64,000 nucleotides of DNA, from the NCBI RefSeq assembly GCF_900100605.1, contig NZ_FNCN01000012.1:97636-161635 (forward strand), read 5' to 3'. A program made the translations under genes and the position numbers. Origin of the DNA: Sinosporangium album (GTDB taxonomy: Bacteria; Actinomycetota; Actinomycetes; Streptosporangiales; Streptosporangiaceae). The notes beneath the pieces are model-generated. The model saw only the letters and a list, made by a program, of their open reading frames with translations. It searched no databases and was not told the origin of the DNA. The stretch's first letter is position 1, and the number at the start of each line of letters is the position of its first letter. Positions 1 to 64,000 of this stretch are shown here, piece by piece.

Positions 1-1
1 G

Positions 2-232
2 ATCGAGGCCCGGCCGTGGCTGACGGTGTTCCGGCTTCCGCCGTATGCGCCGGAGCTGAACCCGGTCGAGGCGGTATGGGCTCACATGAAGAAGAGCATG
101 GCCAACCTGCCGGTGCGCACCGTGGAGGAGCTGGTTTCGGTGGTGCGCGGTCGGCTCAGGCGTGTGCAGCGCAGGCCTGACCTCATCGCCGGGTTCATCG
201 CCAAGACGGGGCTGGACTTCCAGCCGCCCTAA
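2..232 (+). CDS. IS630-family transposase, C-terminal part (cut by window edge)
   Basis: The frame is open to the left window edge, so only about 76 C-terminal residues are visible. They contain PYAPELNPVEAVWAHMK, the signature of IS630/Tc1-type DDE transposases in which the final acidic residue of the triad (the E of NPVE) precedes a W and K-rich helix. The protein would cut and join transposon ends at a TA target. The TAA stop at 230-232 lies 2 bp from the stop of the convergent phage lysin, leaving almost no room for a terminal inverted repeat outside the gene. The element end therefore probably overlaps the coding end, and TA at 230-231 could be the duplicated target (inference). Family call is firm; completeness is unknown. 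Confidence 0.8.
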   Translation: MEARPWLTVFRLPPYAPELNPVEAVWAHMKKSMANLPVRTVEELVSVVRGRLRRVQRRPDLIAGFIAKTGLDFQPP

Positions 233-234
233 CC

Positions 235-918
235 TCAGCCTTTAAACCTCTCTAGCCAGGTGGTTTCGTCAACCACGCCCGAAACTGGTATCCGCTTCTC
301 GGCCTGAAACTTCTTACATACGTCCGCACTAGCAGGGCCGTACACGCCATCAACGCGAATAGTCCAGCCGCGATCCCTCATACGGCCCTGCCAAACCTTC
401 ACAGCATTACCCTTCGAACCAGCCTTCAGATTCGATTTGAATGCAGGCGCCGGCGGCGAATCGTAGTCCGGATGCCCATAGCCGTAGATCCTAGGGCTAC
501 CCCTGTCGACCCATTTCGAAGCGACAGCGTCACCATTCGCATAGTTGCCGTCCCCGATATCGCCCGTCGTGTTGCCACCGATCGTCTTGATTCGATCCTC
601 GGCCACCTGTACAACCAGCTCGACATGCGTCGAGCCCAAGGGGCCATAGAACACCCACGAGCCCGGACGCGGGGCATAAGACCAGCGGCCTTGCCGCCTA
701 AACCACGCCACCGCAGTCAGGCACGACGCGGTGATAGGGACGATATCCCGGCAGTCAGCCTTACCAGCGACCCAGGTAAGAAACGTCACACACCAAGGCT
801 GATTCTGAGCCCAACTAAGCTCCTGGACCTGGTCGGCATATTTAGACCAGTTCGAACCTTTCTCCTTATAGCCGACCTCGCCAGTAGCGACTTTAATCAT
901 ACGTTCAGCGGTGCCCAT
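235..918 (-). CDS. Endolysin: CHAP amidase/peptidase plus peptidoglycan-binding domain
   Basis: This 227-aa protein should degrade host peptidoglycan at the end of the lytic cycle. The N-terminal half (about residues 1-120) has CHAP features: Cys43 in QPWCVTFLTW and His98 in GSTHVELV form the likely nucleophile/base pair. Residues about 163-225 form a PG_binding_1 type three-helix repeat (NLKAGSKGNAVKVWQGRM ... VDGVYGPASADVCKKFQ). No signal peptide is visible, so export would depend on a holin, consistent with the small membrane protein encoded just upstream. The ATG start follows a GGGG-rich ribosome site. The domain ends normally, so the IS630 insertion beyond the stop did not shorten it. 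Confidence 0.88.
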   Translation of the reverse strand: MGTAERMIKVATGEVGYKEKGSNWSKYADQVQELSWAQNQPWCVTFLTWVAGKADCRDIVPITASCLTAVAWFRRQGRWSYAPRPGSWVFYGPLGSTHVELVVQVAEDRIKTIGGNTTGDIGDGNYANGDAVASKWVDRGSPRIYGYGHPDYDSPPAPAFKSNLKAGSKGNAVKVWQGRMRDRGWTIRVDGVYGPASADVCKKFQAEKRIPVSGVVDETTWLERFKG

Positions 919-927
919 ACAACCCCA

Positions 928-1149
928 TCAAATTTTCAGAACAGTCAAAACGATCGACACGGCAGCCATCAACGCAGACGCGGGCAGCGCATACCGCCAC
1001 GCCTCAAGCGCCCTAATACGACGCTCGTGATCCTCATCAGTAGCCCGAGACTCCCTCAGCTCCTGTGTGAGTTGCCGGACTTCGCCGACTAGGGCCCTCA
1101 GCTCGTCATACATGTCTTTCAGCGTCACAACTACGCCGTGATCAGACAA
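928..1149 (-). CDS. XhlA/holin-like small membrane protein
   Basis: The product has 73 aa: a predicted coiled coil (residues about 10-45, MYDELRALVGEVRQLTQELR) followed by a single C-terminal hydrophobic segment of about 20 residues ending LTVLKI. This is the layout of phage haemolysin XhlA-type proteins, which sit in the membrane beside the endolysin and help or replace the holin. It lies directly upstream of the endolysin gene, the expected lysis cassette position. Start is TTG with a GAGG ribosome site about 10 nt upstream. Family assignment rests on architecture and position rather than a diagnostic motif; a plain minor membrane protein is possible. Confidence 0.6.
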   Translation of the reverse strand: MSDHGVVVTLKDMYDELRALVGEVRQLTQELRESRATDEDHERRIRALEAWRYALPASALMAAVSIVLTVLKI

Positions 1150-1161
1150 AAGAATTTCACC

Positions 1162-2142
1162 TCACGCGACGATTACGTAGGTGCAGCTAAACCACAGATA
1201 CCGCCACGACCCGAACTGAGTCGAAGCATCTACGAATTTCACGTATCCGTCTGACGTCACCTCGGCCAGGGCGGCGCCATGCGATTCGCCGCTGCTGTAA
1301 CTCCTCAAATAGCCTGCGGCCGGCACACTCCAAAACGGTCTGATAGCCGCTGGAATCGAGGCCAGCACGGTGTCAGCCGGAACCGGAGTACCAGTACCAA
1401 GAAAACCAGCGCCCAGAGCAACAGTGACCACGGGCCCGTTCCGCATCCAAAAATTCGTCCCCATGTCGAAACTCCGCAGCATGGTGAGCCCGCCCCAGGA
1501 GAACGGCGCGCCGTGACTGTGGCTCCTAGCAGCCCATCGGACGTCGCCCTCTGACTCGGTCGCGAGCTTCACCGCAGTCGCAGACCGGCTTCCATGCCAA
1601 CTCTGCGTCGATGGTTTATATACGAGAGCGCCAGGCGGGAAATCAGTCGGCGTCTCACCGACCCGAATGCGCTGCCCGATCAGGTCCCGAGCATCCTCCA
1701 CGCTGCCCGCCGGTACCGAGTTGGTGCCGTTAGGGACCGTCGCATACCCCAGCACGATCTCCGGGCTGTTCCATCCCCGGTCAGGCTGCGGCTTAGCCGG
1801 AGGGTTACCCGGCGTCCCCTGCCTAACCGCAAGCGAAATGCTATTCGCGGCACGATCCAGACGCAAAACAACGAGGTCGGTTCGTGGCGCACCAGACGTG
1901 TTAGCGGCCACCGGTAGCGTTGTCGCAGAATCTAGATAGTAGTGGTGGCCCGCGATATGCGCCCGCCCAGGCCACACATGGATAATCCCCGCCTCGCCAG
2001 AAGAATGGATCTTCAAATCGTTTTCGGCCCGACTGGGCGCGACGACACCCGAGTCTTGCCAAATATCTGCCATGCGCGACCACTGCTCTTCAGTGATACC
2101 GGAACCAGGTCCCGCGTCAAACGGGTAGCTCTGCTCTGCCAG
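1162..2142 (-). CDS. Tail appendage/receptor-binding protein B (probable CTG start)
   Basis: A 326-aa tail-tip protein, paralogous over its first about 110 residues to the gene at 2146-3312: both have YPF(D/E)AG, ITEEQWSRMA, a TWQD/IWQD segment and DLVVLRLDR. The C-terminal part differs completely, as expected when receptor-binding ends are exchanged. The first ATG in frame (2071-2073) falls after the conserved ITEEQWSR stretch, so it cannot be the true start. Reading back to the preceding TGA, CTG at 2140-2142 gives an N-terminus M-AEQSYPFDAGPG, the family pattern, with a weak GGATGA ribosome site 3 nt upstream. Adhesion to the host surface is inferred from position between distal tail and lysis genes. 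Confidence 0.75.
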   Translation of the reverse strand: MAEQSYPFDAGPGSGITEEQWSRMADIWQDSGVVAPSRAENDLKIHSSGEAGIIHVWPGRAHIAGHHYYLDSATTLPVAANTSGAPRTDLVVLRLDRAANSISLAVRQGTPGNPPAKPQPDRGWNSPEIVLGYATVPNGTNSVPAGSVEDARDLIGQRIRVGETPTDFPPGALVYKPSTQSWHGSRSATAVKLATESEGDVRWAARSHSHGAPFSWGGLTMLRSFDMGTNFWMRNGPVVTVALGAGFLGTGTPVPADTVLASIPAAIRPFWSVPAAGYLRSYSSGESHGAALAEVTSDGYVKFVDASTQFGSWRYLWFSCTYVIVA

Positions 2143-2145
2143 ATT

Positions 2146-3312
2146 TCATCCAATCCTGATAGCCGACAATGCGGCCTCGGCCACTACGACGGTATCCGCG
2201 GTTCCTCCTTGCCGGGAAATCCCCAAGGAAAGCGATACTGGGGTGTTCAAAGGCGCCTGGCAAACCCCAGACGCGTTCAAGGCGATCTGCTGGCCAGTCA
2301 CACCCGTCGTGTCGTCGCCGATAGAGCCGTCATAGGCGAACCAATCAGAAGACGAGTGGTGAAGCCCCAGAAGGAAACTGGAACTTTGAACCGGGGTCAA
2401 CTTCGCGGTCCCTGTAACCTGCCAATAGGTCGTGATGGGCAGAACCGGCAAAGTCAACTTGCCTGCCTGATGGCCGCCCCAGCCAGGGCCGGTTTGGAAA
2501 GACGCCGTCGTGACATCGATAAAGTAGAAGAAAGCCGTCGTTGAGGCGGTGATGGTTTGAGACGCTCTGGTTCTGCGGGACATTTGCGGGGCAATGGATG
2601 TCGCGACCCATGCGGAACCTGTCCACACCAGCGTCCTGTAGGTGTCGGTCTCGTAGATCTGCTGCCCCGTGACCGGGGCTGCGGGCCTGGTCGAAAACGT
2701 GCACACGGTGACCCCGCCGGCCGAAGATCCGGACGGCAAAAGCCTGTCAGCACCCGACGACCGGAAAATGAATGCGCCATCTGACGGCCGGTAGCCGATC
2801 GCCCCATCCGGCAGACCAGAGCCATCCGCGATAACGGTTTTGATCCGTTTCCCAACAAACTCGCGAGCATCCGTCAAGTTCACAGCGGAAGACGTGCCAG
2901 GATTGATTTGGAAAGTACCGAGGGGGATTTCCCTGGTAGCCCATGCCCTGGTAGGGGGAGGCGGAATCGGAGGCGTTCCCGGAAAACCCTGAACTATCGC
3001 GAAGCCGATCGAGTTGCCGATCCGGTCCAACCGAAGGACAACCAGATCAATCCGCGGTTCCGCCGCCGAATTCTCCAGGAAAGCGAGTGGCCTCCCAGCG
3101 TCCAGATGGAAATGGAAGCCTGCGATCTGCGCGCGCCCAGCAGAAACCAAAACCTGGCCCTGTGATCCGACCGTCGTGATACGAAGATCGGTTTCGTGAG
3201 GGCCGTCGGCGATGACGCCGTCGTCCTGCCATGTGGCCGCCATGCGCGACCACTGCTCTTCAGTGATCGCTGCCCCCGCGCCGGCCTCAAAGGGATAATA
3301 GAACTCGGCTAT
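2146..3312 (-). CDS. Tail appendage/receptor-binding protein A (probable ATA start)
   Basis: About 388 aa. It begins with the same module as its downstream paralogue (YYPFEAGAGAAITEEQW, DLVVLRLDR), then a linker with TGQQIYETDTYRTLVWTG typical of phage fibre proteins, then a beta-rich C-terminus. The nearest annotated-type start is TTG at 3328-3330, but it precedes the ribosome site. AGGAG at 3318-3322 is followed after 5 nt by ATA (3310-3312) and then GCC GAG TTC TAT, giving M-AEFYYPFEAG, which fits the family N-terminus. An AUA start is rare and needs protein evidence. The preceding gene stops at 3314, so the genes are nearly contiguous and probably translationally coupled. Confidence 0.75.
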   Translation of the reverse strand: MAEFYYPFEAGAGAAITEEQWSRMAATWQDDGVIADGPHETDLRITTVGSQGQVLVSAGRAQIAGFHFHLDAGRPLAFLENSAAEPRIDLVVLRLDRIGNSIGFAIVQGFPGTPPIPPPPTRAWATREIPLGTFQINPGTSSAVNLTDAREFVGKRIKTVIADGSGLPDGAIGYRPSDGAFIFRSSGADRLLPSGSSAGGVTVCTFSTRPAAPVTGQQIYETDTYRTLVWTGSAWVATSIAPQMSRRTRASQTITASTTAFFYFIDVTTASFQTGPGWGGHQAGKLTLPVLPITTYWQVTGTAKLTPVQSSSFLLGLHHSSSDWFAYDGSIGDDTTGVTGQQIALNASGVCQAPLNTPVSLSLGISRQGGTADTVVVAEAALSAIRIG

Positions 3313-3313
3313 A

Positions 3314-4513
3314 TCATCTCCTGGATTCAAGCTTTTTCAGGGCGGCTTGCAGTTGTTTCATTGTGCGGTACAGCCTTGGCGCTGAATCGCTCGCAGGCGT
3401 CCCCACCACCGGCTCAATCCTCGCGCCGCTTTCCACGGTGTCCGTCAACTTCACTTCCCGCAGAACGTTCGCGATGCTTTCGCTGCCGATCTTCACAGTG
3501 ACAATGTCGCCCAATGCGTAGTCGCGGCCGAACCGCAAACCATCAGTGTCCAACGGAGTGACCGAAAGGCTGGCTTTAGCAGCGCCCTCCAAAAGCGCCT
3601 CAGCCCCAGCCTGGTTTAGTTCGGCGATAACTGCCGGGGCAACGGCCGAGTTATCCTCGGGGTCGATCGGGTTACCGGTCACGCCACGTTTGATAGGGAT
3701 ATCGCGGCGGTCAATGAAACGCTCAGGGCGCAAACTGTTCCAATCGAGCGCTCCCGGAGCGTCCTCGAAACCCTTCAAATACCTTTGTCGGCCCTCGCCC
3801 TGACAACCCACGGCAGCCCACGTGTACTCCGGTGCGGTGATCGAATACTCGTAGCTCGCGATGTTCCCCATGTCCGGGCTGAGAATCGCTGTAGTGGCTC
3901 GGTTCACCGGCTGGAAAATCCGCAACCGGATACCCTCGCCGGACTGGACAACCCGGAACCCCAAACCCGACAGTTCAGCAATCCGCGCCATGTACTCGCC
4001 CAAAACATCGAACCTGGCAGACAACGAAATCGTAGACCCGAAACTGACGTCATCGATAACGAGGTAAGGGTGCCGACGCTCGACAAGCGCACCGGGCCCG
4101 ATATTCACATTCGCGAGATATCTAAGGCCGCCGGCCGCAGAAATCGAACCCGACTCCCGATCGAGAGTCTGATCCCCGATAGGAGACGTCGGCAACGGAA
4201 AAATGACACGCTCGTGTAGCCACTGCTCATCCGAAACACCGGTATACGTGTATACGCCCGAAGGGCTTTCCGCGTTCCAGGTGCGGTTAATAGTTTTCAC
4301 GGGACCGGACAGGATAGGTTCCGGAACGCCTTCAGCCCAAATGATCACACCGTAGCCCGGTTCAAGAACCGGATCGGAACCGCCTGCATCCACAGAGATA
4401 GTCCACGTGCCGACCCCGCAAAACCTTGCGATAGCCTCAAGACTCGTGTACCGCTCTAGGACGCCGACAGGGCGGTATTGTGCGTTTCGCACCTCGATAG
4501 TGAATCTACGCAC
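3314..4513 (-). CDS. Tail-associated protein, Gp37-like (distal tail hub)
   Basis: The 399-aa product resembles the siphovirus ReqiPepy6 Gp37-like group found after the distal tail protein: an N-terminal segment FTIEVRNAQYRPVGVLERYTS, a central part with DVLGEYMARIAELSGLGF, and a C-terminal EALLEGAAKASLSV ... YALGDIVTVKIGS that matches the barrel domain seen in tail-hub proteins. It probably forms part of the baseplate ring carrying the appendages. The GTG start has a GAGG site 7 nt upstream and overlaps the end of the distal tail gene by 8 bp. No catalytic motif is visible. Confidence 0.75.
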   Translation of the reverse strand: MRRFTIEVRNAQYRPVGVLERYTSLEAIARFCGVGTWTISVDAGGSDPVLEPGYGVIIWAEGVPEPILSGPVKTINRTWNAESPSGVYTYTGVSDEQWLHERVIFPLPTSPIGDQTLDRESGSISAAGGLRYLANVNIGPGALVERRHPYLVIDDVSFGSTISLSARFDVLGEYMARIAELSGLGFRVVQSGEGIRLRIFQPVNRATTAILSPDMGNIASYEYSITAPEYTWAAVGCQGEGRQRYLKGFEDAPGALDWNSLRPERFIDRRDIPIKRGVTGNPIDPEDNSAVAPAVIAELNQAGAEALLEGAAKASLSVTPLDTDGLRFGRDYALGDIVTVKIGSESIANVLREVKLTDTVESGARIEPVVGTPASDSAPRLYRTMKQLQAALKKLESRR

Positions 4514-5414
4514 CTAGATACCTCGGCCGGTACTCCAGAGTGATCAGGGTGTCGGCAGTCATACCGGCAACCGCTAGCTGGATCTGGTTCTCAGACGGGC
4601 CGATAGCCCAAAACTGCGGATTACTGCCGATGTGCTCCCACAGGTTCACACCCAAAGGGCCGATGACGCTTTTACGGCCAGGCCGTGTATCGATAGTCAC
4701 CCTCTGCCCGGCGCCAAGCTGATAGGTGAAAGTGAACTCTCTGTTGAGGGTCACGCTTTTGAACGTCACTCCGGAAAGAGGGCCATCCAGCACCCACACA
4801 GGCCACGTATCCACCTCGCCAACAGTCGATACGATAATGTTGCCGTTGAACGCCAGATCGCGGTTCAGGTGCAGGCCGAGAAAGGGCATAGAGAAGAACG
4901 GGGTACGTCCTGCGGCGTCGCTGCGGAAAAGATGCGTGACCGCCGTTGACGAATAGAAAAACGGGTCGAGAGCGAGGAACCGCAGACCGTAGTTGCACCA
5001 GTAGTTACCGGCCGCGTCTTGCCCCTCGTCGCCCTCGGCGCCGTCCATATAAACCAGGTCGATGTACCGGCCTTCTTGCCCGGTCTCGTTCACAGTGAGC
5101 CGACCGGTGTTCACACCGGCAGGATTCAGAGCCGATACCAGGGTCCGGCGGCGTGCCACCGCTTCAGCCCGTGTCCCACCCTCGATGAAAACGGGGATGA
5201 ATACTTCTCGCGGCGAAACCCTCGTCTGCGCCAAATGGGCGCCGTCCAAACCCGGCGTCTCCGTATAGACATGCGTGTATGTGGGCGCATGAAGCCCCCT
5301 CACGCCCGGCTGGACGATAATCCCTACAGGGGGGCTGCCGTCCCCGGCGGCGAGAACCACCGGGGGAGCGCCTGCGCGGCCTGGCTGCCACACCAGGCGA
5401 GTACGATCAGCCAG
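4506..5414 (-). CDS. Distal tail protein (Dit-like), probable CTG start
   Basis: A roughly 302-aa protein in the Dit position, after the tape measure and before the tail hub. Segments such as LDGAHLAQTRVSPREVFIPVFIEGG and YGLRFLALDPFFYSSTAVTH match siphovirus distal tail proteins, which form the ring joining tail tube to baseplate. GTG at 5391-5393 is possible but lies more than 20 nt from any ribosome site. TGGAGG at 5419-5424 is followed after CTAG by CTG (5412-5414), yielding M-ADRTRLVWQPGRAG. The same TGGAGG/GGGAGG-CTAN-CTG layout occurs before the portal gene, which favours the upstream start. No sign of degradation. Confidence 0.78.
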   Translation of the reverse strand: MADRTRLVWQPGRAGAPPVVLAAGDGSPPVGIIVQPGVRGLHAPTYTHVYTETPGLDGAHLAQTRVSPREVFIPVFIEGGTRAEAVARRRTLVSALNPAGVNTGRLTVNETGQEGRYIDLVYMDGAEGDEGQDAAGNYWCNYGLRFLALDPFFYSSTAVTHLFRSDAAGRTPFFSMPFLGLHLNRDLAFNGNIIVSTVGEVDTWPVWVLDGPLSGVTFKSVTLNREFTFTYQLGAGQRVTIDTRPGRKSVIGPLGVNLWEHIGSNPQFWAIGPSENQIQLAVAGMTADTLITLEYRPRYLGA

Positions 5415-5440
5415 CTAGCCTCCAAAACTTCTTTCATCCG

Positions 5441-8400
5441 TCACCCGTAGAGGGCGTCCGCATAAGCGAGCACATTCAACATTTGGCGTTCAGTCGGCAC
5501 CGTGGGAGCCGCGTTCAACGTCAGGTTGTAAACCGTTCCTGTGCGGTCGCCTAGTTCGACGGTTTGGTTTCGCGGGGCTGTCTGTGTCTGCCGCCTGAAC
5601 GCTTGCAACGCCGCGGCTCGATACCCGGCGATACCACCGTCGGAGAATCCCTTCAACAGTCCGCGCTTGGCGGCGGCGTTCAAAGCCAACACAGTGTCAG
5701 GGCCGATAAACCGCACCGCCTCCGGCCTAAGAATTCCCTCACCGGGGGACAGCAGCGCCGGCACGATATCTCTCCCAGGCTGGAACCCTGGCACCACTCC
5801 GCCGTCAGCGAATCGGAAGAATGGGAAAGGTTGGAGAAGCGCAGAAGGGTTCAAGCTGTCAAGGAACGGCTTGATGGTCTCCATGTAGAACTTGCCGATC
5901 TCGACCAAACCGTTTTTCACGGCGTTTACAAATCCGTGCCACCATATGGCCATGGCCTGGGTTGTCTTCTGCCATTGGACCACTATCTCGGCGAGAACTA
6001 CGACGAAGTCCTTCTGGAAGAAGTGTCGGAAAGAGCTGAAGAAGTATTCCGATAGTTCCGTAAGAGTCTTCTTGAAAGCCTCGACGTCTAGCGTGATGAG
6101 CTGCCACACGGCTTTCACCGCCAGAATGGCACCCTCAAGGATGACGAACAGGTCGGCCACCCGTGCCAGCGCCCACGCTAGACCTTCGCCGTCGCCGGTC
6201 AGCACCGCCACAAACCGCAAGAACGCGGGAAGGATATCTTCACGAACAACCCGGATCAGTTCCGCGAAATCGAATTCGCGGCCGATATCGAACAAAGCCT
6301 TGCCCACATCAATGAGGAGTAGCCAAAGCTCCCGCATGACTTCTTCGCCGCGCTGAAACCACTCGCGGAGCTCGTTCTGGCCCTCAATGCTGTTCACCCA
6401 TTCCTGAAACTCGGTGAACGTGTCCGAGACGAGTTTCAGGAGCCGCTCACCGTAGGGGTAGGCGATCTCGAAGACCGCCGCGATAGTGCTAGCGACAGTG
6501 ACCCCGATATCCACAATCCGCTGAATCGAGTCGCCGACCCGGTCCCAGAACTCAACAAGCCGACCCGAGCGCTCGCCTGAGGAAATGATTTCGTTGATCC
6601 TGGTGAGAACTTCATTGGCTGCGTCCGCGAGACGCAGCAGTAGCGGGCCCGCCGTGTCAGTGAGGATGAGGACGCTGTCCAGCACGCTGAGAGCAGAATC
6701 GCCGAGTTTCTCGAACAGCCTGTTGTTCGTGTCGAGGATGCGGCCGATGCGGTTCTGAGACTCACCGGTGCTCAACCAGACGATGACTCGCCCGGCGAAA
6801 CCGCCGAAAATACCGGCCGTCTCGGCGAGCTCATCCTCGATCAAACCGAGTATGCCCATTGATCCGGCCAACGCCGCTTGCAGCGGCGGCAGAAACGCAT
6901 CCTGGATAGCCCATTGGACTTCTTGCAGGCGAGGCAGAAGAGTTGAATCGAGGAAACGAACGAATTCGCGGCCGGCGGGGGAAAGCTTCTTAAGAGCTTC
7001 CTCAGCTCTGGCGGATTCCTCCGACTGTTTGGCTGTGGCCTGTGCGCTGTCCCGGATAGCTCGCGCTAGATCACGCTGAGCGTCCTCGATCTGCCTCGCC
7101 CCGTCAGACCTAGCATCGGCTAGAGCTTTCTCGGCGGCGGCGATATCGGAGCTGCCCTGTTTCCGGGCGTCCTGCAAATCGCGTTCAGCACGCGCTATAC
7201 TACGAGCCGCATCAGTATAGGCATCGGCTAGAGCCGCCTCGGAATCCGAGATGCGGCGCGCTGATTCATCGCGAGCACGAGCTAGAGCCTTCTCCGCTTC
7301 AGCTATATCAGCTGCGGATTCCCGCCGAGCCTCAGCTAGAGCTTTCTCAGCCTTGATCTGGGATTCCTGCGCGTCGAGAATCGCCTGTTTTGCGTCGGTG
7401 ACCTCGCGAGAACCTTCAATGCCTTCCTCGTTCGCGCGTTCCTGTTCCTCACGGAGGCGCCTATTTCTCAGCTCGATTTCGCGTAGCCGGAGCCGCGCCT
7501 GCTCGTAGGCTGATTCCGCGTCACGGCGCTCAAGTTCGCTGGCCCAAGAATCCTCTGATGTGAAGTTCTCGAAACGCGCTTTCGCCTTTTCAAGCGCAAT
7601 CCGCGCCGACTCCTCATCAAGAATCCCGCCCTCGATATCGAGAGCCAAATTCTCAAGTCGGCGTTGAGCAGCCTCGCGGGCATCGGCCAGTTCGGTTTCC
7701 GCCGCGATAAGCCGGGCTTTGGAATCGCGTAGAGCGTCCTCGGCCGCGAGAACCCGTTCCGCGGATTGCTCATGTGCCCGAGTTACTCGCGCTTGCGCGT
7801 CCTCGACGAGGCGGGCGCTGTCCTCGACGGCATCGACCAGTCGGGACCGTGCTGACTCGATCCGGTCCCCGGCCTGCGCTACCGCATCGGCTAGAGCCGC
7901 CTCGGAATCCGAGATGCGGCGCGCCGACTCCTCCACCACCTCGGCTAGGCGGGTCTCGGAAGCCGCAACACGATCCCGACTGGACTCCACCACGTCGGCG
8001 ACGCGACGCTTGGCGTCCTCGACACGCTCAGAGGCTGCCTGCATCGCCTGAGCTAGAGCGGCCGACGAGCGTCCCGCCGCGTCCTCCTCGGCCTGGAGAG
8101 CAGAGAGGGCATCCTCAATCCCGGCGAAAGCGAGAGAGAGGACGGTCGTCCCCTGCATGACAGCGCCCAGCACTGCGGGTAGAGCCAGAAGCGCCCCACC
8201 AGCGGCGGCAGCCTGAGACGCCACCGCAGTGAGACCAGCCGCGAGCGTAGATATGGCCGCTGCAAGAGGTGCTGCGGCGAGAGCGACAGCGCCCAGAATC
8301 ACCGGCACGTTGACGAAAAGACGCGCTAGGCCGAACCTGAACGTCACCCCGACGGCAGTCGATAGCGAGTCGCCGATGTTGCGGCCAGCCCGACTCGCGA

Positions 8401-9187
8401 TACCCTCAGCGTCCTGGAAAGCGCTCGAAATGCTATCGGAGATCTTTTTCCGCTGCTGAGAGATCGAGGAGAGAGAGTTCCCTAGCCCCATCCATCCGCT
8501 GGAAAGGCTTTCGCTGTAGCGGCGCATAGACTCGCGAGACCGCTCAACCATCTCATCGGTCTCGCTGATAGTCCGCTGGATCTCGGACTCAAGCAGCTCG
8601 TTTGCGCGCTGCACATCACGCGCCTCGGACTCGATAGTTCGAGAGACCGAGTTTTGCAGGGCACTCATCTCGCGGACGCCGCTCCGCAGCGCGCCGACCT
8701 GCCGGTTCGTCAGATCTTCAGTCGCCTCAGCTAGCCGCTTATACTCGGCCTCGACGCGAGAAATCCCGGCCGACACGTCAGCCTCAGAAGCGGCCTTGAG
8801 ACCGGTCCGGATACTGATATCGATCTCGCGCATACTGCGTCGGATATCGTCCTCAGCCTGACTAAAATCATCTGTCAGCGCCTCAGACGCACGGCGGCTC
8901 TCACCCGCCACCGTCCGCGAAACCCTCGCAGCGGCGCCCTGAAGCTTAGATGCGTCGATGACCGGTTTGACTTTGATGGTGAGTCCGGTAATCGCTCTGT
9001 TCAGGACCTGTTGTACTTCGCCCTGCCACCGTTTCGTGATACCGGTGATCTGAGGCGCAACCCGGATCTTTCCGGCTGCGATACCACGTAGACGCTCGTT
9101 GAGTTCCCGGGTGAGCGCGTTGGTGACGCCGACGATCTCAGGCCGGATTTCGATATAGCCGCTGCCGACCTTGGTACCGTCAGCCAG
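5441..9187 (-). CDS. Tape measure protein, probable CTG start
   Basis: With about 1248 aa this is the longest phage gene and sits in the tape-measure slot after the chaperone pair. It sets tail length and spans the tail lumen. An N-terminal head (KVGSGYIEIRPEIVG) is followed by coiled coil, a hydrophobic Ala/Val-rich stretch (residues about 290-360), a very long A/R/E/D coiled coil built of roughly 18-residue units such as ARRISDSEAALADA, and a C-terminal domain with a second hydrophobic part. GTG at 9197-9199 lacks a good ribosome site. CTG at 9185-9187 lies 9 nt after GGGGGTG and gives M-ADGTKVGSGYIEI, the usual start of such proteins. A 40-bp exact repeat lies inside the gene. Confidence 0.9.
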   Translation of the reverse strand: MADGTKVGSGYIEIRPEIVGVTNALTRELNERLRGIAAGKIRVAPQITGITKRWQGEVQQVLNRAITGLTIKVKPVIDASKLQGAAARVSRTVAGESRRASEALTDDFSQAEDDIRRSMREIDISIRTGLKAASEADVSAGISRVEAEYKRLAEATEDLTNRQVGALRSGVREMSALQNSVSRTIESEARDVQRANELLESEIQRTISETDEMVERSRESMRRYSESLSSGWMGLGNSLSSISQQRKKISDSISSAFQDAEGIASRAGRNIGDSLSTAVGVTFRFGLARLFVNVPVILGAVALAAAPLAAAISTLAAGLTAVASQAAAAGGALLALPAVLGAVMQGTTVLSLAFAGIEDALSALQAEEDAAGRSSAALAQAMQAASERVEDAKRRVADVVESSRDRVAASETRLAEVVEESARRISDSEAALADAVAQAGDRIESARSRLVDAVEDSARLVEDAQARVTRAHEQSAERVLAAEDALRDSKARLIAAETELADAREAAQRRLENLALDIEGGILDEESARIALEKAKARFENFTSEDSWASELERRDAESAYEQARLRLREIELRNRRLREEQERANEEGIEGSREVTDAKQAILDAQESQIKAEKALAEARRESAADIAEAEKALARARDESARRISDSEAALADAYTDAARSIARAERDLQDARKQGSSDIAAAEKALADARSDGARQIEDAQRDLARAIRDSAQATAKQSEESARAEEALKKLSPAGREFVRFLDSTLLPRLQEVQWAIQDAFLPPLQAALAGSMGILGLIEDELAETAGIFGGFAGRVIVWLSTGESQNRIGRILDTNNRLFEKLGDSALSVLDSVLILTDTAGPLLLRLADAANEVLTRINEIISSGERSGRLVEFWDRVGDSIQRIVDIGVTVASTIAAVFEIAYPYGERLLKLVSDTFTEFQEWVNSIEGQNELREWFQRGEEVMRELWLLLIDVGKALFDIGREFDFAELIRVVREDILPAFLRFVAVLTGDGEGLAWALARVADLFVILEGAILAVKAVWQLITLDVEAFKKTLTELSEYFFSSFRHFFQKDFVVVLAEIVVQWQKTTQAMAIWWHGFVNAVKNGLVEIGKFYMETIKPFLDSLNPSALLQPFPFFRFADGGVVPGFQPGRDIVPALLSPGEGILRPEAVRFIGPDTVLALNAAAKRGLLKGFSDGGIAGYRAAALQAFRRQTQTAPRNQTVELGDRTGTVYNLTLNAAPTVPTERQMLNVLAYADALYG

Positions 9188-9205
9188 TAGAGAATTCACC
9201 CCCAG

Positions 9206-9622
9206 TTAGTTATGCAGTGCTGCGAGGACACGAGAGATTTCAGCCGGAGTCGCGAACTCGGAGGCCGGCGGCGCATCCTGTTTCGAATAGCCTGGGCGCG
9301 GATACCGCTCCGGGAACGGCGTCTGGGTGGCTGACTTGCCGCGGTTGATGTTCGCGGTCAGCCAGTTCGCGAAATCAAGCCGCTCGATGAGATCCGCTAT
9401 CATGTGGTCCCTGTCGGACCACGCGGCTTTTTCGCCGAGTAGGGCGACTGCTAGAGCAGAATCGCCGCGCATACTCAGGAGCCGTTTGATGCAGAGCCAA
9501 AGCCGGCGGAGAGAAACGGTCCCACTGTAGAAACCGGTGAGGTCTACAGTGGGGAAGAACATCAGGAGATCGGTTTCTAGGTCGTCACTGTGCTTGACAA
9601 GCACTGTGGCGACGAGAGCTAG
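9206..9622 (-). CDS. Tail assembly chaperone, T segment (expressed by -1 frameshift)
   Basis: The segment is the downstream half of a lambda G/GT-type pair. In the -1 frame it is open from the slippery heptamer GGGAAAC (9622-9628) straight through to the stop at 9206, giving about 138 residues (LALVATVLVKHSDDLETDLL ... FATPAEISRVLAALHN). A GTG at 9602-9604 could also start it, but no ribosome site precedes that codon. In phages of this type the longer G-T fusion binds the tape measure while the short form binds tail tube protein during assembly. The position directly before the tape measure gene supports the call. Confidence 0.8.
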   Translation of the reverse strand, partial: LALVATVLVKHSDDLETDLLMFFPTVDLTGFYSGTVSLRRLWLCIKRLLSMRGDSALAVALLGEKAAWSDRDHMIADLIERLDFANWLTANINRGKSATQTPFPERYPRPGYSKQDAPPASEFATPAEISRVLAALHN

Positions 9623-9900
9623 TTTCCCGTGCTGCCAGTGCCGGACGCTGCCGAAATAGCCGACAGGAGATCTACAGCGTCCTGAAGCGAAGGATTAAGC
9701 TTCTTCAGGTTCGCGTACTGGCGTGGGCCCAGCATCCCGGCCAGCGCAAGCGAGATCTTGTTACCGTCCAGCGCCTCCATAGTCTCCATACCCCAATCCA
9801 GTGGATTAGTGGGGACAGTGAAAACAACGCCCTTGAACGGCACATCCACCGTGGATGGGCTGTCTTCAGCCTCGGTCTTGACGGTGCTCGCCTTACTCAA
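9619..9900 (-). CDS. Tail assembly chaperone, G segment
   Basis: A 93-aa protein between tail tube and tape measure genes, the normal place of the first tail chaperone. Residues such as PFKGVVFTVPTNPLDWGMETMEAL and GPRQYANLKKLNPSLQDAVDLL fit the actinophage family in which a small alpha/beta domain precedes the frameshift. The start is TTG with GAAAGG 7 nt upstream. Its last codons are ACG GGA AAC TAG: the heptamer G GGA AAC sits in the correct phase for -1 slippage and abuts the stop, so a fraction of ribosomes should continue into the T segment. Confidence 0.85.
   Translation of the reverse strand: MSKASTVKTEAEDSPSTVDVPFKGVVFTVPTNPLDWGMETMEALDGNKISLALAGMLGPRQYANLKKLNPSLQDAVDLLSAISAASGTGSTGN
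9622..9628 (-). promoter_or_regulatory. Programmed -1 ribosomal frameshift site GGGAAAC
   Basis: On the minus strand the sequence reads ...ACG GGA AAC TAG. GGGAAAC fits the X XXY YYZ slippery pattern (G GGA AAC). After slippage both tRNAs re-pair on GGG AAA and translation continues CTA GCT CTC into an open frame of about 138 codons. The zero-frame stop follows immediately, as in several actinophage tail chaperone genes. A downstream stimulatory stem was not identified with certainty. Confidence 0.85.
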
Positions 9901-9922
9901 TAAGAGACCTTTCTATCGTCTG

Positions 9923-10501
9923 TCAGGTGCCGACTGCGGCGTTAGTGAGCAGGTAGCCGAGAATGCCGCCCTGATCCAGAGCGTTCAGCGTCACACCGAG
10001 CGCGGTCGGCTCGTTACGAACCAGCGTCAGGCCCTCGCGACCGCTAACAGACGCGCGGGGAACAATCAGCCGGTTTCGAGCCGTGGCGTCGGACCATTCG
10101 ACGATCAGCGCCGTCTCCGTGAGTTCCGGAGTCGAATCAAGATCGAGCCGGAAAACCCCGGGAACCGCGACCGGAGGGGTGGCACCGTCCATCGCAGGAA
10201 CGAAACTAGCTCCGAAATACAGCTCCACGCTTTCTTTATCGAACTGCTGAAGCGTGAACTGGAGCGAATACTCGGCAGTAATCACGACATACTTGACCGG
10301 AGTTGCGGACTGCCACGCCCGCACCGGGTTAGTTTCCATACTCGGCGTCAGAACCACACCGGATTCATTCACATAACCGAGCGGTTTCCACGTGGCCGCG
10401 AGCGCCGTTGTCACGTCGAATGGGGCGGCCGTGCCGACAGCGCCAGTGAAAATGCCGCCATTCGGAGCGAAACGAATAGAGTTGACGGTATTAGCGCCCA
10501 G
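9923..10501 (-). CDS. Major tail tube protein, probable CTG start
   Basis: About 192 aa, preceding the chaperone pair, with the N-terminal pattern of siphovirus tail tube subunits: FAPNGGIFTGAVGTAAPFD, then ALAATWKPLGYVNESGVVLTP. GTG at 10412-10414 would begin in the middle of that conserved block (PFD-V-TTALAA). Reading upstream to the TGA of the previous gene, CTG at 10499-10501 stands 7 nt after GAGG and gives M-GANTVNSIRFAPNGG. The protein polymerises as stacked rings around the tape measure. No C-terminal Ig-like decoration domain is present. The call is good; the start codon is inferred. Confidence 0.85.
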   Translation of the reverse strand: MGANTVNSIRFAPNGGIFTGAVGTAAPFDVTTALAATWKPLGYVNESGVVLTPSMETNPVRAWQSATPVKYVVITAEYSLQFTLQQFDKESVELYFGASFVPAMDGATPPVAVPGVFRLDLDSTPELTETALIVEWSDATARNRLIVPRASVSGREGLTLVRNEPTALGVTLNALDQGGILGYLLTNAAVGT

Positions 10502-10510
10502 ATTGATACC

Positions 10511-10900
10511 TCATGATTCATACAGGAACAGGGTTACGCGGTGCATGAATCGCTGCTCGGAAGTTTCAAGTTCCTGCGCGTCCCAAGGACTGGAAATCTC
10601 GTGCACGTCGGCTACGGCAACAAGGCCGTGAGAAGTGCCGGGCAAGGTCTCAAGGAGATACTCGCGAACAACGAAAGCTTGATTCGAAACGGTTTCCTTT
10701 GAGGAACCGTAATGGTTGAGGGTGATATGGTGGGCGTCCATTCGGTGCCGGACCACACGCCGGCCGCCGGGTTCCAAAACAACCTCAACGGCGGCATCGC
10801 CAGGGATTCGGCCGATAAGGTCAGCACCGACATGCACATCTGACAGGACCGGAAGCGTTCGAAGCCTGGCTACAAGAAACGGGATCGGGTTAAGGCGCGT
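10511..10900 (-). CDS. Tail terminator protein, probable ACG start
   Basis: About 129 aa in the tail-terminator position between the HK97 gp10-like gene and the tail tube gene. The visible GTG at 10835-10837 would lose a conserved N-terminal helix: the frame upstream encodes RLNPIPFLVARLRTLPVLSDV before VHVGADLIGRIP, the usual beginning of these proteins. Between the previous stop (10901-10903) and that helix there is no ATG, GTG or TTG. GAGGAGG at 10906-10912 is followed after 5 nt by ACG (10898-10900), then CGC CTT AAC. ACG is therefore the best candidate start. The protein caps the growing tail tube and provides the surface for head attachment. Confidence 0.75.
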   Translation of the reverse strand, partial: TRLNPIPFLVARLRTLPVLSDVHVGADLIGRIPGDAAVEVVLEPGGRRVVRHRMDAHHITLNHYGSSKETVSNQAFVVREYLLETLPGTSHGLVAVADVHEISSPWDAQELETSEQRFMHRVTLFLYES

Positions 10901-11233
10901 CTATTCCTCCTCGTGTGCTCTGAGAGCCCTAGTGAGGATGTAGCGGCCCCTGTGTTTGATGCCGTCGCGCCATTCAGTCCACCCGAACTCCTGAACGATC
11001 GCGTGACGCCTTGCGAGCACAAACGACCTGAATCCATGCCGTCGATTCAAGCGTAGATCAACTTCCAGGTTCTTCTTGTATTGGCCGCGATAGCTTCCAC
11101 GGGTGGAAGGCGCAAGCATGTGCGCGGTATCGCGGATACTGTTCGCCCTCTGCGAAAGCAGAAACGCGGTGACCTGAGAATGAGTGCCGAGACGCCTAAC
11201 GGCAGGCAGTTTCAACGTCGCTCGGTTAGCCAT
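10901..11233 (-). CDS. HK97 gp10-like minor head-tail protein
   Basis: The product has 110 aa (MANRATLKLPAVRRLGTHSQ ... RALRAHEEE), basic and helical, with RRHAIVQEFGWTEW typical of the HK97 gp10 group that lies between head-closure and tail-terminator genes. It probably helps attach or complete the tail. The ATG start overlaps the stop of the head-closure gene by 8 bp (ATGGCTAA), which indicates translational coupling. Its last codons GAG GAG GAA form the ribosome site of the following tail-terminator gene. Confidence 0.7.
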   Translation of the reverse strand: MANRATLKLPAVRRLGTHSQVTAFLLSQRANSIRDTAHMLAPSTRGSYRGQYKKNLEVDLRLNRRHGFRSFVLARRHAIVQEFGWTEWRDGIKHRGRYILTRALRAHEEE

Positions 11234-11561
11234 CGATACGTCTCGCCGAGATACGCATATATGAGGCTGTACGGCCTCGCCAAACAATAGGTTCGCCGCG
11301 AACCTCATACCATTTACCGGCGAAACGGACGCGATCGGTAGGGCGCACGGCCACGGGCCGCGAGTAGATTGTGATCCTGACCTCGTGGTTTTCGTGGTCA
11401 GGATCACTTGTTTCCGTCGTGAGCGACGGTAGTACGATCGCGGAAGTAGATACGATCCGGCGCGGGTTGACCCAATCGCGGCGGGAACCGAAATCAGTTT
11501 CGACCACGTTTGCCCGGTACACGTCCACAATATCGTTAAACTGCAACCGGCCCCCCAGCAT
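11226..11561 (-). CDS. Head closure (stopper) protein
   Basis: The product has 111 aa, beginning MLGGRLQFNDIVDVYRANVVETDFGSRRDW and containing RPTDRVRFAGKWYEVRGEP, the SH3-like barrel pattern of gp16/HK97-type head closure proteins. Such proteins seal the portal channel and dock the tail. I chose ATG 11559-11561 over an upstream in-frame ATG because the latter would read through the connector gene in another frame. The gene overlaps the end of the connector gene by 26 bp and the start of the gp10-like gene by 8 bp, so the head-tail genes form one coupled operon. Confidence 0.72.
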   Translation of the reverse strand: MLGGRLQFNDIVDVYRANVVETDFGSRRDWVNPRRIVSTSAIVLPSLTTETSDPDHENHEVRITIYSRPVAVRPTDRVRFAGKWYEVRGEPIVWRGRTASYMRISARRIDG

Positions 11562-11874
11562 GCACGCTGGCCGCCCTCGCTCGATATTTGCGCAAGACGG
11601 CGCGTGCATCCGCTGACAGGCCAGACCGGTACACCGCATACCGTGTACTGATCTCGCCGATTTCTTCCGACAGAATGCCCGGATTCGAGTTCATCAACCG
11701 GATAACCTCGGAACAAGTGACTGCCCGAACTGCGGCCGGCACCGGACTGAAATCCCGGTACTGATCCCGAATCAACGCCGTCACGTCCTCAATCAGGGCC
11801 GTCACTTTAGCGGCTTCCTCGGCCTCCAGAGAGCGCCCTAGCCGCGTCTGCACATCCTCAAGGGACGCAAACAA
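11536..11874 (-). CDS. Head-tail connector (gp6/gp15-like adaptor)
   Basis: A 112-aa helical protein directly after the major capsid gene, with the arrangement EDVQTRLGRSLEAEEAAKVTALIEDVTALIR ... AVRAVTCSEVIRLMNSNPG seen in phage connectors of the gp6 type, which form a ring below the portal. Start is TTG with AGGGG 5 nt upstream. No odd features. Confidence 0.78.
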   Translation of the reverse strand: MFASLEDVQTRLGRSLEAEEAAKVTALIEDVTALIRDQYRDFSPVPAAVRAVTCSEVIRLMNSNPGILSEEIGEISTRYAVYRSGLSADARAVLRKYRARAASVHAGGPVAV

Positions 11875-11914
11875 ATAGACCCCCTAGGGCGATCTCAGAA
11901 CCTCCTAGAGGGCA

Positions 11915-12781
11915 TTACGGAGTCGTGATACCAAGCGCCAGATGTTCCGGCCGCATCACTTTCGCACCGTAAACGTGCAAACCCCTGACGGCGTCAGCGA
12001 AAAACTTCTCCGGCCGGTAATACTCGACCTCAACAAGCTGTTCCGCGTACGTGGTCGCGATATTGTGGCCAGCGATAACGTGCGTGTTCGCAGGCATCAC
12101 ATTGCACGAAACCACCAAGAAGCCGAGGGTCTTGCCTACGACACCATTCCTGATCGGCTCATTGCTGCCGAACTGGGACGCGTCCACGAAACGCGAGTCC
12201 TGAAGCAGTAGACCATAAACATCAGGAGTGATAACCAAGAAACGGCCACCCTGAGGCGTATTCGTCTTATCCAGCTCGACCTTGAGTTGCACGATTTGCT
12301 TATAAAGCGCGTCGACAGTGCCAGCCAGGTTAACGGTAACCCGCCGATTTCCAGCAGGCACCGCAGCAACGATCTTGGCCGCTACATAGGCATCCGCGAC
12401 CTCGGCCAGTTTCCGGCCGGCGCGAGTAACGCCATGCGTCATGTACTGGCCACCGATTTGAGACTGTACTTGCGTGATGTCCTCAACGCGGAAGCGGAAA
12501 GCCCGTGCGCGCTCAATCTCAAACGTGAGACTGTCGCCAGTGTTCTCCGCGGGATCACCCGCGAAACCCGTGATCGGGCTATAGTCCTCGGTCGTCGGGT
12601 CAAGTACGGTCGGGATACGAACTGTGTCGCCCATGCCGGTGATATCGCCTTCGTAGTCGCGGTTGACTACGAGGCTAGAACCGATAACGAGTTCGGCCTC
12701 AAGGGCCATGAAAATGCCCGAGGTCCAAATCTCGGGAACAAAACGCGCTGCCCTCTGGGCAGCATTAAAAATCGTCGGCAG
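11915..12781 (-). CDS. Major capsid protein, probable CTG start
   Basis: About 288 aa following the scaffold gene. The first ATG (12707-12709) lies inside the capsid fold: the 24 codons upstream read PTIFNAAQRAARFVPEIWTS then GIF, and F-x-PEIW followed by LEAELVIGSSLVVNRDYEGDI is the conserved N-terminus of this P22/N4-gp56-type coat family. Between the in-frame TAG at 12794-12796 and this block no ATG, GTG or TTG exists. AGGAG (12792-12796) stands 9 nt before CTG (12779-12781), giving M-PTIFNAAQ. It should be the most abundant phage protein, which makes a weak-looking start codon notable. The rest of the fold looks complete. Confidence 0.85.
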   Translation of the reverse strand: MPTIFNAAQRAARFVPEIWTSGIFMALEAELVIGSSLVVNRDYEGDITGMGDTVRIPTVLDPTTEDYSPITGFAGDPAENTGDSLTFEIERARAFRFRVEDITQVQSQIGGQYMTHGVTRAGRKLAEVADAYVAAKIVAAVPAGNRRVTVNLAGTVDALYKQIVQLKVELDKTNTPQGGRFLVITPDVYGLLLQDSRFVDASQFGSNEPIRNGVVGKTLGFLVVSCNVMPANTHVIAGHNIATTYAEQLVEVEYYRPEKFFADAVRGLHVYGAKVMRPEHLALGITTP

Positions 12782-12801
12782 TAGTAAAAACTCCTAAGGG
12801 G

Positions 12802-13383
12802 TTACGTTTCGCCGTTGAGCAGGTTGTCTAGGCGGCCGTCTAGGCGGGCCTGGTTGATCTCGGCGGGGGTGAGGGTCTGTAGGTCGGCACGAGTGAGCTG
12901 GTCCGTGGATGGTTGCCTCTGGCCGATACCGAGAGAGTCAGGCGGCGCGTACTTGGGCGCGTCGGGCCGCGGCGTGAACGCGGCGAGCAGTCCGGCGATG
13001 GCGTCCGTGTCGGGGGTGCCGTCGTCGGCTGCGAGCCTCCCCAGGTCCACCACGGCCGCGATGCTGTCGGGGAGCTGCACACCGGACGCGGCAGCCTGCC
13101 GGTACAGCGCAGCCTCAACACGCGTGTGCGCGGTGTCGGCGAGCGCGGCCTGTCGGCCTTCCTCGCGGGCAGCATCCACCGCAGACGCAGTCTCACTCTC
13201 AAGCGTCGATACCTGCTTAAGAGCGTCGTTGCGCTCGCCCTCGTGTTTCCTGCTAAGGCCCTTCCACTTGTCCCTATCCGTAGTCAGGTTGTCTCTGTCC
13301 GCAGTCAGAGAGGCGATTTGGGCCTGTAGAGATTCCACCGTTACCGTGTCGGTCGGCGGGTTCGGGTTGCCGTCATCCGGCAT
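12802..13383 (-). CDS. Capsid scaffolding protein
   Basis: A 193-aa acidic protein immediately upstream of the capsid gene. It has a coiled coil over about residues 15-90 (VESLQAQIASLTADRDNLTTDRDKW ...) and a proline-rich, then short helical C-terminus (LTPAEINQARLDGRLDNLLNGE) typical of phage scaffolds that contact coat subunits during prohead assembly. ATG start with AGGAAAG upstream. No protease motif is visible, so scaffold release may be by exit rather than self-cleavage. Confidence 0.82.
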   Translation of the reverse strand: MPDDGNPNPPTDTVTVESLQAQIASLTADRDNLTTDRDKWKGLSRKHEGERNDALKQVSTLESETASAVDAAREEGRQAALADTAHTRVEAALYRQAAASGVQLPDSIAAVVDLGRLAADDGTPDTDAIAGLLAAFTPRPDAPKYAPPDSLGIGQRQPSTDQLTRADLQTLTPAEINQARLDGRLDNLLNGET

Positions 13384-13430
13384 AAATCATCTTTCCTGTC
13401 CATGTCGGAGCCGCATTCAGCCGTGTCGGC

Positions 13431-14846
13431 CTAAGCAGCATTAGAAAGTCCTTGTTGGCCAGGTTCAGAATTGTCAACCTGAAGCTTCTCGGCGTTCTCG
13501 CGAGCCAACTCGGCGCGGCGCCGGGCAAGCTCGAAATCCATCTCACGCAACTCATCGAAACGCTCAATCTGCTGCGGCGAGTAGCCCACATCCGAGTAGA
13601 GCTGAAGGCGGGGAACGTCAAGCCCATTCGCAAGTTTCACAGCAGAGTCGATAAGCGCGGCCTGGTTACGGTATTGCGGATCGCCCCAAATTATTTCGGC
13701 GTCGTGAGCATCCGCCCGCTTATCGCCCAACACCTTGAAACAGAGCCGCATAACCGTCTCCCAGCTTTCGCCGAAGTGAAGCATGCGTTCACGGGCTTTA
13801 GCGACGAGACCGGCCTCAGCGCTCGTGATCGCCTCACCGGAGGGCGGTTGACCGCCACGGCCGATCAGGAAATAGTGAAACGGGATACGGGAGATCGCGG
13901 CGAGGGAAGCGATATACGCGTCGATCAGACGGACATAGTTACCCAAGTCCGCGGCTTCGAACTGCCCGAAAACCGTGTTCGCGTCCTCGGCCATCAACAG
14001 ACGATCGATCGCGATCTTGAAAGGCGATTTGGGGTTGCCCTGGTCGTCTTCTTCGATCTCCAAACCAGCAATATAACGCTGCGGGAATGCCGCAAACTCA
14101 GAAGCGATAAGAGCATCAGCGGCGATCTTAGAGATCGCGTCAGCGAGTGGAACGATCGGCTCAAGCTCGCTGAACGGGTCCGGCCTTAGCCGCGTCCGGT
14201 TATACAGCGGCACCACCGGAACCACACCCAGGGGATTAGGAGCCGCATCGGCCTCAGACCACCGCAGACGAGTGGCGCCAATATTTCCCGTACGGGACAG
14301 GGCCGTCGACGTATAAACCTTCTGAGGTGTCCACAGGGTGGCGTACTCAGTACCCCAGTCATCCCGATACCGCTTGAGCGCTGACATCACTTTACGGCGT
14401 GACCCGGGCTGGTATTGGACGTATACCTCTGACGCCGATTCCGGCGTGATAGTCGGCTGGCCATCTGCATCAGCCCACACCGTCGCATAAGCCGAACCGA
14501 GCGCAAGCGCATCGATATGGCACGCGTTACCATCCGCGTCCATACTGTTGCGCTGCCAAATCTGCCAAGCATTCCGATCCGCAGAAGGATCAGACGACAT
14601 CCTGAAACCCTCGACGCGGATACGCTCACTAATCGAGTCAATGATCAGGCCGCAAAAATTCACTTGCCAGCCTTGAAACATCGCACCAAAGGCTTCTTGG
14701 AAACGCACCTGGGCGTACTGGAGATTCGTGTTCTTGGAGTCGTAGTAGTCGGCGTACTTCTTCGCCTTGCCCTTTTGACCGCTCAGCTTGGAATCTAGGT
14801 ACGCCACCCATTCCAACGGGGTCTCAGGGGGTTTCCCTAGAGCCAG
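13431..14846 (-). CDS. Portal protein (SPP1 gp6-type), probable CTG start
   Basis: About 471 aa, following the large terminase. Typical features are LEWVAYLDSKL and YYDSKNTN near the N-terminus, a central WVADADG... region, PEIVPLADAISKIAADALIASEF, and a C-terminal crown with YRNQAALIDSAVKLANG and ELARENAEKL. It forms the dodecameric DNA-entry channel. TTG at 14856-14858 merges into the ribosome site itself. GGGAGG (14850-14855) is followed after CTAT by CTG (14844-14846), giving M-ALGKPPETPLEW. The spacing is the same as before the Dit gene. Confidence 0.88.
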   Translation of the reverse strand: MALGKPPETPLEWVAYLDSKLSGQKGKAKKYADYYDSKNTNLQYAQVRFQEAFGAMFQGWQVNFCGLIIDSISERIRVEGFRMSSDPSADRNAWQIWQRNSMDADGNACHIDALALGSAYATVWADADGQPTITPESASEVYVQYQPGSRRKVMSALKRYRDDWGTEYATLWTPQKVYTSTALSRTGNIGATRLRWSEADAAPNPLGVVPVVPLYNRTRLRPDPFSELEPIVPLADAISKIAADALIASEFAAFPQRYIAGLEIEEDDQGNPKSPFKIAIDRLLMAEDANTVFGQFEAADLGNYVRLIDAYIASLAAISRIPFHYFLIGRGGQPPSGEAITSAEAGLVAKARERMLHFGESWETVMRLCFKVLGDKRADAHDAEIIWGDPQYRNQAALIDSAVKLANGLDVPRLQLYSDVGYSPQQIERFDELREMDFELARRRAELARENAEKLQVDNSEPGQQGLSNAA

Positions 14847-14861
14847 ATAGCCTCCCAAATG

Positions 14862-16448
14862 CTAGAAGCCGCGTACACGGCGCTTCGCTTTCTTCAAACG
14901 GCCATCGGCAATCGCATCCCCGCGAGCCTCATAAGCCAGCACGGCCGCAACAGCGGCATCGATCTTCTTCTTTGAACGCGGGGTTTCTTTTCGAATGAGA
15001 GTGCCGGCGCGTATGTTTCGTTTCCTGGCATTCAAAATGTGGCGCGTCAAAGTCGCGTCGCCATCATGCGCGAGCTGACCTGTGATAACCGCAGTGTGGA
15101 AACGCTCAAGAGCCTGCACCATGCGGCCGTCTTTGTTCGTCCAGAACTCGAAAATCTTCTTCGTTCCGAACTCGATCGACCACCGGCCCACAATGTCCTG
15201 CCAATACGCGGGATCGCAATATGCCCACTCGACCCGATACGTTTTCTCGGCGGCGGCCATGGCCGCGTCAACGGCAAGGAAATCGACTTCCCAATCGTCG
15301 TCCGTGTCGGGTTTCTCCCACACACCCAGAACAAACAGTTTGCCGTCACGGAGGCGACAACCGATAAGCGCTGTGGAGTCGTTTCGGATTGAACCATCGA
15401 AACCGATAGCGATCTGATCACCCAATCGAATGGGGTCGGTATCGTCCCTGCGAGCCTGCCACGACGCACGATCCATCCACTGATCCGAACCGGCAACCAC
15501 CTGATTCAAAAAATAGCGGCGGGCGTCTTCTTCCTCGGTCGCCGGATTCCGGATCTCGGCAACAATCCGATCCAAATCGATCACCGAAGCGAAAGAACCA
15601 TACACGTAAACCAGTGCCTCTAGAAGCGCCTCAGTGTTGTTGATGTCAACCTCGGGCGCTTCCCGGTGATCCATCAAAACGCCCTGGTCTTTGATAAGGC
15701 CCTCGGAAACTTTCTGGAAGTACTCGTGAGTTGCTTCCGCTACCGAGTTTTCACCTGGGGCGTACATGGTGCTGGTTTCGAGCGACCACGGCTCGGCAAG
15801 TTTCCGCTTCACCAGGTTCCGGCGCACGGTCGAATATGTGCGCCTCAGTTCAGGGGTCGTCCACAGGTGGGTTTCGTCGTAACAAACCCACGTCTCTTTT
15901 CCGCCGTCCTTAGAAGCGGCGTTAGCCGTACTCGGCGTGATTTCCCCACCATCCGGGAGAATGATCCGAGTCAAACCCGAATCAACCCCGGAAACCTCGG
16001 CCAGAGGCCCGTGATCGAAATTGTATTTGATCACGTCGTAGACGTTTCCGGCCTGGTTCTCCTCGGTGGCCATGATGCGGATATAGGGCACCATGACAGG
16101 GCGGCCTACAGGATTACCCTCTTTATCCCGGTGGGAGAACCGGACCGGCCCAAGCGCTTCGGCGCATCCGATGAAACCGCCAAGCTCGGATTTCGCGCGC
16201 CCTTTCGAACGGCTGATGAAAGCCTGGTTTACACGCCGGCGCCCAACGGAATCTACCTCGTAGCAATCGATGATGAAACGAGCGAACTCGACATCACGCC
16301 AACCTGTCTCGTCGGGCGTCAGGAGGTGAACGGGCTGCCCCTGGACGTCGCCAGGGCCATGCACACACCACTCCTCAATCCATAGACAGAGATCCCATCC
16401 GAGAGAGTGTTTTGGTGGCGTCCACGAGCCGTCAGACAGATAGGGCAA
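14862..16448 (-). CDS. Terminase large subunit
   Basis: A 528-aa packaging motor and DNA nuclease. A deviant Walker A (RSKGRAKSE, about residues 80-88) and Walker B with catalytic acid (WVCYDETHLW, residues about 187-196) form the ATPase; the C-terminal nuclease has IGFDGSIRNDSTALIG and YCDPAYWQD with metal-binding aspartates. TTG start at 16446-16448 with TGGAG 4 nt upstream. It is followed by the portal gene and preceded by tRNA-Gln, so the tRNA cluster separates it from the small terminase gene. Confidence 0.92.
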   Translation of the reverse strand: MPYLSDGSWTPPKHSLGWDLCLWIEEWCVHGPGDVQGQPVHLLTPDETGWRDVEFARFIIDCYEVDSVGRRRVNQAFISRSKGRAKSELGGFIGCAEALGPVRFSHRDKEGNPVGRPVMVPYIRIMATEENQAGNVYDVIKYNFDHGPLAEVSGVDSGLTRIILPDGGEITPSTANAASKDGGKETWVCYDETHLWTTPELRRTYSTVRRNLVKRKLAEPWSLETSTMYAPGENSVAEATHEYFQKVSEGLIKDQGVLMDHREAPEVDINNTEALLEALVYVYGSFASVIDLDRIVAEIRNPATEEEDARRYFLNQVVAGSDQWMDRASWQARRDDTDPIRLGDQIAIGFDGSIRNDSTALIGCRLRDGKLFVLGVWEKPDTDDDWEVDFLAVDAAMAAAEKTYRVEWAYCDPAYWQDIVGRWSIEFGTKKIFEFWTNKDGRMVQALERFHTAVITGQLAHDGDATLTRHILNARKRNIRAGTLIRKETPRSKKKIDAAVAAVLAYEARGDAIADGRLKKAKRRVRGF

Positions 16449-16468
16449 TAGGCTCCAAAGTTATCCTG

Positions 16469-16539
16469 CTCCCCGTTAGAGATTCGAACTCCACCCGCAC
16501 AGTCCAAAGCCGTGCATCCTGCCACTAGACGACCGGGGA
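16469..16539 (-). tRNA. tRNA-Gln (TTG), phage-encoded
   Basis: Cloverleaf folds on the minus strand with acceptor TCCCCGG/ACGGGGA (a G7-A66 mismatch), D arm, anticodon stem CACGG/CTGTG and loop CTTTGGA, giving anticodon TTG for CAA/CAG. T arm has TTCGAAT. CCA is not encoded. It stands just upstream of the large terminase gene. The host has its own tRNA-Gln(TTG) at 50444-50515 with a different sequence. Confidence 0.88.
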
Positions 16540-16575
16540 TAGACAGATGCCGCTCCAAGAAAAGTGCGGCGAAGG

Positions 16576-16884
16576 TTACGCACGCTCTGTGAGGTTGCGC
16601 GCGGTAAGTGCCCTCAACCTGCGGTACTTTTCAGGTGTATCGTGCCCGTCCCACACCGCCACATCGTTGCCGACAATAGGCACGTGAGCGAATAGATAGA
16701 GGTCGCTTGGCGCGATATGCCACGACAATTGGCCTTCAGGTGTGTCGATGTACACCAAAGGCCATTCAGGTTCTTCTGGGTCGTTGTAGGAAATCAATGA
16801 GGGGTGTAGTGCAGCTAGATGAGCTACCAGCGCGGAACGCTCACTATAGATGTCAAGCACGCGCAATCCCGTAATAGCCTCCAC
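16576..16884 (-). CDS. Phage protein of unknown function
   Basis: A 102-aa soluble protein (HIAPSDLYLFAHVPIVGNDVAVWDGHDTPEKYRRLRAL). The WDGHDTPEKYRRL segment is familiar from uncharacterised actinophage proteins encoded near terminases or tRNAs, but I cannot name a function. GTG start with AAGAGG 5 nt upstream. It lies between tRNA-Asn and tRNA-Gln on the same strand, and is probably cotranscribed with them. No membrane segment, signal peptide or nucleotide-binding motif is visible. Confidence 0.7.
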   Translation of the reverse strand: MEAITGLRVLDIYSERSALVAHLAALHPSLISYNDPEEPEWPLVYIDTPEGQLSWHIAPSDLYLFAHVPIVGNDVAVWDGHDTPEKYRRLRALTARNLTERA

Positions 16885-16930
16885 CCATGCCTCTTTCTAA
16901 GTGGTATCGCCGATATCTCGATCTTCCTCG

Positions 16931-17003
16931 CTGGCGTGGCTGGACTCGAACCAGCAACCCGCGCATTAACAGTGCGCCGCTCCACCAATTGAGCTACACG
17001 CCA
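16931..17003 (-). tRNA. tRNA-Asn (GTT), phage-encoded
   Basis: Well-formed cloverleaf: acceptor TGGCGTG/CACGCCA, D stem GCTC/GAGC, anticodon stem GCGCA/TGCGC with loop CTGTTAA (anticodon GTT), T arm TGCTGG with TTCGAGT. Discriminator G. It is the third member of a tandem cluster, 5 bp after tRNA-Arg. Confidence 0.92.
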
Positions 17004-17008
17004 ATGAG

Positions 17009-17082
17009 TACGGTCCCCGGGACTCGAACCCGGAACCCGCCGATTAGAAGTCGGCTGCTCTAACCAATTGAGCCAGAACCGC
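17009..17082 (-). tRNA. tRNA-Arg (TCT), phage-encoded
   Basis: Cloverleaf with acceptor GCGGTTC/GGACCGT (wobble pairs at 1-72 and 6-67), D stem GCTC/GAGC, anticodon stem GCCGA/TCGGC and loop CTTCTAA, anticodon TCT reading AGA/AGG. These arginine codons are rare in high-GC hosts. It is separated from tRNA-Val by a single base. Confidence 0.92.
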
Positions 17083-17083
17083 G

Positions 17084-17155
17084 TACCGCTCCGAGGAATC
17101 GAACCCCGCGCCACCTGTGTGTAAAATAGGTGCTCTACCAATGAGCTAGAGCGGC
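17084..17155 (-). tRNA. tRNA-Val (TAC), phage-encoded
   Basis: Acceptor GCCGCTC/GAGCGGT, D stem GCTC/GAGC, anticodon loop TTTACAC (anticodon TAC, reading GTA) on a stem CCTAT/ACAGG with one A-C mismatch, T loop TTCGATT. The stem mismatch makes it slightly irregular but the fold is clear. First of the tight Val-Arg-Asn cluster. Confidence 0.85.
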
Positions 17156-17224
17156 AAAAGAAGCCTTTCTGCCTCCGGCGGAACCCTGTGACCGGAACGA
17201 TTCCGGCCGCCGGATACAACAGGT

Positions 17225-17557
17225 TCAGCCGCTGCCTGAAGAACCACCACGGCCACCGAAACCGCCACGCGATATCACCTGCCCGCTACGGCTCGTGATG
17301 TTCGCGTTCTTCGGCTTCACCGTGCTGCCGCCGCTTACATGCCCACCGCTGTTAGAGCCGCCGTAATACCAGACATAGTCCGCGCTTCTGTTGCCGCAAT
17401 GCCGGTCATCTACAATCTGGTAGGAACCGTTCGGCAACGGCTGTGAGGCGACGCAGTCGGCCGCGAGGTTCTGGCCGCATGCGGCAAGGAGGGCGGCCGA
17501 GAGCGCTCCCGCAGCACTGAAAACAATCATTTTGGAAGCTTTCAATCCCGAACCCAT
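17225..17557 (-). CDS. Small Gly-rich putative lipoprotein
   Basis: A 110-aa protein with a lipoprotein signal: basic n-region (MGSGLKASK), hydrophobic stretch VFSAAGALSAALLAA and Cys in LLAACGQ, the likely lipidated residue. The mature part has two further Cys (ADCVASQ, DRHCGNR) and ends in a Gly/Ser/Arg-rich tail (GGFGGRGGSSGSG). I chose ATG 17555-17557 because it supplies the basic n-region; ATG 17528-17530 would lack it. Small phage lipoproteins expressed from lysogens can act in superinfection exclusion or surface change, but nothing here proves that. It overlaps the end of a 43-codon frame by 16 bp. Confidence 0.6.
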   Translation of the reverse strand: MGSGLKASKMIVFSAAGALSAALLAACGQNLAADCVASQPLPNGSYQIVDDRHCGNRSADYVWYYGGSNSGGHVSGGSTVKPKNANITSRSGQVISRGGFGGRGGSSGSG

Positions 17558-17673
17558 AGGCGCTTCTTGGCCTTCCGCTGGATGCGCTTCACCATACGTT
17601 TCCACCCGGTATTGCGGTAACACCAATCTTCGTAGTGACCCTGGAGAGCAGCAGCGCTCAACATTCTCGCTAT
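17542..17673 (-). CDS. Small basic phage protein, probable ATA start
   Basis: A 43-aa frame too short for routine gene calling. From ATA (17671-17673) it reads M-ARMLSAAALQGHYEDWC followed by YRNTGWKRMVKRIQRKAKKR. GGAGG (17678-17682) is 4 nt upstream of ATA, whereas the first ATG (17662-17664) is 13 nt away. The strongly basic amphipathic C-terminus (KRMVKRIQRKAKKRLWVRD) suggests nucleic-acid binding, an inference only. It lies between tRNA-Pro and the lipoprotein gene and overlaps the latter, consistent with coupled translation. Confidence 0.5.
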   Translation of the reverse strand: MARMLSAAALQGHYEDWCYRNTGWKRMVKRIQRKAKKRLWVRD

Positions 17674-17696
17674 AACGCCTCCAAACAGCTAGCGAG

Positions 17697-17767
17697 TGCG
17701 GAATAGAGGAATCGAACCTCTGACGCTCGCATCCAAAGCGACCGTGATGCCTCTTCACCAATTCCAC
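17697..17767 (-). tRNA. tRNA-Pro (TGG) probable, phage-encoded
   Basis: Acceptor GTGGAAT/ATTCCGC pairs fully (one T-G), D stem GTGA/TCAC, anticodon stem GTCGC/GCGAG (outer pair G-G mismatched) with loop TTTGGAT, so positions 34-36 are TGG, reading CCA. T arm AGAGG-TTCGATT-CCTCT. A37 is unusual for tRNA-Pro, which mostly has G37, so identity is less sure than the tRNA call. Confidence 0.75.
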
Positions 17768-17806
17768 ATTGCTTCCGCATCGCGACGGCTGGACAACTAC
17801 CGCGAC

Positions 17807-18026
17807 ATGGTGAAGAATGACCACATGGCCGACGGCATGGAGAACGTTGATCAGCTCGCAGAATTGTTGAAAGCTGTAACGCGCGGTGTCAAAGGACTAG
17901 AGGCGCACTTTGACGATACGGGTGTACGCCTTACGGAGATACTGCGAACATTCCCCACGGAATGTGCTGGAAGCGCTCAAAACTGCTTCTAGCAAAGCTC
18001 TCGATCGTGACGGGAATGACGACTAA
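17807..18026 (+). pseudogene. Small plus-strand gene with a frameshift
   Basis: On the strand opposite to the surrounding phage genes, ATG 17807 opens MVKNDHMADGMENVDQLAEL and continues LLKAVTRGVKGLEAHF, a helical acidic protein. The frame ends at TAG 17990-17992. In the next frame, directly after CCCC at 17953-17956, the sequence continues NVLEALKTASSKALDRDGND to TAA 18024-18026, with matching composition. Removing one C restores a single frame of about 72 codons. It may be a recently broken gene, a sequencing slip in a C run, or a frameshifted product. No function recognised. A strong hairpin at 18079-18108 would terminate it. Confidence 0.35.
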
Positions 18027-18078
18027 AGCAGGGTAGAACTAGGTAATCGATTCTTTTTCGCGGTCAAGCGGGATATCA

Positions 18079-18108
18079 CAGTACAGCCCACTCCGATGGG
18101 CTGTACTG
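18079..18108. terminator. Strong 12-bp hairpin, probable bidirectional terminator
   Basis: CAGTACAGCCCA and TGGGCTGTACTG form a perfect 12-bp stem with a 6-nt loop CTCCGA. It lies between the plus-strand small gene and the minus-strand tRNA-Met, with no U tract on either side, as is common in actinobacteria. It may instead be a processing site for the tRNA transcript. Confidence 0.55.
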
Positions 18109-18125
18109 CCTACCCGGCGAATGAG

Positions 18126-18196
18126 TGGCGGGATCGGGAATCGAACCCGAAGCGCGAGCCTATGAAACTCGCATGTTACCGTTACACCATCCCGCT
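18126..18196 (-). tRNA. tRNA-Met-type (CAT), phage-encoded, mismatched 1-72 pair
   Basis: Folds as a cloverleaf: acceptor AGCGGGA/TCCCGCC, D stem GTGT/ACAT, anticodon stem CGAGT/GCTCG with loop TTCATAG (anticodon CAT), T arm TCGGG-TTCGATT-CCCGA, discriminator A. Pairs 2-71 to 7-66 are sound but A1 faces C72. A weak 1-72 pair is a recognised formylation feature of initiator tRNAs, yet the three G-C pairs of an initiator anticodon stem are absent. An elongator Met or a lysidine-modified Ile tRNA remain possible. Its 5' part contains the TAA stop of the upstream Acb2-like frame. Confidence 0.82.
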
Positions 18197-18388
18197 ACGA
18201 TCCCGCGCCAGCGCGGCATTACCCCAAAACATCACATGCTCAAGATGCGTCAGAGCCAGACTCGTTTCGCGGCTATCCGGCAACAGATCATTCAACGTTG
18301 CGAATAGACGCCGGCACTCGGCGCGAACCGTTTCATGTTTCGCTCGCCGCGCCTCATCAGGCGCGTGATAGTCAAGTCACCGCGACAA
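18182..18388 (-). CDS. Acb2/Tad1-hairpin-like anti-defence small protein; in-frame TGA at codon 4
   Basis: The frame reads DYHAPDEARRAKHETVRAEC, then RRLFATLNDLLPDSRETS, then LALTHLEHVMFWGNAALARD and RSGMV. The YH-P ... H-VR ... P-SRE-SLALT-LE--MFW-NAA-AR pattern is that of the phage Acb2/Tad1 hairpin family, small sponge proteins that sequester cyclic nucleotide signals of CBASS and Thoeris defence (known for the family). TTG 18386-18388 starts one base after the stop of the preceding gene, but codon 4 is TGA (18377-18379), one C-to-T change from CGA. Either the gene was silenced by a nonsense mutation, the UGA is read through, or translation restarts just after it. The stop lies inside tRNA-Met. 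Confidence 0.65.
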
Positions 18389-18389
18389 C

Positions 18390-18623
18390 TCATCCTGAGT
18401 CAGGGGCAGAAGCGGTAAACCTTCCATACTCGGCCGCGCGGTCGGCGGCCTGCTTGATGTACTCGATACGCCGCGCGGGCACTGTGATCGTGACCGTGTC
18501 GGCCTCTGTGTCGATGTCGACCGCCGCGACGGCCGCGCGCACGGGATCATCGTCGATATAGACGCGCCACCGGCCGTCCAGGTGATGCACGGTCACCACA
18601 TCGGCCACGACGTCGGCGGTCAT
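18390..18623 (-). CDS. Small phage protein of unknown function
   Basis: A 77-aa acidic protein with regular beta-strand character (VVTVHHLDGRWRVYIDDDPVRAAVAAVDIDTEADTVTITVPARRIEYIKQAADRAAEYG) and a short C-terminal helix. I do not recognise it. The ATG overlaps the stop of the small terminase gene (ATGA), showing coupling, and its own stop is 1 nt from the TTG of the Acb2-like frame. The lack of membrane segments and the position between terminase and a likely anti-defence gene make an accessory role possible. Confidence 0.65.
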   Translation of the reverse strand: MTADVVADVVTVHHLDGRWRVYIDDDPVRAAVAAVDIDTEADTVTITVPARRIEYIKQAADRAAEYGRFTASAPDSG

Positions 18624-19066
18624 GAGACCTCGCTCAGGTCGCTCAGATCCCTCACAGCGCCCCTACGGGGCATCGGAGTGACAACGGCCAGCGAAGGACT
18701 CTCCTCGTCCTCTGGAACGAGCTGGAGGCGCAGACGCGCCCTGTCCTCGGGGGTCGCACCCCACTTGGCGACCCGTAGCCGTAGCTCGGACGCGACCGTC
18801 AGGTTCCCCCGGTAGTAGGCGTCAGCGAGATATGCAGTCTCGCTGAGGAACGCCCAATCGGTGGACGTGAACATGTGAGCCTGAGGGCTCGTAGCCCATG
18901 TCTCCCACCATCGGAGAGTCTGAGGGTGCCAGTCCCCCTCCGGCAGATCGGGCGTTGGGCCGTCGAAGGGCTTGTCAGGCACCTTGATTGCTTTGGCGTC
19001 GATGCGCGCCCTGGTGTCGCGCGCCCGCTGATGCGTCGCCCTCGGCGGCGCTCCCTTACCGGCCAC
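18620..19066 (-). CDS. Terminase small subunit
   Basis: A 148-aa protein with the order seen in actinophage small terminases: basic N-terminus (GKGAPPRATHQRARDT), proline-rich linker (PDKPFDGPTPDLPEGDWHPQTLRWWETWATSPQ), then a helical core ending in LRLRVAKWGATPEDRARLRLQL. It recognises the packaging start site and regulates the large subunit. GTG start with GGGAGG upstream. It overlaps the HNH gene by 11 bp; HNH nuclease next to small terminase is a common arrangement with a known packaging role in several phages. Confidence 0.85.
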   Translation of the reverse strand: MAGKGAPPRATHQRARDTRARIDAKAIKVPDKPFDGPTPDLPEGDWHPQTLRWWETWATSPQAHMFTSTDWAFLSETAYLADAYYRGNLTVASELRLRVAKWGATPEDRARLRLQLVPEDEESPSLAVVTPMPRRGAVRDLSDLSEVS

Positions 19067-19400
19067 GATTCCTCCCCTCCCTGCTCTCCTTGGTCGTCTT
19101 CTCGCTATGACATGACTCGCACAACACCCGCAGGTTCGTCAGGTCCCATGACCCACCCCGCGCTACGGGGATGACATGGTCCACAATGCGGCTATCCGCC
19201 GCACCACACAGACGGCACCTGTAGCCGTCCCGCAGACGCGCCTTGAGGCGCGTTGTGGACCAATCTGACGGCCTAGCAGTGTTCCTCGGGCTGTCGGCCC
19301 ACGGCCGCCGCCTGTGAGCCCCACAATGGCCTGTAGCGCCCTGAGGGCTGGCCGGTCTAGCGCATCCACTGGTCGCGCACACTGCGCGTGCTCTCGGCGT
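19056..19400 (-). CDS. HNH endonuclease, probable ACG start
   Basis: About 114 aa. An N-terminal zinc knuckle (CATSGC ... GHCGAH) is followed by the HNH core RLCGAADSRIVDHVIPVARG and LRVLCESCHSEKT, in which DHV supplies the general-base His and the paired Cys bind structural zinc. The upstream in-frame TTG (19497-19499) would add an unlikely Arg-rich stretch that reaches the hairpin array. AAGGGGG at 19406-19412 is followed after 5 nt by ACG (19398-19400) and gives M-PRARAVCATSGC, the normal start of phage HNH proteins. It probably nicks or cleaves DNA during packaging with terminase. Confidence 0.82.
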   Translation of the reverse strand, partial: TPRARAVCATSGCARPASPQGATGHCGAHRRRPWADSPRNTARPSDWSTTRLKARLRDGYRCRLCGAADSRIVDHVIPVARGGSWDLTNLRVLCESCHSEKTTKESREGRNRGR

Positions 19401-19491
19401 CGCGACCCCCTTAGCGACGGACAGATGAATTAAGTTCCGGGCGCGGACGCGCCCACAAATCGCCGGATCAACAAATCTTTTTCTCCGGCGT

Positions 19492-19662
19492 GCGCGCAAG
19501 CGCGCGTTACTACTAGTAGTAGTGCGGCCGAAGGCCGCTACTAAGTTAGTTAGTAGGGGCCGGAGGCCCCACTAGTCAGTCAGTGCGCCGGAGGCGCAGT
19601 AATGGTTAGTGCAGCCCTGACGGGCTGCCCGCGCTACAGCGCGGATCGGGGGCTTCGCCCCC
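19492..19662. repeat. Array of seven short GC hairpins with TAGT-like spacers
   Basis: Seven consecutive perfect stem-loops with 5-7 bp stems and 3-4 nt loops occupy 170 bp: 19492-19505, 19524-19538, 19556-19570, 19584-19598, 19611-19628, 19629-19644 and 19648-19662. Loops are CAAG, GAA, GGA, GGA, TGAC, TACA and TTC. The first four spacers are AT-richer and made of short tandem words (TAGTAGTAG, GTTAGTTAG, AGTCAGTCAG). The stems differ from each other, so this is structural rather than sequence repetition. It lies between the divergent HNH and leaderless/HTH transcription units. Confidence 0.85.
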
Positions 19663-19747
19663 TCTATAAAGGTGTGCCCCCTACCTCCTCACCCAGGATG
19701 GATGTCACGCCATCTGTCCCAAGATCACTAGAGGGGTGGATGGGTGC

Positions 19748-19776
19748 TTGTTACGGAAGTGCCACAGTAGTACCGT
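19748..19776 (+). promoter_or_regulatory. Sigma70-type promoter for the leaderless/HTH operon
   Basis: TTGTTA (19748-19753), a 17-bp spacer and TACCGT (19771-19776) match the -35/-10 layout of actinobacterial housekeeping promoters. Transcription would begin about 7 nt further on, at or within 1-2 nt of the ATG at 19784, which implies a leaderless transcript. Confidence 0.55.
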
Positions 19777-19783
19777 GCTCCCC

Positions 19784-19906
19784 ATGGACACGCCAACCAG
19801 GGGCGGTTACGCCCTATCAATAGACCGGCTACGCCGCAAAGCTTGCGTTCACCGGGGCTTACTTCCGGTGGATGTGATCGCACGGTGCGGCGTGAGCCGC
19901 CTATGA
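19784..19906 (+). CDS. Leaderless small protein (40 aa)
   Basis: The frame MDTPTRGGYALSIDRLRRKA followed by CVHRGLLPVDVIARCGVSRL starts where the predicted promoter would place the transcript 5' end, so it would be translated without a leader, a common actinobacterial mode. IDRLRRKAC ... PVDVIARCGVSR resembles a helix-turn-helix fragment, but it is too short to assign. It is followed 18 bp later by the HTH gene. It could be a regulatory leader peptide, part of the immunity or excision switch, or chance; the promoter fit is the main support. Confidence 0.4.
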   Translation: MDTPTRGGYALSIDRLRRKACVHRGLLPVDVIARCGVSRL

Positions 19907-19924
19907 CATAGATGGGTTACGGGA

Positions 19925-20194
19925 TTGCTCACTGAACTTCAGCTCTCAGGGCTCGCTCAGGAGGAGAGGGAAGACCTTCTGTGGAAGGAGGTCCACGCCC
20001 TCCGAGATTGCCTCAATGATGAGAGACTCCTCACTCCAGAGGAGATAGCACACATTCTCCGAGTGGACGAACGATGGATCACCAGAGTTGGACCACTCTA
20101 TAAGATCCCTACTTTTAAAGTAGGTAAATATTTGAGGGCTCGTAGCGGCTCTCTCAGGGCCTGGATTAAGGCACTGGAACAGCAGGCCGCGTAA
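19925..20194 (+). CDS. Excisionase-like winged-helix DNA-binding protein
   Basis: A 89-aa protein whose C-terminal half, LLTPEEIAHILRVDERWITR followed by YKIPTFKVGKYLRARSGSLRAWIKALEQ, matches the HTH_17/MerR-like excisionase fold that reads 'helix, helix, wing, helix'. The N-terminus is a helical extension (LAQEEREDLLWKEVHALRDCL). Start is TTG; no other start fits this frame after the upstream TGA. Facing the serine integrase and sharing a terminator with it, it is a candidate recombination directionality factor or regulator. Serine-integrase RDFs are diverse, so this role is inferred from position and fold. Confidence 0.65.
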   Translation: MLTELQLSGLAQEEREDLLWKEVHALRDCLNDERLLTPEEIAHILRVDERWITRVGPLYKIPTFKVGKYLRARSGSLRAWIKALEQQAA

Positions 20195-20202
20195 GCGGCG
20201 AA

Positions 20203-20230
20203 GAGCCCCCAGGATCGATCCTGGGGGCTC
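20203..20230. terminator. 28-bp perfect palindrome between HTH gene and integrase
   Basis: GAGCCCCCAGGATC is followed directly by its reverse complement GATCCTGGGGGCTC. The two convergent genes stop at 20194 (plus) and 20242 (minus), so a bidirectional terminator is the simplest reading. The extreme symmetry without an unpaired loop would also suit a protein-binding site. Confidence 0.75.
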
Positions 20231-20241
20231 CCCTCATGCTT

Positions 20242-21894
20242 CTATTCTATTTCCTTCGGGCGAATCCTTCCCCACGCAATTGCCTCGGGGTCGTCAGGCG
20301 TGCCCTGCGCTCTGAGTGCCATAGCCTTCAAGTCCCCCCAATCCACGTGAATGATGGGGGCTACATTGCGCTTGCGGCGACCCTCGCCGCCGAGGGCCCA
20401 CGTCTTGGATCCGAGTGTCGCCCTGGGCAGATCCGGCCATTCATCGGGATCTCTCAGGTCGTGCCATACCAAAGCGTAAACTTTCACGCCCATAGCTCGC
20501 AGTTCTGCGGCCTGCTGCTGCTCGCTCAGGGAATTCCAGTAGCTCGCATAGGTCTCTCCGGTGTCGACCCAATCTGTGCGGGCGGGTGAAGTTGGCCTAG
20601 CTGTCAGTTCCGCATGGATTTGTTCCAACCTGGCGTATATTTCGCGATACCTGGCCGCCCCCTCCGGTCCCGAATAGAGACCATACAAGTATCTATCCTC
20701 CTCAAGCTCCTTGATGGAATCCTCTACCTGTTGAATCTCCTCGGAATAGTCGACCCCCTCGAAGTGGACAGGTTCTAGCCGCTTAATATCACCTGCCCAT
20801 GCGAGTAGTGATTCTTCTACGTGCGACTCTACGGGTGCGGCGGGTATCCCGCGTAGTATGCACGGCGGGTCATTGTTAATTGCCGAACACCTGTAGTATC
20901 GGTGGTTCCCGCGAGACTTGAGTTTGTACATGACGCTACGGCAAATAGGGCAGTATAGTACTTGCAAGAGCTTTGACCCGTTGCTGCGTGGCCCTTTCTT
21001 CGCCCGCTTCCTCTCGTCGAGTGCTGCTTGGATTTGCTTCCATTTGCTAAGTGAGATCAGAGGTTCGGCTCTTGCGACGGGCAGCCCATCGTCGCCTTTC
21101 AAGACACGCGCACTCGACCCGGCGATGTGTCGGAAGCCGAGCAGAATTTTGCTTCTGAGCATTTCAAGAACATTCGCTGTAGACCATCCGCTGTCCTTGA
21201 TCGGAAGCCCTCGGCTGGCGCGGAAGTGATTTCTTGGAGCCAAGGTTGCCCTGCGGTTGAGGTCAATGGTTATGGAACGAACGGATTCGCCTTTGAGAAC
21301 ACGTTCGATGATTTCCCATAGCACGGCAGAGGCGACGGGGTCCGGAATCAGCTTCCATCCGTTTTCGGTTTTGAACGGCATGTATCCGTATGGGGTAGTG
21401 CCGCCGGTCCACTTCCCCATTTTGGCGTTGTGGTCGTAAGCCTGCTTTGCGCGGAAGCGCATTGTTCGGCCTTCAAACTCCGCGAAGACGGCCAGGATGG
21501 TAGCGACCATGCGGCCAATTTCTGTACTCAGATCGATGCCATCATCGATGGTTACGATTCTGATGTTGTGGCGGTCGGCCCATTCGAGGATGTAAAGAAA
21601 GTCGATCGCCTTGCGGGCGATCCGGTCTAGCTTCCAGGCGACGATGACGTCGTAGTCCTGGGGCCGGTTGAGCCACTCTGCAAGCTGCGGCCTGTCCCAG
21701 GGAGAGGTGTGGATAGCGGAGACGTCCAAGTCTTCGGCGTAGCCGACGACCACCGCGTCCTTGAGGTCCGCCCACTGGTCGACCTTGAGTCGCTGACGCT
21801 CGGGGCTGCTGCTGGTGTCGGTGAGGTTGGACAGGCGGATAAGCCCGACCACCCTCAGGGGCGTGCGCGCTGATAGAGCCGCTGTAGTTGACAT
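20242..21894 (-). CDS. int: Large serine recombinase (phage integrase)
   Basis: A 550-aa large serine integrase that recombines attP with attB. The N-terminal resolvase domain has the nucleophile Ser22 in VGLIRLSNL and YDVIVAWKLDRIARKA with DNA-phosphate arginines; the recombinase domain follows (GKWTGGTTPYGYMPF); a zinc ribbon CPICRSVMYK ... YYRCSAINNDPPC and a coiled coil (EEIQQVEDSIKELEEDRY ... YARLEQIHAELT) form the C-terminal attachment-site-reading part. ATG start. It sits next to the right junction, as expected for this class. Nothing suggests inactivation. Its att preference here is for a coding sequence of a host SDR gene. Confidence 0.95.
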   Translation of the reverse strand: MSTTAALSARTPLRVVGLIRLSNLTDTSSSPERQRLKVDQWADLKDAVVVGYAEDLDVSAIHTSPWDRPQLAEWLNRPQDYDVIVAWKLDRIARKAIDFLYILEWADRHNIRIVTIDDGIDLSTEIGRMVATILAVFAEFEGRTMRFRAKQAYDHNAKMGKWTGGTTPYGYMPFKTENGWKLIPDPVASAVLWEIIERVLKGESVRSITIDLNRRATLAPRNHFRASRGLPIKDSGWSTANVLEMLRSKILLGFRHIAGSSARVLKGDDGLPVARAEPLISLSKWKQIQAALDERKRAKKGPRSNGSKLLQVLYCPICRSVMYKLKSRGNHRYYRCSAINNDPPCILRGIPAAPVESHVEESLLAWAGDIKRLEPVHFEGVDYSEEIQQVEDSIKELEEDRYLYGLYSGPEGAARYREIYARLEQIHAELTARPTSPARTDWVDTGETYASYWNSLSEQQQAAELRAMGVKVYALVWHDLRDPDEWPDLPRATLGSKTWALGGEGRRKRNVAPIIHVDWGDLKAMALRAQGTPDDPEAIAWGRIRPKEIE

Positions 21895-21964
21895 CTGTCT
21901 AGATCATCCCTTGTGTCCTGCCCTGTACTGCTATGGGCATGTTCGTGAAGGTCTGATCTTGTTG

Positions 21965-21992
21965 TCAATGTGGATGGTTGGACGACCCCGAC
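21965..21992. other. Right prophage-chromosome junction (attachment site, approximate)
   Basis: Reading the host gene on the minus strand, codons for AGVIIGSGS continue the SDR family, then the frame turns to SNHPH and stops. The switch places the crossover at about 21975-21985, some 80 bp from the integrase start. Serine-integrase cores are short, so no long repeat is expected; the partner site is outside the window. Confidence 0.6.
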
Positions 21993-22441
21993 CCGATGAT
22001 GACGCCCGCGCGCAGCACCGCCGTCGGCACCCCGGAGGCGAGGAGGATGTCCCCCACCTCGGCCCGCGACCGCAGATGCGGCGACAGGTCGTCTTCCGGG
22101 GTGAGCCCGCCCAAGTAGACGATCCTCCGTATCCCCGCCGCATGGGCCGCCGCTCCGAACACCGTCGCGGCCCTGCGGTCCTGGTCGGCGAAGTTCCCGC
22201 CCGCGCCCATGGTGTGAATGAGGTAGTAGGCGACGTCCATGCCCGTGAGCGCCCGCAGCATCGAGTCGCAGTGCATGGCGTCGGCCTGCACGACGTCCAC
22301 CTCCGACACCCACGGCTGCCCCCGCAGCCGCCCCTCCGACCGCGCCGCGCACCGCACCGTGTGGCCCGCCTTCAGCAGTTCGGGCACCAGCCGTCCGCCG
22401 ATGTATCCCGTCGCCCCCGTGACCAGGCATCGGACCGTCAT
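21965..22441 (-). pseudogene. NAD(P)-binding SDR/epimerase, 5' part, interrupted by prophage
   Basis: The N-terminal Rossmann half of an NmrA/epimerase-type SDR is intact: MTVRCLVTGATGYIGGRLVP with the glycine motif GATGYIGG, VVQADAMHCDSM, YYLIHTMG, RRIVYLGGLTPEDDL and TAVLRAGVIIGSGS. The frame then runs into prophage sequence and stops after 5 more residues, removing the substrate-binding half. The intact protein would be about 300-500 aa. Start ATG 22441 follows a GGGGGG tract; an ATG 9 nt upstream is also possible. The 3' half should lie beyond the left prophage end, outside this window. Confidence 0.85.
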
Positions 22442-23062
22442 GCCCCCCATCTTCGTACGGCACAGCCCCAAGGCCCCGCACCTCGGCCGCCGTGTCGGCC
22501 CGGGTGTCGGCCGCCGGTACGGCGGCGGGTTCACGATCACCAAGGCGGCCGATCTCGACGAGGCGCTTGAGCGGGAGAAACGCCTCGCTTGAACTCCCGA
22601 CAGCTGAACACCCGACGACTGGGACGGCACATTCCCGATCAGCCCCGGCTATCTCCTCACCGGCATTCAGGCTTCAAAAGGCTCTTAAAGGTCACCGCAG
22701 GTCTCGGCGGACAGGCATCCACGTCGCACGTTTCTCAGATGTGAATGCGGATTGGTGAGGCGTGCCCGCGTTTCGCATCGGGATCGGTGCGGGGCCGGCC
22801 GTCTGAGCTGGTGTGATGTCGGGGGGTTCGTGGGGGCGGGGCGCCGCCACGTCCCCCTCGCCAGGACGTGGCAGCGCGGCTTGGATATCCGCATCGCGAG
22901 ATGCTCCCAGCGGGAATCTGATTTGAACACACGCGGCCGCTTCGAGTCACGGACACGCCGGTGACGCCGCGCAATCGTTATGACCTGCGGAAATAACCAT
23001 CCGTGTATGCCTAGGCGAAATTACCGATGTCGTTTTCTCGGGAGAGGAGACATTCTCCGCGA
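22442..23062. other. Intergenic region without a recognisable gene
   Basis: About 620 bp between the truncated SDR gene and the protein of unknown function. Short overlapping frames on both strands have no family resemblance or ribosome sites. It presumably contains the promoter of the SDR gene; I see no clear repeats, tRNA or strong terminator. Confidence 0.5.
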
Positions 23063-24322
23063 CTAGCTCAGGCTGACGTATTGCCGCGGGCGCAGGGCGT
23101 GGGTCCGCAGCGCGGTGAGGGCGGCGCTGCGGCCGATGTCCGTGAGCCGGGTCAGGCCGTCGTCGGTGACGCGCATGCCGAAGGCGTCGAGACGTCGGGA
23201 CAGGCGGGTGAGGGCGCCGGTGATGTCACGTGAAGGGGTCGCCGGCCACTCGTCCGCGCCGATGACGGCGGCCACCTCGGCGCGCAGGCCGTCGGCGGTG
23301 AAGGCGCCGCCTTCGGCGAGAAGGAGAAGCGCGGCCTCCCCGGCGGCGAGCTCCAGGTCGGGAGCCCCCTGCGAAAGGAGGCCGGCGGTGGCGGCCTCCC
23401 AGAGCAGTCCGTGGTCGGAGAGGAGACCCAGCCCCTCCGGAGTGATCTCCAGTCGGCGTCGTGCACGTTTGAGCGCTTGCAGGCCGTTCACGGCGACATC
23501 GACAAGGGTGTCGAGATCCGGAGGCGAACCGAGGGCCTGGGCCGCCTCGGAGACGACGGCGCGGGCGAGGCGCTGCTCCCGGGTCAGCGGCAGGCCGCCC
23601 GCGCGGGCGCGGTCGAGCAGCCACGCGAGGGGAGCGAGGACATCGCCGCCGGGAACCGGGATGGGGGCGTGGAGCCGTACCTCGAACGGCTGGGCCAGCT
23701 CGCGGCGTGCCGCGCCCCGGCCGAGGACCCAGCGGTTGAGGCGCTCCCCGTGGACGCGGTGCAGCCAGTTGTCGCCGCCGAGTTCGGCGCGCGCGGCGGT
23801 GAGCCAGCGGTGGGTGAGGGCTTCGCGGTGTTCTTTCCAGGCGGGGGAGCCGGGCCGGAGCTCTCCTGAGACGATGGCGAGTTCGAGAGCGGCGGAGCAG
23901 GCGACGTGGGCGCCGTGCTCCTCCGGGCCCATGATCGAACTCCACTGCAGGGCGGGGGTGTCCGGGGGGAGGACGCCCGTGGCGTCGAGAGCCACGTGGT
24001 AGGCGGCGGCACCGGCCTCCTCGCCGTCCTTGGCGTAGGTGCGCAGGATGCGTGCCGTGGTCGGCGCGTGGCAGAGCGCCGCGTATCTGTCCATGCCGCC
24101 GAGCGTGAACAGCAGCCCGAGCGCCCCGGCGACGGCGGTGTGGTCTCCGCCGACCTTGAGGGGCAGCGTGTACCAGAGGAACTCGCACACGTCGAGCTGA
24201 GTGATCGTCTCCAGCGGCTCTCCGCCGGTGAGCCACTCGACGGCGGTGGTGGCGTCGTCGACGGCGTCAGGATCGGAGCGCTCCAGCTCGATGAGCAGCG
24301 CGGCGACGTCCGGTGCAGGCAT
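23063..24322 (-). CDS. Actinobacterial protein of unknown function
   Basis: About 419 aa from ATG 24320-24322 (MPAPDVAALLIELERSD), preferred over an in-frame start 90 nt upstream because GCGGGG precedes it. The N-terminal part contains LDVCEFLWYTLPLKVGGDHTAVAGALGLLFTLGG and the centre EEHGAHVACSAALELAIVSGELR; the C-terminal third has two winged-helix-like stretches (EITPEGLGLLSDHGLLWEAA; VTDDGLTRLTDIGRSAAL). No catalytic motif, signal or membrane segment is seen. The 'LT-IGR' ending recalls some transcription-related wing domains, but I do not assign a function. It stands next to pmt on the same strand. Confidence 0.7.
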   Translation of the reverse strand: MPAPDVAALLIELERSDPDAVDDATTAVEWLTGGEPLETITQLDVCEFLWYTLPLKVGGDHTAVAGALGLLFTLGGMDRYAALCHAPTTARILRTYAKDGEEAGAAAYHVALDATGVLPPDTPALQWSSIMGPEEHGAHVACSAALELAIVSGELRPGSPAWKEHREALTHRWLTAARAELGGDNWLHRVHGERLNRWVLGRGAARRELAQPFEVRLHAPIPVPGGDVLAPLAWLLDRARAGGLPLTREQRLARAVVSEAAQALGSPPDLDTLVDVAVNGLQALKRARRRLEITPEGLGLLSDHGLLWEAATAGLLSQGAPDLELAAGEAALLLLAEGGAFTADGLRAEVAAVIGADEWPATPSRDITGALTRLSRRLDAFGMRVTDDGLTRLTDIGRSAALTALRTHALRPRQYVSLS

Positions 24323-24436
24323 GCCCCGCAGTCTGCCGTACGGAACCCGGGTCTGACGATGACCGAAAGCCGCATCTATGGGCTTGTCCACGGTGTCTAC
24401 CCTACGAATCAACGTCTATGGGGGTGTATCCCGGTC

Positions 24437-26053
24437 TCAGATCCAGTTGCCCTTGAGCAGCATGCGCGCATACCACTCGTCATAGGCAATGGTTTCCGCT
24501 GTGAGCACGGGGTGGAGATACCAGAAGTTGATCAAAGCGAGCAATGCCAGCGCGCCGACGGCCGCTGCGCCCAGGACCCGGCGTCTGGGGGGCGCCGCCG
24601 ACGGGCCGATGATCAAGCCGGCCGCGAGCACCAGCGCGAGGATCATGAACGGCACGACGGGGATCATGTAGAACAGGAACATCGTCCGGTTGTCGGCGAT
24701 CGCGAAGTAGAACCACGGCAGCCAGCCCACGCCGTACGCCAGCAGCACCGCGCCGGCCCGCCAGTCCCTGGTCGCGACATACCACGCGATCATCGCCACC
24801 AGCGCCGCGGCGCCCGCATACCAGATCACGGGCGTCCCCACCCCGAGCACCGCCTCCGAGCAGCCCCTCGGGCCGCACCCGCTGGGCTTGGACTCGTAGA
24901 AGAACGCCACCGGCCGCAGCAGCAGCGGCCAGGTCCACGGCTCCGACTCGTAGTTGTGGGGCGCCTCCAGCCCCGTGTGGAAGGTCAGCACCTGCCACTG
25001 GTAACTCCACCACGACCGCAGCGAGTCGAAGACGAAGTAGGCGGGGCCGGCCGACGTCGCCTGACCCCAATTGCGCCCGTATCCGCCTTCGTTGACGAAC
25101 CATCCGGCCCAGCTCGCCACGTAGACGAGGGCGGGCAGCGCCGCCATCGCGCCCAGCCAGGTGGGCAGGTCCTTTTCGAACACCCCGCCGTACGGCTTGC
25201 GCAGGCCGACCGCGCGCCGCGCCCCCGCGTCCCACATGAGCGACATCACCGCGAAGGCGACGAGGAAGAAGATGCCGCTCCACTTGACGGCCACCGCCGC
25301 GCCGAGGAAGGCGCCGGCGGCGAGCCGCCAGGGCCGCAGCCCGAGCCACGGGCCGGTGTCGCTGAGCGGCGACGTGTCATACCAGCCGGCCAGACGGCTC
25401 CGGGACTTGTCCCGGTCGACGACCAGGCACGCGAACCCGGCGAGCACGAAGAACATCAGGAAGATGTCCAGCAGCGCGGTGCGCGACAGCACGAAGTGGA
25501 GCCCGTCCAGAGCCAGCAGAAGCCCGGCGAGGCAGCCCAGAAGCGTCGAACGGGTCATCCTGCGGGCCACCCGCGCCAGGATGAGGATCGACAGCGCGCC
25601 CAGGAGCGCGGCGAAGAAGCGCCAGCCGAAGGGGGTGGCACCGAAGATCAACTCACCCGCGCCGATCAGCCATTTGCCGAGCGGCGGGTGGACCACGTAG
25701 GAGGCGCACCTGTCCAGCTCCGTCGCGGCGCACTGCTGCCAGATCGAGGTGTCGCCATTGATGAGCAGCTTGTCGGCGTCTTTGATCGAGACTTTCTCGA
25801 CGCCGAAGGTGATCAACGAGAGGGCGTCCTTGGCGTAATACGTCTCGTCGAACATGACCGCATGGGGTTTGCCCAGGCGGTCAAATCTGAGAAACGCGCC
25901 GAAGGCGGCGACCAGCAACGGTCCCAGCCATCCCCACAGCGCGCCCCTGGGCATGGGCGGGACCAGCCGGTCGCGCAGGGAACCCAAGGATGTGGGCTCC
26001 TTCAGCGGTTCCGGTCGGCTGGGGGCCTGGTTTTTGGAATCGGTCACGGCCAC
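24437..26053 (-). CDS. pmt: Protein O-mannosyltransferase (dolichyl-phosphate-mannose--protein mannosyltransferase)
   Basis: About 538 aa, GT39 family. It transfers mannose from polyprenyl-phosphomannose to Ser/Thr of exported proteins on the outer membrane face. The first extracytoplasmic loop has the catalytic acidic pair in FDETYYAKDA; several hydrophobic helices follow, and conserved HPPLGKWLIGAGE and DGLHFVLSRTALLD are present. The start is placed at GTG 26051-26053; upstream frames overlap the divergent rsmI leader. Divergent pmt-rsmI is conserved in mycobacteria (Rv1002c-Rv1003). The polyprenyl-phosphomannose donor could come from the DPM1-like gene at 28711. Confidence 0.92.
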   Translation of the reverse strand: MAVTDSKNQAPSRPEPLKEPTSLGSLRDRLVPPMPRGALWGWLGPLLVAAFGAFLRFDRLGKPHAVMFDETYYAKDALSLITFGVEKVSIKDADKLLINGDTSIWQQCAATELDRCASYVVHPPLGKWLIGAGELIFGATPFGWRFFAALLGALSILILARVARRMTRSTLLGCLAGLLLALDGLHFVLSRTALLDIFLMFFVLAGFACLVVDRDKSRSRLAGWYDTSPLSDTGPWLGLRPWRLAAGAFLGAAVAVKWSGIFFLVAFAVMSLMWDAGARRAVGLRKPYGGVFEKDLPTWLGAMAALPALVYVASWAGWFVNEGGYGRNWGQATSAGPAYFVFDSLRSWWSYQWQVLTFHTGLEAPHNYESEPWTWPLLLRPVAFFYESKPSGCGPRGCSEAVLGVGTPVIWYAGAAALVAMIAWYVATRDWRAGAVLLAYGVGWLPWFYFAIADNRTMFLFYMIPVVPFMILALVLAAGLIIGPSAAPPRRRVLGAAAVGALALLALINFWYLHPVLTAETIAYDEWYARMLLKGNWI

Positions 26054-26177
26054 CCGGACATCGTACGGGCCAGCTAGGAAAGCGGCCCTGGAAAACACGG
26101 CAAATGGGAGAGTTCCCCGCCCCTACCCTGGCCACGGCCATGCGCTTGTCAAAGTCGGTGTACGGAAAGATGGGGAC

Positions 26178-27056
26178 GTGACAGAAGGCAGATTGGTGCT
26201 GGCCGGTGCGCCCATTGGACAGGTGGGTGACGCCTCGCCCCGGCTGCGTGAGGCGTTGGAGAGCGCCGATGTGATCGCCGCCGAGGACACGCGCCGCCTC
26301 CGCAGGCTGGCCGTCGACATCGGCGCGGTGGTGAACGGCCGTGTTGTGTCCTATTACGATGCCAACGAGGCGGGGCGGGCGGCCGAGCTTCTCGCCGCGC
26401 TCCAGGAGGGGGACACCGTCCTCGTCATTACGGACGCGGGCATGCCCGGTGTCTCCGACCCCGGCTACCGCCTGACGCACCTCGCCGTCGAGGCGGGCAT
26501 CCCGGTCACCGCGCTGCCGGGGCCTTCCGCGGTCACGACGGCGCTGGCAGTGTCCGGCCTGCCGAGCGACCGCTTCTGCTTCGAGGGCTTCCCGCCGCGC
26601 AAGACCGGCGACCGCGCCCGCAGGCTCGCCGCCCTCGCGGACGAGGAGCGCACGATGGTGTTCTTCGAGGCGCCGCACCGGCTCGCGGCCTCACTGGCCG
26701 CGATGGCCGCCGCCTTCGGCGCCGACCGGCGCGCCGCGGTGTGCCGGGAGTTGACCAAGACCTACGAGGAGATACGCAGGGGGCCGCTCGCGGAGCTGGC
26801 CGCCTGGGCCGAGCCCGGGGTCAAGGGCGAGATCACGGTGGTGGTGGCGGGCCACGTGGCCGAGGCTCTGGCCGCCGACCTCGACGGCCTGGCCGCCGAG
26901 GTGGCGCGGCGCGAGGAGGCGGGCGTGCCGCGCAAGCAGGCCATCGTGGAGGTGGCCAAGGCCGCCGGGGTGCCGAAGCGGGAGTTGTACGACGTGGTGC
27001 ACAGAGGTGCTGGGCACAGAAGCGCTGGGCACAGTACCGACGGGCACAAGACCTGA
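26178..27056 (+). CDS. rsmI: 16S rRNA (cytidine1402-2'-O)-methyltransferase
   Basis: The product has 292 aa. RsmI methylates C1402 in the decoding centre of 16S rRNA using SAM. The tetrapyrrole-methylase fold is seen in LVLAGAPIGQVGDASPRLRE, the AEDTRR motif, VITDAGMPGVSDPG, and ALPGPSAVTTALAVSG. GTG 26178 is chosen because LVLAGAPIG must lie near the N-terminus and GGGGAC precedes it; upstream in-frame codons belong to the pmt promoter region. The C-terminus has a short GHRSAGHSTDGHKT tail with repeated GH units, unusual for the family. It ends 1 bp before the convergent glycosyltransferase stop. Confidence 0.95.
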   Translation: MTEGRLVLAGAPIGQVGDASPRLREALESADVIAAEDTRRLRRLAVDIGAVVNGRVVSYYDANEAGRAAELLAALQEGDTVLVITDAGMPGVSDPGYRLTHLAVEAGIPVTALPGPSAVTTALAVSGLPSDRFCFEGFPPRKTGDRARRLAALADEERTMVFFEAPHRLAASLAAMAAAFGADRRAAVCRELTKTYEEIRRGPLAELAAWAEPGVKGEITVVVAGHVAEALAADLDGLAAEVARREEAGVPRKQAIVEVAKAAGVPKRELYDVVHRGAGHRSAGHSTDGHKT

Positions 27057-27057
27057 T

Positions 27058-28608
27058 TTATGCGGACTTGGCGGCCTGTCGGTTCTCTCGGGGGCCCTTG
27101 ACGCTCTTGGCGTGCTTGGCGGCCCGCGTCCGCCACAGGCGGAGCGGCCAGGGCATGCGGCCCCCGTGCCGCAGCGTCACGGCCGCGGCAATGCAGGCCA
27201 GCGGTATGGCGGGCAGTAGATAGCGGTAGTCGAACTCGGCCGTCGCCGCCGGAGCCAGGAGAAGGCCCACCGCCGCGAGCCAGGGGAGGAGCACCGGGCC
27301 GCCGAGACCACGCCAACGCGCCGCCACGCCGTACAGCCCGATGAGCAGGATCGCGCCGAGCATGATGCCGCGCAGGTAGAACACGTCCTGGTAGAAGCGC
27401 ATGATGTCGGCCCAGGGCTTGGTGACGCGCGTGGCCGGCGGCCCCTGCTCGTAGGCGAAGGCGTCGGTGTCGGCCCACCCCTTGTAGGTCGGCCAGTTCT
27501 TCAGCGGCACGACGCGCACGCGGTCCTGGGCGTCGGGGGCCGGGAACTCGTAGAGGTTGAAGGTGTTCGGATCGGGGAAGACGGGACGCCCCCAGTGGAA
27601 GGAGCGCATGAAGTCGCGCGCCACCACGCCAAGGTAGTCGAGAGGCTGCGACATGATCGCCTCCCGCGCGAACTTGTTGCCGGCCTCGTTGTTGAGCTCC
27701 CTGAACTTGCCCGGGCCGAACCGGTGGAGCACCTCGCCCCACCCGTAGCCCCACAGATACCACTGGGAGTACGGCTTGCGCTGCGCCGCGGGCTCCTGCA
27801 CGCACAGCGGGATCGTGTCCGGCTCCAGCTCCATCTTCTTGCAGTCGGCGAAGACCGAGGTGCGCATATAGAGGATGAGGCCGTCGCTGTTGGTCATCGC
27901 GAACTTGCCGTAGGCGCTGTTGAACCACATCATGTACGCCACGACGGGGATCGCGGTGGCCGTCAGCACCGCCACCACCGGCCGCCACCCGGCCCGCTTC
28001 AGCAGGAGGTAGGCCACGACCAGGGCCAGGATCGGTAGGCCGATCGAGCGCGTCAGCGCGGTCAGCGCGAGCATGAGGCCGACGACGACGCCGACCTTCC
28101 ACGACATGCGCCGCTTCCAGAGCGCGAGCGTCACGACGCCCACCACGAGCAGCGTGAACATCGTGTCCGACATGACGAGCTGCTCAAGCTGGATCTGGTA
28201 GGCGTCGAACAGCACGGGCGCGGCCGCGAGCGTCGCCCCCCAGCCCGGCAGGTCGAAACGTTTGACCAACAGTGCGTAAACGAGCACGGCCGTCGCCAAG
28301 CCCATCACGTGCTGAAGAAAAACGATCAGGGTAAAACTGTGAAATGGCTCCAAGATCAGCAGAAGAAAGCCGTAGCCGTTGGGGCGGATCGGGTGCGGCC
28401 GCTCGGGGTGGAGCGCCACCGAGACGTATTCATAGGAGTCGTTGAACCACAGGGCCGGGCCGAACCCGAGCATGGTGATCAGGCGCAGTGCGGACCCGAC
28501 GACCATGGCCGCCACGAACACGCGGTGCCGTACCAGCCAGGACCTGAATCGCGCCCCTTTAGCTGGTTCGGCCACGTCGAGTCGTGGGAGTTCAGCAACG
28601 CCAACCAT
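27058..28608 (-). CDS. Membrane glycosyltransferase of the GT39/PMT-like (ArnT-type) superfamily
   Basis: A 516-aa polytopic protein. The first loop has GFGPALWFNDSYEYVSVALHP, with an acidic D-S-Y-E pair in the place of the PMT/ArnT catalytic acids, then HPIRPNGYGFLL and about ten hydrophobic segments. Such enzymes move sugars from polyprenyl-phosphate donors to acceptors on the outer face of the membrane. Start ATG 28606-28608 gives MVGVAELPRLDV. It is divergent from the DPM1-like GT2 gene, a plausible donor synthase. The exact acceptor cannot be told from sequence. Confidence 0.8.
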   Translation of the reverse strand: MVGVAELPRLDVAEPAKGARFRSWLVRHRVFVAAMVVGSALRLITMLGFGPALWFNDSYEYVSVALHPERPHPIRPNGYGFLLLILEPFHSFTLIVFLQHVMGLATAVLVYALLVKRFDLPGWGATLAAAPVLFDAYQIQLEQLVMSDTMFTLLVVGVVTLALWKRRMSWKVGVVVGLMLALTALTRSIGLPILALVVAYLLLKRAGWRPVVAVLTATAIPVVAYMMWFNSAYGKFAMTNSDGLILYMRTSVFADCKKMELEPDTIPLCVQEPAAQRKPYSQWYLWGYGWGEVLHRFGPGKFRELNNEAGNKFAREAIMSQPLDYLGVVARDFMRSFHWGRPVFPDPNTFNLYEFPAPDAQDRVRVVPLKNWPTYKGWADTDAFAYEQGPPATRVTKPWADIMRFYQDVFYLRGIMLGAILLIGLYGVAARWRGLGGPVLLPWLAAVGLLLAPAATAEFDYRYLLPAIPLACIAAAVTLRHGGRMPWPLRLWRTRAAKHAKSVKGPRENRQAAKSA

Positions 28609-28710
28609 GGTTAACAGGATGCCAGGCGTTTGGTGGTCTTGACCCGAGCACGGCCTGCCATTCGGCATGATGGGTCGGGCTGATAGCCGGCTGGAGTGAA
28701 GGGTCGAGAC

Positions 28711-29973
28711 GTGGAACTGACCGTGGTCATGCCCTGCCTCAACGAGGCGGAGACCGTGGAGACCTGTGTGCGCAAGGCCCTGGCCTGCATGGAAGAGCAC
28801 GGGATCGACGGCGAGGTGGTCATCGCCGACAACGGCAGCACCGACGGCTCGCAGCAGCTCGCGCGCGATGCGGGCGCGAGGGTGGTGCACGTCGACGAGA
28901 AGGGATACGGCAACGCCCTGATGGGCGGCATCCGCTCGGCGCGCGGACGCTACGTGATCATGGGTGACGCCGACGACTCCTACGACTTCACCGGGCTGCT
29001 GCCGTTCGTCGAGCAGCTCCGCGACGGCGCCGACCTCGTGATGGGCAACCGCTTCAAGGGCGGCATCGCGCCCGGGGCCATGCCCCCGCTCCACCGCTAC
29101 CTCGGCAACCCCGTGCTGTCCTTCGTCGGGCGGCTCTTCTTCCCGTCCAAGATCGGTGACTTCCACTGCGGTCTGCGCGGCTTCCGGCGCGAGTCGATCT
29201 TGAAGCTGGGCCTCCAGACCGGGGGCATGGAGTTCGCGAGCGAGATGGTCGTCAAGTCCACGCTTCAAGGGCTCGACGTGCGTGAGGTCCCGACCACGCT
29301 CGCGCCCGACGGCCGCACTCGCCCGCCGCACCTGCGCTCCTGGCGTGACGGATGGCGCCACCTGCGCTTCCTGCTGCTCTACAGCCCGCGCTGGCTGTTC
29401 TTCATCCCCGGCCTCGCGCTCATGCTGTTCGGCCTCATCGCGGGCGCCGCGCTGACGTTCGGACCCGTCGAGATCGGCGAGCTGGCGTTCGACGTCGACA
29501 CCCTCGTCGGCGCCTCCGCCATGGTGGTGATCGGCTTCCAAGCCGTGCTGTTCGCGCTCTTCACCAAGGTCTACGCGGCCGAGGAGGGCTTCCTGCCCCC
29601 CGACCGCAGGATCAAGCGGCTCGTCGACGTGATCACCTTGGAGAAGGGGCTGGTCCTCGGCGGCCTGCTGGCCCTCGCCGGCCTCATCGGCCTTGTGGCC
29701 TCACTGGTCCACTGGCAGGTCCGCAGCTTCGGCGAGCTCAATCCGCGTGAGTCGCTGCGTCTGGTCGTCCCCTCGGCCACCGCGTTGATCATGAGCTTCC
29801 AGACGATTTTCGCGGCGCTCTTCATCAGCATCCTCGGCATCCGCCGCACCCGCGAGACCCCGGTGGACATCGCCGCCTCCGCGGCGGAGGAGGCCGCCGA
29901 GGCGGTGAGCAAGGACCCCGAGGTGACCCGCCCCGCGGCCGAGCCCGAGGAAGACCCGATCCGGTCGAGGTAA
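28711..29973 (+). CDS. GT2 polyprenyl-phosphate glycosyltransferase (DPM1/GtrB-like) with C-terminal membrane domain
   Basis: The 420-aa protein carries an N-terminal GT-A fold: ELTVVMPCLNEAETV, DNGSTDGS and the metal-binding DADDSYDF, then SKIGDFHCGLRGFRR near the acceptor site. Two pairs of hydrophobic helices occupy residues about 235-370. It should make a polyprenyl-phosphate sugar (mannose or glucose) for the neighbouring PMT-like enzymes. GTG 28711 has GAAGGG 7 nt upstream and is favoured over GTG 28696. The acidic tail (EEAAEAVSKDPEVTRPAAEPEEDP) is low complexity. Confidence 0.85.
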   Translation: MELTVVMPCLNEAETVETCVRKALACMEEHGIDGEVVIADNGSTDGSQQLARDAGARVVHVDEKGYGNALMGGIRSARGRYVIMGDADDSYDFTGLLPFVEQLRDGADLVMGNRFKGGIAPGAMPPLHRYLGNPVLSFVGRLFFPSKIGDFHCGLRGFRRESILKLGLQTGGMEFASEMVVKSTLQGLDVREVPTTLAPDGRTRPPHLRSWRDGWRHLRFLLLYSPRWLFFIPGLALMLFGLIAGAALTFGPVEIGELAFDVDTLVGASAMVVIGFQAVLFALFTKVYAAEEGFLPPDRRIKRLVDVITLEKGLVLGGLLALAGLIGLVASLVHWQVRSFGELNPRESLRLVVPSATALIMSFQTIFAALFISILGIRRTRETPVDIAASAAEEAAEAVSKDPEVTRPAAEPEEDPIRSR

Positions 29974-30000
29974 GTGCGCGGCGGCCCTTAGGCTTGCACC

Positions 30001-31782
30001 ATGTCCCAGCACATCTTGACCGCCGTCGCGTGGCCCTATGCCAACGGCCCGCGCCACATCGGCCACGTCTCCGGATTCGGGGTGCCGTCCGACATCTTCA
30101 GCCGTTACCAGCGGATGGCGGGCAACAAGGTGCTGATGATCAGCGGCACCGACGAGCATGGCACGCCCATCCAGGTGCAGGCCGACAAAGAGGGCCTCAG
30201 CGCCCGGGAGCTCGCCGACCGCTACAACCGGGTGATCGCCGAGGACCTCACGGCCCTCGGCCTCTCCTACGACCTCTTCACCCGCACGACCACGCTCAAC
30301 CACTACGCGGTCGCGCAGGAGATCTTCCTCGGCCTTTACAAGAACGGCTACATCTTCCCCAAGACCACGATGGGGGCGATCTCCCCGTCCACCGCCCGCA
30401 CCCTGCCCGACCGCTACATCGAGGGCACCTGCCCCATCTGCGGCTACGACGGTGCCCGCGGCGACCAGTGCGACAACTGCGGCAACCAGCTCGACCCGAT
30501 CGACCTGATCAACCCGGTGTCGCGCATCAACGGCGAGACGCCGATCTTCGTCGAGACCGAGCACTTCATGCTCGACCTGCCCGCCTTCTCCGAGGTCCTG
30601 GCCACCTGGCTGCGCGGCAAGCAGGGCGACTGGCGTCCCAATGTGCTCAAGTTCGCCCTCAACCTCCTCGGCGACATCCAGCCCCGCGCGATCAGCCGCG
30701 ACCTCGACTGGGGTGTGCCGATCCCGCTCGACGGGTGGCGCGACCGAGGCGACAAGCGCCTCTACGTGTGGTTCGACGCGGTCATCGGCTACCTGTCGGC
30801 GTCGATCGAGTGGGCGCGCCGTTCCGGCGACCCCGACGCCTGGCGCCAGTGGTGGCAGAACCCCGACGCCCGCGGTTACTACTTCATGGGCAAGGACAAC
30901 ATCGTCTTCCACGCCGAGATCTGGCCGGCCATGCTGCTCGGCTACAACGGCGAGGGCGCGAGAAACGGCACAGCCGGCTCCCTCGGCAGGCTGGAGCTGC
31001 CCTCGGAGGTCGTGTCCAGCGAGTTCCTGACTATGGAGGGGCGCAAGTTCTCCTCCTCGCGCCAGGTCGTGATCTACGTTCGTGACTTCCTTGAGCGCTA
31101 CGACGCCGACTCCCTGCGCTACTACATCGCCGTCGCCGGGCCGGAGACGCAGGACACCGACTTCACCTGGTCCGAATACCTCAACCGTAACAACGGCGAG
31201 CTCGTCGCCGCCTGGGGCAACCTGGTCAACCGGTCGATCTCCATGGCGGCCAAGAACTTCGGCCGCGTCCCCGAGGCCCGCGACCTGACCGACGCCGACC
31301 GGGCGCTGCTTGAGCGCTCCCGCGCCGCCTTCCCCAACGTCGGCGCCGAGCTTGAGCGGTCCCGCTTCAAGAACGCGGTCACCGAGGCGTTCGAGGTCGT
31401 CCGGGAGGCCAACCGCTACCTCGCCGAGCAGGAGCCCTGGAAGATCAAGGACGACCCGGAGCGGCAGGGGTCCATCCTGCACGTCGCCCTGCAGGTCGTC
31501 GACGACGCCAAGACGCTGCTCACGCCGTTCCTGCCGGGCTCCTCCAACAAGGTCCACTCCATGCTGGGCGGCGAGGGCGTCTGGTCGGGCATGCCCGAGA
31601 TCCAGGAGGTCGACGAGGAAGGCGGCTCGTCCTACCCGGTCATCACCGGTGACTACCGCGACAACGCCCGCTGGGAGCACCGCCCGATCAAGGCCGGCAT
31701 TCCGCTGGCTCCGCCGGCCCGGCTGTTCACCAAACTCGACCCCAAGATCGTCGATGAGGAGCTCGACCGCCTCGGCGGCTGA
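30001..31782 (+). CDS. metG: Methionyl-tRNA synthetase
   Basis: The 593-aa class I synthetase charges tRNA-Met. Signatures: HIGH motif in [12 protein letters not shown] (residues about 18-21), zinc cluster [18 protein letters not shown], the KMSKS loop present as GRKFSSSR, and the anticodon-binding helices with [11 protein letters not shown]. There is no C-terminal tRNA-binding extension. The ATG follows the GT2 gene by 27 bp. Gene context metG-tatD-rsmA-ispE is conserved in actinobacteria. The product would also charge the phage tRNA-Met-like gene if its identity is Met. Confidence 0.97.
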
Positions 31783-31818
31783 GCCGCGGGCGGCGCGGAG
31801 ACACCGCGCCGCCGCGGC
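31783..31818 (+). terminator. Terminator-like hairpin after metG
   Basis: GCCGCGGGCGGCGCGG and CCGCGCCGCCGCGGC pair over 15 bp with one bulged G and a 5-nt loop AGACA, beginning within the metG stop region. CTTCTC follows rather than a U tract. Confidence 0.6.
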
Positions 31819-31904
31819 CTTCTCCCGGGGGTGCACGCCCTCGCCGCTCGCCCCCCGGCCTCTTCTTCGTCGCGGCGTTCACCTGGTGCCGCTAAGTTGG
31901 TTCG

Positions 31905-32765
31905 GTGACTCCCGTACAACCGCCGACCAGGCCCGTCCCGCTCGCCGCCGAGGTGTTCGACAGCCACTGCCACCTCGACATCATGGTCGGCAACCGTCAG
32001 GCGTCCTCGGGCGACCCCGTCGCGCTCGCCGCCCAGGCCGCGACCGCGACCGTGGAAGACATCCTGCGCGACGCGCGGGAGGTCGGGGTGACCCGGCTGC
32101 TCACCATCGGCTATGACCTCGCCTCCTCCCGCTGGGGCGTCGACGCCGCGACGCACCACCGCGACATCTACGCCGGTGTGGCGATCCACCCCAACGAGGC
32201 CCACGCGGCGACCCCCGAGGTCCTCGCCGAGATCGAGGAGCTCGCCCGCGACCCGCAGGTGCGGGCGGTGGGCGAGACCGGGCTCGACTACTTCCGCGAC
32301 TGGGCCGCCAAGGAAGACCAGCACGCGAGCTTCCGGGCCCACATCGAGATCGCCAAGCGCACGGGCAAGGCGCTGGTGATCCACGACAGGGACGCCCACG
32401 ACGACGTGCTCAAGGTCCTGGCCGATGAGGGAGCGCCGGACGTCGTGGTCTTCCACAGCTACTCGGGAGACGCGGCGATGGCCGAGCAGTGCGCCGAAGC
32501 CGGATATTTCATGTCCTTCTCGGGTCCGGTCACGTATAAGAACGCCGGCTACCTGCGTGAGGCCGCCAAGGTCGCGCCCGTCGAACTCCTCCTGGTGGAG
32601 ACCGACGCGCCCTACCTGCCCCCCGTTCCCCACCGGGGCAAGCCCAACGCGCCCTACCTCATCCCGCTGACGCTCCGCTGCCTCGCCGAGGTCAAAGGGC
32701 TCGACCCCGACGACCTGTGCCGCGCCATCAGCGCCAACGGAGAGACCGCCTTCGGCGCCTGGTGA
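31905..32765 (+). CDS. tatD: TatD-family metal-dependent DNase/hydrolase
   Basis: The 286-aa TIM-barrel hydrolase has metal ligands in FDSHCHLD, the acidic GETGLDYF, VIHDRDAHDD, FHSYSGD and VETDAPYLPP. TatD proteins act as 3'-5' exonucleases with roles in DNA repair or degradation. GTG 31905 start; a TTCGG-rich leader lies upstream. In many actinobacteria an rpf-type gene separates tatD and rsmA; here only a 145-bp gap with short repeats is found. Confidence 0.93.
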   Translation: MTPVQPPTRPVPLAAEVFDSHCHLDIMVGNRQASSGDPVALAAQAATATVEDILRDAREVGVTRLLTIGYDLASSRWGVDAATHHRDIYAGVAIHPNEAHAATPEVLAEIEELARDPQVRAVGETGLDYFRDWAAKEDQHASFRAHIEIAKRTGKALVIHDRDAHDDVLKVLADEGAPDVVVFHSYSGDAAMAEQCAEAGYFMSFSGPVTYKNAGYLREAAKVAPVELLLVETDAPYLPPVPHRGKPNAPYLIPLTLRCLAEVKGLDPDDLCRAISANGETAFGAW

Positions 32766-32830
32766 CACTGCCCACTGCGGGGAGCGCGTGGCGGGCCGGT
32801 GGCCGCCCGGTCGCGGCCGGTGCCGGGTGA

Positions 32831-32880
32831 CGCTGAGAGACGTTGAGAGACGTTGAGAAACGTTGAGAAACGTTGAGAGA
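32831..32880 (+). repeat. Five tandem 10-bp repeats upstream of rsmA
   Basis: Five contiguous decamers, CGCTGAGAGA, CGTTGAGAGA, CGTTGAGAAA, CGTTGAGAAA and CGTTGAGAGA, are followed by a degenerate CACTGATGGA. They end 30 bp before the GTG of rsmA. The period is close to one DNA helical turn, so bound proteins would lie on one face. Confidence 0.9.
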
Positions 32881-32910
32881 CACTGATGGAAGACGACGAG
32901 GAGAGCGACT

Positions 32911-33762
32911 GTGAGCATGCTCGGGCCAGCTGAGATCCGAAATCTCGCCCAAAAGCTTGATCTTCGGCCGACTAAGCGGCTTGGGCAGAATTTCGTGATC
33001 GACGCCGGCACCGTCCGGCGCATCGTTCGAGTGGCGGAGGTGACCCCGCACGACACCGTCATCGAGATCGGCCCGGGGCTCGGCTCTCTCACCCTCGCAC
33101 TCCTCCCCGAGGTGCAGCGGGTGATCGCCGTCGAGATCGACCCCGTGCTCGCCGCCCAACTCCCGGAGACCGTCGCCCACCACGCCGGGCCGTACGCCGA
33201 GCGGCTCACCGTCATCCACGACGACGCCCTCCGCATCGCCTCCGCGGACCTCCCCGCCGAGGCCCAGCCCACGGCGCTCGTCGCCAACCTCCCCTACAAC
33301 GTCTCGGTGCCCGTCGTCCTCCACCTCCTCGACGTGCTCCCGAGCCTCCAACGGGGCCTCGTCATGGTCCAGTCCGAGGTCGCCGACCGTCTCGCCGCCG
33401 GCCCGGGATCGAAGGTCTACGGCGTCCCCTCGGCCAAGGCCGCCTGGTATGCCGACGTCCGCCGAGCCGGCCCCGTCGGGCGCACCGTCTTCTGGCCCGT
33501 GCCCAACGTCGACTCCGGCCTGGTGTCCCTCGTACGGCGTGAGCCCCCCGCCACGGCCGCCTCCCGCAACGAGGTCTTCGCCGTCGTCGATGCGGCTTTC
33601 GCTCAACGGCGCAAAACCCTGCGGGCCGCCCTCGCCACGTGGGCGGGCAGTCCTGTGTTGGCCGAAGAAGCCCTCCGCAAAGCGGGCGTCGACCCGGGGG
33701 CCCGGGGTGAGCAGTTGGCCATTGAGGATTTCGCGAGGATCGCGGAAAGCCGAAGTGTTTAA
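32911..33762 (+). CDS. rsmA: 16S rRNA (adenine1518/1519-N6)-dimethyltransferase
   Basis: The 283-aa KsgA/RsmA dimethylates two adjacent adenines of helix 45 in late small-subunit assembly. Motifs: [13 protein letters not shown] motif [11 protein letters not shown], acidic VEIDP, and the catalytic [12 protein letters not shown] start with GACGAGGAGAG just upstream. Length and motif order are normal. It lies in the conserved tatD-rsmA-ispE neighbourhood, though an NlpC/P60 gene and gene remnants are inserted before ispE. Confidence 0.96.
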
Positions 33763-33911
33763 CGGGGTTTTCCCGGAAAAATACTGAAAAAAGGTATCCG
33801 TTTCCCGGGCGCCGCGATCGGCGTTTCCGATGGGGCGATTTGGGAATTATGTCCAAATAAGGGCTGGTCTGCGTGGGGGAGACCGGCATTGCGCCACCGG
33901 GGGGCCGGCAC

Positions 33912-34322
33912 ATGAGCACGCACACCAGCGGCGGAGGAGCACGCACCGCGTGGGCCCTCGGAGGCACCATGTTCGCGGCAACCATCCTGGTCGTGCTGGG
34001 AATCTGGAGTTTCTTGCAAGGCCTGGCGGCGATCTTCCAGGGCCACTTCTTCGTCGTGCAGCCGGGTTACATCTACTCCATCGGCACGACAGGCTGGGGA
34101 TGGGTCCACCTGATCCTCGGCATCCTCCTGTTCATCATCGGCATCTGTCTATTCCTCGGACAAACCTGGGCCAGGGTCTTGGGCGTCATTCTGGCGGCCA
34201 TCAGCGCGGTATTGAACTTCTTGTTCATACCGTTCTACCCGTTGTGGTCCATTGTTCTTATCGCCGTGGACATCTTCGTCATCTGGGCGCTGCTCACGAT
34301 CAGACGCCAAGACGTTTACTAG
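33912..34322 (+). CDS. DUF7144-type four-helix membrane protein
   Basis: A 136-aa membrane protein with four hydrophobic helices: WALGGTMFAATILVVLGIWS, then a segment around GTTGWGWVHLILGILLFIIG, ARVLGVILAAISAVLNFLFI and PLWSIVLIAVDIFVIWALL. FLQGLAAIFQGHFFVV and WVHLILG are characteristic of the actinobacterial DUF7144 family, for which no function is known. ATG 33912 is chosen over an upstream in-frame ATG because GGGGGGCC is correctly spaced before it. It appears monocistronic. Confidence 0.8.
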   Translation: MSTHTSGGGARTAWALGGTMFAATILVVLGIWSFLQGLAAIFQGHFFVVQPGYIYSIGTTGWGWVHLILGILLFIIGICLFLGQTWARVLGVILAAISAVLNFLFIPFYPLWSIVLIAVDIFVIWALLTIRRQDVY

Positions 34323-34383
34323 CGCCGCCACAAGGACGGGCGGAACCGTCACGGTCATGGTCCCGCCCCCTCCCAGCCGAGAC

Positions 34384-34542
34384 GCCTGTACGGCCAAGCC
34401 GGACCCCGAGTTCTTCAAAGTCGCCGAGGTCGTGCCCTTCGTACCTGAGAAGACCCTGTACGTCAGAGACCGCCTGGACAACGACGTCCGGTCGGTCGCA
34501 GCCGCGGGCATGCGCACCGCGCTCATCCGGCGCGGCCCCTGA
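34384..34542 (+). pseudogene. Remnant of a HAD-family hydrolase (C-terminal motifs only)
   Basis: About 50 codons, KPDPEFFKVAEVVPFVPEKT then LYVRDRLDNDVRSVAAAGMR and TALIRRGP, match motifs III-IV of HAD phosphatases (KPDP-IF ... VGDRLDNDV ... AAGM--). The motif glycine of VGD is changed to R (VRD), and nothing upstream encodes the nucleophile DxD motif. The remnant follows directly after the DUF7144 gene and is considered decayed. Confidence 0.75.
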
Positions 34543-34636
34543 GGCGGTCCCAGGCACTGGTGAGGTGCCCTAGATCTTCCGGACAGCTCCCCAACTAGGG
34601 TTGGGGTGAGCGGAAGGAAGCAGTAGTTGGCACGGC

Positions 34637-35002
34637 GTAAAGGCCCTTACCCACCACAAGGCCCTCGGGCGGTGGCTGCTGCCGGGCGGGCGCTTGGAGC
34701 CCGAGGACAACGGGCTGATGCTCGCCGCCCTGCGGGAGTTGGAGGAGGAGACCGGCATCTCCTGGGACGGCGCGGTCAGCCCGCCCGGCCAGAACCTCAC
34801 CCCCATTGACATCGACATTCACCTCATCCCCGCCAATCCGGCCAAGGGTGAGCCGGAGCACTGGCACGCCGACATCCGCTGGGCGTTCCGGGTTGCCGAG
34901 CCCAAGGTGGTGCTCCAGGCCGAAGAAGTCGAGGGCTACGCCTGGCGGTCCTTCGCCAACGCGCCTACACCGAAGCTGGCCGCCAAGCTCCCCGCTCTGT
35001 AA
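34637..35002 (+). pseudogene. NUDIX hydrolase remnant lacking its N-terminus
   Basis: The frame reads KALTHHKALGRWLLPGGRLE then the Nudix box ending LRELEEETGI, followed by HWHADIRWAFRV, a typical NUDIX C-terminal half. The segment before LTHHKALG that normally forms the first strands and about 40 residues is absent, and no start codon other than TTG 34694 (inside the box) is in frame. It is probably a truncated relic; together with the HAD remnant it marks a decaying stretch between rsmA/DUF7144 and the NlpC gene. Confidence 0.65.
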
Positions 35003-35562
35003 CCGGCCCGCCTCGCCGCAGGCGGAGCTGAACGCCCCCGGTACGGCTCCCGCCTGCGCCTCGGTGCGGTTCCGTGTTCCTGTCTCGGCTTCCTCAGCCC
35101 GATGACCATGGGGTGCGGTAGGCACGCGAGCTCTGGCCGGCTGTGAGGGCGACGTCGTCCGCTCTGCGCCCCCTTCGCCAACGACTGCCGACCAGACTGT
35201 CGAGCACGGCCGCGGTCCGCTTTGTTCGCGGCGGAGAGTCTCGCCTCCTAAGGGAGGAAGGCAGTTCGGACATCATCGCCATGCCGCATGTACCTGATGC
35301 GTACGGCGACGCCCAGTCTCCTCAGTGATGCGCTTTGCGGATACGCCGATATGAGTTCTTATCGCCTTGTGCAGGTCTTCGAGGTGCCTTCGTTATCCAC
35401 AGATGGAGCTCTGTGGGGCCGGGGGAGTTCAGTTATCCACAGAATGGGGTTCGGCTACACGAGGCGTGTGTTCTAGAAGGCATCCTGACGTCGTTTCGCT
35501 ACAACGACGTGGGAGGCTTTCGTGAACACGCATATGCGTTGCCTGATTTGGGGTGACCTCTG
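35003..35562. other. 560-bp intergenic region with two DnaA boxes, no gene seen
   Basis: No reading frame here has a recognisable family. The notable content is a pair of TTATCCACA 9-mers at 35393-35401 and 35433-35441. I looked for a c-di-AMP (ydaO-type) riboswitch, frequent before actinobacterial cell-wall hydrolase genes, and did not find a convincing one. Confidence 0.6.
35393..35441 (+). promoter_or_regulatory. Two perfect DnaA boxes in direct orientation, 40 bp apart
   Basis: TTATCCACA occurs at 35393-35401 and 35433-35441 on the same strand, both within the longer shared word GTTATCCACAGA. The consensus E. coli-type box is TTATCCACA. Two exact copies 40 bp apart upstream of a cell-wall hydrolase gene suggest DnaA binding or titration. 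An origin is unlikely because no dnaA/dnaN or larger box cluster is present. Confidence 0.55.
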
Positions 35563-37086
35563 ATGTGGGTCACCGTGGGGAGCGGCGTGCTTGCGGCTCT
35601 GGGAAGCGTTAATGGCGGCCTGGATCTCGGAAGGGCGGCCTCGGCGGCGGTTTCGTGTCATCGCGAAATCCTGCTCCCTCAGGCCTCCTGGGCCGCGCTC
35701 AAGAAGATCGCACGAGGAGGAACCCCCGCACGCGAATTTCGCTTCGATGGAAGACACCGAATCCTTGATGCAATACGACCAGACGTTCCGGACGATCGAT
35801 CTGCTGCCCGGGTCGTGTTGTCCCTACCGGGATGGGCGTGCGCGAAACTCGATCCCTCGTCAAAAGATCAATCGGATCGGATCGATCTGGTCCAGAAAGC
35901 GTCCTCCTCGGCGGCGGACCCCGTAGGCATCGGTGAAGCAGGAGGCTTTCGGACGGATCGGGTGGCCGATCGTGAGGAGCCGTCTTCCCGGCCGACCGTC
36001 GATCGATCCGCTCCATGGCCGTTGACCGATCGTGGCGCTGGGTCGTCGGGGTCTGGCGGTGACAAGGGCTCCATGGCCTACGGCGTGGGGTCGTCCTGGG
36101 TGCGGAGCGGCGTTCCAGCGGGCTCCGAGCCTTGGGGAGGGTGGTGGCCACCCGAGTGGTGGAAGCGCTTCGGCGATTCCCATGACCTCGGGGAAGAACG
36201 CACAGGCGCAGGGAGGTCGTCCGAGGTTACGCCTTTCTCCGAAGAGTGGTGGTTCTCTGTACTGCCGTCTGATCGCTGGTGGCGAGGGCCACGAGTGCAG
36301 GAACGCTGGATGGGTCGCCACGATCTTGATCGGCGGCAAACGCCGCCGGGCCTGGCTCAGCCGCGGACATCGGGCTTCCACGGTCTACCGTCGGAGGCGG
36401 CCGACCCAGGCTCGCGCAGCCGGGACACACCACGGGCTTCGCCAACGGGGAGCCCGACAACGGGGAGCCCGACAACAGCGGGGGCAGCGACTGAGAGGTC
36501 GGGGACAGGGAGGTCAGCAACAGAGCCGACTCCGGGCGCTGATGCCGGATTGACGACGCCCAAGCCGGATCCGTCTTCTCCGTCCAAGAGCTCGGAGCCA
36601 AGGGAGAGCTCAGACCCGAAAGACACCGTGGACGCAGGCGGAAAGGAAAGCCCCCGTGGAACGACGGCCACAGAGATCGAACGCGGCCAGATCGCGGTCA
36701 ACGCCGCCCTGCAGCGGCTCGGCACGCCTTTCTCATGGGGTGGAGGATCGCCCGAAGGCCCCACCAAGGGCATCGGCTCGGGCAGGGAGACGGTGGGCTT
36801 CGACTGCTCGGGGCTGGTCCTTCACGCCTGGTCCAAAGCCGGCGTACGGCTCGGCCACTACACCGGCACCCAGTTCCGACAGGGGCGCCGCGTCTCGACG
36901 GCGGAGCTGCGCCCAGGTGATCTCGTCTTCTTCGGGGGAGGCTTCAACGATCCCACGCATGTCGGGCTGTATCTCGGCGACGGGGTGATGGTTCATGCTC
37001 CGAAGTCCGGTGACGTGGTGAAGAAGACCGACTTTCTGAAGTCGCCCTACTATCGGACCCGCTATCGCGGCGCTGTTCGTCCGTGA
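35563..37086 (+). CDS. NlpC/P60 peptidoglycan hydrolase with long low-complexity N-terminal region
   Basis: A 507-aa protein whose last about 125 residues form an NlpC/P60 endopeptidase: QIAVNAALQRLGTPFSWGGG, catalytic Cys415 in GFDCSGLVLHAW and His466 in PTHVGLYLGDG. Such enzymes cut D-Glu/mDAP bonds in cell-wall peptides. The preceding 380 residues are atypical: a weak hydrophobic N-terminus, Trp-rich patches (EPWGGWWPPEWWKRFG, EEWWFSVLPSDRWW) and a Ser/Thr/Pro linker (SPTGSPTTGSPTTAGAA). A clear signal peptide is not obvious, so the true start or export route is uncertain. It interrupts the usual rsmA-ispE adjacency. Confidence 0.8.
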   Translation: MWVTVGSGVLAALGSVNGGLDLGRAASAAVSCHREILLPQASWAALKKIARGGTPAREFRFDGRHRILDAIRPDVPDDRSAARVVLSLPGWACAKLDPSSKDQSDRIDLVQKASSSAADPVGIGEAGGFRTDRVADREEPSSRPTVDRSAPWPLTDRGAGSSGSGGDKGSMAYGVGSSWVRSGVPAGSEPWGGWWPPEWWKRFGDSHDLGEERTGAGRSSEVTPFSEEWWFSVLPSDRWWRGPRVQERWMGRHDLDRRQTPPGLAQPRTSGFHGLPSEAADPGSRSRDTPRASPTGSPTTGSPTTAGAATERSGTGRSATEPTPGADAGLTTPKPDPSSPSKSSEPRESSDPKDTVDAGGKESPRGTTATEIERGQIAVNAALQRLGTPFSWGGGSPEGPTKGIGSGRETVGFDCSGLVLHAWSKAGVRLGHYTGTQFRQGRRVSTAELRPGDLVFFGGGFNDPTHVGLYLGDGVMVHAPKSGDVVKKTDFLKSPYYRTRYRGAVRP

Positions 37087-37527
37087 GCCAGGGATCGTGG
37101 GCTGTGGGCTTTCGGTGATTCCCGGCCGATGGGGCCGTGGGGCGGTGCCGACTCGGGGGCGGGTGAGCGCGCTATGGCGACCACGTCGACGATCGCGTGG
37201 TGGACAGCCCGCAAGGAGGGTGTGCGTGATGGCGGCGTCGGCCAGAGTCCGTGCCACAGCCGGAGCGATTCGGAAGCCGACCGGAAGCTGACCGGAAGCA
37301 GGTCGGAAGCAGAAGGAAGCGGGGGAGCCGTAATCGTCGGTGATCACACGCGTGCGTCGGGCTCAACGTCGAATTGGTGAGGATTATGGGTAGCTGAGGT
37401 AGATGTGGTCTGCCTGGCCTTGAGATGGGGCAGGTCGCCGAAGGGCGGGAGGGCTGGTGTCTGATGGTGAGTCAGCACCCAGTTCAACAACAGGGTCCAT
37501 TAACAGATGAGGAGCGGTGGAGGGCGG
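37087..37527. other. 440-bp intergenic region with 11-bp repeats, no gene seen
   Basis: Between the NlpC/P60 gene and ispE. Apart from the tandem 11-bp repeats at 37271-37314 and the ispE ribosome site, I see no supported gene or structured RNA. Confidence 0.5.
37271..37314 (+). repeat. Four tandem 11-bp repeats (CGGAAGC-based)
   Basis: CGGAAGCCGAC, CGGAAGCTGAC, CGGAAGCAGGT and CGGAAGCAGAA are contiguous, followed by one more GGAAGC. All share CGGAAGC. They lie about 210 bp before ispE. Confidence 0.8.
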
Positions 37528-38430
37528 ATGACTTCCGTTAAGGTGCGGGTCCCGGCCAAGGTCAACGTGCAACTGTCGGTGGGACCACTTCGGGATGACG
37601 GCTACCACGATCTGGTCAACGTGTTCCACGCTGTGTCGATCTTTGACGAGGTCGTCGCGGAGGAATCCGATTCCGTCACCATCAGGGTGGAGGGCCACAC
37701 TGTCGACCAGGTTCCTGTGAACGACGACAACCTGGCGGTGCGGGCGGCGCGGCTGCTCGCGCGCCACGCCGGCCGGAGTCCCGGGGTGTCCTTGCGCATT
37801 CACAAGACCATCCCGGTGGCCGGAGGGATGGCGGGCGGCAGCGCCGACGCCGCCGGTGCCCTGGTGGCGTGCAACGAACTGTGGAAACTGGGGTTGCCCA
37901 TGGCCGACCTCATGGAGCTCGCGGCCGAGCTTGGCAGCGATGTGCCGTTCTCGCTGCTGGGCGGCACAGCAGTCGGCACCGGCAGAGGCGAACGGCTCAC
38001 CGAGGTCGAGGCAGGTGGGACGTTCCATTGGGTGTTCGCCTTGGCTGACGGTGGGCTGTCGACGGCCAAGGTCTATGCCGAGTGTGATCGCATCCGGCAG
38101 GCCACAGGCGAGAAGGTCGGCTGGCCGGCCGTCAACGAAGACCTCCTCCGGGCGCTCCGCATAGGCGACCCGAAGGCTCTGGGGCCGGAGCTTTCCAATG
38201 ATCTTCAGCCCGCCGCTCTGATGCTTCGCAGCCGCCTCGTTCGCACGCTCGACGCCGGCCGTGAACACGGTGCGTTGGGGTCCATCGTCTCCGGCTCGGG
38301 ACCGACGTGCGCCTTCCTCGCCGGGTCGAAGGAGCACGCGACCGATCTGGCGGTCTCCCTCAAAGCCGCCGGAGTCTGCCGGGCGGTGGTAACCGCCGAG
38401 GGCCCTGTCCCCGGCGCGGTGGTGGTGTGA
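37528..38430 (+). CDS. ispE: 4-diphosphocytidyl-2-C-methyl-D-erythritol kinase
   Basis: A 300-aa GHMP kinase of the MEP isoprenoid pathway that phosphorylates the 2-OH of CDP-ME. Motifs: PAKVNVQLSVGPLRDDGYHDL, the ATP-binding PVAGGMAGGSADAAGAL, and GSGPTCAFL. ATG 37528 is preceded by GGAGGGCGG; an in-frame ATG 21 nt upstream would lack spacing. Products feed polyprenyl phosphates used by the glycosyltransferases nearby. A folded element follows the stop. Confidence 0.96.
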   Translation: MTSVKVRVPAKVNVQLSVGPLRDDGYHDLVNVFHAVSIFDEVVAEESDSVTIRVEGHTVDQVPVNDDNLAVRAARLLARHAGRSPGVSLRIHKTIPVAGGMAGGSADAAGALVACNELWKLGLPMADLMELAAELGSDVPFSLLGGTAVGTGRGERLTEVEAGGTFHWVFALADGGLSTAKVYAECDRIRQATGEKVGWPAVNEDLLRALRIGDPKALGPELSNDLQPAALMLRSRLVRTLDAGREHGALGSIVSGSGPTCAFLAGSKEHATDLAVSLKAAGVCRAVVTAEGPVPGAVVV

Positions 38431-38450
38431 CCGAGTTCGAGGGGCACAGG

Positions 38451-38527
38451 CCCCGGCCTTCAGGCCGGGGTTAGCCCGAGCGGGAGTGCCCGCTGGAATC
38501 CCGGCCTTTAGGACCGGGAGGGAGTCA
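38451..38527 (+). other. Three-hairpin element: terminator or IS605-type right end / omega-RNA relic
   Basis: After ispE, CCCCGGCC-TTCA-GGCCGGGG (38451-38470), AGCGGG-AGTG-CCCGCT (38479-38494) and CCCGG...CCGGG (38500-38518) fold in series and end in GGGAGGGAGTCAAC. In actinobacteria, a GGAATCCC-stem-GGGAGG-GTCAA ending is the shape of TnpB-associated right ends. No tnpB frame is present. A plain terminator region between convergent ispE and the DUF3817 gene is the alternative. Confidence 0.45.
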
Positions 38528-38528
38528 A

Positions 38529-38864
38529 CTAGCTTCGGCTGGTGACCGGGGCCTCGGTCGCGGTGGTCTGAGCCGCGCCGTAGCGCCTGAACGCCCGCCG
38601 CTCGAACCAGATGGAGGTGAACGGAGGAATCGCGCACACCAGACCCAGCACGATTGTGCCCAGCCGCCACCCCGCGACCCTGGCCGCCAGGAACACGCCC
38701 ACCACGTAGGCCACGAACAGCGCCCCGTGGATCGGGCCGAAGATCTTGACGCCGATGTCGTTGCCGACGACGACGTACTTGAAGAACATGCCCACGAGCA
38801 GGCCCGCCCACGAGCAAGCTTCAGCAATCGCGAGATAACGGAACATACGCAAGGCGGGAGGCAC
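38529..38864 (-). CDS. DUF3817 integral membrane protein
   Basis: The 111-aa protein starts at GTG 38862-38864 (M-PPALRMFRYLAIAEACSW), with AAAGG 7 nt upstream. Three hydrophobic segments and the conserved GPIHGALFVAYVVGVF and CAIPPFTSIWFERR place it in the DUF3817 family of small membrane proteins. The family is also called YdzA-like in firmicutes and has no proven function. The C-terminal TTATEAPVTSRS tail is soluble. Convergent with ispE. Confidence 0.88.
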   Translation of the reverse strand: MPPALRMFRYLAIAEACSWAGLLVGMFFKYVVVGNDIGVKIFGPIHGALFVAYVVGVFLAARVAGWRLGTIVLGLVCAIPPFTSIWFERRAFRRYGAAQTTATEAPVTSRS

Positions 38865-39231
38865 AGGGACACCTTTCACTGGGAACAGGAGAGCCGAGCC
38901 CACCCTATGGGGCCTATGCGCCGGTCCCCGCTTCGGCGGTGGCGTTGCACCGGCTGACGAGGTCCGACGTCTTGATAGCGATATGAGAATTCGACGGGGT
39001 AAAGGGTCCGGTTCCTCCTGTCCTGCGGCTGGCATGTCTCCACCTGCGATGTCTCGGCGGATGGGTGAGATTCACTTTGATCGGGTTTGTGGGGTGGCGC
39101 TGAGCGAGCGCCGAGAGAGCGGGGTGCGGACTTCTGAATGTGATGGAGGTGCCAGGAGAGGAGGTGGATTGGGGCAGAAGCGGATCTGGGCTGAGATTTC
39201 GTGTGCGGGAGGCCGGTAGGCTGATCCGGCG
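38865..39231. other. Intergenic region between divergent DUF3817 and ABC-F genes
   Basis: About 370 bp. A 78-codon plus-strand frame (38983-39219) has no family resemblance and atypical codon use. Promoters for both flanking genes are expected here; no attenuator of the kind that precedes antibiotic-responsive ABC-F genes was identified. Confidence 0.45.
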
Positions 39232-41040
39232 ATGAACCTTGTCAATCTGGAGTCCGTCTCCCACGCCTATGGTCCGAAGCCGCTGCTCAGTGAGGTTTCC
39301 CTCGGGGTGTTGGCGGGGGAGCGCATCGGGGTCGTGGGCCGTAACGGCGGGGGCAAGACCACGCTGATCTCGCTGGTGGCGGGAGCGGTCAAACCTGACA
39401 GCGGGCGGGTCACCCACACGAGGGGGCTTCGGGTGGGGTTCCTCGCGCAGAGGGACCTGCTCGATCCGGCTGCCGCCGTACGGGACATCGTGCTGGGGGA
39501 TCGCCCTGAGCACGAGTGGGCCGGCGATCAGGCGGTTCGGGAGATTCTGGCGAATCTGCTCGGTGACATCGATCTGTCCGCGCGGGCGGGTGAGCTTTCG
39601 GGTGGGGAGCGGCGGCGTACGGCGCTCGCCAAACTGCTGATCGACGAGCACGACCTGATCATCCTTGACGAGCCGACCAACCACCTGGACATCGAGGCGA
39701 TCGCCTGGTTGGCGGATCACCTGTCGGCGCGTAAGTCGGCTCTGCTGGTTGTGACGCACGACCGCTGGTTCTTGGACGCGGTGTCGACGCGCACGTGGGA
39801 GGTCGTCGACGGGCGGGTCGAACGCTATGAGGGCGGCTACGCGGCCTATGTGCTGGCCAAGGCGGAGAGGGTGCGCATCGCGGCGGTGACGGAGGAGCGC
39901 CGCCAGAACCTGATGCGCAAAGAGATCGCCTGGCTGCGGCGGGGACCGCCCGCGAGGACCAGCAAGCCCAAGTTCCGCATCGAGGCGGCACAGGCGCTCA
40001 TCGCGAATGAGCCGCCGGCGCGTGACACCGTTGAACTCGTGAAGTTCGCCTCGGCGCGGCTGGGGAAGACGGTTTTCGATCTCGAAGATGTCACGCTGCA
40101 CGCGGGTGGGCCCGCCGAGGGGCCGTTGGTGCTGGACCGGTGCACGTGGCAGTTCGGGCCCGGCGACCGCATCGGCCTGATCGGTGTGAACGGTTCGGGC
40201 AAGTCGTCGGTGCTCCGACTGCTGTCGAGTTCCGTTGCGCCCGACAGCGGGCGAATGGTCCAGGGTAAGACCGTGAAGCTTGCCCACCTTTCGCAGGAGC
40301 TGATGGAGCTCGATCAGAATCGGCGGGTTCTGGAGGTCGTTGAAGAGGTCAGGAAGTACGTCAAGGTCGGCAAGCGGGAGTGGACGGCGTCGCAGCTTCT
40401 CGAACGGCTCGGCTTCAAGGGCGACGCGCAGTGGAAGGTCATCGGTGACCTCTCCGGTGGCGAACGGCGCCGCCTGCAGTTCCTGCGCCTGATCATGGAC
40501 GAGCCCAACGTCCTGCTCCTTGACGAGCCCACCAACGACCTGGACATCGAGACGCTCAACGAGCTTGAGGACCTCCTCGACGGGTGGCCCGGCACGCTCC
40601 TGGTGGTCAGCCACGACCGCTATTTCCTGGAGCGCGTGGCCGACCGCTGTGTCGCGCTGCTCGGCGATGGCAAGCTGGCGTTTCTTCCCGGTGGGGTGGA
40701 CGAATACCTCCAACGTCGTTCACAAGGGGCAGCATTGACGGCTCGTGCCGGCTCTGGAGCGACGGAGACGGCCGAACCGGGACAGCAGGCCGCCGCCCCG
40801 GTCGAGGCGTCGGGACTTTCGGCCAAGGAAGAACGCGACCTCCGCAAGGAGTTGTCCCGGCTGGAACGCCAGCTTGACAAGTTCGGCCAGCGGGAAGGAA
40901 CTATCCACGCCAAAATGGCTGAGACCGGTAGCGACTACGCGGCGCTCGCCTCGTTGGACGCCGAGCTCAAGCAGATCGCGGCCGACAAGGAACTCGTCGA
41001 GCTGGAGTGGCTGGAGATCGCCGAACGCCTCGGCGGCTAA
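39232..41040 (+). CDS. ABC-F family ATPase (Uup/EttA-like)
   Basis: The 602-aa protein has two ABC ATPase domains and no membrane part. Walker A GRNGGGKTT and GVNGSGKSS; signatures LSGGERRRTAL and LSGGERRRLQF; Walker B LIILDEPTNHLD and VLLLDEPTNDLD. The inter-domain linker (residues about 205-260) is short. A C-terminal coiled coil (SAKEERDLRKELSRLERQLDKF ...) as in Uup follows an Ala-rich spacer. Such proteins act on ribosomes, resolving stalled or damaged complexes, or on DNA as proposed for Uup. The absence of a long interdomain arm argues against a dedicated antibiotic-resistance member. Confidence 0.9.
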   Translation: MNLVNLESVSHAYGPKPLLSEVSLGVLAGERIGVVGRNGGGKTTLISLVAGAVKPDSGRVTHTRGLRVGFLAQRDLLDPAAAVRDIVLGDRPEHEWAGDQAVREILANLLGDIDLSARAGELSGGERRRTALAKLLIDEHDLIILDEPTNHLDIEAIAWLADHLSARKSALLVVTHDRWFLDAVSTRTWEVVDGRVERYEGGYAAYVLAKAERVRIAAVTEERRQNLMRKEIAWLRRGPPARTSKPKFRIEAAQALIANEPPARDTVELVKFASARLGKTVFDLEDVTLHAGGPAEGPLVLDRCTWQFGPGDRIGLIGVNGSGKSSVLRLLSSSVAPDSGRMVQGKTVKLAHLSQELMELDQNRRVLEVVEEVRKYVKVGKREWTASQLLERLGFKGDAQWKVIGDLSGGERRRLQFLRLIMDEPNVLLLDEPTNDLDIETLNELEDLLDGWPGTLLVVSHDRYFLERVADRCVALLGDGKLAFLPGGVDEYLQRRSQGAALTARAGSGATETAEPGQQAAAPVEASGLSAKEERDLRKELSRLERQLDKFGQREGTIHAKMAETGSDYAALASLDAELKQIAADKELVELEWLEIAERLGG

Positions 41041-41417
41041 GGCCGCGTCGGCGAAGGTCCGGCGGCAGGCGACGGCGCTCGGCACTCGTCAGGGCGCCAT
41101 CTCCACGCCGCCCTCTCGGCTCATGAGTTTCCCGGCGGAGCGGGCAGGTCGGGGCACGCTCGCGGGCCTTGGCGGCCCCCCGATCCCGATTCCCCCGCCG
41201 CCTGAAGGCGACGGTCCCCTCAGGAGAATCTGATGGAGTATCCCGGGCGGCCGTATTCGCTCGGCGGGCCGCGGGGATGCTGTCGAAGGGCCCGGTGTCC
41301 TCGCCGGTGCCGGCGGCCGGCGTCGGCGGGGTGACAGTGTCAAGCGACAAGTCCTCGAATGTGGCTATACCGCCGCAGCCCGTGGAATCCGGATCTGCGG
41401 CACGGCCTCTGAGCCGG
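41041..41417. other. Intergenic region with nothing recognisable
   Basis: Convergent space between the ABC-F gene and the DUF1801 gene. Short frames on both strands are proline/arginine-rich shadows. No repeat or RNA gene seen. Confidence 0.45.
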
Positions 41418-41897
41418 TCAGCGCACGGCCTGTTTGACCAGTTCGGTGAGCCTTTCCCAGGCGTCGTCGGTCAGTTCGGTCAGCGCGTACGATGTCGGCC
41501 ACAGGCCGTCGGCGTTGTCGAGGTTCGCCTCTGTGCTGAATCCGAATGTCGAGTAGCGCTCCTTGTCCCCTTGCCCGCTGCGGAAGAAGCACACAACTTT
41601 CCCCTTCCTGGCGTAACCCGGCTGCCCGTAGTACAGCTTCGGAGCCAATTCCGGGGCGGCGGTCGTCACGATCGCGTGCACGCGCTCGGCCAGCGCGCGA
41701 TCCGACTCCGGCATCTGGGCGATCTTCGCCAGCACGTCCGCCCCGTCGGCTGCCGCTTTGGCCGCGCCGCGACCGCGCCGCGCCTCCGCCTTCAGCTCCG
41801 CGGCCCGGCCCTTGATAGAGGCGCGCTCCTGCTCGGAGAATCCCTCCGCCGAAGGCGTGCCTTTGCCCTTCCCCTCGGACTTCGATCCCGTACCCAT
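41418..41897 (-). CDS. DUF1801 (YdhG-like) protein
   Basis: The 159-aa protein begins MGTGSKSEGKGKGTPSAEGF with a Lys/Gly-rich leader, then a helical region, and the DUF1801 core ALAERVHAIVTTAAPELAPK followed by YYGQPGYARKGKVVCFFRSG. Family members have a small alpha/beta fold and an uncertain function, sometimes described as iron chaperone-like. ATG 41895-41897 fits the leader better than an upstream in-frame start. No operon partners. Confidence 0.85.
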   Translation of the reverse strand: MGTGSKSEGKGKGTPSAEGFSEQERASIKGRAAELKAEARRGRGAAKAAADGADVLAKIAQMPESDRALAERVHAIVTTAAPELAPKLYYGQPGYARKGKVVCFFRSGQGDKERYSTFGFSTEANLDNADGLWPTSYALTELTDDAWERLTELVKQAVR

Positions 41898-42237
41898 CAC
41901 CGATGCTCCTCTGCTTGTGGCTATGTGAGATGCCCACACGCTAGACGTCATGAGGGATCGACTCTTCTCGATTCCTGACCGATCAGGAACGTGCCACCCG
42001 GCCGGTGGCCGTGCGAGTCGCTGCCGTGCGAGTCGCTGCCGTGTGAGGCGATGGCCGTGCGAGTCGAAACCGCGTGCCGAGTCAGGTGGGGTGTCTGGAG
42101 GGCGGCTCCGTCGGCGCCGGACGCCGTTCGTGGCATGTGCTGCGGCAAGGCGTTCGCCGGATCGAGGGTCGGCGGGGTGGCGGGGGAGGGGAGAGGCGTT
42201 TGGGGAGGTGGTGGGGTGCGCGTTTCGCCGTACGGGG

Positions 42238-42774
42238 TCAGGCGTCGAAGGGGGTGAGGAGGGTGCGGAGGAGGTTGGCGAGGGTTTCGCGGTCGTCGGG
42301 GCCGAGGCCGGCGAGGATCTGGCGTTCGCGGCGGAGGAGGTCGGCGAAGGCGGCGTCGACTTGGCGGCAGCCGCGTTCGGTGAGGGAGACCAGGACGCCG
42401 CGGCGGTCTTCGGGGTCGGGGCGTCTGCGCACGAGGCCGGCGGCGGTGAGGCGGTCGATGCGGTTGGTCATGGTGCCGGAGGTGACGAGTGTGGCGCGGA
42501 GGAGGGCGCCGGGGCTGAGCTCGTAGGGGCTGCCGGATCTGCGCAGGGCTGTGAGGACGTCGAATTCCCAGGGTTCGAGGTTGTGTTCGGCGAAGGCGGC
42601 GCGGCGGGCCCGGTCGAGGTGGCGGGCGAGGCGGGAGACGCGGCTGAGAACGTGAAGTGGAGCGACGTCGAGGTCGGGGCGTTCTGTATTCCAGGACGCG
42701 ATGAGCCTGTCGACTTCGTCCTCGGAATGGGTGGTTCGCCGAGGTGTCGGCTGGTCAGCGTCGTGCACCGTCAT
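42238..42774 (-). CDS. MarR-family transcriptional regulator
   Basis: The 178-aa winged-helix regulator: dimerisation helices (SRVSRLARHLDRARRAAF), recognition region EFDVLTALRRSGSPYELSPGALL, VTSGTMTNRIDRLTAAGLVRR and the wing DPEDRRGVLVSLTERG, then a C-terminal dimerisation helix. It is transcribed divergently from a broken methyltransferase gene, with two related inverted sites in the 56-bp gap. It likely represses itself and once controlled the methyltransferase. Confidence 0.93.
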   Translation of the reverse strand: MTVHDADQPTPRRTTHSEDEVDRLIASWNTERPDLDVAPLHVLSRVSRLARHLDRARRAAFAEHNLEPWEFDVLTALRRSGSPYELSPGALLRATLVTSGTMTNRIDRLTAAGLVRRRPDPEDRRGVLVSLTERGCRQVDAAFADLLRRERQILAGLGPDDRETLANLLRTLLTPFDA

Positions 42775-42790
42775 CCCGCCAAGTGTACTG

Positions 42791-42842
42791 TCTTGACATC
42801 GAGATACTTTGGCCGATAGCGCTTACCTTGATGTCAAGAGAT
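42791..42842. promoter_or_regulatory. Paired MarR-type operator sites
   Basis: TCTTGACATCGAGATA (42791-42806) and CCTTGATGTCAAGAGA (42826-42841) are inverted copies of one near-palindromic word (CTTGATGTCAAG / CTTGACATCGAG). The first includes a TTGACA -35 match. Their location between divergent MarR and methyltransferase genes fits autoregulation. Confidence 0.7.
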
Positions 42843-43220
42843 GTGTGGAATCCCCAGACATATCACCAGTTCAGGGATCAGCGTGCCCGGCCGTTCCGCG
42901 AGTTGATCAGTCGAGTACGTGTAGACAATCCTAGCCGTGTTGTAGACGTTGGCTGTGGGACAGGTGAGCTCACCGCGTCCCTGGCCGAGCGGTGGCCCGA
43001 TGCGCGGGTTCAAGGGTTCGACTCGTCCCCGCGATGATCGCCAAAGCGCGTGGGCTCGGCAACGGCGTCGAGTACGACGTCCTCGATCTACGGGCGTGGC
43101 GCCCGGACGCGCCTGTGGACGTCCTGGTCTCCAACGCCGTGCTCCAGTGGGTGGACGACCACCTCGACCTCCTGCCCGGATGGGTGGCGGGGCTCGCGCC
43201 GGGAGGATGGCTCCGTGCTC
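42831..43220 (+). pseudogene. Trans-aconitate 2-methyltransferase-like gene, frameshifted and truncated
   Basis: ATG 42831 opens MSRDVWNPQTYHQFRDQRARPF and continues through the SAM motif VVDVGCGTGELTASLAERWP to GFDSSPR, where the frame ends at 43035-43037. The family continues in another frame with MIAKARGLGNGVEYDVLDLR and VLVSNAVLQWVDDH as far as GLAPGGWL (about 43215), then resemblance is lost. Tam-type proteins run about 255-270 aa. A loss of one base near 43031 and loss of the 3' half explain the structure. Confidence 0.82.
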
Positions 43221-43374
43221 GGCGAGGGTGTCCGCTGGAGTCGGGCCACCCGTGCTGGGGGGCGACCCTCGCGGACGCGATAATTCGGAGTGAGGAAAAC
43301 CTGGTTGGGTACCGTGTAGCTCAAGGCCTCTGTTTAACCATTATTCGGGCATTTCCCAGGATTGCGGGGCGCTG

Positions 43375-44895
43375 GTGGCGATTGAGATCGAAGACAAGTT
43401 CGATGTCCCCACGGATTTCACTGTCCCCGACCTGTCGGGCATCTCCGGATGCGCGCAGGTTGAGAGCCCGGTGACGCATGAACTGACGGCGATCTACTTC
43501 GACACCCCCGACCTGCGGCTGGCCGCGCGCGGTGTGACCCTGCGGCGGCGCAGGGGCGGCGACGACGCGGGGTGGCACCTTAAGCTGCCGAAGGCCAAGA
43601 AGGTGCGCCAGGAGATCACGCATCGGCTCACGCGGAGCGCGAAAGTGGTGCCGGCGCCGCTGGCCGAGCTGGTCACCGCGTATACGCGCGGCGGCGAGCT
43701 GGTGCCTGTGGCCGAGCTGAAGACCCGCCGTTCGGTGATCGTCCTGAAGGACGAGGCCGGCGAGTCCGTGGCCGAGGTGGCCGACGACTCGGTGAAGGGC
43801 ACCGTGTTCGGCGAGGTGCCCTATGTCGAGCTCTGGCGCGAGGTGGAGGTCGAGCTCACTGGCGGCACCGAGAAGCTGCTCGGCAGGGTGGGCAAAACCC
43901 TGAGGAAGGCCGGTGCCGTGCAGGCCGGGGCGGCGAACAAACTGCGGCGGCTGATCGACGCGAGCCCGTCGGCGGAGAAGCTGCAGGAGCGTCCGAGGCC
44001 CTGGGCCGGGGAGCCGGGCACGGCGGGCGCGGTCGTTATCGACTATGTGTCGTCGCAGGTCGACGCGCTGCTGGCGCAGGACCCCCAGGTGCGGCGGGCC
44101 GGCGATGACGCGGTGCACCAGATGCGGGTCGCCGCCCGCAGGCTCCGCAGCGCACTCAAGGCGTTCAAGTCGGTGATGGGCGAGACGCCCGAGATCCAGG
44201 AGGAGTTGCGCTGGCTCGGCCTGGTGCTCGGTGACGTACGCGACCTTGAGGTGATCCGGGCCAGGTTCGCCGGGCGTCTGGAGGGGCTGCCGCCGGAGCT
44301 GGTCGTGGGGCCGGTGGAGGCGCGGTTGGGCGCGGACCTGGAAGCCCAGGAGAAAGCCGGATACGACGTGATCCGCGAAACTCTGTCGGATGAACGCTAT
44401 TTCGCGTTGCTCGACTCCCTTGACCTGCTGGTGGCGAAGCCGTCGCTGACGAAGAAGGCCGCGAGCCCGGCGGAGTCGACGCTGACCGCCGTGGCGGCGC
44501 GCGGGTGGCGGCGCGTGGAGCGGAGGTACGAGGAGGCGCAGGCGATGGAAGACGCCGACGAGCGCGAGATCGCCATGCACAATGTGCGCAAGGCCGCCAA
44601 ACGCGCGAGGTATACGGCGGAGGCGCTCGCGCCCGTGCTCGGCGGCACGCTGGCGGAGCTGGGCAAGCGGGCCGAGGCCGTACAGGACATCCTGGGGTTG
44701 CACCAGGACGGCGTGGTGGCGCAGGAGGTGCTGGAGCGCGAGGCCGAGCGGGCGCGGGAGGCCGGGGAGGACGCGTTCACCTACGGGGTGTTGATCGGCA
44801 TCGAGCGCGAGGTCGCGGAGCAGGCCCACAAGGGCTTTCCGCGGGTCTGGGAGGAGACGGTGAGCGTGGTGAGGGGGCTGCTCCCCGTAGGCTGA
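43375..44895 (+). CDS. CYTH-CHAD domain protein
   Basis: The 506-aa protein has an N-terminal CYTH tunnel domain (IEIEDKFDVP, with the ExExK-type motif; LRRRRGGDDAGWHLKLPK; AELKTRRSVIVL) and a C-terminal CHAD helical domain with conserved histidines (DDAVHQMRVAARRLRSALKAF; MHNVRKAAKRARYTAEAL). CYTH enzymes act on triphosphates with metal; CHAD binds polyphosphate. Its position next to mutT1-ppk1 supports a polyphosphate link (inference). GTG start at 43375. Length is usual. Confidence 0.93.
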   Translation: MAIEIEDKFDVPTDFTVPDLSGISGCAQVESPVTHELTAIYFDTPDLRLAARGVTLRRRRGGDDAGWHLKLPKAKKVRQEITHRLTRSAKVVPAPLAELVTAYTRGGELVPVAELKTRRSVIVLKDEAGESVAEVADDSVKGTVFGEVPYVELWREVEVELTGGTEKLLGRVGKTLRKAGAVQAGAANKLRRLIDASPSAEKLQERPRPWAGEPGTAGAVVIDYVSSQVDALLAQDPQVRRAGDDAVHQMRVAARRLRSALKAFKSVMGETPEIQEELRWLGLVLGDVRDLEVIRARFAGRLEGLPPELVVGPVEARLGADLEAQEKAGYDVIRETLSDERYFALLDSLDLLVAKPSLTKKAASPAESTLTAVAARGWRRVERRYEEAQAMEDADEREIAMHNVRKAAKRARYTAEALAPVLGGTLAELGKRAEAVQDILGLHQDGVVAQEVLEREAERAREAGEDAFTYGVLIGIEREVAEQAHKGFPRVWEETVSVVRGLLPVG

Positions 44896-44992
44896 GCCGC
44901 GTGCCGGCCGCCGAACCGCCGGCCGACGAACCGCCGACCGCCGGATGCCGCGCGCCGGACCGGTCGGATGTCTGACCGCCGGATGCGGGCGG

Positions 44993-45907
44993 TCAGACCG
45001 TGTGCGTCTCGAAGCTCACGATCACGCCGTCGCTCTGGTGCAGTACGGCGAAGGCCCCCTTGTCCAGCTCCGCGTCCTCGACGGGGTCGCCGTGGCGCCG
45101 CTCGCTCACCCCTCGGATGAGGTCGGGCAGCACTTTGCCGTGGCCGCAGATGACCGTGGGCGCGTGGGAGTCGAACAGCTCCAGCGTGAGATCGAGCGTG
45201 CGCACGGGGTCGTACGCCTCTTCCCGCAGGAACCCCTCCAGGCGGATCTCCAGGCCGTGCCGCGTGGCGTACGGTTCGAGCGTCTGCACGCACCGCTCCG
45301 TCGGGGAGCTGACCAGTGAGAGGGGGAAGAAACCGGTCAGGGCGTCGGCGATGATCGCCGCCTGTCGGCGTCCGTTCTCGTCCGGGGGCCGCAGCGAGTC
45401 CTCGTGGGGCCATTCGCCCCGCCTCACGGCCGTGGCGTGCCGCAGGAACACGAACGGGTTCGTGGCCAGGGGCAGGGCGGTCAGCTCGTGCAGGAGCGCC
45501 GGATCCCACTCGTAGGTGAGGCGCTTGGCGGCCTCTCGCAGCGGCAGCCATACGAGATCGTCCACCTCGTCGCCGGGCTCGAAGATGTCCAGGTCGTAGG
45601 GGTCGCCCAGGGGGTGGGCGACCCAGTAGTCGACCCGTTTCAGCCGCCCCCACCTGAGGTAGTGCACGGGCCGCAGGGGCCTTCCGAGCCGTACGGCAAG
45701 GCCCGTCTCCTCGGCCACCTCCCGCATCGCGGCGGACACCACATGTTCGCCCTTTTTGACCTTGCCCTTGGGGAATGTCCAGTCGTCGTATCTCGGCCGG
45801 TGGACGACGACCACCTCGGGTGAGCGGGGATCGCCTCGCCAGACGACCGCTCCCGCCGCGTGTAACACCTGGTCCGGTGCCCCGTGGGGCTCCCGGTCAG
45901 TCGTCAT
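44993..45907 (-). CDS. mutT1: MutT1-type NUDIX hydrolase fused to histidine phosphatase
   Basis: The 304-aa protein: residues about 14-145 form a NUDIX domain with the box [23 protein letters not shown], and residues about 150-300 a phosphoglycerate-mutase-like phosphatase with [11 protein letters not shown] (catalytic RH) and VICGHGKVL. The mycobacterial homologue (Rv2985) hydrolyses 8-oxo-(d)GTP and diadenosine polyphosphates. It overlaps the ppk1 3' end by 11 bp on the same strand, the same pairing as in Mycobacterium, so it is cotranscribed with ppk1. Confidence 0.93.
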
Positions 45908-47987
45908 CGATCGTCCTCCATCGACGGGTGCTGATCAGATGGCTCTGCAGGTTGACGAGTTTTTCGTCGACGGACTGCTGGGTCCGCCGTATCCAGTCGC
46001 CTTCGGAGTCGAGCCGCCATGTGGCCGTGGTGTCCGCCATGGCGAGGTCGAACAGTTCCGTCAGGTAGGCGTGGTGGTTCGGGTCGGTCACTTTGACCAG
46101 CGCTTCGACGCGTCGATCGAGGTTGCGGCGCATGAGGTCGGCGCTGCCGATCCAGATTTCGGACCGCCGTCCGATGCCGAACTCATAAATACGGGAGTGT
46201 TCCAAGAACCTTCCCAACACACTTCTTACCCTGATGTTTTCCGACAAATCCGGTATGCCCGGTCGAAGAGTGCAGATTCCGCGCACCCAGAGATCGACCT
46301 GTACTCCGGCCTGCGAAGCCCGATAGAGCGCGTCGATGATCTCCTCATCGACGCAGGCGTTCGTCTTGATGCGTATGCGACCGGTACGGCCGGCCCGCTG
46401 CTGGTTGACCTCGCGCTGGATGCGGGCCATCAGGCCCTCCCGCAGGGAGTGCGGCGCGACGAGCAGCCGGCGGTAGGCCGAGTGGTTGGAATACCCCGTC
46501 AGGTGGATGAACAGGTCCGTCACGTCCTCCCCCACCAGGGGATCGCTGGTGAGGAGGCCGAAGTCCTCGTAGATACGGGCGGTCTTGGGGTTGTAGTTGC
46601 CGGTGCCGATGTGGCAATACGTGCGGAGCTCGCCGGACGGCTCCTGCCGTACGACCAGGGCGAGCTTGCAGTGCGTCTTCAGCCCCACCATGCCGTAGAC
46701 CACGTGGCACCCGGCACGTTCCAATTTCCGAGCCCATGTGATGTTGGCGTGCTCGTCGAACCGGGCCTTGATCTCGACGACCACGACCACCTGCTTGCCC
46801 GCCTCGGCCGCGTCGATGAGCGCGTCCACAATGGGGGATTCGCCGCTGGTGCGGTAGAGGGTCTGCTTGATGGCGAGGACGGAGGGGTCGGCGGCGGCCT
46901 CCTCGATGAACCTCTGCACGCTGGTCGCGAACGAGTCGTAGGGGTGGTGGACCAGCACGTCATGGTCGCGCAGCACGGAGAAGACGTCGTCGTCGGCGTG
47001 GATCGTCTCGGCGGGCACGTACGGCCGGAAGCTCAGTTCGCCGCGATCCAGGTCCGCGATGGCATGCAGCCCGGTGAGGTCGAGGGGGCCGGGCAGCCGG
47101 TAGATCTCGTGGGGGGCCACGCCGAGTTCCTCGACGAGCAGGTTCAGCACTTCGGGGGTGATGGTGTCCTCGACCTCAAGCCGGACGGGAGGGCCGAAGC
47201 GGCGGCGGAGGAGTTCGCGTTCGAGGGCCTGCATGAGGTTCTCGGTGACGTCCTCGTCCACCTCCAGGTCCTCGTTGCGGGTCACCCGGAAGACGTGGTG
47301 CTGGACGATCTCCATGCCTTTGAAGAGCTGGGACAGGTGGGCCGCGATGACATCCTCCAGCGGAACAAAGCGTTCCTTGGAGGCCGTTACGAACCGGGGC
47401 AACTGGGAGGGCACCTTGACCCGCGCGAAGACGGTGTGGGACGTGGTGGGATTGCGCACCAGCACCGCGAGGTTGAGGGAGAGTCCTGAGATGTAGGGGA
47501 ACGGGTGGGCCGGGTCGACCGCGAGGGGGGTGAGGACCGGGCGGATCCTCTGCCGGAAGAGCTTGCGGAGTTCGGTGCGTTCGTCCCTCTCAAGGTCCTC
47601 CCAGCGGACGATCTCGATGCCCTCCGCGGCGAGCTTGGGGAGGATCTGCTCGTGGAAGCAGGCCGAGTGCCGTTGGGCGAGAGCGTCGGCGACGGCGGCG
47701 ATCCGGGTCAGTTCCTCACGCGGCTTGAGGCCGCTCTTGGTGCGGAGGAGCAGTCCGGTGGCCATCCTCCGCTTCAGTCCGGCGACTCTGACCCTGAAGA
47801 ACTCGTCCAGGTTACTCGCGAAGATCGCGAGGAAGCGCACACGCTCCAGGAGGGGGAGCGAGGCGTCTTCGGCCAGCTCCAGCACCCGTTGATTGAACTT
47901 GAGCCAGCTCTCCTCGCGGTTAAGAAACCGATCTTGGGGGAGTGGGAGATCGACTCCGTGCCCTGGTTGCGCGAGTTCGGCGGACAT
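45897..47987 (-). CDS. ppk1: Polyphosphate kinase 1
   Basis: A 696-aa PPK1 that polymerises the gamma-phosphate of ATP into polyphosphate and can reverse the reaction. Visible domain order: N domain ([35 protein letters not shown]), head domain, and two phospholipase-D-like catalytic domains with [33 protein letters not shown] and [19 protein letters not shown]. Conserved His residues in HCKL and HIGTGNYN are present. The gene is followed by mutT1 and, on the other strand, CYTH-CHAD, giving a polyphosphate-centred cluster. Confidence 0.96.
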
Positions 47988-48125
47988 ATCACCAGAATGC
48001 CCGCCTTGGTGGAATGAAGCGCTACCTGGGGCCCAATGATCAGCGTTGTTTACCTACTATTTTTCATGTGTTCGAAGCGTTGAGCCGGAAAATCAAGACC
48101 ACGTCGGCGCGAAGGCCGGGCGGAG

Positions 48126-49241
48126 TCACTCTGACGGCTCGGCCCTCGGCACGGATGCCCCGGCCCTCGGCACGGATGCCCCGGCCCTCGGCGCGGACTG
48201 CTCAGTCAGCCGGGCCTGCCGTTCGGCCAGCCGCGCCTCGCGGGCACGCAGCTTCTCCTCGCGTTCACGGGCCTTCTCCTGCTCCTTGAGCTGGCGTCCC
48301 TGCTCCTTGAGCTCCCGTTCACGGGCCTTCTCCTGCTCGCGCAGCTCCCGTTCACGGGCCTTCTCCTGCTCGCGCAGCTCCCGCTCGCGCGCCTTCTCCT
48401 GCTCCTTGAGCTGGCGCTCCTGGTCCTTGCGCTCCCGCTCGCGGGCCTTCTCCAGCTCGCGGAGCCGGCGTTCACGGGCCTTCTCCTGCTCCCGCAGCTC
48501 CTTGTCCGACTGCCGGGGAACGGAGGGCCTCGCGGCCGATCCCAGGCCGAGATCGAGATCGGAGGCGAGGGCGGCCGGGGTCAACCCGGGAGCCGGGTCC
48601 AGGCCGGTGAGGCCGTTCCAAGCCAGGTTGACCAGGTGGGCGGCCACCTCTTCGCGCCCGGGCTTGCGCACCTCCAGCCACCACTGCCCCGTGAGGGCGA
48701 CCATGCCGACCAGCATCTGGGCGTACATGGGCGCGAGCTTCGGGTCGTAGCCGCGGCCCGCGAACTCGTCGGCCAGCACATCCTCGACCTGGCTCGCGAT
48801 ATCGCTGAGCAGGCTCGCGAAAGTGCCGGTGCCCGAGGCGGTATGCGAGTCGCGCACCAGGATGCGGAACCCCTCGCTGTTCTCCTCGATGTAGCGCAGA
48901 AGCGCCAGAGCCGCCCGCTCCAGCTTGACCAGCGCCTGCGAGGCGGACAGCGCCTCGGTGATCAGGCCGAGCAGGCGCTGCATCTCGCGGTCCACCACGA
49001 CCGCGTAGACGCCTTCCTTGCCCCCGAAATGCTCGTACACCACGGGCTTGGAAACCAGCGCCGAAGCGGCGATCTCCTCGATCGAGGTGCCGTCGAACCC
49101 CTTCTCCGCGAAGAGGGAGCGGCTCACCTGAATGAGCTGCTCTCGTCGCTCCTTCGCGGACATGCGCTTGCGCGATCGGGGCTCGGTCACATTCCCCATA
49201 ATGGCGGTACCCGCCTTGGGGGCGGGAACCGTTCCATTCAC
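48126..49241 (-). CDS. TetR-family regulator with long charged coiled-coil C-terminus
   Basis: About 371 aa, far longer than the usual 190-220 aa. The N-terminal DNA-binding domain is typical: SAKERREQLIQVSRSLFAEK then TSIEEIAASALVSKPVVYEHFGGKEGVY. After a normal ligand-binding domain (to about residue 225) comes a linker and some 105 residues of about 11-residue units (REQEKARERE L), then a tail with SAPRAGASVPRAGASVPRAE. Start is uncertain (GTG 49239-49241 or ATG 49197-49199). It follows the desaturase gene by 10 bp, so it probably regulates that operon from the palindrome at 50247-50266. Confidence 0.9.
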   Translation of the reverse strand: MNGTVPAPKAGTAIMGNVTEPRSRKRMSAKERREQLIQVSRSLFAEKGFDGTSIEEIAASALVSKPVVYEHFGGKEGVYAVVVDREMQRLLGLITEALSASQALVKLERAALALLRYIEENSEGFRILVRDSHTASGTGTFASLLSDIASQVEDVLADEFAGRGYDPKLAPMYAQMLVGMVALTGQWWLEVRKPGREEVAAHLVNLAWNGLTGLDPAPGLTPAALASDLDLGLGSAARPSVPRQSDKELREQEKARERRLRELEKARERERKDQERQLKEQEKARERELREQEKARERELREQEKARERELKEQGRQLKEQEKAREREEKLRAREARLAERQARLTEQSAPRAGASVPRAGASVPRAEPSE

Positions 49242-49251
49242 AACTCCTTGG

Positions 49252-50196
49252 TTACCCAATGCGCTTCGCCGCCAGGCGTTCTGGCGTCGGCCACCGCACG
49301 TCGGTGGCCCAGCCGGCTTGCTCGAACCAGCGGATCACGCGGGCGCTCGGGTCGATCTGCCCCTTCAGCGCGCCGTGCCGGGCGCAGGTCGGGTCGGAGT
49401 GGTGAAGGTTGTGCCAGGACTCACCGAAGGACGGAATGGCCAGCCACCACACGTTGCGGGACTTGTCGCGCACCTCGAAGGCCTCGTCGCCGAACACGTG
49501 GCAGACGGAGTTGATCGACCAGGTCACGTGGTGCAGGAGCGCGATCCGGACCAGGCTGCCCCAGAAGAACGCGGTGAGCGCGCCCTGCCACGACAGGGTG
49601 AACAGGCCGCCGAGGACGGCGGGGGCGATGAGCGAGACGGCGACCAGCCGGGGGAACGCCTTGTGGATCTTGGCGATGTCCGGGTCGTTGACCAGGTCGC
49701 GGGCGTAGCGCGTGCGGTTGGTGCGCTCGCTGGAGAACAGCCAGCCCACGTGGGCGAAGAACAGGCCCTTGGTGAGAGCCTTCCAGTCGTTGCCGAAGCG
49801 CCACGGCGAGTGCGGGTCGCCCTCCTTGTCGGAGTACTTGTGGTGCCTGCGGTGCGTCGCCACCCAGTCGATGACGCTCATCTCCAGGGAGAGACTGCCC
49901 GCGATGGCAAGAACGATCTTGAGCGGGCGGTTCGCCTTGAAGGAGCCGTGCGTGAAGTAGCGGTGGAAACCGACCGTCACGCCAAGGCCGGAGACGATGT
50001 AGAAAATGCCGCCGATGATGACATCCGACCAGCCGAGGAAGCTTCCCCAGGCCATGGGGATGGCGGCGAGAAGAGCCGCGAAGGGCACGACGACGAAGAC
50101 GACCAGAAGGACGCGTTCGAAGTTGCTCTTGGGCTCGGGTTCGATTTCGGGCCTTGGCTGAGGGGCGGAGCCCTCGCGGTCCATGGCGACGGTCAT
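49252..50196 (-). CDS. Membrane fatty-acid desaturase (delta-9, acyl-CoA type)
   Basis: A 314-aa di-iron desaturase with the three His boxes HRYFTH, HRRHHKY and HNLHHSD, and paired hydrophobic segments (VLLVVFVVVPFAALLAAIPM; VIIGGIFYIVSGLGVTVGFH). It introduces a cis double bond in acyl chains using O2 and a ferredoxin-type donor, controlling membrane fluidity. It is the first gene of a two-gene unit with the TetR regulator. A palindrome stands 50 bp upstream of the ATG. Confidence 0.94.
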   Translation of the reverse strand: MTVAMDREGSAPQPRPEIEPEPKSNFERVLLVVFVVVPFAALLAAIPMAWGSFLGWSDVIIGGIFYIVSGLGVTVGFHRYFTHGSFKANRPLKIVLAIAGSLSLEMSVIDWVATHRRHHKYSDKEGDPHSPWRFGNDWKALTKGLFFAHVGWLFSSERTNRTRYARDLVNDPDIAKIHKAFPRLVAVSLIAPAVLGGLFTLSWQGALTAFFWGSLVRIALLHHVTWSINSVCHVFGDEAFEVRDKSRNVWWLAIPSFGESWHNLHHSDPTCARHGALKGQIDPSARVIRWFEQAGWATDVRWPTPERLAAKRIG

Positions 50197-50246
50197 GGGC
50201 TACCTCGCGTCGTGAATGGTGATGAATGTCCTGGCTACGCAACCGT

Positions 50247-50266
50247 AACTTACGTCAGCGTAAGTT
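50247..50266. promoter_or_regulatory. Palindromic operator upstream of the desaturase gene
   Basis: AACTTACG-TCAG-CGTAAGTT is a perfect 8-bp inverted repeat with a 4-bp centre, located 51 bp before the desaturase start. TTACG/CGTAA arms are usual for TetR-type regulators of desaturase genes, which makes the TetR protein encoded downstream the likely ligand. Confidence 0.7.
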
Positions 50267-50443
50267 CAGAACCGGCGCGGCGCGAATGTGGAGAAGATGA
50301 CGCTCCCCAATCCATCGTGTGGCGGTTCCATGCCTTGCGGCACGCCGAGGCGATCTGCTAAAGCACAACAATCAAGGCGCGGCGACGATCGCGGCTCGGT
50401 AAGGTGTGGGGTGACGGCGCTCGGGAGCGGTTCCGGGCGTCGA

Positions 50444-50515
50444 TCCCGGATCGTCTAATTGGCAGGACAACGGGTTTTGGTCCCGTTTGTAGGGGTTCGA
50501 GTCCTCTTCCGGGAG
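50444..50515 (+). tRNA. tRNA-Gln (TTG), host
   Basis: Complete cloverleaf: acceptor TCCCGGA/TCCGGGA, D arm, anticodon stem ACGGG/CCCGT with loop TTTTGGT (anticodon TTG), T loop TTCGAGT, discriminator G, no encoded CCA. Position before glmU matches mycobacteria, where the tRNA-Gln gene also neighbours glmU. Confidence 0.94.
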
Positions 50516-50736
50516 CTTTTCACCACGTCGGGCAGGTTCTGTAGGGGTGTCCGCAGGGCGTTGCCCCCGCCCCGCCGGGCCTTTTCACGCCCAGGGCGGC
50601 CCGTGGTTTCCATCCGGAGGCGTCCAGGTATCCTCACGATGTCGGGAGGGTTGCGAGGCGGGCCAAATCCGTGGCCGCATGCGCATCCCGACCCTAGTCA
50701 ATGTCACATCCGCGACGCCGAGGGAGCCTGACGTCC

Positions 50737-52206
50737 GTGAGTGTGCCGCGCCCGGCCGCCATCATCGTCCTCGCCGCAGGCGAGGGCACCCGGATGAAAT
50801 CCCGCACACCCAAGGTGCTCCACGAACTCTGTGGGCGCACCATGGTCGATCATGTGCTCTCCGCCGCCCGAGTGCTCGATCCGGGCCGGCTCATCGTGGT
50901 CATCGGCCACGAGCGCGAACGCATGCGCACCCACCTGAGCTCCACCAGCCCCGACGCCCAGGCTGTGATCCAGCACGAGCAGAAGGGCACAGGCCATGCC
51001 GTACGCACCGTGTTGGAGGCGGTCGGACCGCTCGTCCAGCCCGCAGGGGGCGTGGGGATCGGCCGCACGGTCCTGGTGACGTACGGCGACACCCCGCTGT
51101 TGACCGCCGAGACGCTCGCCGCGCTGATCCGTGTGCATGAGACCGACGGCAACGCGGTGACGGTGCTGACGGCGGAGGTCCCCGATCCGACCGGATACGG
51201 CAGGATCATCCGCGACGGCGCCGGCGCGGTGCTGGAGATCGTCGAGGAGAAGGACGCCACGCCCGCCCAGCGGGCCATCAGGGAGATGAACTCCGGCGTC
51301 TACGCCTTCGACGGCGCCCTGCTCGCCGACGGGGTCAAGCGGGTCTCCGCGAACAACGCCCAGGGTGAGGAATACCTCACCGACGTGCTGTCGATCCTGA
51401 GGGGCGACGGCCATCGCGTCGGGGCGTGCGTCGCCGACGACTACGTTGAGGTCGAGGGCGTGAACGACCGGGTGCAGCTCGCCTTCGCCCGGGGGGTCCT
51501 TAACTCCCGGCTGCTCGAACAGCACATGCGCGCCGGGGTCACGGTCGTCGACCCCGCCAGCACCTGGGTCGACGTCTCGGTCACCCTTGAACCGGATGTC
51601 GTGATCCATCCGGGCACCCAGCTTCACGGCCGCACCTCCGTCGCCACCGGCGCCGAGGTCGGCCCTGCCACCACGCTCACCGACACCGAGGTCGGCTCGG
51701 GCGCGGTCGTGCGCAATACGGTCGCGGAGAGGGCCGTCATCGGCCCCGACGCCTCCGTCGGTCCCTACACATATCTGCGCCCCGGCACGGTGCTCGGCCG
51801 AAAGGCCAAGGCCGGTGCTTATGTTGAGATGAAGAACGCGCAGGTCGGAGAGGGATCCAAAGTTCCCCACCTGACATACGTTGGCGACGCGACCATCGGC
51901 GTCGGCGCCAACATCGGGGCTTCGGCGATCTTCGTCAACTACGACGGGGTCGAGAAGCACCACACAACTGTGGGCGATCATGCCTTCGTCGGGTGCGACA
52001 CCATGCTCGTCGCACCCGTGACGATCGGCGACGGCGCCTTCACGGCGGCGGGCTCGACGATCACCGGCGATGTCCCGCCAGGGGCGATGGCGGTGGCCCG
52101 AGGCCGGCAGCGCAACATCGAAGGGTGGGTGACCCGCAGGCGTGCGGGCACCGCCTCGGCCGAGGCCGCGCGGAAGGCGCAGGCCGACCAGGTCGAAGAG
52201 CACTAG
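50737..52206 (+). CDS. glmU: Bifunctional GlcN-1-P acetyltransferase / GlcNAc-1-P uridylyltransferase
   Basis: The 489-aa protein makes UDP-GlcNAc for peptidoglycan and glycans. The N-terminal pyrophosphorylase carries LAAGEGTRMKSRTPKVLHEL and GTGHAV; the C-terminal left-handed beta helix has hexapeptide repeats (VVIHPGTQLHG..., IGANIGASAIFVNYDGVEKH) and the acetyl-CoA site. GTG 50737 has GAGGGAG upstream; an ATG 36 nt earlier is possible. prs follows 11 bp later, so the two are cotranscribed. Confidence 0.96.
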   Translation: MSVPRPAAIIVLAAGEGTRMKSRTPKVLHELCGRTMVDHVLSAARVLDPGRLIVVIGHERERMRTHLSSTSPDAQAVIQHEQKGTGHAVRTVLEAVGPLVQPAGGVGIGRTVLVTYGDTPLLTAETLAALIRVHETDGNAVTVLTAEVPDPTGYGRIIRDGAGAVLEIVEEKDATPAQRAIREMNSGVYAFDGALLADGVKRVSANNAQGEEYLTDVLSILRGDGHRVGACVADDYVEVEGVNDRVQLAFARGVLNSRLLEQHMRAGVTVVDPASTWVDVSVTLEPDVVIHPGTQLHGRTSVATGAEVGPATTLTDTEVGSGAVVRNTVAERAVIGPDASVGPYTYLRPGTVLGRKAKAGAYVEMKNAQVGEGSKVPHLTYVGDATIGVGANIGASAIFVNYDGVEKHHTTVGDHAFVGCDTMLVAPVTIGDGAFTAAGSTITGDVPPGAMAVARGRQRNIEGWVTRRRAGTASAEAARKAQADQVEEH

Positions 52207-52217
52207 GGGAGCACCGC

Positions 52218-53195
52218 GTGAGTGGCATGAAGAAGACAGGCGAGAAGAACCTGATGTTCTTCTCCGGTCGGGCATATCCAGAGTTGGCGGAGGAGGTGGC
52301 TCGCGATCTCGGCATCGACATGACGCCGACCAAGCTGCACGACTTCGCCAACGGCGAGATCTACGCCCGCTACCTTGAGTCGGTCCGCGGGTGCGACGCC
52401 TTCGTGATCCAGAGCCACACCGCTCCGATCAACAAGTGGATCATGGAGCACTTGATCATGGTGGACGCGCTCAAGCGCGCCTCCGCCGACCGCATCACCG
52501 TCGTGATGCCGTTCTTCGGCTACGCGCGACAGGACAAGAAGGGCAAGGGGCGCGAGCCCATCACCGCCCGGCTCATCGCCGACCTGTTCAAGCAGGCGGG
52601 CGCCGACAGGCTGATGTCGATCGACCTGCACACCTCGCAGATCCAGGGGTTCTTCGACGGCCCCGTCGACCACCTGTTCGCCATGCCGGTGCTCATCAAC
52701 TACCTCAAAGACAAGATCGACGCCTCCAACGCCATCGTGGTGTCACCCGACACCGGCCGCGTACGGCTCGCCGAGCGCTGGGCCGACACCCTCGGCACCC
52801 CGGTCGCCTTCATACACAAGCGGCGGGACCTTGACGTGGCCAACCAGGTCAAGGTGCATGAGGTCGTCGGCAAGGTGCGGGGACGCACCTGTGTGCTGAT
52901 CGACGACATGATCGACACGGGTGGTTCCATCTGCAAGGCCGCCGACGCCCTCTACGAGCACGGTGCCACCAACGTGATCGTGGCGGCCACCCACGCCGTG
53001 TTCTCCGACCCCGCCGTCGACCGGCTGAAGAACTCCAAGATCTCCGAAGTGATCGTCACCAACACCCTGCCGATCCCCGAGGAGAAGCAGTTCGACAAGC
53101 TCACGGTGCTCTCGATCGCGCCGCTGATCGCCCGGGCCATCACCGAGGTGTTCAGCGACGGGTCGGTGACGAGCCTGTTCGAGGGAGACTCCTAG
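52218..53195 (+). CDS. prs: Ribose-phosphate pyrophosphokinase
   Basis: A 325-aa class I PRPP synthase that converts ribose-5-phosphate and ATP to PRPP. It has FSGRAYPELAEEVA, the flexible ATP loop region FFGYARQDKKGKGREPITA, and the PRPP-binding loop VLIDDMIDTGGSI. GTG 52218 (with AGGGGAG upstream) is chosen; an ORF reading into glmU in another frame is not real. The glmU-prs-rplY-pth order is the actinobacterial standard. Confidence 0.96.
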   Translation: MSGMKKTGEKNLMFFSGRAYPELAEEVARDLGIDMTPTKLHDFANGEIYARYLESVRGCDAFVIQSHTAPINKWIMEHLIMVDALKRASADRITVVMPFFGYARQDKKGKGREPITARLIADLFKQAGADRLMSIDLHTSQIQGFFDGPVDHLFAMPVLINYLKDKIDASNAIVVSPDTGRVRLAERWADTLGTPVAFIHKRRDLDVANQVKVHEVVGKVRGRTCVLIDDMIDTGGSICKAADALYEHGATNVIVAATHAVFSDPAVDRLKNSKISEVIVTNTLPIPEEKQFDKLTVLSIAPLIARAITEVFSDGSVTSLFEGDS

Positions 53196-53293
53196 TCCGG
53201 TAGGCTCTGAGGGTTGCCGGCGCTCATAACGCCTTCCGCTAGGGCGGGTGAGGGAGAGCGCTATCACCGTCAAGCATCCCTAGGAGATGTCCC

Positions 53294-53893
53294 ATGGCCG
53301 AGGTTCGCATCGCCGCCGAGCTCCGCACCGAGTTCGGCAAGGGCGCCGCTCGCAAGATCCGCCGCACCGACAAGGTGCCCGCCGTGCTCTACGGCCACGG
53401 CACCGACCCGCGGCACCTGACGCTTCCCGGCCACGAACTGCTGCTCGCGCTGCGCACGCCCAACGTGCTCATCCGCGTCCAGGGCGACGGCGTCGACGAG
53501 CTCGCCCTTCCCAAGGGCGTGCAGCGCGACCCGCTCAAGGGCTTCATCGAGCACGTCGACCTCCTGCTCGTGAAGCGCGGGGAGAAGGTCACGGTCGAGA
53601 TCCCCGTCACCGTCTCCGGTGACGTCATCGCCGACGGCCTGCTGGACCAGCAGCTCGTCTCCGTGGCCGTCGAGGCCGAGGCCACGCGCATCCCGCAGGG
53701 CATCGAGGTCGACGTCGAGGGCCTTGAGATCGGCACGGCGATCACCGCTGGCGACCTCAAGCTGCCGGGCGGCGTCACCCTGGTGGCCGAGCCCGACACG
53801 CTCGTGCTCCACGTCCTCGCCAAGCCGACCGCCGAGCCGGAGGCCGAGGCCGCCGAGCAGGGCGAGGCGGCTCCGGCGGAGTCCGCGGAATAG
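53294..53893 (+). CDS. rplY: Ribosomal protein bL25 (CTC family)
   Basis: The 199-aa CTC-type bL25 binds 5S rRNA. The N-terminal L25 domain (RIAAELRTEFGKGAARKIRR ... VPAVLYGHG) is followed by the TL5 C-terminal beta domain (VEIPVTVSGDVIADGLLDQQ) and an acidic Ala/Glu tail. ATG start with AGGAG upstream. The 99-bp gap to prs contains a short GC-rich stretch. Confidence 0.95.
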   Translation: MAEVRIAAELRTEFGKGAARKIRRTDKVPAVLYGHGTDPRHLTLPGHELLLALRTPNVLIRVQGDGVDELALPKGVQRDPLKGFIEHVDLLLVKRGEKVTVEIPVTVSGDVIADGLLDQQLVSVAVEAEATRIPQGIEVDVEGLEIGTAITAGDLKLPGGVTLVAEPDTLVLHVLAKPTAEPEAEAAEQGEAAPAESAE

Positions 53894-54009
53894 TCTGTTC
53901 CCCAGCGGGGCGGCAGGTGAGGCTTCGGCCCGCCCGTCGCCCCTTTTGGGTGTTGTGCCCCCGTGGGCGTACGGCAAGAGCCATCTGTGCCTTTTGAGAG
54001 CAGGGAGCC

Positions 54010-54606
54010 ATGGACCGCTGGTTGATCGTCGGCCTGGGCAATCCGGGATCCACCTATGCCGACAATCGGCACAACGCCGGGTTCATGGTGCTCGACGAAC
54101 TGGCCGCTCGGGCGGGCGGCCGGTTCAAGGTGCACAAGGCCCGCGCCGAGGTGCTGGAGGGGCGCGCCGCCGACGCGCCCGCCGTCCTGGCCAAGCCCCT
54201 CACCTTCATGAACCTCTCGGGCGGCCCGGTCAAGGCGCTCGCCGACTTCTACAAGGTGCCGCCCGCGCGCGTGATCGTGGTCCACGACGAGCTGGATGTG
54301 CCGTACGGCGCGCTGCGCGCCAAGCTGGGCGGCGGCGACAACGGCCACAACGGCCTCAAGTCCATCACCTCGGCCCTGTCCACCAAGGACTACCTGCGGG
54401 TGCGGTTCGGCATCGGTCGTCCGCCGGGGCGCATGGACGCGGCGACGTTCGTGCTGCGCGACTTCGCCACGGCCGAGCGCAAGGACCTGCCGTTCCTCGT
54501 CGACCGGGCGGCCGACGTCGTCGAGTCGCTGATCCGCAACGGCCTTGAGGCGACGCAGAACTCCTTCCACGCGGTGGATCTCTCCGTGGCGCGCCCTCCC
54601 CGCTAG
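54010..54606 (+). CDS. pth: Peptidyl-tRNA hydrolase
   Basis: The 198-aa Pth recycles peptidyl-tRNA released from ribosomes. Catalytic His sits in [16 protein letters not shown]; other marks are [23 protein letters not shown] and [16 protein letters not shown] start with CAGGGAG upstream. It is the last gene of the glmU-prs-rplY-pth run and precedes the glycan locus. Confidence 0.97.
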
Positions 54607-54701
54607 GCCCACTGTCCGGAAGGGCGGAATGGCCCCCTCCGTGAGGCTAACGTCGCTACCATTCCATGACTGTCTGTTTACGGGTGGTTACGCGGAGGGT
54701 T

Positions 54702-56150
54702 GTGTTGAGCGGTCGCGAGGGGATGACGGTCGTCTCTGTACAGCCGTGGGTGGAACGTTCCATTTCGCCTGATTGGGTGCGTCGCTATCGGGTGCAAAGT
54801 CTGTCGATTGACGCTCTCTGTGGCCTGATTGCCGGGTTTTCGGCCTTGTTCGTGAGGTTCGGGCCGGTCACGCCGTACGCCGTCCCCTATCTGGTGTCCA
54901 GTGTGTTGCTGCCCGTCGTGTGGGTGTCCGCGATCGCGTTGAACAGGGTCTACGAGCCGAGGCTGATCGGGACCGGTTCCGAGGAGTTCCGCAGGGTCTT
55001 GCAGTGCGGGGTCACGCTGACCGCGGCCACCGCGATCGCCGCCTACGTCACCAAGACCGACATCGCCAGGGGCTATGTGATCCTCGCGATGCCGCTCGCC
55101 ACACTGCTGACGCTCCTGACGCGCTATTGGCTGCGCCGTTCGCTCCACCGCAAGCGCGCACGCGGCGCGTGCATGCGCAGGGTCGTCGCCATCGGCCACC
55201 GCTCCGCCACCGCTGAACTGATCAAGCGCTTTCGGCGGGAGCGCTACCACGGCATGGACATCGTGGCCGTGTGCCTGCCCGAGCACGGGCACGACGAGGT
55301 CGAGGGCGTACCCGTCGCGGGGGACTTCAGCGACGTGCCCCTGGCCGTCGCCCACCTGCACGCCGACACCGTCGCCGTGCTCGCCTGCCCCGAGCTCGAC
55401 GGCGTGGCGCTCAGGCGGCTCGCGTGGCGCCTGGAGAAGACCCGTACCGAGCTGGTCGTGGCCCCGGCGCTGATGGAGGTCGCGGGGCCCCGCACCACGA
55501 TCCGCCCCGCCGCGGGGCTGCCGCTGCTGCACGTGGAGCATCCGGAGCTGGCCGGGGGCAGGCAGTGCGCGAAGAACATCTTCGACCGCCTGGTGGCCGG
55601 GGCGCTGCTCGTGCTTCTCGCGCCGCTGTTCGCCGGGCTGGCGGTCGCCGTACGCGCTTCGGGGGCGGGCCCGGTGCTCTTCCAGCAGACCCGGGTGGGC
55701 CGGGACGGCCGGCTGTTCACGATCTACAAGTTCCGGACGATGTGGGAGGACGCCGAGCAGCGGCGGGTCGACCTGATGAGCGACGAGGGCGGGGTGCTGT
55801 TCAAGATCCGCGACGATCCGCGGGTGACGCCCCTGGGGGCCTACCTCCGCAGGTATTCGCTCGACGAATTGCCCCAGTTGATCAATGTGCTGCTCGGTCA
55901 CATGTCGCTTGTGGGGCCACGCCCTCCGCTACCCGAGGAGGTCGCGCGCTACGGTGACGATGTGCGCAGGCGCCTGCTCGTACGGCCGGGCATGACGGGG
56001 CTGTGGCAGGTGAGCGGCCGGTCTGACCTGTCTTGGGAGGAATCGGTACGGTTGGACCTGCGTTACGTGGAGAATTGGTCTCTCATGATGGATCTTCAGA
56101 TCCTGTGGAAGACATGGTCAGCCGTCGCCCGGGGAGCAGGAGCTTATTGA
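54702..56150 (+). CDS. Polyprenyl-phosphate glycosyl-1-phosphate transferase (WbaP/CpsE-type)
   Basis: The 482-aa initiating transferase that loads a sugar-1-phosphate onto undecaprenyl phosphate. It has four N-terminal membrane helices, a CoA-binding-like middle domain, and the catalytic C-terminal PGT domain: KNIFDRLVAGALLVLLAPLF, KFRTMWEDAE (with basic-acidic catalytic motif), RRYSLDELPQLINVLLGHMS, LVGPRPP and RPGMTGLWQVSGRSDLSWEE. The start is among GTG 54702, TTG 54705 or ATG 54723; GGAGGG lies before the first. Its stop overlaps cysQ (TGATG), so the two are coupled: glycan initiation with sulfate metabolism. Confidence 0.9.
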   Translation: MLSGREGMTVVSVQPWVERSISPDWVRRYRVQSLSIDALCGLIAGFSALFVRFGPVTPYAVPYLVSSVLLPVVWVSAIALNRVYEPRLIGTGSEEFRRVLQCGVTLTAATAIAAYVTKTDIARGYVILAMPLATLLTLLTRYWLRRSLHRKRARGACMRRVVAIGHRSATAELIKRFRRERYHGMDIVAVCLPEHGHDEVEGVPVAGDFSDVPLAVAHLHADTVAVLACPELDGVALRRLAWRLEKTRTELVVAPALMEVAGPRTTIRPAAGLPLLHVEHPELAGGRQCAKNIFDRLVAGALLVLLAPLFAGLAVAVRASGAGPVLFQQTRVGRDGRLFTIYKFRTMWEDAEQRRVDLMSDEGGVLFKIRDDPRVTPLGAYLRRYSLDELPQLINVLLGHMSLVGPRPPLPEEVARYGDDVRRRLLVRPGMTGLWQVSGRSDLSWEESVRLDLRYVENWSLMMDLQILWKTWSAVARGAGAY

Positions 56151-56914
56151 TGACCATTCGCGACGATCACGTTGTGGCTGGAGATCTCGCGACGCAGGCG
56201 GGCGAGAAACTGCTGGAAATCCGTAAAGAGCTGGGTTTCAGCGAGCCCGCGGTGCTTCGTAGCGAAGGGGATCGCAGATCCCACGTCTTCCTCACCGAGT
56301 CGCTGGCCCGGCTACGGCCGAGCGACGTCATCCTGTCGGAGGAGGCCACCCGCGAGGAGCGCCTCGACCCGCGCAGGCAGACGGCCGAGCGCGTCTGGAT
56401 CATCGACCCGCTGGACGGCACGCGCGAGTTCGCCGAGGACGGCCGGGCCGACTGGGCCGTCCACGTGGCACTGTGGGAACGCGGCTCCCTGGTGGCCGGG
56501 GCCGTGGCGCTGCCCGCGCAGGGCCGCACGCTGACCACCGCGGCGCCGCCGCCCCTGCGCCAGGCCCCGGACAAGCGCATCCGCATCGCGGTCAGCCGCA
56601 CCCGGCCGCCGGAGTTCGTGCAGCGGCTCGCCTACCTGGTCGGGGCCGACCTCGTGCCGATCGGCTCGGCGGGGGCGAAGATCTCCGCGGTGCTCACCGG
56701 CGAGGTCGAGGCGTATGTCCACGCGGGCGGGCAGTACGAGTGGGACAGCGCCGCGCCCGTCGCCGTCGCCCAGGCCGCGGGGGCCTATGCGAGCCGCATC
56801 GACGGGTCGCCGCTCACCTACAACAAGGTGGACCCCTCATTGCCGGATATCCTGGTTTCCCTACCGGAGCTGGCGCCAACGTTGCTCGCCGGAATCCGCG
56901 ACCAGCGTCGATAG
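56150..56914 (+). CDS. cysQ: 3'(2'),5'-bisphosphate nucleotidase (CysQ)
   Basis: A 254-aa inositol-phosphatase-family enzyme. It removes PAP, the by-product of sulfotransferases. The metal site is formed by SEEATREE and IIDPLDGTREFAEDGR, and the later YEWDSAAPVAVAQAAG. The ATG overlaps the preceding stop by 1 nt. Context with cysD, cysN and sulfotransferases favours PAP/PAPS over inositol phosphate as substrate. Confidence 0.92.
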   Translation: MTIRDDHVVAGDLATQAGEKLLEIRKELGFSEPAVLRSEGDRRSHVFLTESLARLRPSDVILSEEATREERLDPRRQTAERVWIIDPLDGTREFAEDGRADWAVHVALWERGSLVAGAVALPAQGRTLTTAAPPPLRQAPDKRIRIAVSRTRPPEFVQRLAYLVGADLVPIGSAGAKISAVLTGEVEAYVHAGGQYEWDSAAPVAVAQAAGAYASRIDGSPLTYNKVDPSLPDILVSLPELAPTLLAGIRDQRR

Positions 56915-57036
56915 CGATCGCTCCTATCGAAACGCGGGTCTGACCGGGCGGCAACGCCCCACGGGGTCGCCGCACGACCTCGGCGCCCGGGACCCGTCGA
57001 CCGAGCAGTAGCGTCCGAACACCCCAGGAGAAGCCC

Positions 57037-57951
57037 ATGCTCCAGTGCGACTACACCACGTCGCAACTTGACGTTCTCGAGGCCGAGGCGATCCACATCA
57101 TGCGTGAGGTCGCCGCCGAGTTCGAGCGCCCCGTGTTGCTGTTCTCCGGGGGTAAGGACTCGATCGTGATGCTCCGCATCGCGGAGAAGGCGTTCTGGCC
57201 CGCGCCCATCCCCTTCCCTCTCATGCACGTGGACACCGGGCACAACTTCTCTGAGGTCATCGACTTCCGCGACCGGCGCGCGGCCGAGCTCGGAGCGCGC
57301 CTGGTCGTCGCCTCCGTCCAGGACTCGATCGACGCCGGGCGTGTCGTCGAGGAGACCGGCCGCCGCGCGAGCCGCAACCGCCTCCAGACCACGACGCTGC
57401 TCGACGCGATCGAGGACCACGAGTTCGACGCCGTGTTCGGCGGGGCGCGGCGCGACGAGGAGAAGGCCAGGGCCAAGGAGCGCGTGTTCTCCTTCCGCGA
57501 TGAGTTCGGGCAGTGGGATCCGAAGAACCAGCGCCCCGAGCTGTGGAACCTCTACAACGCCAAGATCCGCAAGGGTGAGCACATCCGGGTGTTCCCCCTG
57601 TCCAACTGGACCGAGTTGGACGTGTGGGACTACATCCGGCGCGAGGGCATCGAGATCCCGTCGATCTACTACGCGCACACCCGCAAGGTCTTCGAGCGCG
57701 ACGGCATGCTGCTCGCCGACAACCCCGTGACCAACCGGGGCGAGGACGAGCCGCTCTTCGAGACCGTCGTGCGCTACCGCACCGTTGGTGACATGACCTG
57801 CACGGGCGCGGTCCAGTCGGGGGCCGCCACCGTCGAGGAGATCATCGCCGAGATCGCCGCCACCCGCATCACCGAGCGCGGGGCCACCCGGGCCGACGAC
57901 CGCGCCTCGGAGGCGGCCATGGAGGACCGCAAGCGTGAAGGGTACTTCTGA
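57037..57951 (+). CDS. cysD: Sulfate adenylyltransferase subunit 2
   Basis: The 304-aa catalytic subunit of ATP sulfurylase: PP-loop LLFSGGKDSIVMLRIA, HVDTGHNF, GGARRDEEKARAKER, FPLSNWTELDVWDYI. With CysN it forms adenosine-5'-phosphosulfate (APS). ATG with CAGGAG upstream. The stop TGA is 1 bp before GTG of a short repeat-encoded ORF, which separates it from cysN. In most operons cysD and cysN touch directly. Confidence 0.96.
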   Translation: MLQCDYTTSQLDVLEAEAIHIMREVAAEFERPVLLFSGGKDSIVMLRIAEKAFWPAPIPFPLMHVDTGHNFSEVIDFRDRRAAELGARLVVASVQDSIDAGRVVEETGRRASRNRLQTTTLLDAIEDHEFDAVFGGARRDEEKARAKERVFSFRDEFGQWDPKNQRPELWNLYNAKIRKGEHIRVFPLSNWTELDVWDYIRREGIEIPSIYYAHTRKVFERDGMLLADNPVTNRGEDEPLFETVVRYRTVGDMTCTGAVQSGAATVEEIIAEIAATRITERGATRADDRASEAAMEDRKREGYF

Positions 57952-57952
57952 C

Positions 57953-58168
57953 GTGGCCGTTCACTCTGACATGGCCGGCTCCCGGCGATCCGATATGGCC
58001 GGCTCCCGGCGATCCGATATGGCCGGCTCCCGGCGATCCGATACGGCCGGCTCCCGGCGATCCGATATGGCCGGCTCCCGGCGATCCGATACGGCCGGCT
58101 CCCGGCGATCCGACATGGCCTTCCCGGCATCCCCTGCGCGCCGTACCGACCCTGGAGAGCAGTTCTGA
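57953..58168 (+). CDS. Octapeptide-repeat small ORF between cysD and cysN
   Basis: From GTG 57953, 1 bp after the cysD stop, an open frame of 71 codons encodes six copies of S-D-M/T-A-G-S-R-R then a partial copy and a short tail (AFPASPARRTDPGEQF). Its TGA overlaps the cysN ATG (TGATG). The 24-bp unit keeps the frame, so repeat-number change would preserve coupling. There is no known family; it may be a translated spacer that couples cysD and cysN, or a chance expansion. It is Arg/Ser-rich and without hydrophobic segments. Confidence 0.5.
   Translation: MAVHSDMAGSRRSDMAGSRRSDMAGSRRSDTAGSRRSDMAGSRRSDTAGSRRSDMAFPASPARRTDPGEQF
57966..58121 (+). repeat. 24-bp tandem repeat, six full copies plus a partial one
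   Basis: The unit TCCGATATGGCCGGCTCC plus CGGCGA repeats from 57966 to 58109, with a half copy to 58121. Units are identical except TCTGAC in the first, and ATG/ACG at the third codon (M, M, M, T, M, T). Near identity suggests recent expansion and probable length variation between strains. Confidence 0.95.
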
Positions 58169-59430
58169 TGGACATCCTGCGATTCGCGACCGCCGGCTCG
58201 GTCGACGACGGCAAGTCGACGCTGATCGGACGGCTGCTCTTCGACTCCAAGGCGATCTTCGAGGACCAGCTTGAGGCGGTCGAGCGCACCAGCCGCGACC
58301 GCGGCACCGAGTACACCGATCTGTCGCTGCTCACCGACGGCCTGCGGGCCGAGCGCGAGCAGGGCATCACGATCGACGTGGCCTACCGCTACTTCGCGAC
58401 GCCCAAGCGCAAGTTCATCATCGCCGACACCCCCGGGCACATTCAGTACACCCGCAACATGGTCACCGGAGCCTCCACCGCGGACCTGGCGATCGTGCTG
58501 ATCGACGCCCGCAAGGGCGTGCTTGAGCAGTCGCGCCGCCACGCCTTCCTCACCTCGCTGCTGCGCGTGCCGCACCTGGTGCTCGCGGTCAACAAGATGG
58601 ACCTCGTCGACTACTCCCAGGAGAGGTTCGAGGAGATCCGCGAGGAGTTCACGGCGTTCGCCGCGAAGCTCAACGTCACCGACCTCACCTTCATCCCGAT
58701 CTCGGCGCTGCACGGCGACAACGTCGTGTCGAGGTCGGAGAACATGCCGTGGTATCAGGGCACCTCGCTCCTGCACCACCTGGAGAACGTGCACATCGCG
58801 TCCGACCGCAACCTGGTCGACGTACGGTTCCCCGTGCAATACGTGATCCGCCCCCACAACGCCACCGATCCCGCGCTGCACGACTACCGCGGTTACGCGG
58901 GACAGGTCTACGGGGGCGTGCTCAAGCCGGGTGACGAGGTGCTGCACCTGCCGTCCGGCCTCGCCACGCGCATCTCCGCGATCGACACCTACAACGGCCC
59001 GATCACCGAGGCGTTCCCGCCCATGTCGGTGACGCTGCGCCTCGAGGACGACATCGACATCTCGCGGGGCGACATGATCTGCCGCCCCAACAACCAGCCG
59101 CAGGCCGCCCAGGAGCTTGAGGCCATGATCTGCTGGATGGCCGACGGGGCGAAGCTCGCCCCCCGGTCCAAGCTGACCATCAAGCACACGACGCGTACGG
59201 CTCGCGCGCTCGTCCGCGACCTGCACTACCGGCTCGACGTGAACACCCTGCACCGGGACGAGTCGGTCACGGCTCTCGGGCTCAACGAGATCGGGCGGGT
59301 GTCGCTGCGCGTCACCCAGCCGCTGTTCGTGGACGACTACGCGCGCAACCGGATGACGGGGGGCTTCATCCTCATCGATGAGGCCACCCACAGCACGGTG
59401 GGTGCGGGCATGATCGTCGAAGCCCGGTAG
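58168..59430 (+). CDS. cysN: Sulfate adenylyltransferase subunit 1 (GTPase)
   Basis: The 420-aa translation-factor-like GTPase that drives APS formation: GSVDDGKSTLIGRLL (G1), DTPGHIQYTRNM (G3), NKMDLVDYS (G4), then two beta-barrel domains. The length is that of stand-alone CysN, without a fused CysC APS-kinase domain, so PAPS synthesis needs a kinase encoded elsewhere. ATG overlaps the stop of the repeat ORF, and GGAGAG lies 8 nt upstream within it. Confidence 0.96.
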   Translation: MDILRFATAGSVDDGKSTLIGRLLFDSKAIFEDQLEAVERTSRDRGTEYTDLSLLTDGLRAEREQGITIDVAYRYFATPKRKFIIADTPGHIQYTRNMVTGASTADLAIVLIDARKGVLEQSRRHAFLTSLLRVPHLVLAVNKMDLVDYSQERFEEIREEFTAFAAKLNVTDLTFIPISALHGDNVVSRSENMPWYQGTSLLHHLENVHIASDRNLVDVRFPVQYVIRPHNATDPALHDYRGYAGQVYGGVLKPGDEVLHLPSGLATRISAIDTYNGPITEAFPPMSVTLRLEDDIDISRGDMICRPNNQPQAAQELEAMICWMADGAKLAPRSKLTIKHTTRTARALVRDLHYRLDVNTLHRDESVTALGLNEIGRVSLRVTQPLFVDDYARNRMTGGFILIDEATHSTVGAGMIVEAR

Positions 59431-59474
59431 GGGCCGCTTTTCGGCATTTATCGCGCTCCTCGCCGCTTTCTCGT

Positions 59475-59515
59475 CACAAGTCCGGCACCTCCGACCGTGG
59501 GGTGCCGGACTTGTG
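59475..59515 (+). terminator. Terminator hairpin after cysN
   Basis: CACAAGTCCGGCACC and GGTGCCGGACTTGTG form a perfect 15-bp stem around an 11-nt loop, 45 bp after the cysN stop. It separates the cys genes from the sulfotransferase transcript. Confidence 0.8.
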
Positions 59516-59550
59516 CCGTCAGACGCGTGGCTAGATATTAGGTAGATCAT

Positions 59551-59579
59551 TTGACCGTTCTTTGGCGGCGATGTAACGC
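59551..59579 (+). promoter_or_regulatory. Possible promoter for the sulfotransferase-glycosyltransferase operon
   Basis: TTGACC (59551-59556) and TAACGC (59574-59579) are spaced by 17 bp, downstream of the terminator and about 50 bp before the sulfotransferase start. The -10 is a weak match, so this is tentative. Confidence 0.4.
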
Positions 59580-59630
59580 TCCGCGCTAGCGTCGGCACGT
59601 TCCGTGTCCACGAGGTGGGGGGCCGTGCTC

Positions 59631-60572
59631 GTGACCAGCGTGTCGTCGTCTGCTCGGGTGATCTTCCTTGGCGGCTTGGGGCGCAGCGGCACCACGCTCC
59701 TTGAGCGCCTGCTCGGCGAGGTGCCCGGCGTCACCGCGCTCGGCGAGGTGGTCCACCTGTGGGCCCGAGGCGTCGTGGCCGACGAGAGCTGCGGCTGCGG
59801 CGAGCCGTTCAGCCGGTGCCCGTTCTGGAAGGACGTCGGAGACCGCGCCTTCGGTGGATGGCCCCCCGAGCTGGCCGCGCATGTCGCCGCCCTGCGCGAC
59901 CGCGTCGACCGCACCCGCCGCATTCCCGCTCTCGCCCGCGCGGTCCGCACCCGGCCCCCTGCGGGCGGCCTGGCCGATTACACCTGGGTCTACCGCCGCC
60001 TCTACGACGCGGCGAGCGCGGCCTCGGGGGGTTCGGTGGTGATCGATTCGAGCAAGCACGCCTCCCTCGCCTACTGCCTGGCCGCCGGAGGGCTCGACGT
60101 CCACGTGGTCCAGGTCGTGCGCGACCCGCGCGCCGTCGCCCACTCCTGGCACCGCCGCGTGGCCAGGCCCGAGGACGGCACGCCGATGATGCGCTGGGCC
60201 CCCGCACGCACCTCGCTCCACTGGGCCGCCCAGAACCTCTCCCTCGAACTCCTCGCCCGGTGCGGCGTGCCCGTCACGCGGGTGCGTTACGAAGACCTCG
60301 TCGAAGCGCCCCGCGAGGCCGTCGGCGGCCTCGCCGCGACCCTCGGCCTGCCGACCGGACCCGGCTCCCTGGACTTCATCGGCGACGGCAGGGCCCGCCT
60401 GTCCGTCGCGCACACCGCTTCCGGCAACCCGATGCGCTTCGCCGTCGGGCCCCTCCCGCTCACCCCGGACGATCGCTGGCGCACCTCGCTCGTCCGACGC
60501 CACCGCCGCACCGTGACGGCGCTCACGTGGCCGCTGATGGCCCGCTACGGCTACGGGGAGGGCGCCGCGTGA
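59631..60572 (+). CDS. PAPS-dependent sulfotransferase
   Basis: The 313-aa sulfotransferase has the 5'-phosphosulfate-binding loop FLGGLGRSGTTLLERLL at the N-terminus and the 3'-phosphate motif VVRDPRAVAHSWHRR in the middle; VRYEDLVEAPREAV follows as in family members. It would transfer sulfate from PAPS to a sugar or lipid hydroxyl. GTG 59631 has GGTGGGGGG 8 nt upstream; GTG 59604 is an alternative. Its stop overlaps the GT2 start (GTGA). Proximity to cysQ-cysD-cysN points to a dedicated sulfation function. Confidence 0.88.
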   Translation: MTSVSSSARVIFLGGLGRSGTTLLERLLGEVPGVTALGEVVHLWARGVVADESCGCGEPFSRCPFWKDVGDRAFGGWPPELAAHVAALRDRVDRTRRIPALARAVRTRPPAGGLADYTWVYRRLYDAASAASGGSVVIDSSKHASLAYCLAAGGLDVHVVQVVRDPRAVAHSWHRRVARPEDGTPMMRWAPARTSLHWAAQNLSLELLARCGVPVTRVRYEDLVEAPREAVGGLAATLGLPTGPGSLDFIGDGRARLSVAHTASGNPMRFAVGPLPLTPDDRWRTSLVRRHRRTVTALTWPLMARYGYGEGAA

Positions 60573-61543
60573 GCCCCTCCGCCGATATCGCGAGCCCCTC
60601 CGTCGGCGTCGTGATCCCCACCGACGGCGGACGCCCCGAGGCGCTCGCCCGGGCCCTGCGCGCCGTGTCCGCCCAGGACTACCCCGGCAGCGTCGAAGTG
60701 ATCGTGGTCGTCGACGGCGGACCGGTGGCCGACGTCGCCGAACAGGTGGCCGACGTGATCGCCCCGGCGCGGCCCCTCACCCCGCGTCCCACCGCTGAGG
60801 GCACGCCGGACGCGCCGCTCGTGCGGGTCCTGCCGAACCGGCGGCGCCCCGGCCTCCCCGGGGCACGCAACACCGGCATCGAGGCGCTCTCCACCGACCT
60901 GGTGGCGTTCTGCGACGACGACGACGAATGGCTGCCCGGCAAACTGGACGCCCAGGTGTCCGCCCTCGCGGCCGAACCGGGGGCCGTGTTCGCCAGCTGC
61001 GCCATCGAGGTGGCCTACGGCTCGCGCCGGGTCCCGAGGCACGCCGGCACCGCGAGGGTCACCCGCGCGCACCTCGTCCGCTCCCGCATGGTGATGGTGC
61101 ACTCGTCGACGTTCCTGTTCCGCCGGGGCTCCCTGCGGGTGGATGAGAGCGCTCCCGCGGGCCAGAACGAGGACTGGGACCTCGCGCTGCGCGCCGCGGG
61201 CCTGCGGCCCATCGTCAACGTGGACTCGCCGCTCGTGCGCGTCCACTGGGGGGCTTCGCACTATGTGGCCCGCTGGGCCGATCGCATCGCCGGGCTCGAG
61301 TGGATGCTCGCCCGGCATCCGGAACTGACCGTGGATCCGCGCGGCGCGGCGCGGATCTACGGTCAGCTCGCCTTCCACCACGCCGCGCTCGGCCATCGCC
61401 GCGAAGCCGGCAGGTGGGCCTGGCGGGCGTTCGCCGCGCGGCGCGCCGAACCGAGGGCGCCCATAGCGCTCGCCGTGGCGGCGCGGCTGGTCCCGGCGCG
61501 CACCGTCGTCAGCCTCCTCCACACCCGCGGGCACGGCATCTGA
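60569..61543 (+). CDS. GT2-family glycosyltransferase
   Basis: The 324-aa GT-A enzyme: VGVVIPTDGGRPEALARALR, IVVVDGG, GLPGARNTGIEAL, the metal motif CDDDDEWLPGKL, and the acceptor-side ENWD-like QNEDWDLALR. No membrane segment is visible, so it works on a cytoplasmic lipid-linked acceptor. GTG overlaps the sulfotransferase stop, and its own stop overlaps the WecG-type ATG (TGATG), so all three are translated in a coupled way. Confidence 0.88.
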   Translation: MSPSADIASPSVGVVIPTDGGRPEALARALRAVSAQDYPGSVEVIVVVDGGPVADVAEQVADVIAPARPLTPRPTAEGTPDAPLVRVLPNRRRPGLPGARNTGIEALSTDLVAFCDDDDEWLPGKLDAQVSALAAEPGAVFASCAIEVAYGSRRVPRHAGTARVTRAHLVRSRMVMVHSSTFLFRRGSLRVDESAPAGQNEDWDLALRAAGLRPIVNVDSPLVRVHWGASHYVARWADRIAGLEWMLARHPELTVDPRGAARIYGQLAFHHAALGHRREAGRWAWRAFAARRAEPRAPIALAVAARLVPARTVVSLLHTRGHGI

Positions 61544-62418
61544 TGAGCCCGTCCGCCTCCGGGGCAGCCCCCGCCGCCGACGTCCCCCCGGCGGCCGTGC
61601 CGCCGCGTCCCGGGCCGGGAAGGGTCGAGGTCGCGGGGGTATGGGTCGACGCCCTGACGGAGGGCGAGGTGGTGGAGCGGGTGGCCGCCGCCGCGCGGGC
61701 GGGGCGCGGCGGGCACATCGTGACGCCGAACGTCGACATCTGCCGGGCCGCCGCCCGTGACGCGGCGGTCCGCGCGCTGGTGGCGAGGGCCGACATCGCG
61801 GTGGCGGACGGCATGCCGCTCGTGTGGGCGAGCAGGCTGCTCGGCAGCGCGCTTCCCGAGCGGGTGACGGGGGCCGACCTGATCTGGTCGCTGTCGGCGA
61901 TGGCCGCGGCCGAAGCCCTACCGGTATACCTGCTGGGCGGCCCCCCGGGAGTGGTGGAGCACGCGGCCGAGGTGCTGAGCGCGCGGAGCCCGGGGCTGGT
62001 GGTGGCCGGGGTGTCGGCTCCGCCGTACGGGTTCGAGAGCAGCGCGGAGGGCGTCGCGGAGGTGCGGGAGGCGCTGGTGGCGGCGGCTCCCCGGCTTGTG
62101 TTCGTGGGGCTCGGGTTCCCCAAGCAGGACCGGCTGATCGCCGAGCTGCGGGAGTGCATGCCGGGCGTCTGGTTCGTCGGGTGCGGGGCGGCGATCGCGT
62201 TCACGGCGGGAGCCGTACGGCGGGCGCCCGAGTGGATGCGCGACGCCGGGCTGGAGTGGCTGTTCCGGCTGATCAGTGAGCCGGGGCGGCTGGCGCGGCG
62301 CTACCTGGTGGACGATCTGCCGTTCGCGCTCCGCCTGCTGGCGATGTGCCTGCTCAGCCGGGTGCGCCGCCGGGTGGTGCGGGGGCGGCGCGGAGAGCTC
62401 GCGCGAGGCCGGGGGTAA
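61543..62418 (+). CDS. WecG/TagA/CpsF-family glycosyltransferase (GT26)
   Basis: A 291-aa enzyme with a Pro/Ala-rich leader, then VEVAGVWVDALTEGEVVERV, VTPNVDICRAAARD, ADGMPLVWASRLLG, ERVTGADLIWSL, VYLLGGPPGVVE and GFPKQDRLIAEL, the ordered motifs of GT26 enzymes that add ManNAc-type sugars to lipid-linked intermediates. RAPEWMRDAGLEWLFRLISE near the C-terminus is diagnostic. A plausible second step after the PGT-primed lipid. Confidence 0.92.
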   Translation: MSPSASGAAPAADVPPAAVPPRPGPGRVEVAGVWVDALTEGEVVERVAAAARAGRGGHIVTPNVDICRAAARDAAVRALVARADIAVADGMPLVWASRLLGSALPERVTGADLIWSLSAMAAAEALPVYLLGGPPGVVEHAAEVLSARSPGLVVAGVSAPPYGFESSAEGVAEVREALVAAAPRLVFVGLGFPKQDRLIAELRECMPGVWFVGCGAAIAFTAGAVRRAPEWMRDAGLEWLFRLISEPGRLARRYLVDDLPFALRLLAMCLLSRVRRRVVRGRRGELARGRG

Positions 62419-62446
62419 CGGCCGCCGCGCTCACGCCCCCGCAAGG

Positions 62447-63370
62447 TCAGACGCGGGGTTCGGCGCCGGTGAGGGCCCGGACCCTGGCGATCTCCTCCGG
62501 CGTGAGCCTGTCGGCGTAGGTCGTGAGGGCCTGGCGGGAGTCCATGGGCCGATAGGCCGTGCGGGACAGGCCCGACCAGGCGAAACCCCGTCGTTCCCGG
62601 TGCGAGGCGGAGCCCGTGCAGGCGCGTCTGACGCGCCGCTCCGCCGCGGGCGACCAGGTCAGCCCGCACCAGTCGTAGAGGCGCCGGAAGGCGTTCACCG
62701 GGTCGGCCGCCAGGTCTTCGTAGCGGACGCGCAGGATGCCAGGATGCCGGGCCGCGAGGCGCGCGGCGAGGGTGTCGGCCAGCCGCCAGAGCGCGGCGAT
62801 CTTCACGAGGCGGTCCTGCTCGTCGATCAACGACCACACCCCGTGGACCTCGGGGTGATCCCGCAGAAGCAGCGGCTGTTCGAGGAGCTCGCGGAAGTGC
62901 ACCGTCCACCCGAGCCGCCACCAGCTCCCCACGAGCGAGACCGGGTCGCGGGTGAGCAGGATCACCCGGCATCCCAGCCGCTCGGCGAACCAGCCGGCCG
63001 ACAGCACCGCGAAGGGGTCGTCGAGCAGCGCGCGTCGCCCGGCGAGGCGGCCGAGGGTGAAGGCGGTGCCGTACCGCGCCGTGCGGGCCAGGTCGTAGAG
63101 CGAGTGGTTGCGGCGGAGTTCGGGAAGAAGGTGGTATTTGAGGGCGACGGTGTCCTGGAAGGCGGGAAGCCAGGTCTCGTCCTGGTCCGGGCTGATGTAT
63201 TGGAAGCGGTGGGTGACCTCGGCCTTGAGCACGCCCGGGCAGAGGCCGGGCGGGTGCTGGGGGTTGAGCGGCTCGTTGACGTAGACGACCTCGCCGCCGG
63301 CGGCGAGCATCTTGCCGGTCCAGCTTGTGCCGCTGCGCGGCAGGCCGGTGACGAGGATCGGCGCGTTCAT
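62447..63370 (-). CDS. Sulfotransferase (second, P-loop type)
   Basis: The 307-aa protein starts MNAPILVTGLPRSGTSWTGK, containing the 5'-PSB loop LPRSGTSWTGKML, and has RVILLTRDPVSLVGSWWRLG as 3'-phosphate region and VRYEDLAADPVNAFRRLYDW. It is distinct in sequence from the first sulfotransferase. ATG overlaps the flippase stop by 4 bp (ATGA), so it follows the flippase in a minus-strand operon convergent with the GT operon. It may sulfate the same glycan at another position. Confidence 0.87.
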   Translation of the reverse strand: MNAPILVTGLPRSGTSWTGKMLAAGGEVVYVNEPLNPQHPPGLCPGVLKAEVTHRFQYISPDQDETWLPAFQDTVALKYHLLPELRRNHSLYDLARTARYGTAFTLGRLAGRRALLDDPFAVLSAGWFAERLGCRVILLTRDPVSLVGSWWRLGWTVHFRELLEQPLLLRDHPEVHGVWSLIDEQDRLVKIAALWRLADTLAARLAARHPGILRVRYEDLAADPVNAFRRLYDWCGLTWSPAAERRVRRACTGSASHRERRGFAWSGLSRTAYRPMDSRQALTTYADRLTPEEIARVRALTGAEPRV

Positions 63371-64000
63371 CGGGCCCCCTGGGAGAGGGGGAGCGGAAAG
63401 GGGCGCAAGCCGTACAGGCGGTGGATGCGCACGAGGGGGAGGAGGTTTTTGACCAGCATGCCGCCCGACCAGCCCAGGGCGGCCCCGAGGGCGCCGTAGG
63501 CGGGGACGAGGAGGACGTCCAGGGCCACGGTGACGGCGATGGCGAGCAGGAGATTCACCATGCTTGAGGTGGTGTGTCCTGCGGCGGTGAGCACGACGTC
63601 GGCCATGCCGCACGCGGTGGCCAGCATCATGGTCCCCGACAGCACCAGCGCCACGGGCGCGCCCGCCGTATACGTCATGCCGAACACCCGCAGGATCACC
63701 GGGGCGAACGCCGCGTAGCCCAGCCAGATCGGCCAGGTCAGCAGCACCAGCCACCGCGTGGACGCCTGGTAGATCTCTCGCGTGCCGTCCAGATCGCCGC
63801 CGGCCAGCGTGCGCACCAGCCGGGGTTGCGCCGCCTGGGCGAGGCCGCGGCCCGCGAGCTGCCCGACGACCTTGAAACGCGTGGCGGCCGTATAGACCGC
63901 GGCCTCCACCGGGCCCGCCAGCATGGCCACGATCACGACGTCCATGCGCTGGAACACCGCCTGCACCGCCCCCGCCACCGACCGCGGCGCGGTGTGCCGC
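63367..64000 (-). CDS. Wzx/MATE-like polysaccharide flippase, C-terminal part (cut by window edge)
   Basis: Over 200 residues are visible, open to the right edge: repeated hydrophobic helices (MDVVIVAMLAGPVEAAVYTA; TWPIWLGYAAFAPVILRVFG; ALVLSGTMMLATACGMADVV; LLLAIAVTVALDVLLVPAYG) with AAVYTAATRFKVVGQLAGRG and GMTYTAGAPVALVLSG, the pattern of MurJ/Wzx-type oligosaccharide flippases. It would move the lipid-linked repeat unit across the membrane. The start lies outside the window. Confidence 0.85.
   Translation of the reverse strand, partial: RHTAPRSVAGAVQAVFQRMDVVIVAMLAGPVEAAVYTAATRFKVVGQLAGRGLAQAAQPRLVRTLAGGDLDGTREIYQASTRWLVLLTWPIWLGYAAFAPVILRVFGMTYTAGAPVALVLSGTMMLATACGMADVVLTAAGHTTSSMVNLLLAIAVTVALDVLLVPAYGALGAALGWSGGMLVKNLLPLVRIHRLYGLRPFPLPLSQGAR

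What the first reader, a model, noticed from the sequence alone, without database searches (positions are those of the whole stretch)
18182..18388. Hidden Acb2/Tad1-hairpin-like anti-defence gene with a nonsense codon near its start
A short minus-strand frame missed by ordinary gene calling carries the YHAP ... VR ... LPDSRETSLALTHLE ... FWGNAALARD pattern of the phage Acb2/Tad1 hairpin family that sequesters cyclic nucleotide signals of CBASS/Thoeris. A TTG start lies one base after the preceding gene, but codon 4 is TGA (CGA in one step). The frame is otherwise intact, so inactivation is recent, or UGA is bypassed, or translation re-initiates just after it. The stop sits inside the tRNA-Met gene.
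Basis: partly seen in the sequence, partly recalled or inferred. Interest (0 to 1): 0.72.

Follow-up and report, generated by a model that had tools for sequence, protein, structure and literature searches.

The report
Broken Acb2 sponge gene in prophage
A virus dormant in a bacterial genome carries a gene of the Acb2 family, which mops up bacterial alarm molecules, but the gene is cut short by a stop signal where nearly all its close relatives have one particular amino acid, so it is probably switched off; similar breaks are already known in other phages.

Summary
The minus-strand frame at 18182-18388 matches Pfam Acb2_Tad1_hairpin at 70.4 bits (cut-off 27) and holds an in-frame TGA. Two details change. 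The family's N-terminus lies upstream of the proposed TTG: the frame runs back to ATG 18427, overlapping the previous gene by 38 bases, which makes the TGA (18379-18377) codon 17. And the TGA sits at the subfamily's near-invariant Arg (87 of 88 other distinct relatives that could be aligned). Re-initiation just after it is unlikely: the next ATG/GTG/TTG in frame is 27 codons on. The gene lies beside the small terminase gene of a complete-looking serine-integrase prophage, where UGA is an ordinary stop. Best reading: an Acb2-type cyclic-nucleotide sponge gene silenced by one nonsense codon. Natural acb2 stops are in print (PaMx41; PMC12657218). The host shows no SMODS CBASS synthase but has a type III CRISPR locus with a GGDD Cas10, and a SAVED protein 10.7 kb from the predicted prophage end; no causal link is shown. 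'Recent' is not established; a sequencing error cannot be excluded.

The parts
18182..18427 (-). acb2-like gene frame from ATG 18427 to TAA 18182; 81 codons plus stop, interrupted by TGA
   Evidence: PF24729 70.4 bits over residues 2-58 of the 64 that follow the stop
18377..18379 (-). in-frame TGA at the column that holds Arg in 87 of 88 other distinct relatives aligned
18380..18427 (-). N-terminal 16 codons (MEGLPLLPLTQDELSR), overlapping the 3' end of the upstream gene; short N-terminal helix in the model
18185..18376 (-). intact hairpin-coding part after the stop, 64 codons, two long helices in the model
18386..18388 (-).
18390..18623 (-). upstream 77-aa ORF, no Pfam match, ends in TGA; overlaps the acb2 frame by 38 bases if ATG 18427 is the start
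18620..19066 (-). terminase small subunit (PF25673)
19056..19499 (-). HNH endonuclease
18125..18196 (-). tRNA-Met; its 5' 15 bases overlap the 3' end of the acb2 frame
14862..16448 (-). terminase large subunit
13431..14858 (-). portal (SPP1 Gp6-like)
20242..21894 (-). large serine integrase

Best explanation
The locus is an accessory gene of the Acb2/Tad1-hairpin family (Acb2-type: one short N-terminal helix plus a long two-helix hairpin) beside the small terminase gene of a prophage. It has been inactivated by a single in-frame UGA, most likely codon 17 counted from ATG 18427, at the position of a near-invariant arginine. An intact relative would be expected to bind cyclic di- or trinucleotide alarm signals of the host and keep them from effectors (inferred from the family, not shown here). 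As written, this copy should yield only a short N-terminal peptide (16 residues from ATG 18427), plus whatever trace of UGA readthrough occurs, so the prophage probably lacks a working sponge. Shown: family match, stop, position of the stop, lack of a nearby restart, prophage setting, UGA used as an ordinary stop. Inferred: loss of function, and that the loss was neutral or favoured in the present host.
For: PF24729 at 70.4 bits against a cut-off of 27. Among 341 genomes of the host's family, 17 carry the family (18 matches, all over cut-off); this copy ranks seventh of 18 by bits but has the shortest open frame (64 aa; the others 76-331). Of 89 distinct relatives aligned (own copy included) 87 have Arg, 1 Asp and only this one a stop at that column. 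The N-terminal extension fits the family. AlphaFold2 with TGA read as Trp gives mean pLDDT 87.9 with helices 11-18, 25-48 and 53-75. 19 of the first 23 BFVD matches are named Acb2/Tad1 hairpin proteins; the best PDB fold rows are T4 Vs.4 (7uq2), weak on their own (E 1.9-2.6, prob 0.63-0.77). PDB sequence search: 'Acb2 homolog 43' E 3.4e-8. No in-frame start within 27 codons after the stop. 32 of 72 ORFs picked by a composition rule in the prophage and its edges end in TGA. Natural acb2 stops have a published precedent (PMC12657218 passages).
Against: The sequence is a 97-contig draft and the only other copy (L001/L028) is identical and apparently from the same source, so a base-calling error at 18379 cannot be excluded. 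No relative above 65% identity was found, so timing and direction of the change rest on the family consensus. The Arg is not universal in PF24729: three distinct sequences from the host's family (L114/L124, L115, L117) are too distant to align to my profile and lack the motif. UGA followed by C is recalled as a leaky context, so some full-length product is possible.
Confidence: 0.8

Rival explanations
1. Sequencing or assembly error: the gene is intact in the real prophage and is an ordinary expressed Acb2 homologue.
For: One codon only; the frame is otherwise open; draft assembly of 97 contigs.
Against: Four further departures from near-invariant columns (F to L, A to F, G to S, K to T) fit a gene under weaker constraint, though that test is biased and divergent relatives depart more. 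The identical IMG/VR copy is not independent.
Confidence: 0.12
2. Regulated or leaky UGA readthrough: the stop keeps sponge dose low during lysogeny, and a little full-length protein is made.
For: Intact frame after the stop; the base after the stop is C, recalled as a leaky context.
Against: None of the 88 other distinct relatives aligned shares the stop. The usual residue there is Arg, which neither Trp insertion nor selenocysteine supplies. No tRNA with anticodon TCA in the window or the 27.7 kb left of it. Sponges work by concentration, so trace amounts should do little (inference from PMC12043709 passages).
Confidence: 0.05
3. Selected loss: the prophage or its ancestor lost Acb2 because a host guard system punishes sponges, as Panoptes does to T4.
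For: Published precedent: 14 of 15 T4 escapers of Panoptes had mutations exclusively in acb2, with premature stops among the mutations, and PaMx41 has a natural acb2 stop (PMC12657218 passages). Here the host carries a Cas10 with GGDD in a type III locus and a SAVED protein 10.7 kb from the predicted prophage end.
Against: No OptS/OptE-like pair was identified, but no specific model for one was run. The host's SAVED gene has relatives next to type III CRISPR genes in 3 of 5 surroundings read, where signalling is activating, not inhibitory (recalled). The two minus-strand ORFs upstream of it have no Pfam or PADLOC match and may not be genes.
Confidence: 0.1
4. Translation from a downstream start (TTG 18295) makes a functional short C-terminal peptide.
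For: A 37-aa ORF is present.
Against: It begins at residue 45, so it lacks the N-terminal helix and nearly all of the first long helix (residues 25-48 of the model).
Confidence: 0.03

Closest known systems
Acb2 of phage T4 (Vs.4) and of Pseudomonas phages PaMx33/PaMx41
   Same: Hairpin family, short N-terminal helix plus two long helices; PaMx41 also carries a natural premature stop in acb2 (PMC12657218 passages; PMC12043709 passages).
   Different: Different phage type; stop at the near-invariant Arg close to the N-terminus; binding and anti-CBASS activity untested.
Tad1 (Thoeris anti-defence 1)
   Same: Shares the C-terminal hairpin: PDB Tad1 chains E 0.0013-0.15; VIA Z 5.6-5.8, no higher than unrelated helical rows.
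   Different: Tad1 has an N-terminal beta-sheet domain (PMC12043709 passage); the model here has none.
Actinobacteriophage 'cyclic nucleotide sequestering protein' genes (StellaBean gp101, Xandras/BigBubba, Statler gp57)
   Same: StellaBean: same family by tblastn, annotated so in GenBank. The others are reported in PMC11953737 (passages) and PMC13348362 (part 1 of 2 of the text).
   Different: Those are reported without mention of a stop.
T4 escape mutants of the Panoptes defence
   Same: acb2 loss, including premature stops (PMC12657218 passages).
   Different: Laboratory selection with a known cause; here the cause is unknown.

Membership tests
Acb2/Tad1 hairpin domain (PF24729) | profile match above the curated cut-off | tested here: met
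   70.4 bits against 27; 69.4 in the genome search
Acb2/Tad1 hairpin domain (PF24729) | two-helix hairpin | tested here: met
   helices 25-48 and 53-75, mean pLDDT 87.9, TGA read as Trp
Acb2/Tad1 hairpin domain (PF24729) | near-invariant residues of the aligned relatives | tested here: inconclusive
   15 of 20 columns at 90% or more kept; one is the stop, and F, A, G, K are replaced. The comparison set was partly fetched by patterns that cover the G and K columns.
Acb2 proper | one short N-terminal helix before the hairpin, no beta-sheet domain | tested here: met
   helix 11-18; architecture from PMC12043709 passage
Acb2 proper | continuous reading frame | tested here: not met
   TGA at 18379-18377. 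It is therefore filed as a broken member, not as a working Acb2.
Acb2 proper | binds cyclic di- and trinucleotides, hexamer | not testable with these tools
   no assay; ligand residues of T4 Acb2 were not mapped residue by residue
Tad1 | N-terminal beta-sheet domain | tested here: not met
   no strand in the model of the frame from ATG 18427
recoded or programmed-readthrough UGA gene | stop conserved in relatives | tested here: not met
   0 of 88 other distinct relatives aligned

The most novel reading that the evidence does not exclude
The stop is an adaptive off-switch: the prophage gave up its sponge because the host uses cyclic-nucleotide signalling (Cas10 plus a SAVED sensor close to the prophage) in a way that makes a working sponge costly, i.e. 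a Panoptes-like guard outside the known OptS/OptE pairs, and the intact downstream frame keeps a one-step return open.
Probability: 0.07. Interest if true: 0.65.

Novelty: new member of a known kind. Interest (0 to 1): 0.3.

Why it matters
It adds a natural broken acb2 to the few reported cases of acb2 lost in the wild, and shows how a short anti-defence gene with a stop escapes gene calling. If stops in this gene recur in prophages of hosts with cyclic-nucleotide defences, their frequency would measure the trade-off proposed for Panoptes versus CBASS.

Tried and rejected
Start of the gene: the ATG at 18393 that overlaps the upstream stop was considered; it is in another frame and yields a 33-aa ORF without the family's residues, so a frameshift model was dropped once the N-terminal match in the TGA frame was seen. 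ATG 18550 also opens the TGA frame but lies deep inside the upstream gene. Close relatives for dating: in the phage collection the 2 kb around the locus matched 6 records, each over 4-7% of the query; two genomes at 59% and 56% in genome contigs; in viral contigs the best apart from the same provirus is 65% (one search keeps 80 of 165). The upstream ORF has no other relative found in viral contigs. Small terminase relatives were found in 32 of 338 family genomes, own included, and in 2 further viral contigs; in the 11 such loci on hand besides the window's own copy (L150, L151, L153-L161, 1.9-3.5 kb each) none carries the acb2 profile. Relaxed constraint: 5 departures at 20 near-invariant columns against about 1.5 expected at its overall identity (residual s.d. 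1.2), but most comparison loci were fetched with patterns that cover some of those columns, and three divergent relatives depart more (6-7), so this is only a hint. DncV-like search: nothing rang in the controls either, so it says nothing. Five spacers read from the host's CRISPR-like repeats gave no match to the prophage longer than 12 bases (best to the rest of the window 15 bases); some of the DNA searched was masked, so this is weak. Fold match to T4 Vs.4 in the second look (Z 7.2) is tied with unrelated helical chains and was not used as proof.

Rows dropped before counts: of 124 loci on hand 118 gave a profile match. The 6 others are two stretches of the own genome (L021, L022) and four PF24729 members (L114, L115, L117, L124; three distinct sequences) that the profile does not reach; read by eye they have TGYR.HPQD or TGYRELPQD there and no clear Arg column. 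The 118 were merged to 89 distinct cores, the window's own copies (L001, L017, L018, L028) counting as one. The genomes (200; 338) are samples of the host's family. One search used 30 of the 88 other distinct relatives.

Full report
What is there. The minus strand at 18388-18182 reads LSR*LDYHAPDEARRAKHETVRAECRRLFATLNDLLPDSRETSLALTHLEHVMFWGNAALARDRSGMV*. The 64 residues after the stop match Pfam Acb2_Tad1_hairpin over positions 1-58 of 58 (E 1.4e-19, 70.4 bits, cut-off 27) and phrog_1454. Against a family profile built without the window's row, it is the only six-frame stretch of the 64 kb above threshold (E 1.8e-26; next 0.69). The match is far beyond chance.

Setting. The window is G000:C28:97636-161635 of a 7.06 Mb draft genome. 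On the minus strand the order is HNH nuclease, small terminase, a 77-aa ORF, this frame, tRNA-Met, tRNA-Pro, tRNA-Val, tRNA-Arg, tRNA-Asn, a WDGH-domain ORF, tRNA-Gln, large terminase, portal, then capsid, tail, tape measure, minor tail and endolysin genes; a large serine integrase lies at 20242-21894. IMG/VR holds the same DNA as a 47,443-base provirus (L001, no mismatch over 6192 bases), by arithmetic C28:72087-119529. That copy is apparently from the same source and is no independent check. Attachment sites were not looked for.

Where the gene starts. The TGA frame stays open upstream through TTG 18388 to ATG 18427 and beyond. The stretch MEGLPLLPLTQDELSR*LDYHAP lines up with relatives such as MTPEDIEHRFAFHAA and MTPEELNRRFDHHPP. 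Adding it lifts phrog_1454 from 77.8 to 81.0 bits and moves the match start from model position 18 to 9. Of 2000 random stop-free 16-residue peptides from the prophage part of the window put in its place, 10 scored as high when this gene's own DNA was left out and 18 when it was not. The model puts a helix at residues 11-18, which spans the proposed TTG (residue 14). So ATG 18427 (or CTG 18403) fits better than TTG 18388, though relatives with short N-termini exist: StellaBean's annotated start lies 4 codons before the match.

What the stop replaces. In 118 loci with a profile match (89 distinct cores, own copy included) the column holds Arg in 87, Asp in 1 (StellaBean) and the stop in this one. 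All six Arg codons occur. None of the other 88 has a stop there. Four further PF24729 loci (three distinct sequences) are too distant for the profile and have no clear Arg column, so the Arg marks the subfamily, not the whole Pfam family. The family search in the host's family found 18 matches in 17 of 341 genomes; this copy ranks seventh by bits but has the shortest open frame.

Can it still be made? No ATG, GTG, TTG, CTG or ATH codon lies in frame for 27 codons after the stop; the next is TTG 18295, near the end of the first long helix. UGA is an ordinary stop here: the two genes upstream end in it and so do 32 of 72 ORFs picked by a composition rule over the prophage and its edges (14 of 33, 6 of 12 and 12 of 27). 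No tRNA with a UGA-reading anticodon was seen among 7 tRNAs in the window, and ARAGORN found none at all in 27.7 kb to its left. Readthrough at low level cannot be excluded.

Is the loss recent? The frame is open for 64 codons and scores like intact relatives, which argues against long decay. But it departs from 4 more of 20 near-invariant columns, 5 with the stop, against about 1.5 expected. That test is biased because many of the comparison loci were fetched with conserved patterns from the same columns. I leave the age open.

Fold. With the stop read as Trp and 30 relatives, AlphaFold2 gives mean pLDDT 87.9 and pTM 0.68, with a short helix and two long ones, as described for Acb2 protomers (PMC12043709, passages). 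Foldseek's best PDB rows include T4 Vs.4 with cGAMP (7uq2, ranks 1, 2 and 4; E 1.9-2.6, prob 0.63-0.77), weak on their own; the second look gives Z 7.2 for it, tied with unrelated helical rows. Against viral models, 19 of the first 23 rows are named Acb2/Tad1 hairpin proteins, best E 4.2e-5. By sequence, PDB 9ptq 'Acb2 homolog 43' matches at E 3.4e-8 and most Tad1 chains at about 0.001.

Host defences. No SMODS synthase was found in the own genome, while the control rang in 3 of 14 genomes, 2 over the cut-off. The DncV-like model is uninformative. One TIR domain lies in a 2042-aa ORF; Thoeris itself was not tested with specific models. A Cas10 second-palm hit lies in a locus with RAMP proteins, Cas5, Cas3 and Cas1; the Cas10 ORF has a GGDD motif, and CRISPR-like repeats follow. 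A 381-aa protein with a strongly hydrophobic segment at about 86-107 and a SAVED domain (35.8 bits, cut-off 26.2; 21.7 bits, under the cut-off, in the genome search) lies at C28:60209-61354, 10.7 kb left of the predicted prophage end. PADLOC's SAVED_TM model gives it 154 bits and a model named CorA-like 409. Matches to it occur in 10 of 200 family genomes, own included, two of them weak. I read the surroundings of five; in three of them (L142, L144, L145) homologues of the host's type III genes stand within a few kb, in two (L141, L143) none was found in 15 kb. So the host probably has a type III CRISPR system with nucleotide signalling and a possible membrane SAVED effector. Whether an Acb2 would touch that signal is unknown.

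Known precedents. T4 phages escaping Panoptes carry acb2 loss mutations including premature stops, and the authors cite a natural premature stop in PaMx41 acb2 and a binding-site change in T2 (PMC12657218, passages). PaMx41 mutants with a lengthened orf24 product led to the naming of Acb2 (PMC12043709, passages). Actinophage acb2 genes are annotated. Type III effectors with SAVED domains are described in PMC11229360 (passages). The listings of my searches showed no title or abstract start about a broken acb2 in such a prophage; that library lacks many journals.

Verdict. A genuine Acb2-family gene, broken by one in-frame stop at a near-invariant arginine, in an otherwise complete-looking prophage. 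It is a new, probably inactive member of a known family, with a known precedent for the break. The link to host signalling defences is worth a survey but is not shown.

Noticed in passing
L127:8210-9355 (host contig C28:60209-61354, minus): SAVED-domain protein with a hydrophobic segment; PADLOC SAVED_TM 154 bits and a model labelled CorA-like 409 bits. In 3 of 5 surroundings read, relatives stand near type III CRISPR genes; here it stands apart from them.
   Followed up: partly
L140:2062-18195 (host contig C6): Divergent type III (Cas10 with GGDD plus RAMPs) and type I (Cas5, Cas3, Cas1) gene sets side by side, followed by CRISPR-like repeats.
   Followed up: partly
window 16468-18196: Six phage tRNA genes (Gln, Asn, Arg, Val, Pro, Met) between the small and large terminase genes, one overlapping the 3' end of the acb2 frame.
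   Followed up: no
L128:5700-11828 (host contig C50): 2042-aa ORF with a TIR domain and a match to a HEAT/ARM PADLOC model.
   Followed up: no
L114/L124, L115, L117: A distant branch of PF24729 (62-69 bits) with TGYR.HPQD-type N-termini in genomes of the host's family.
   Followed up: no
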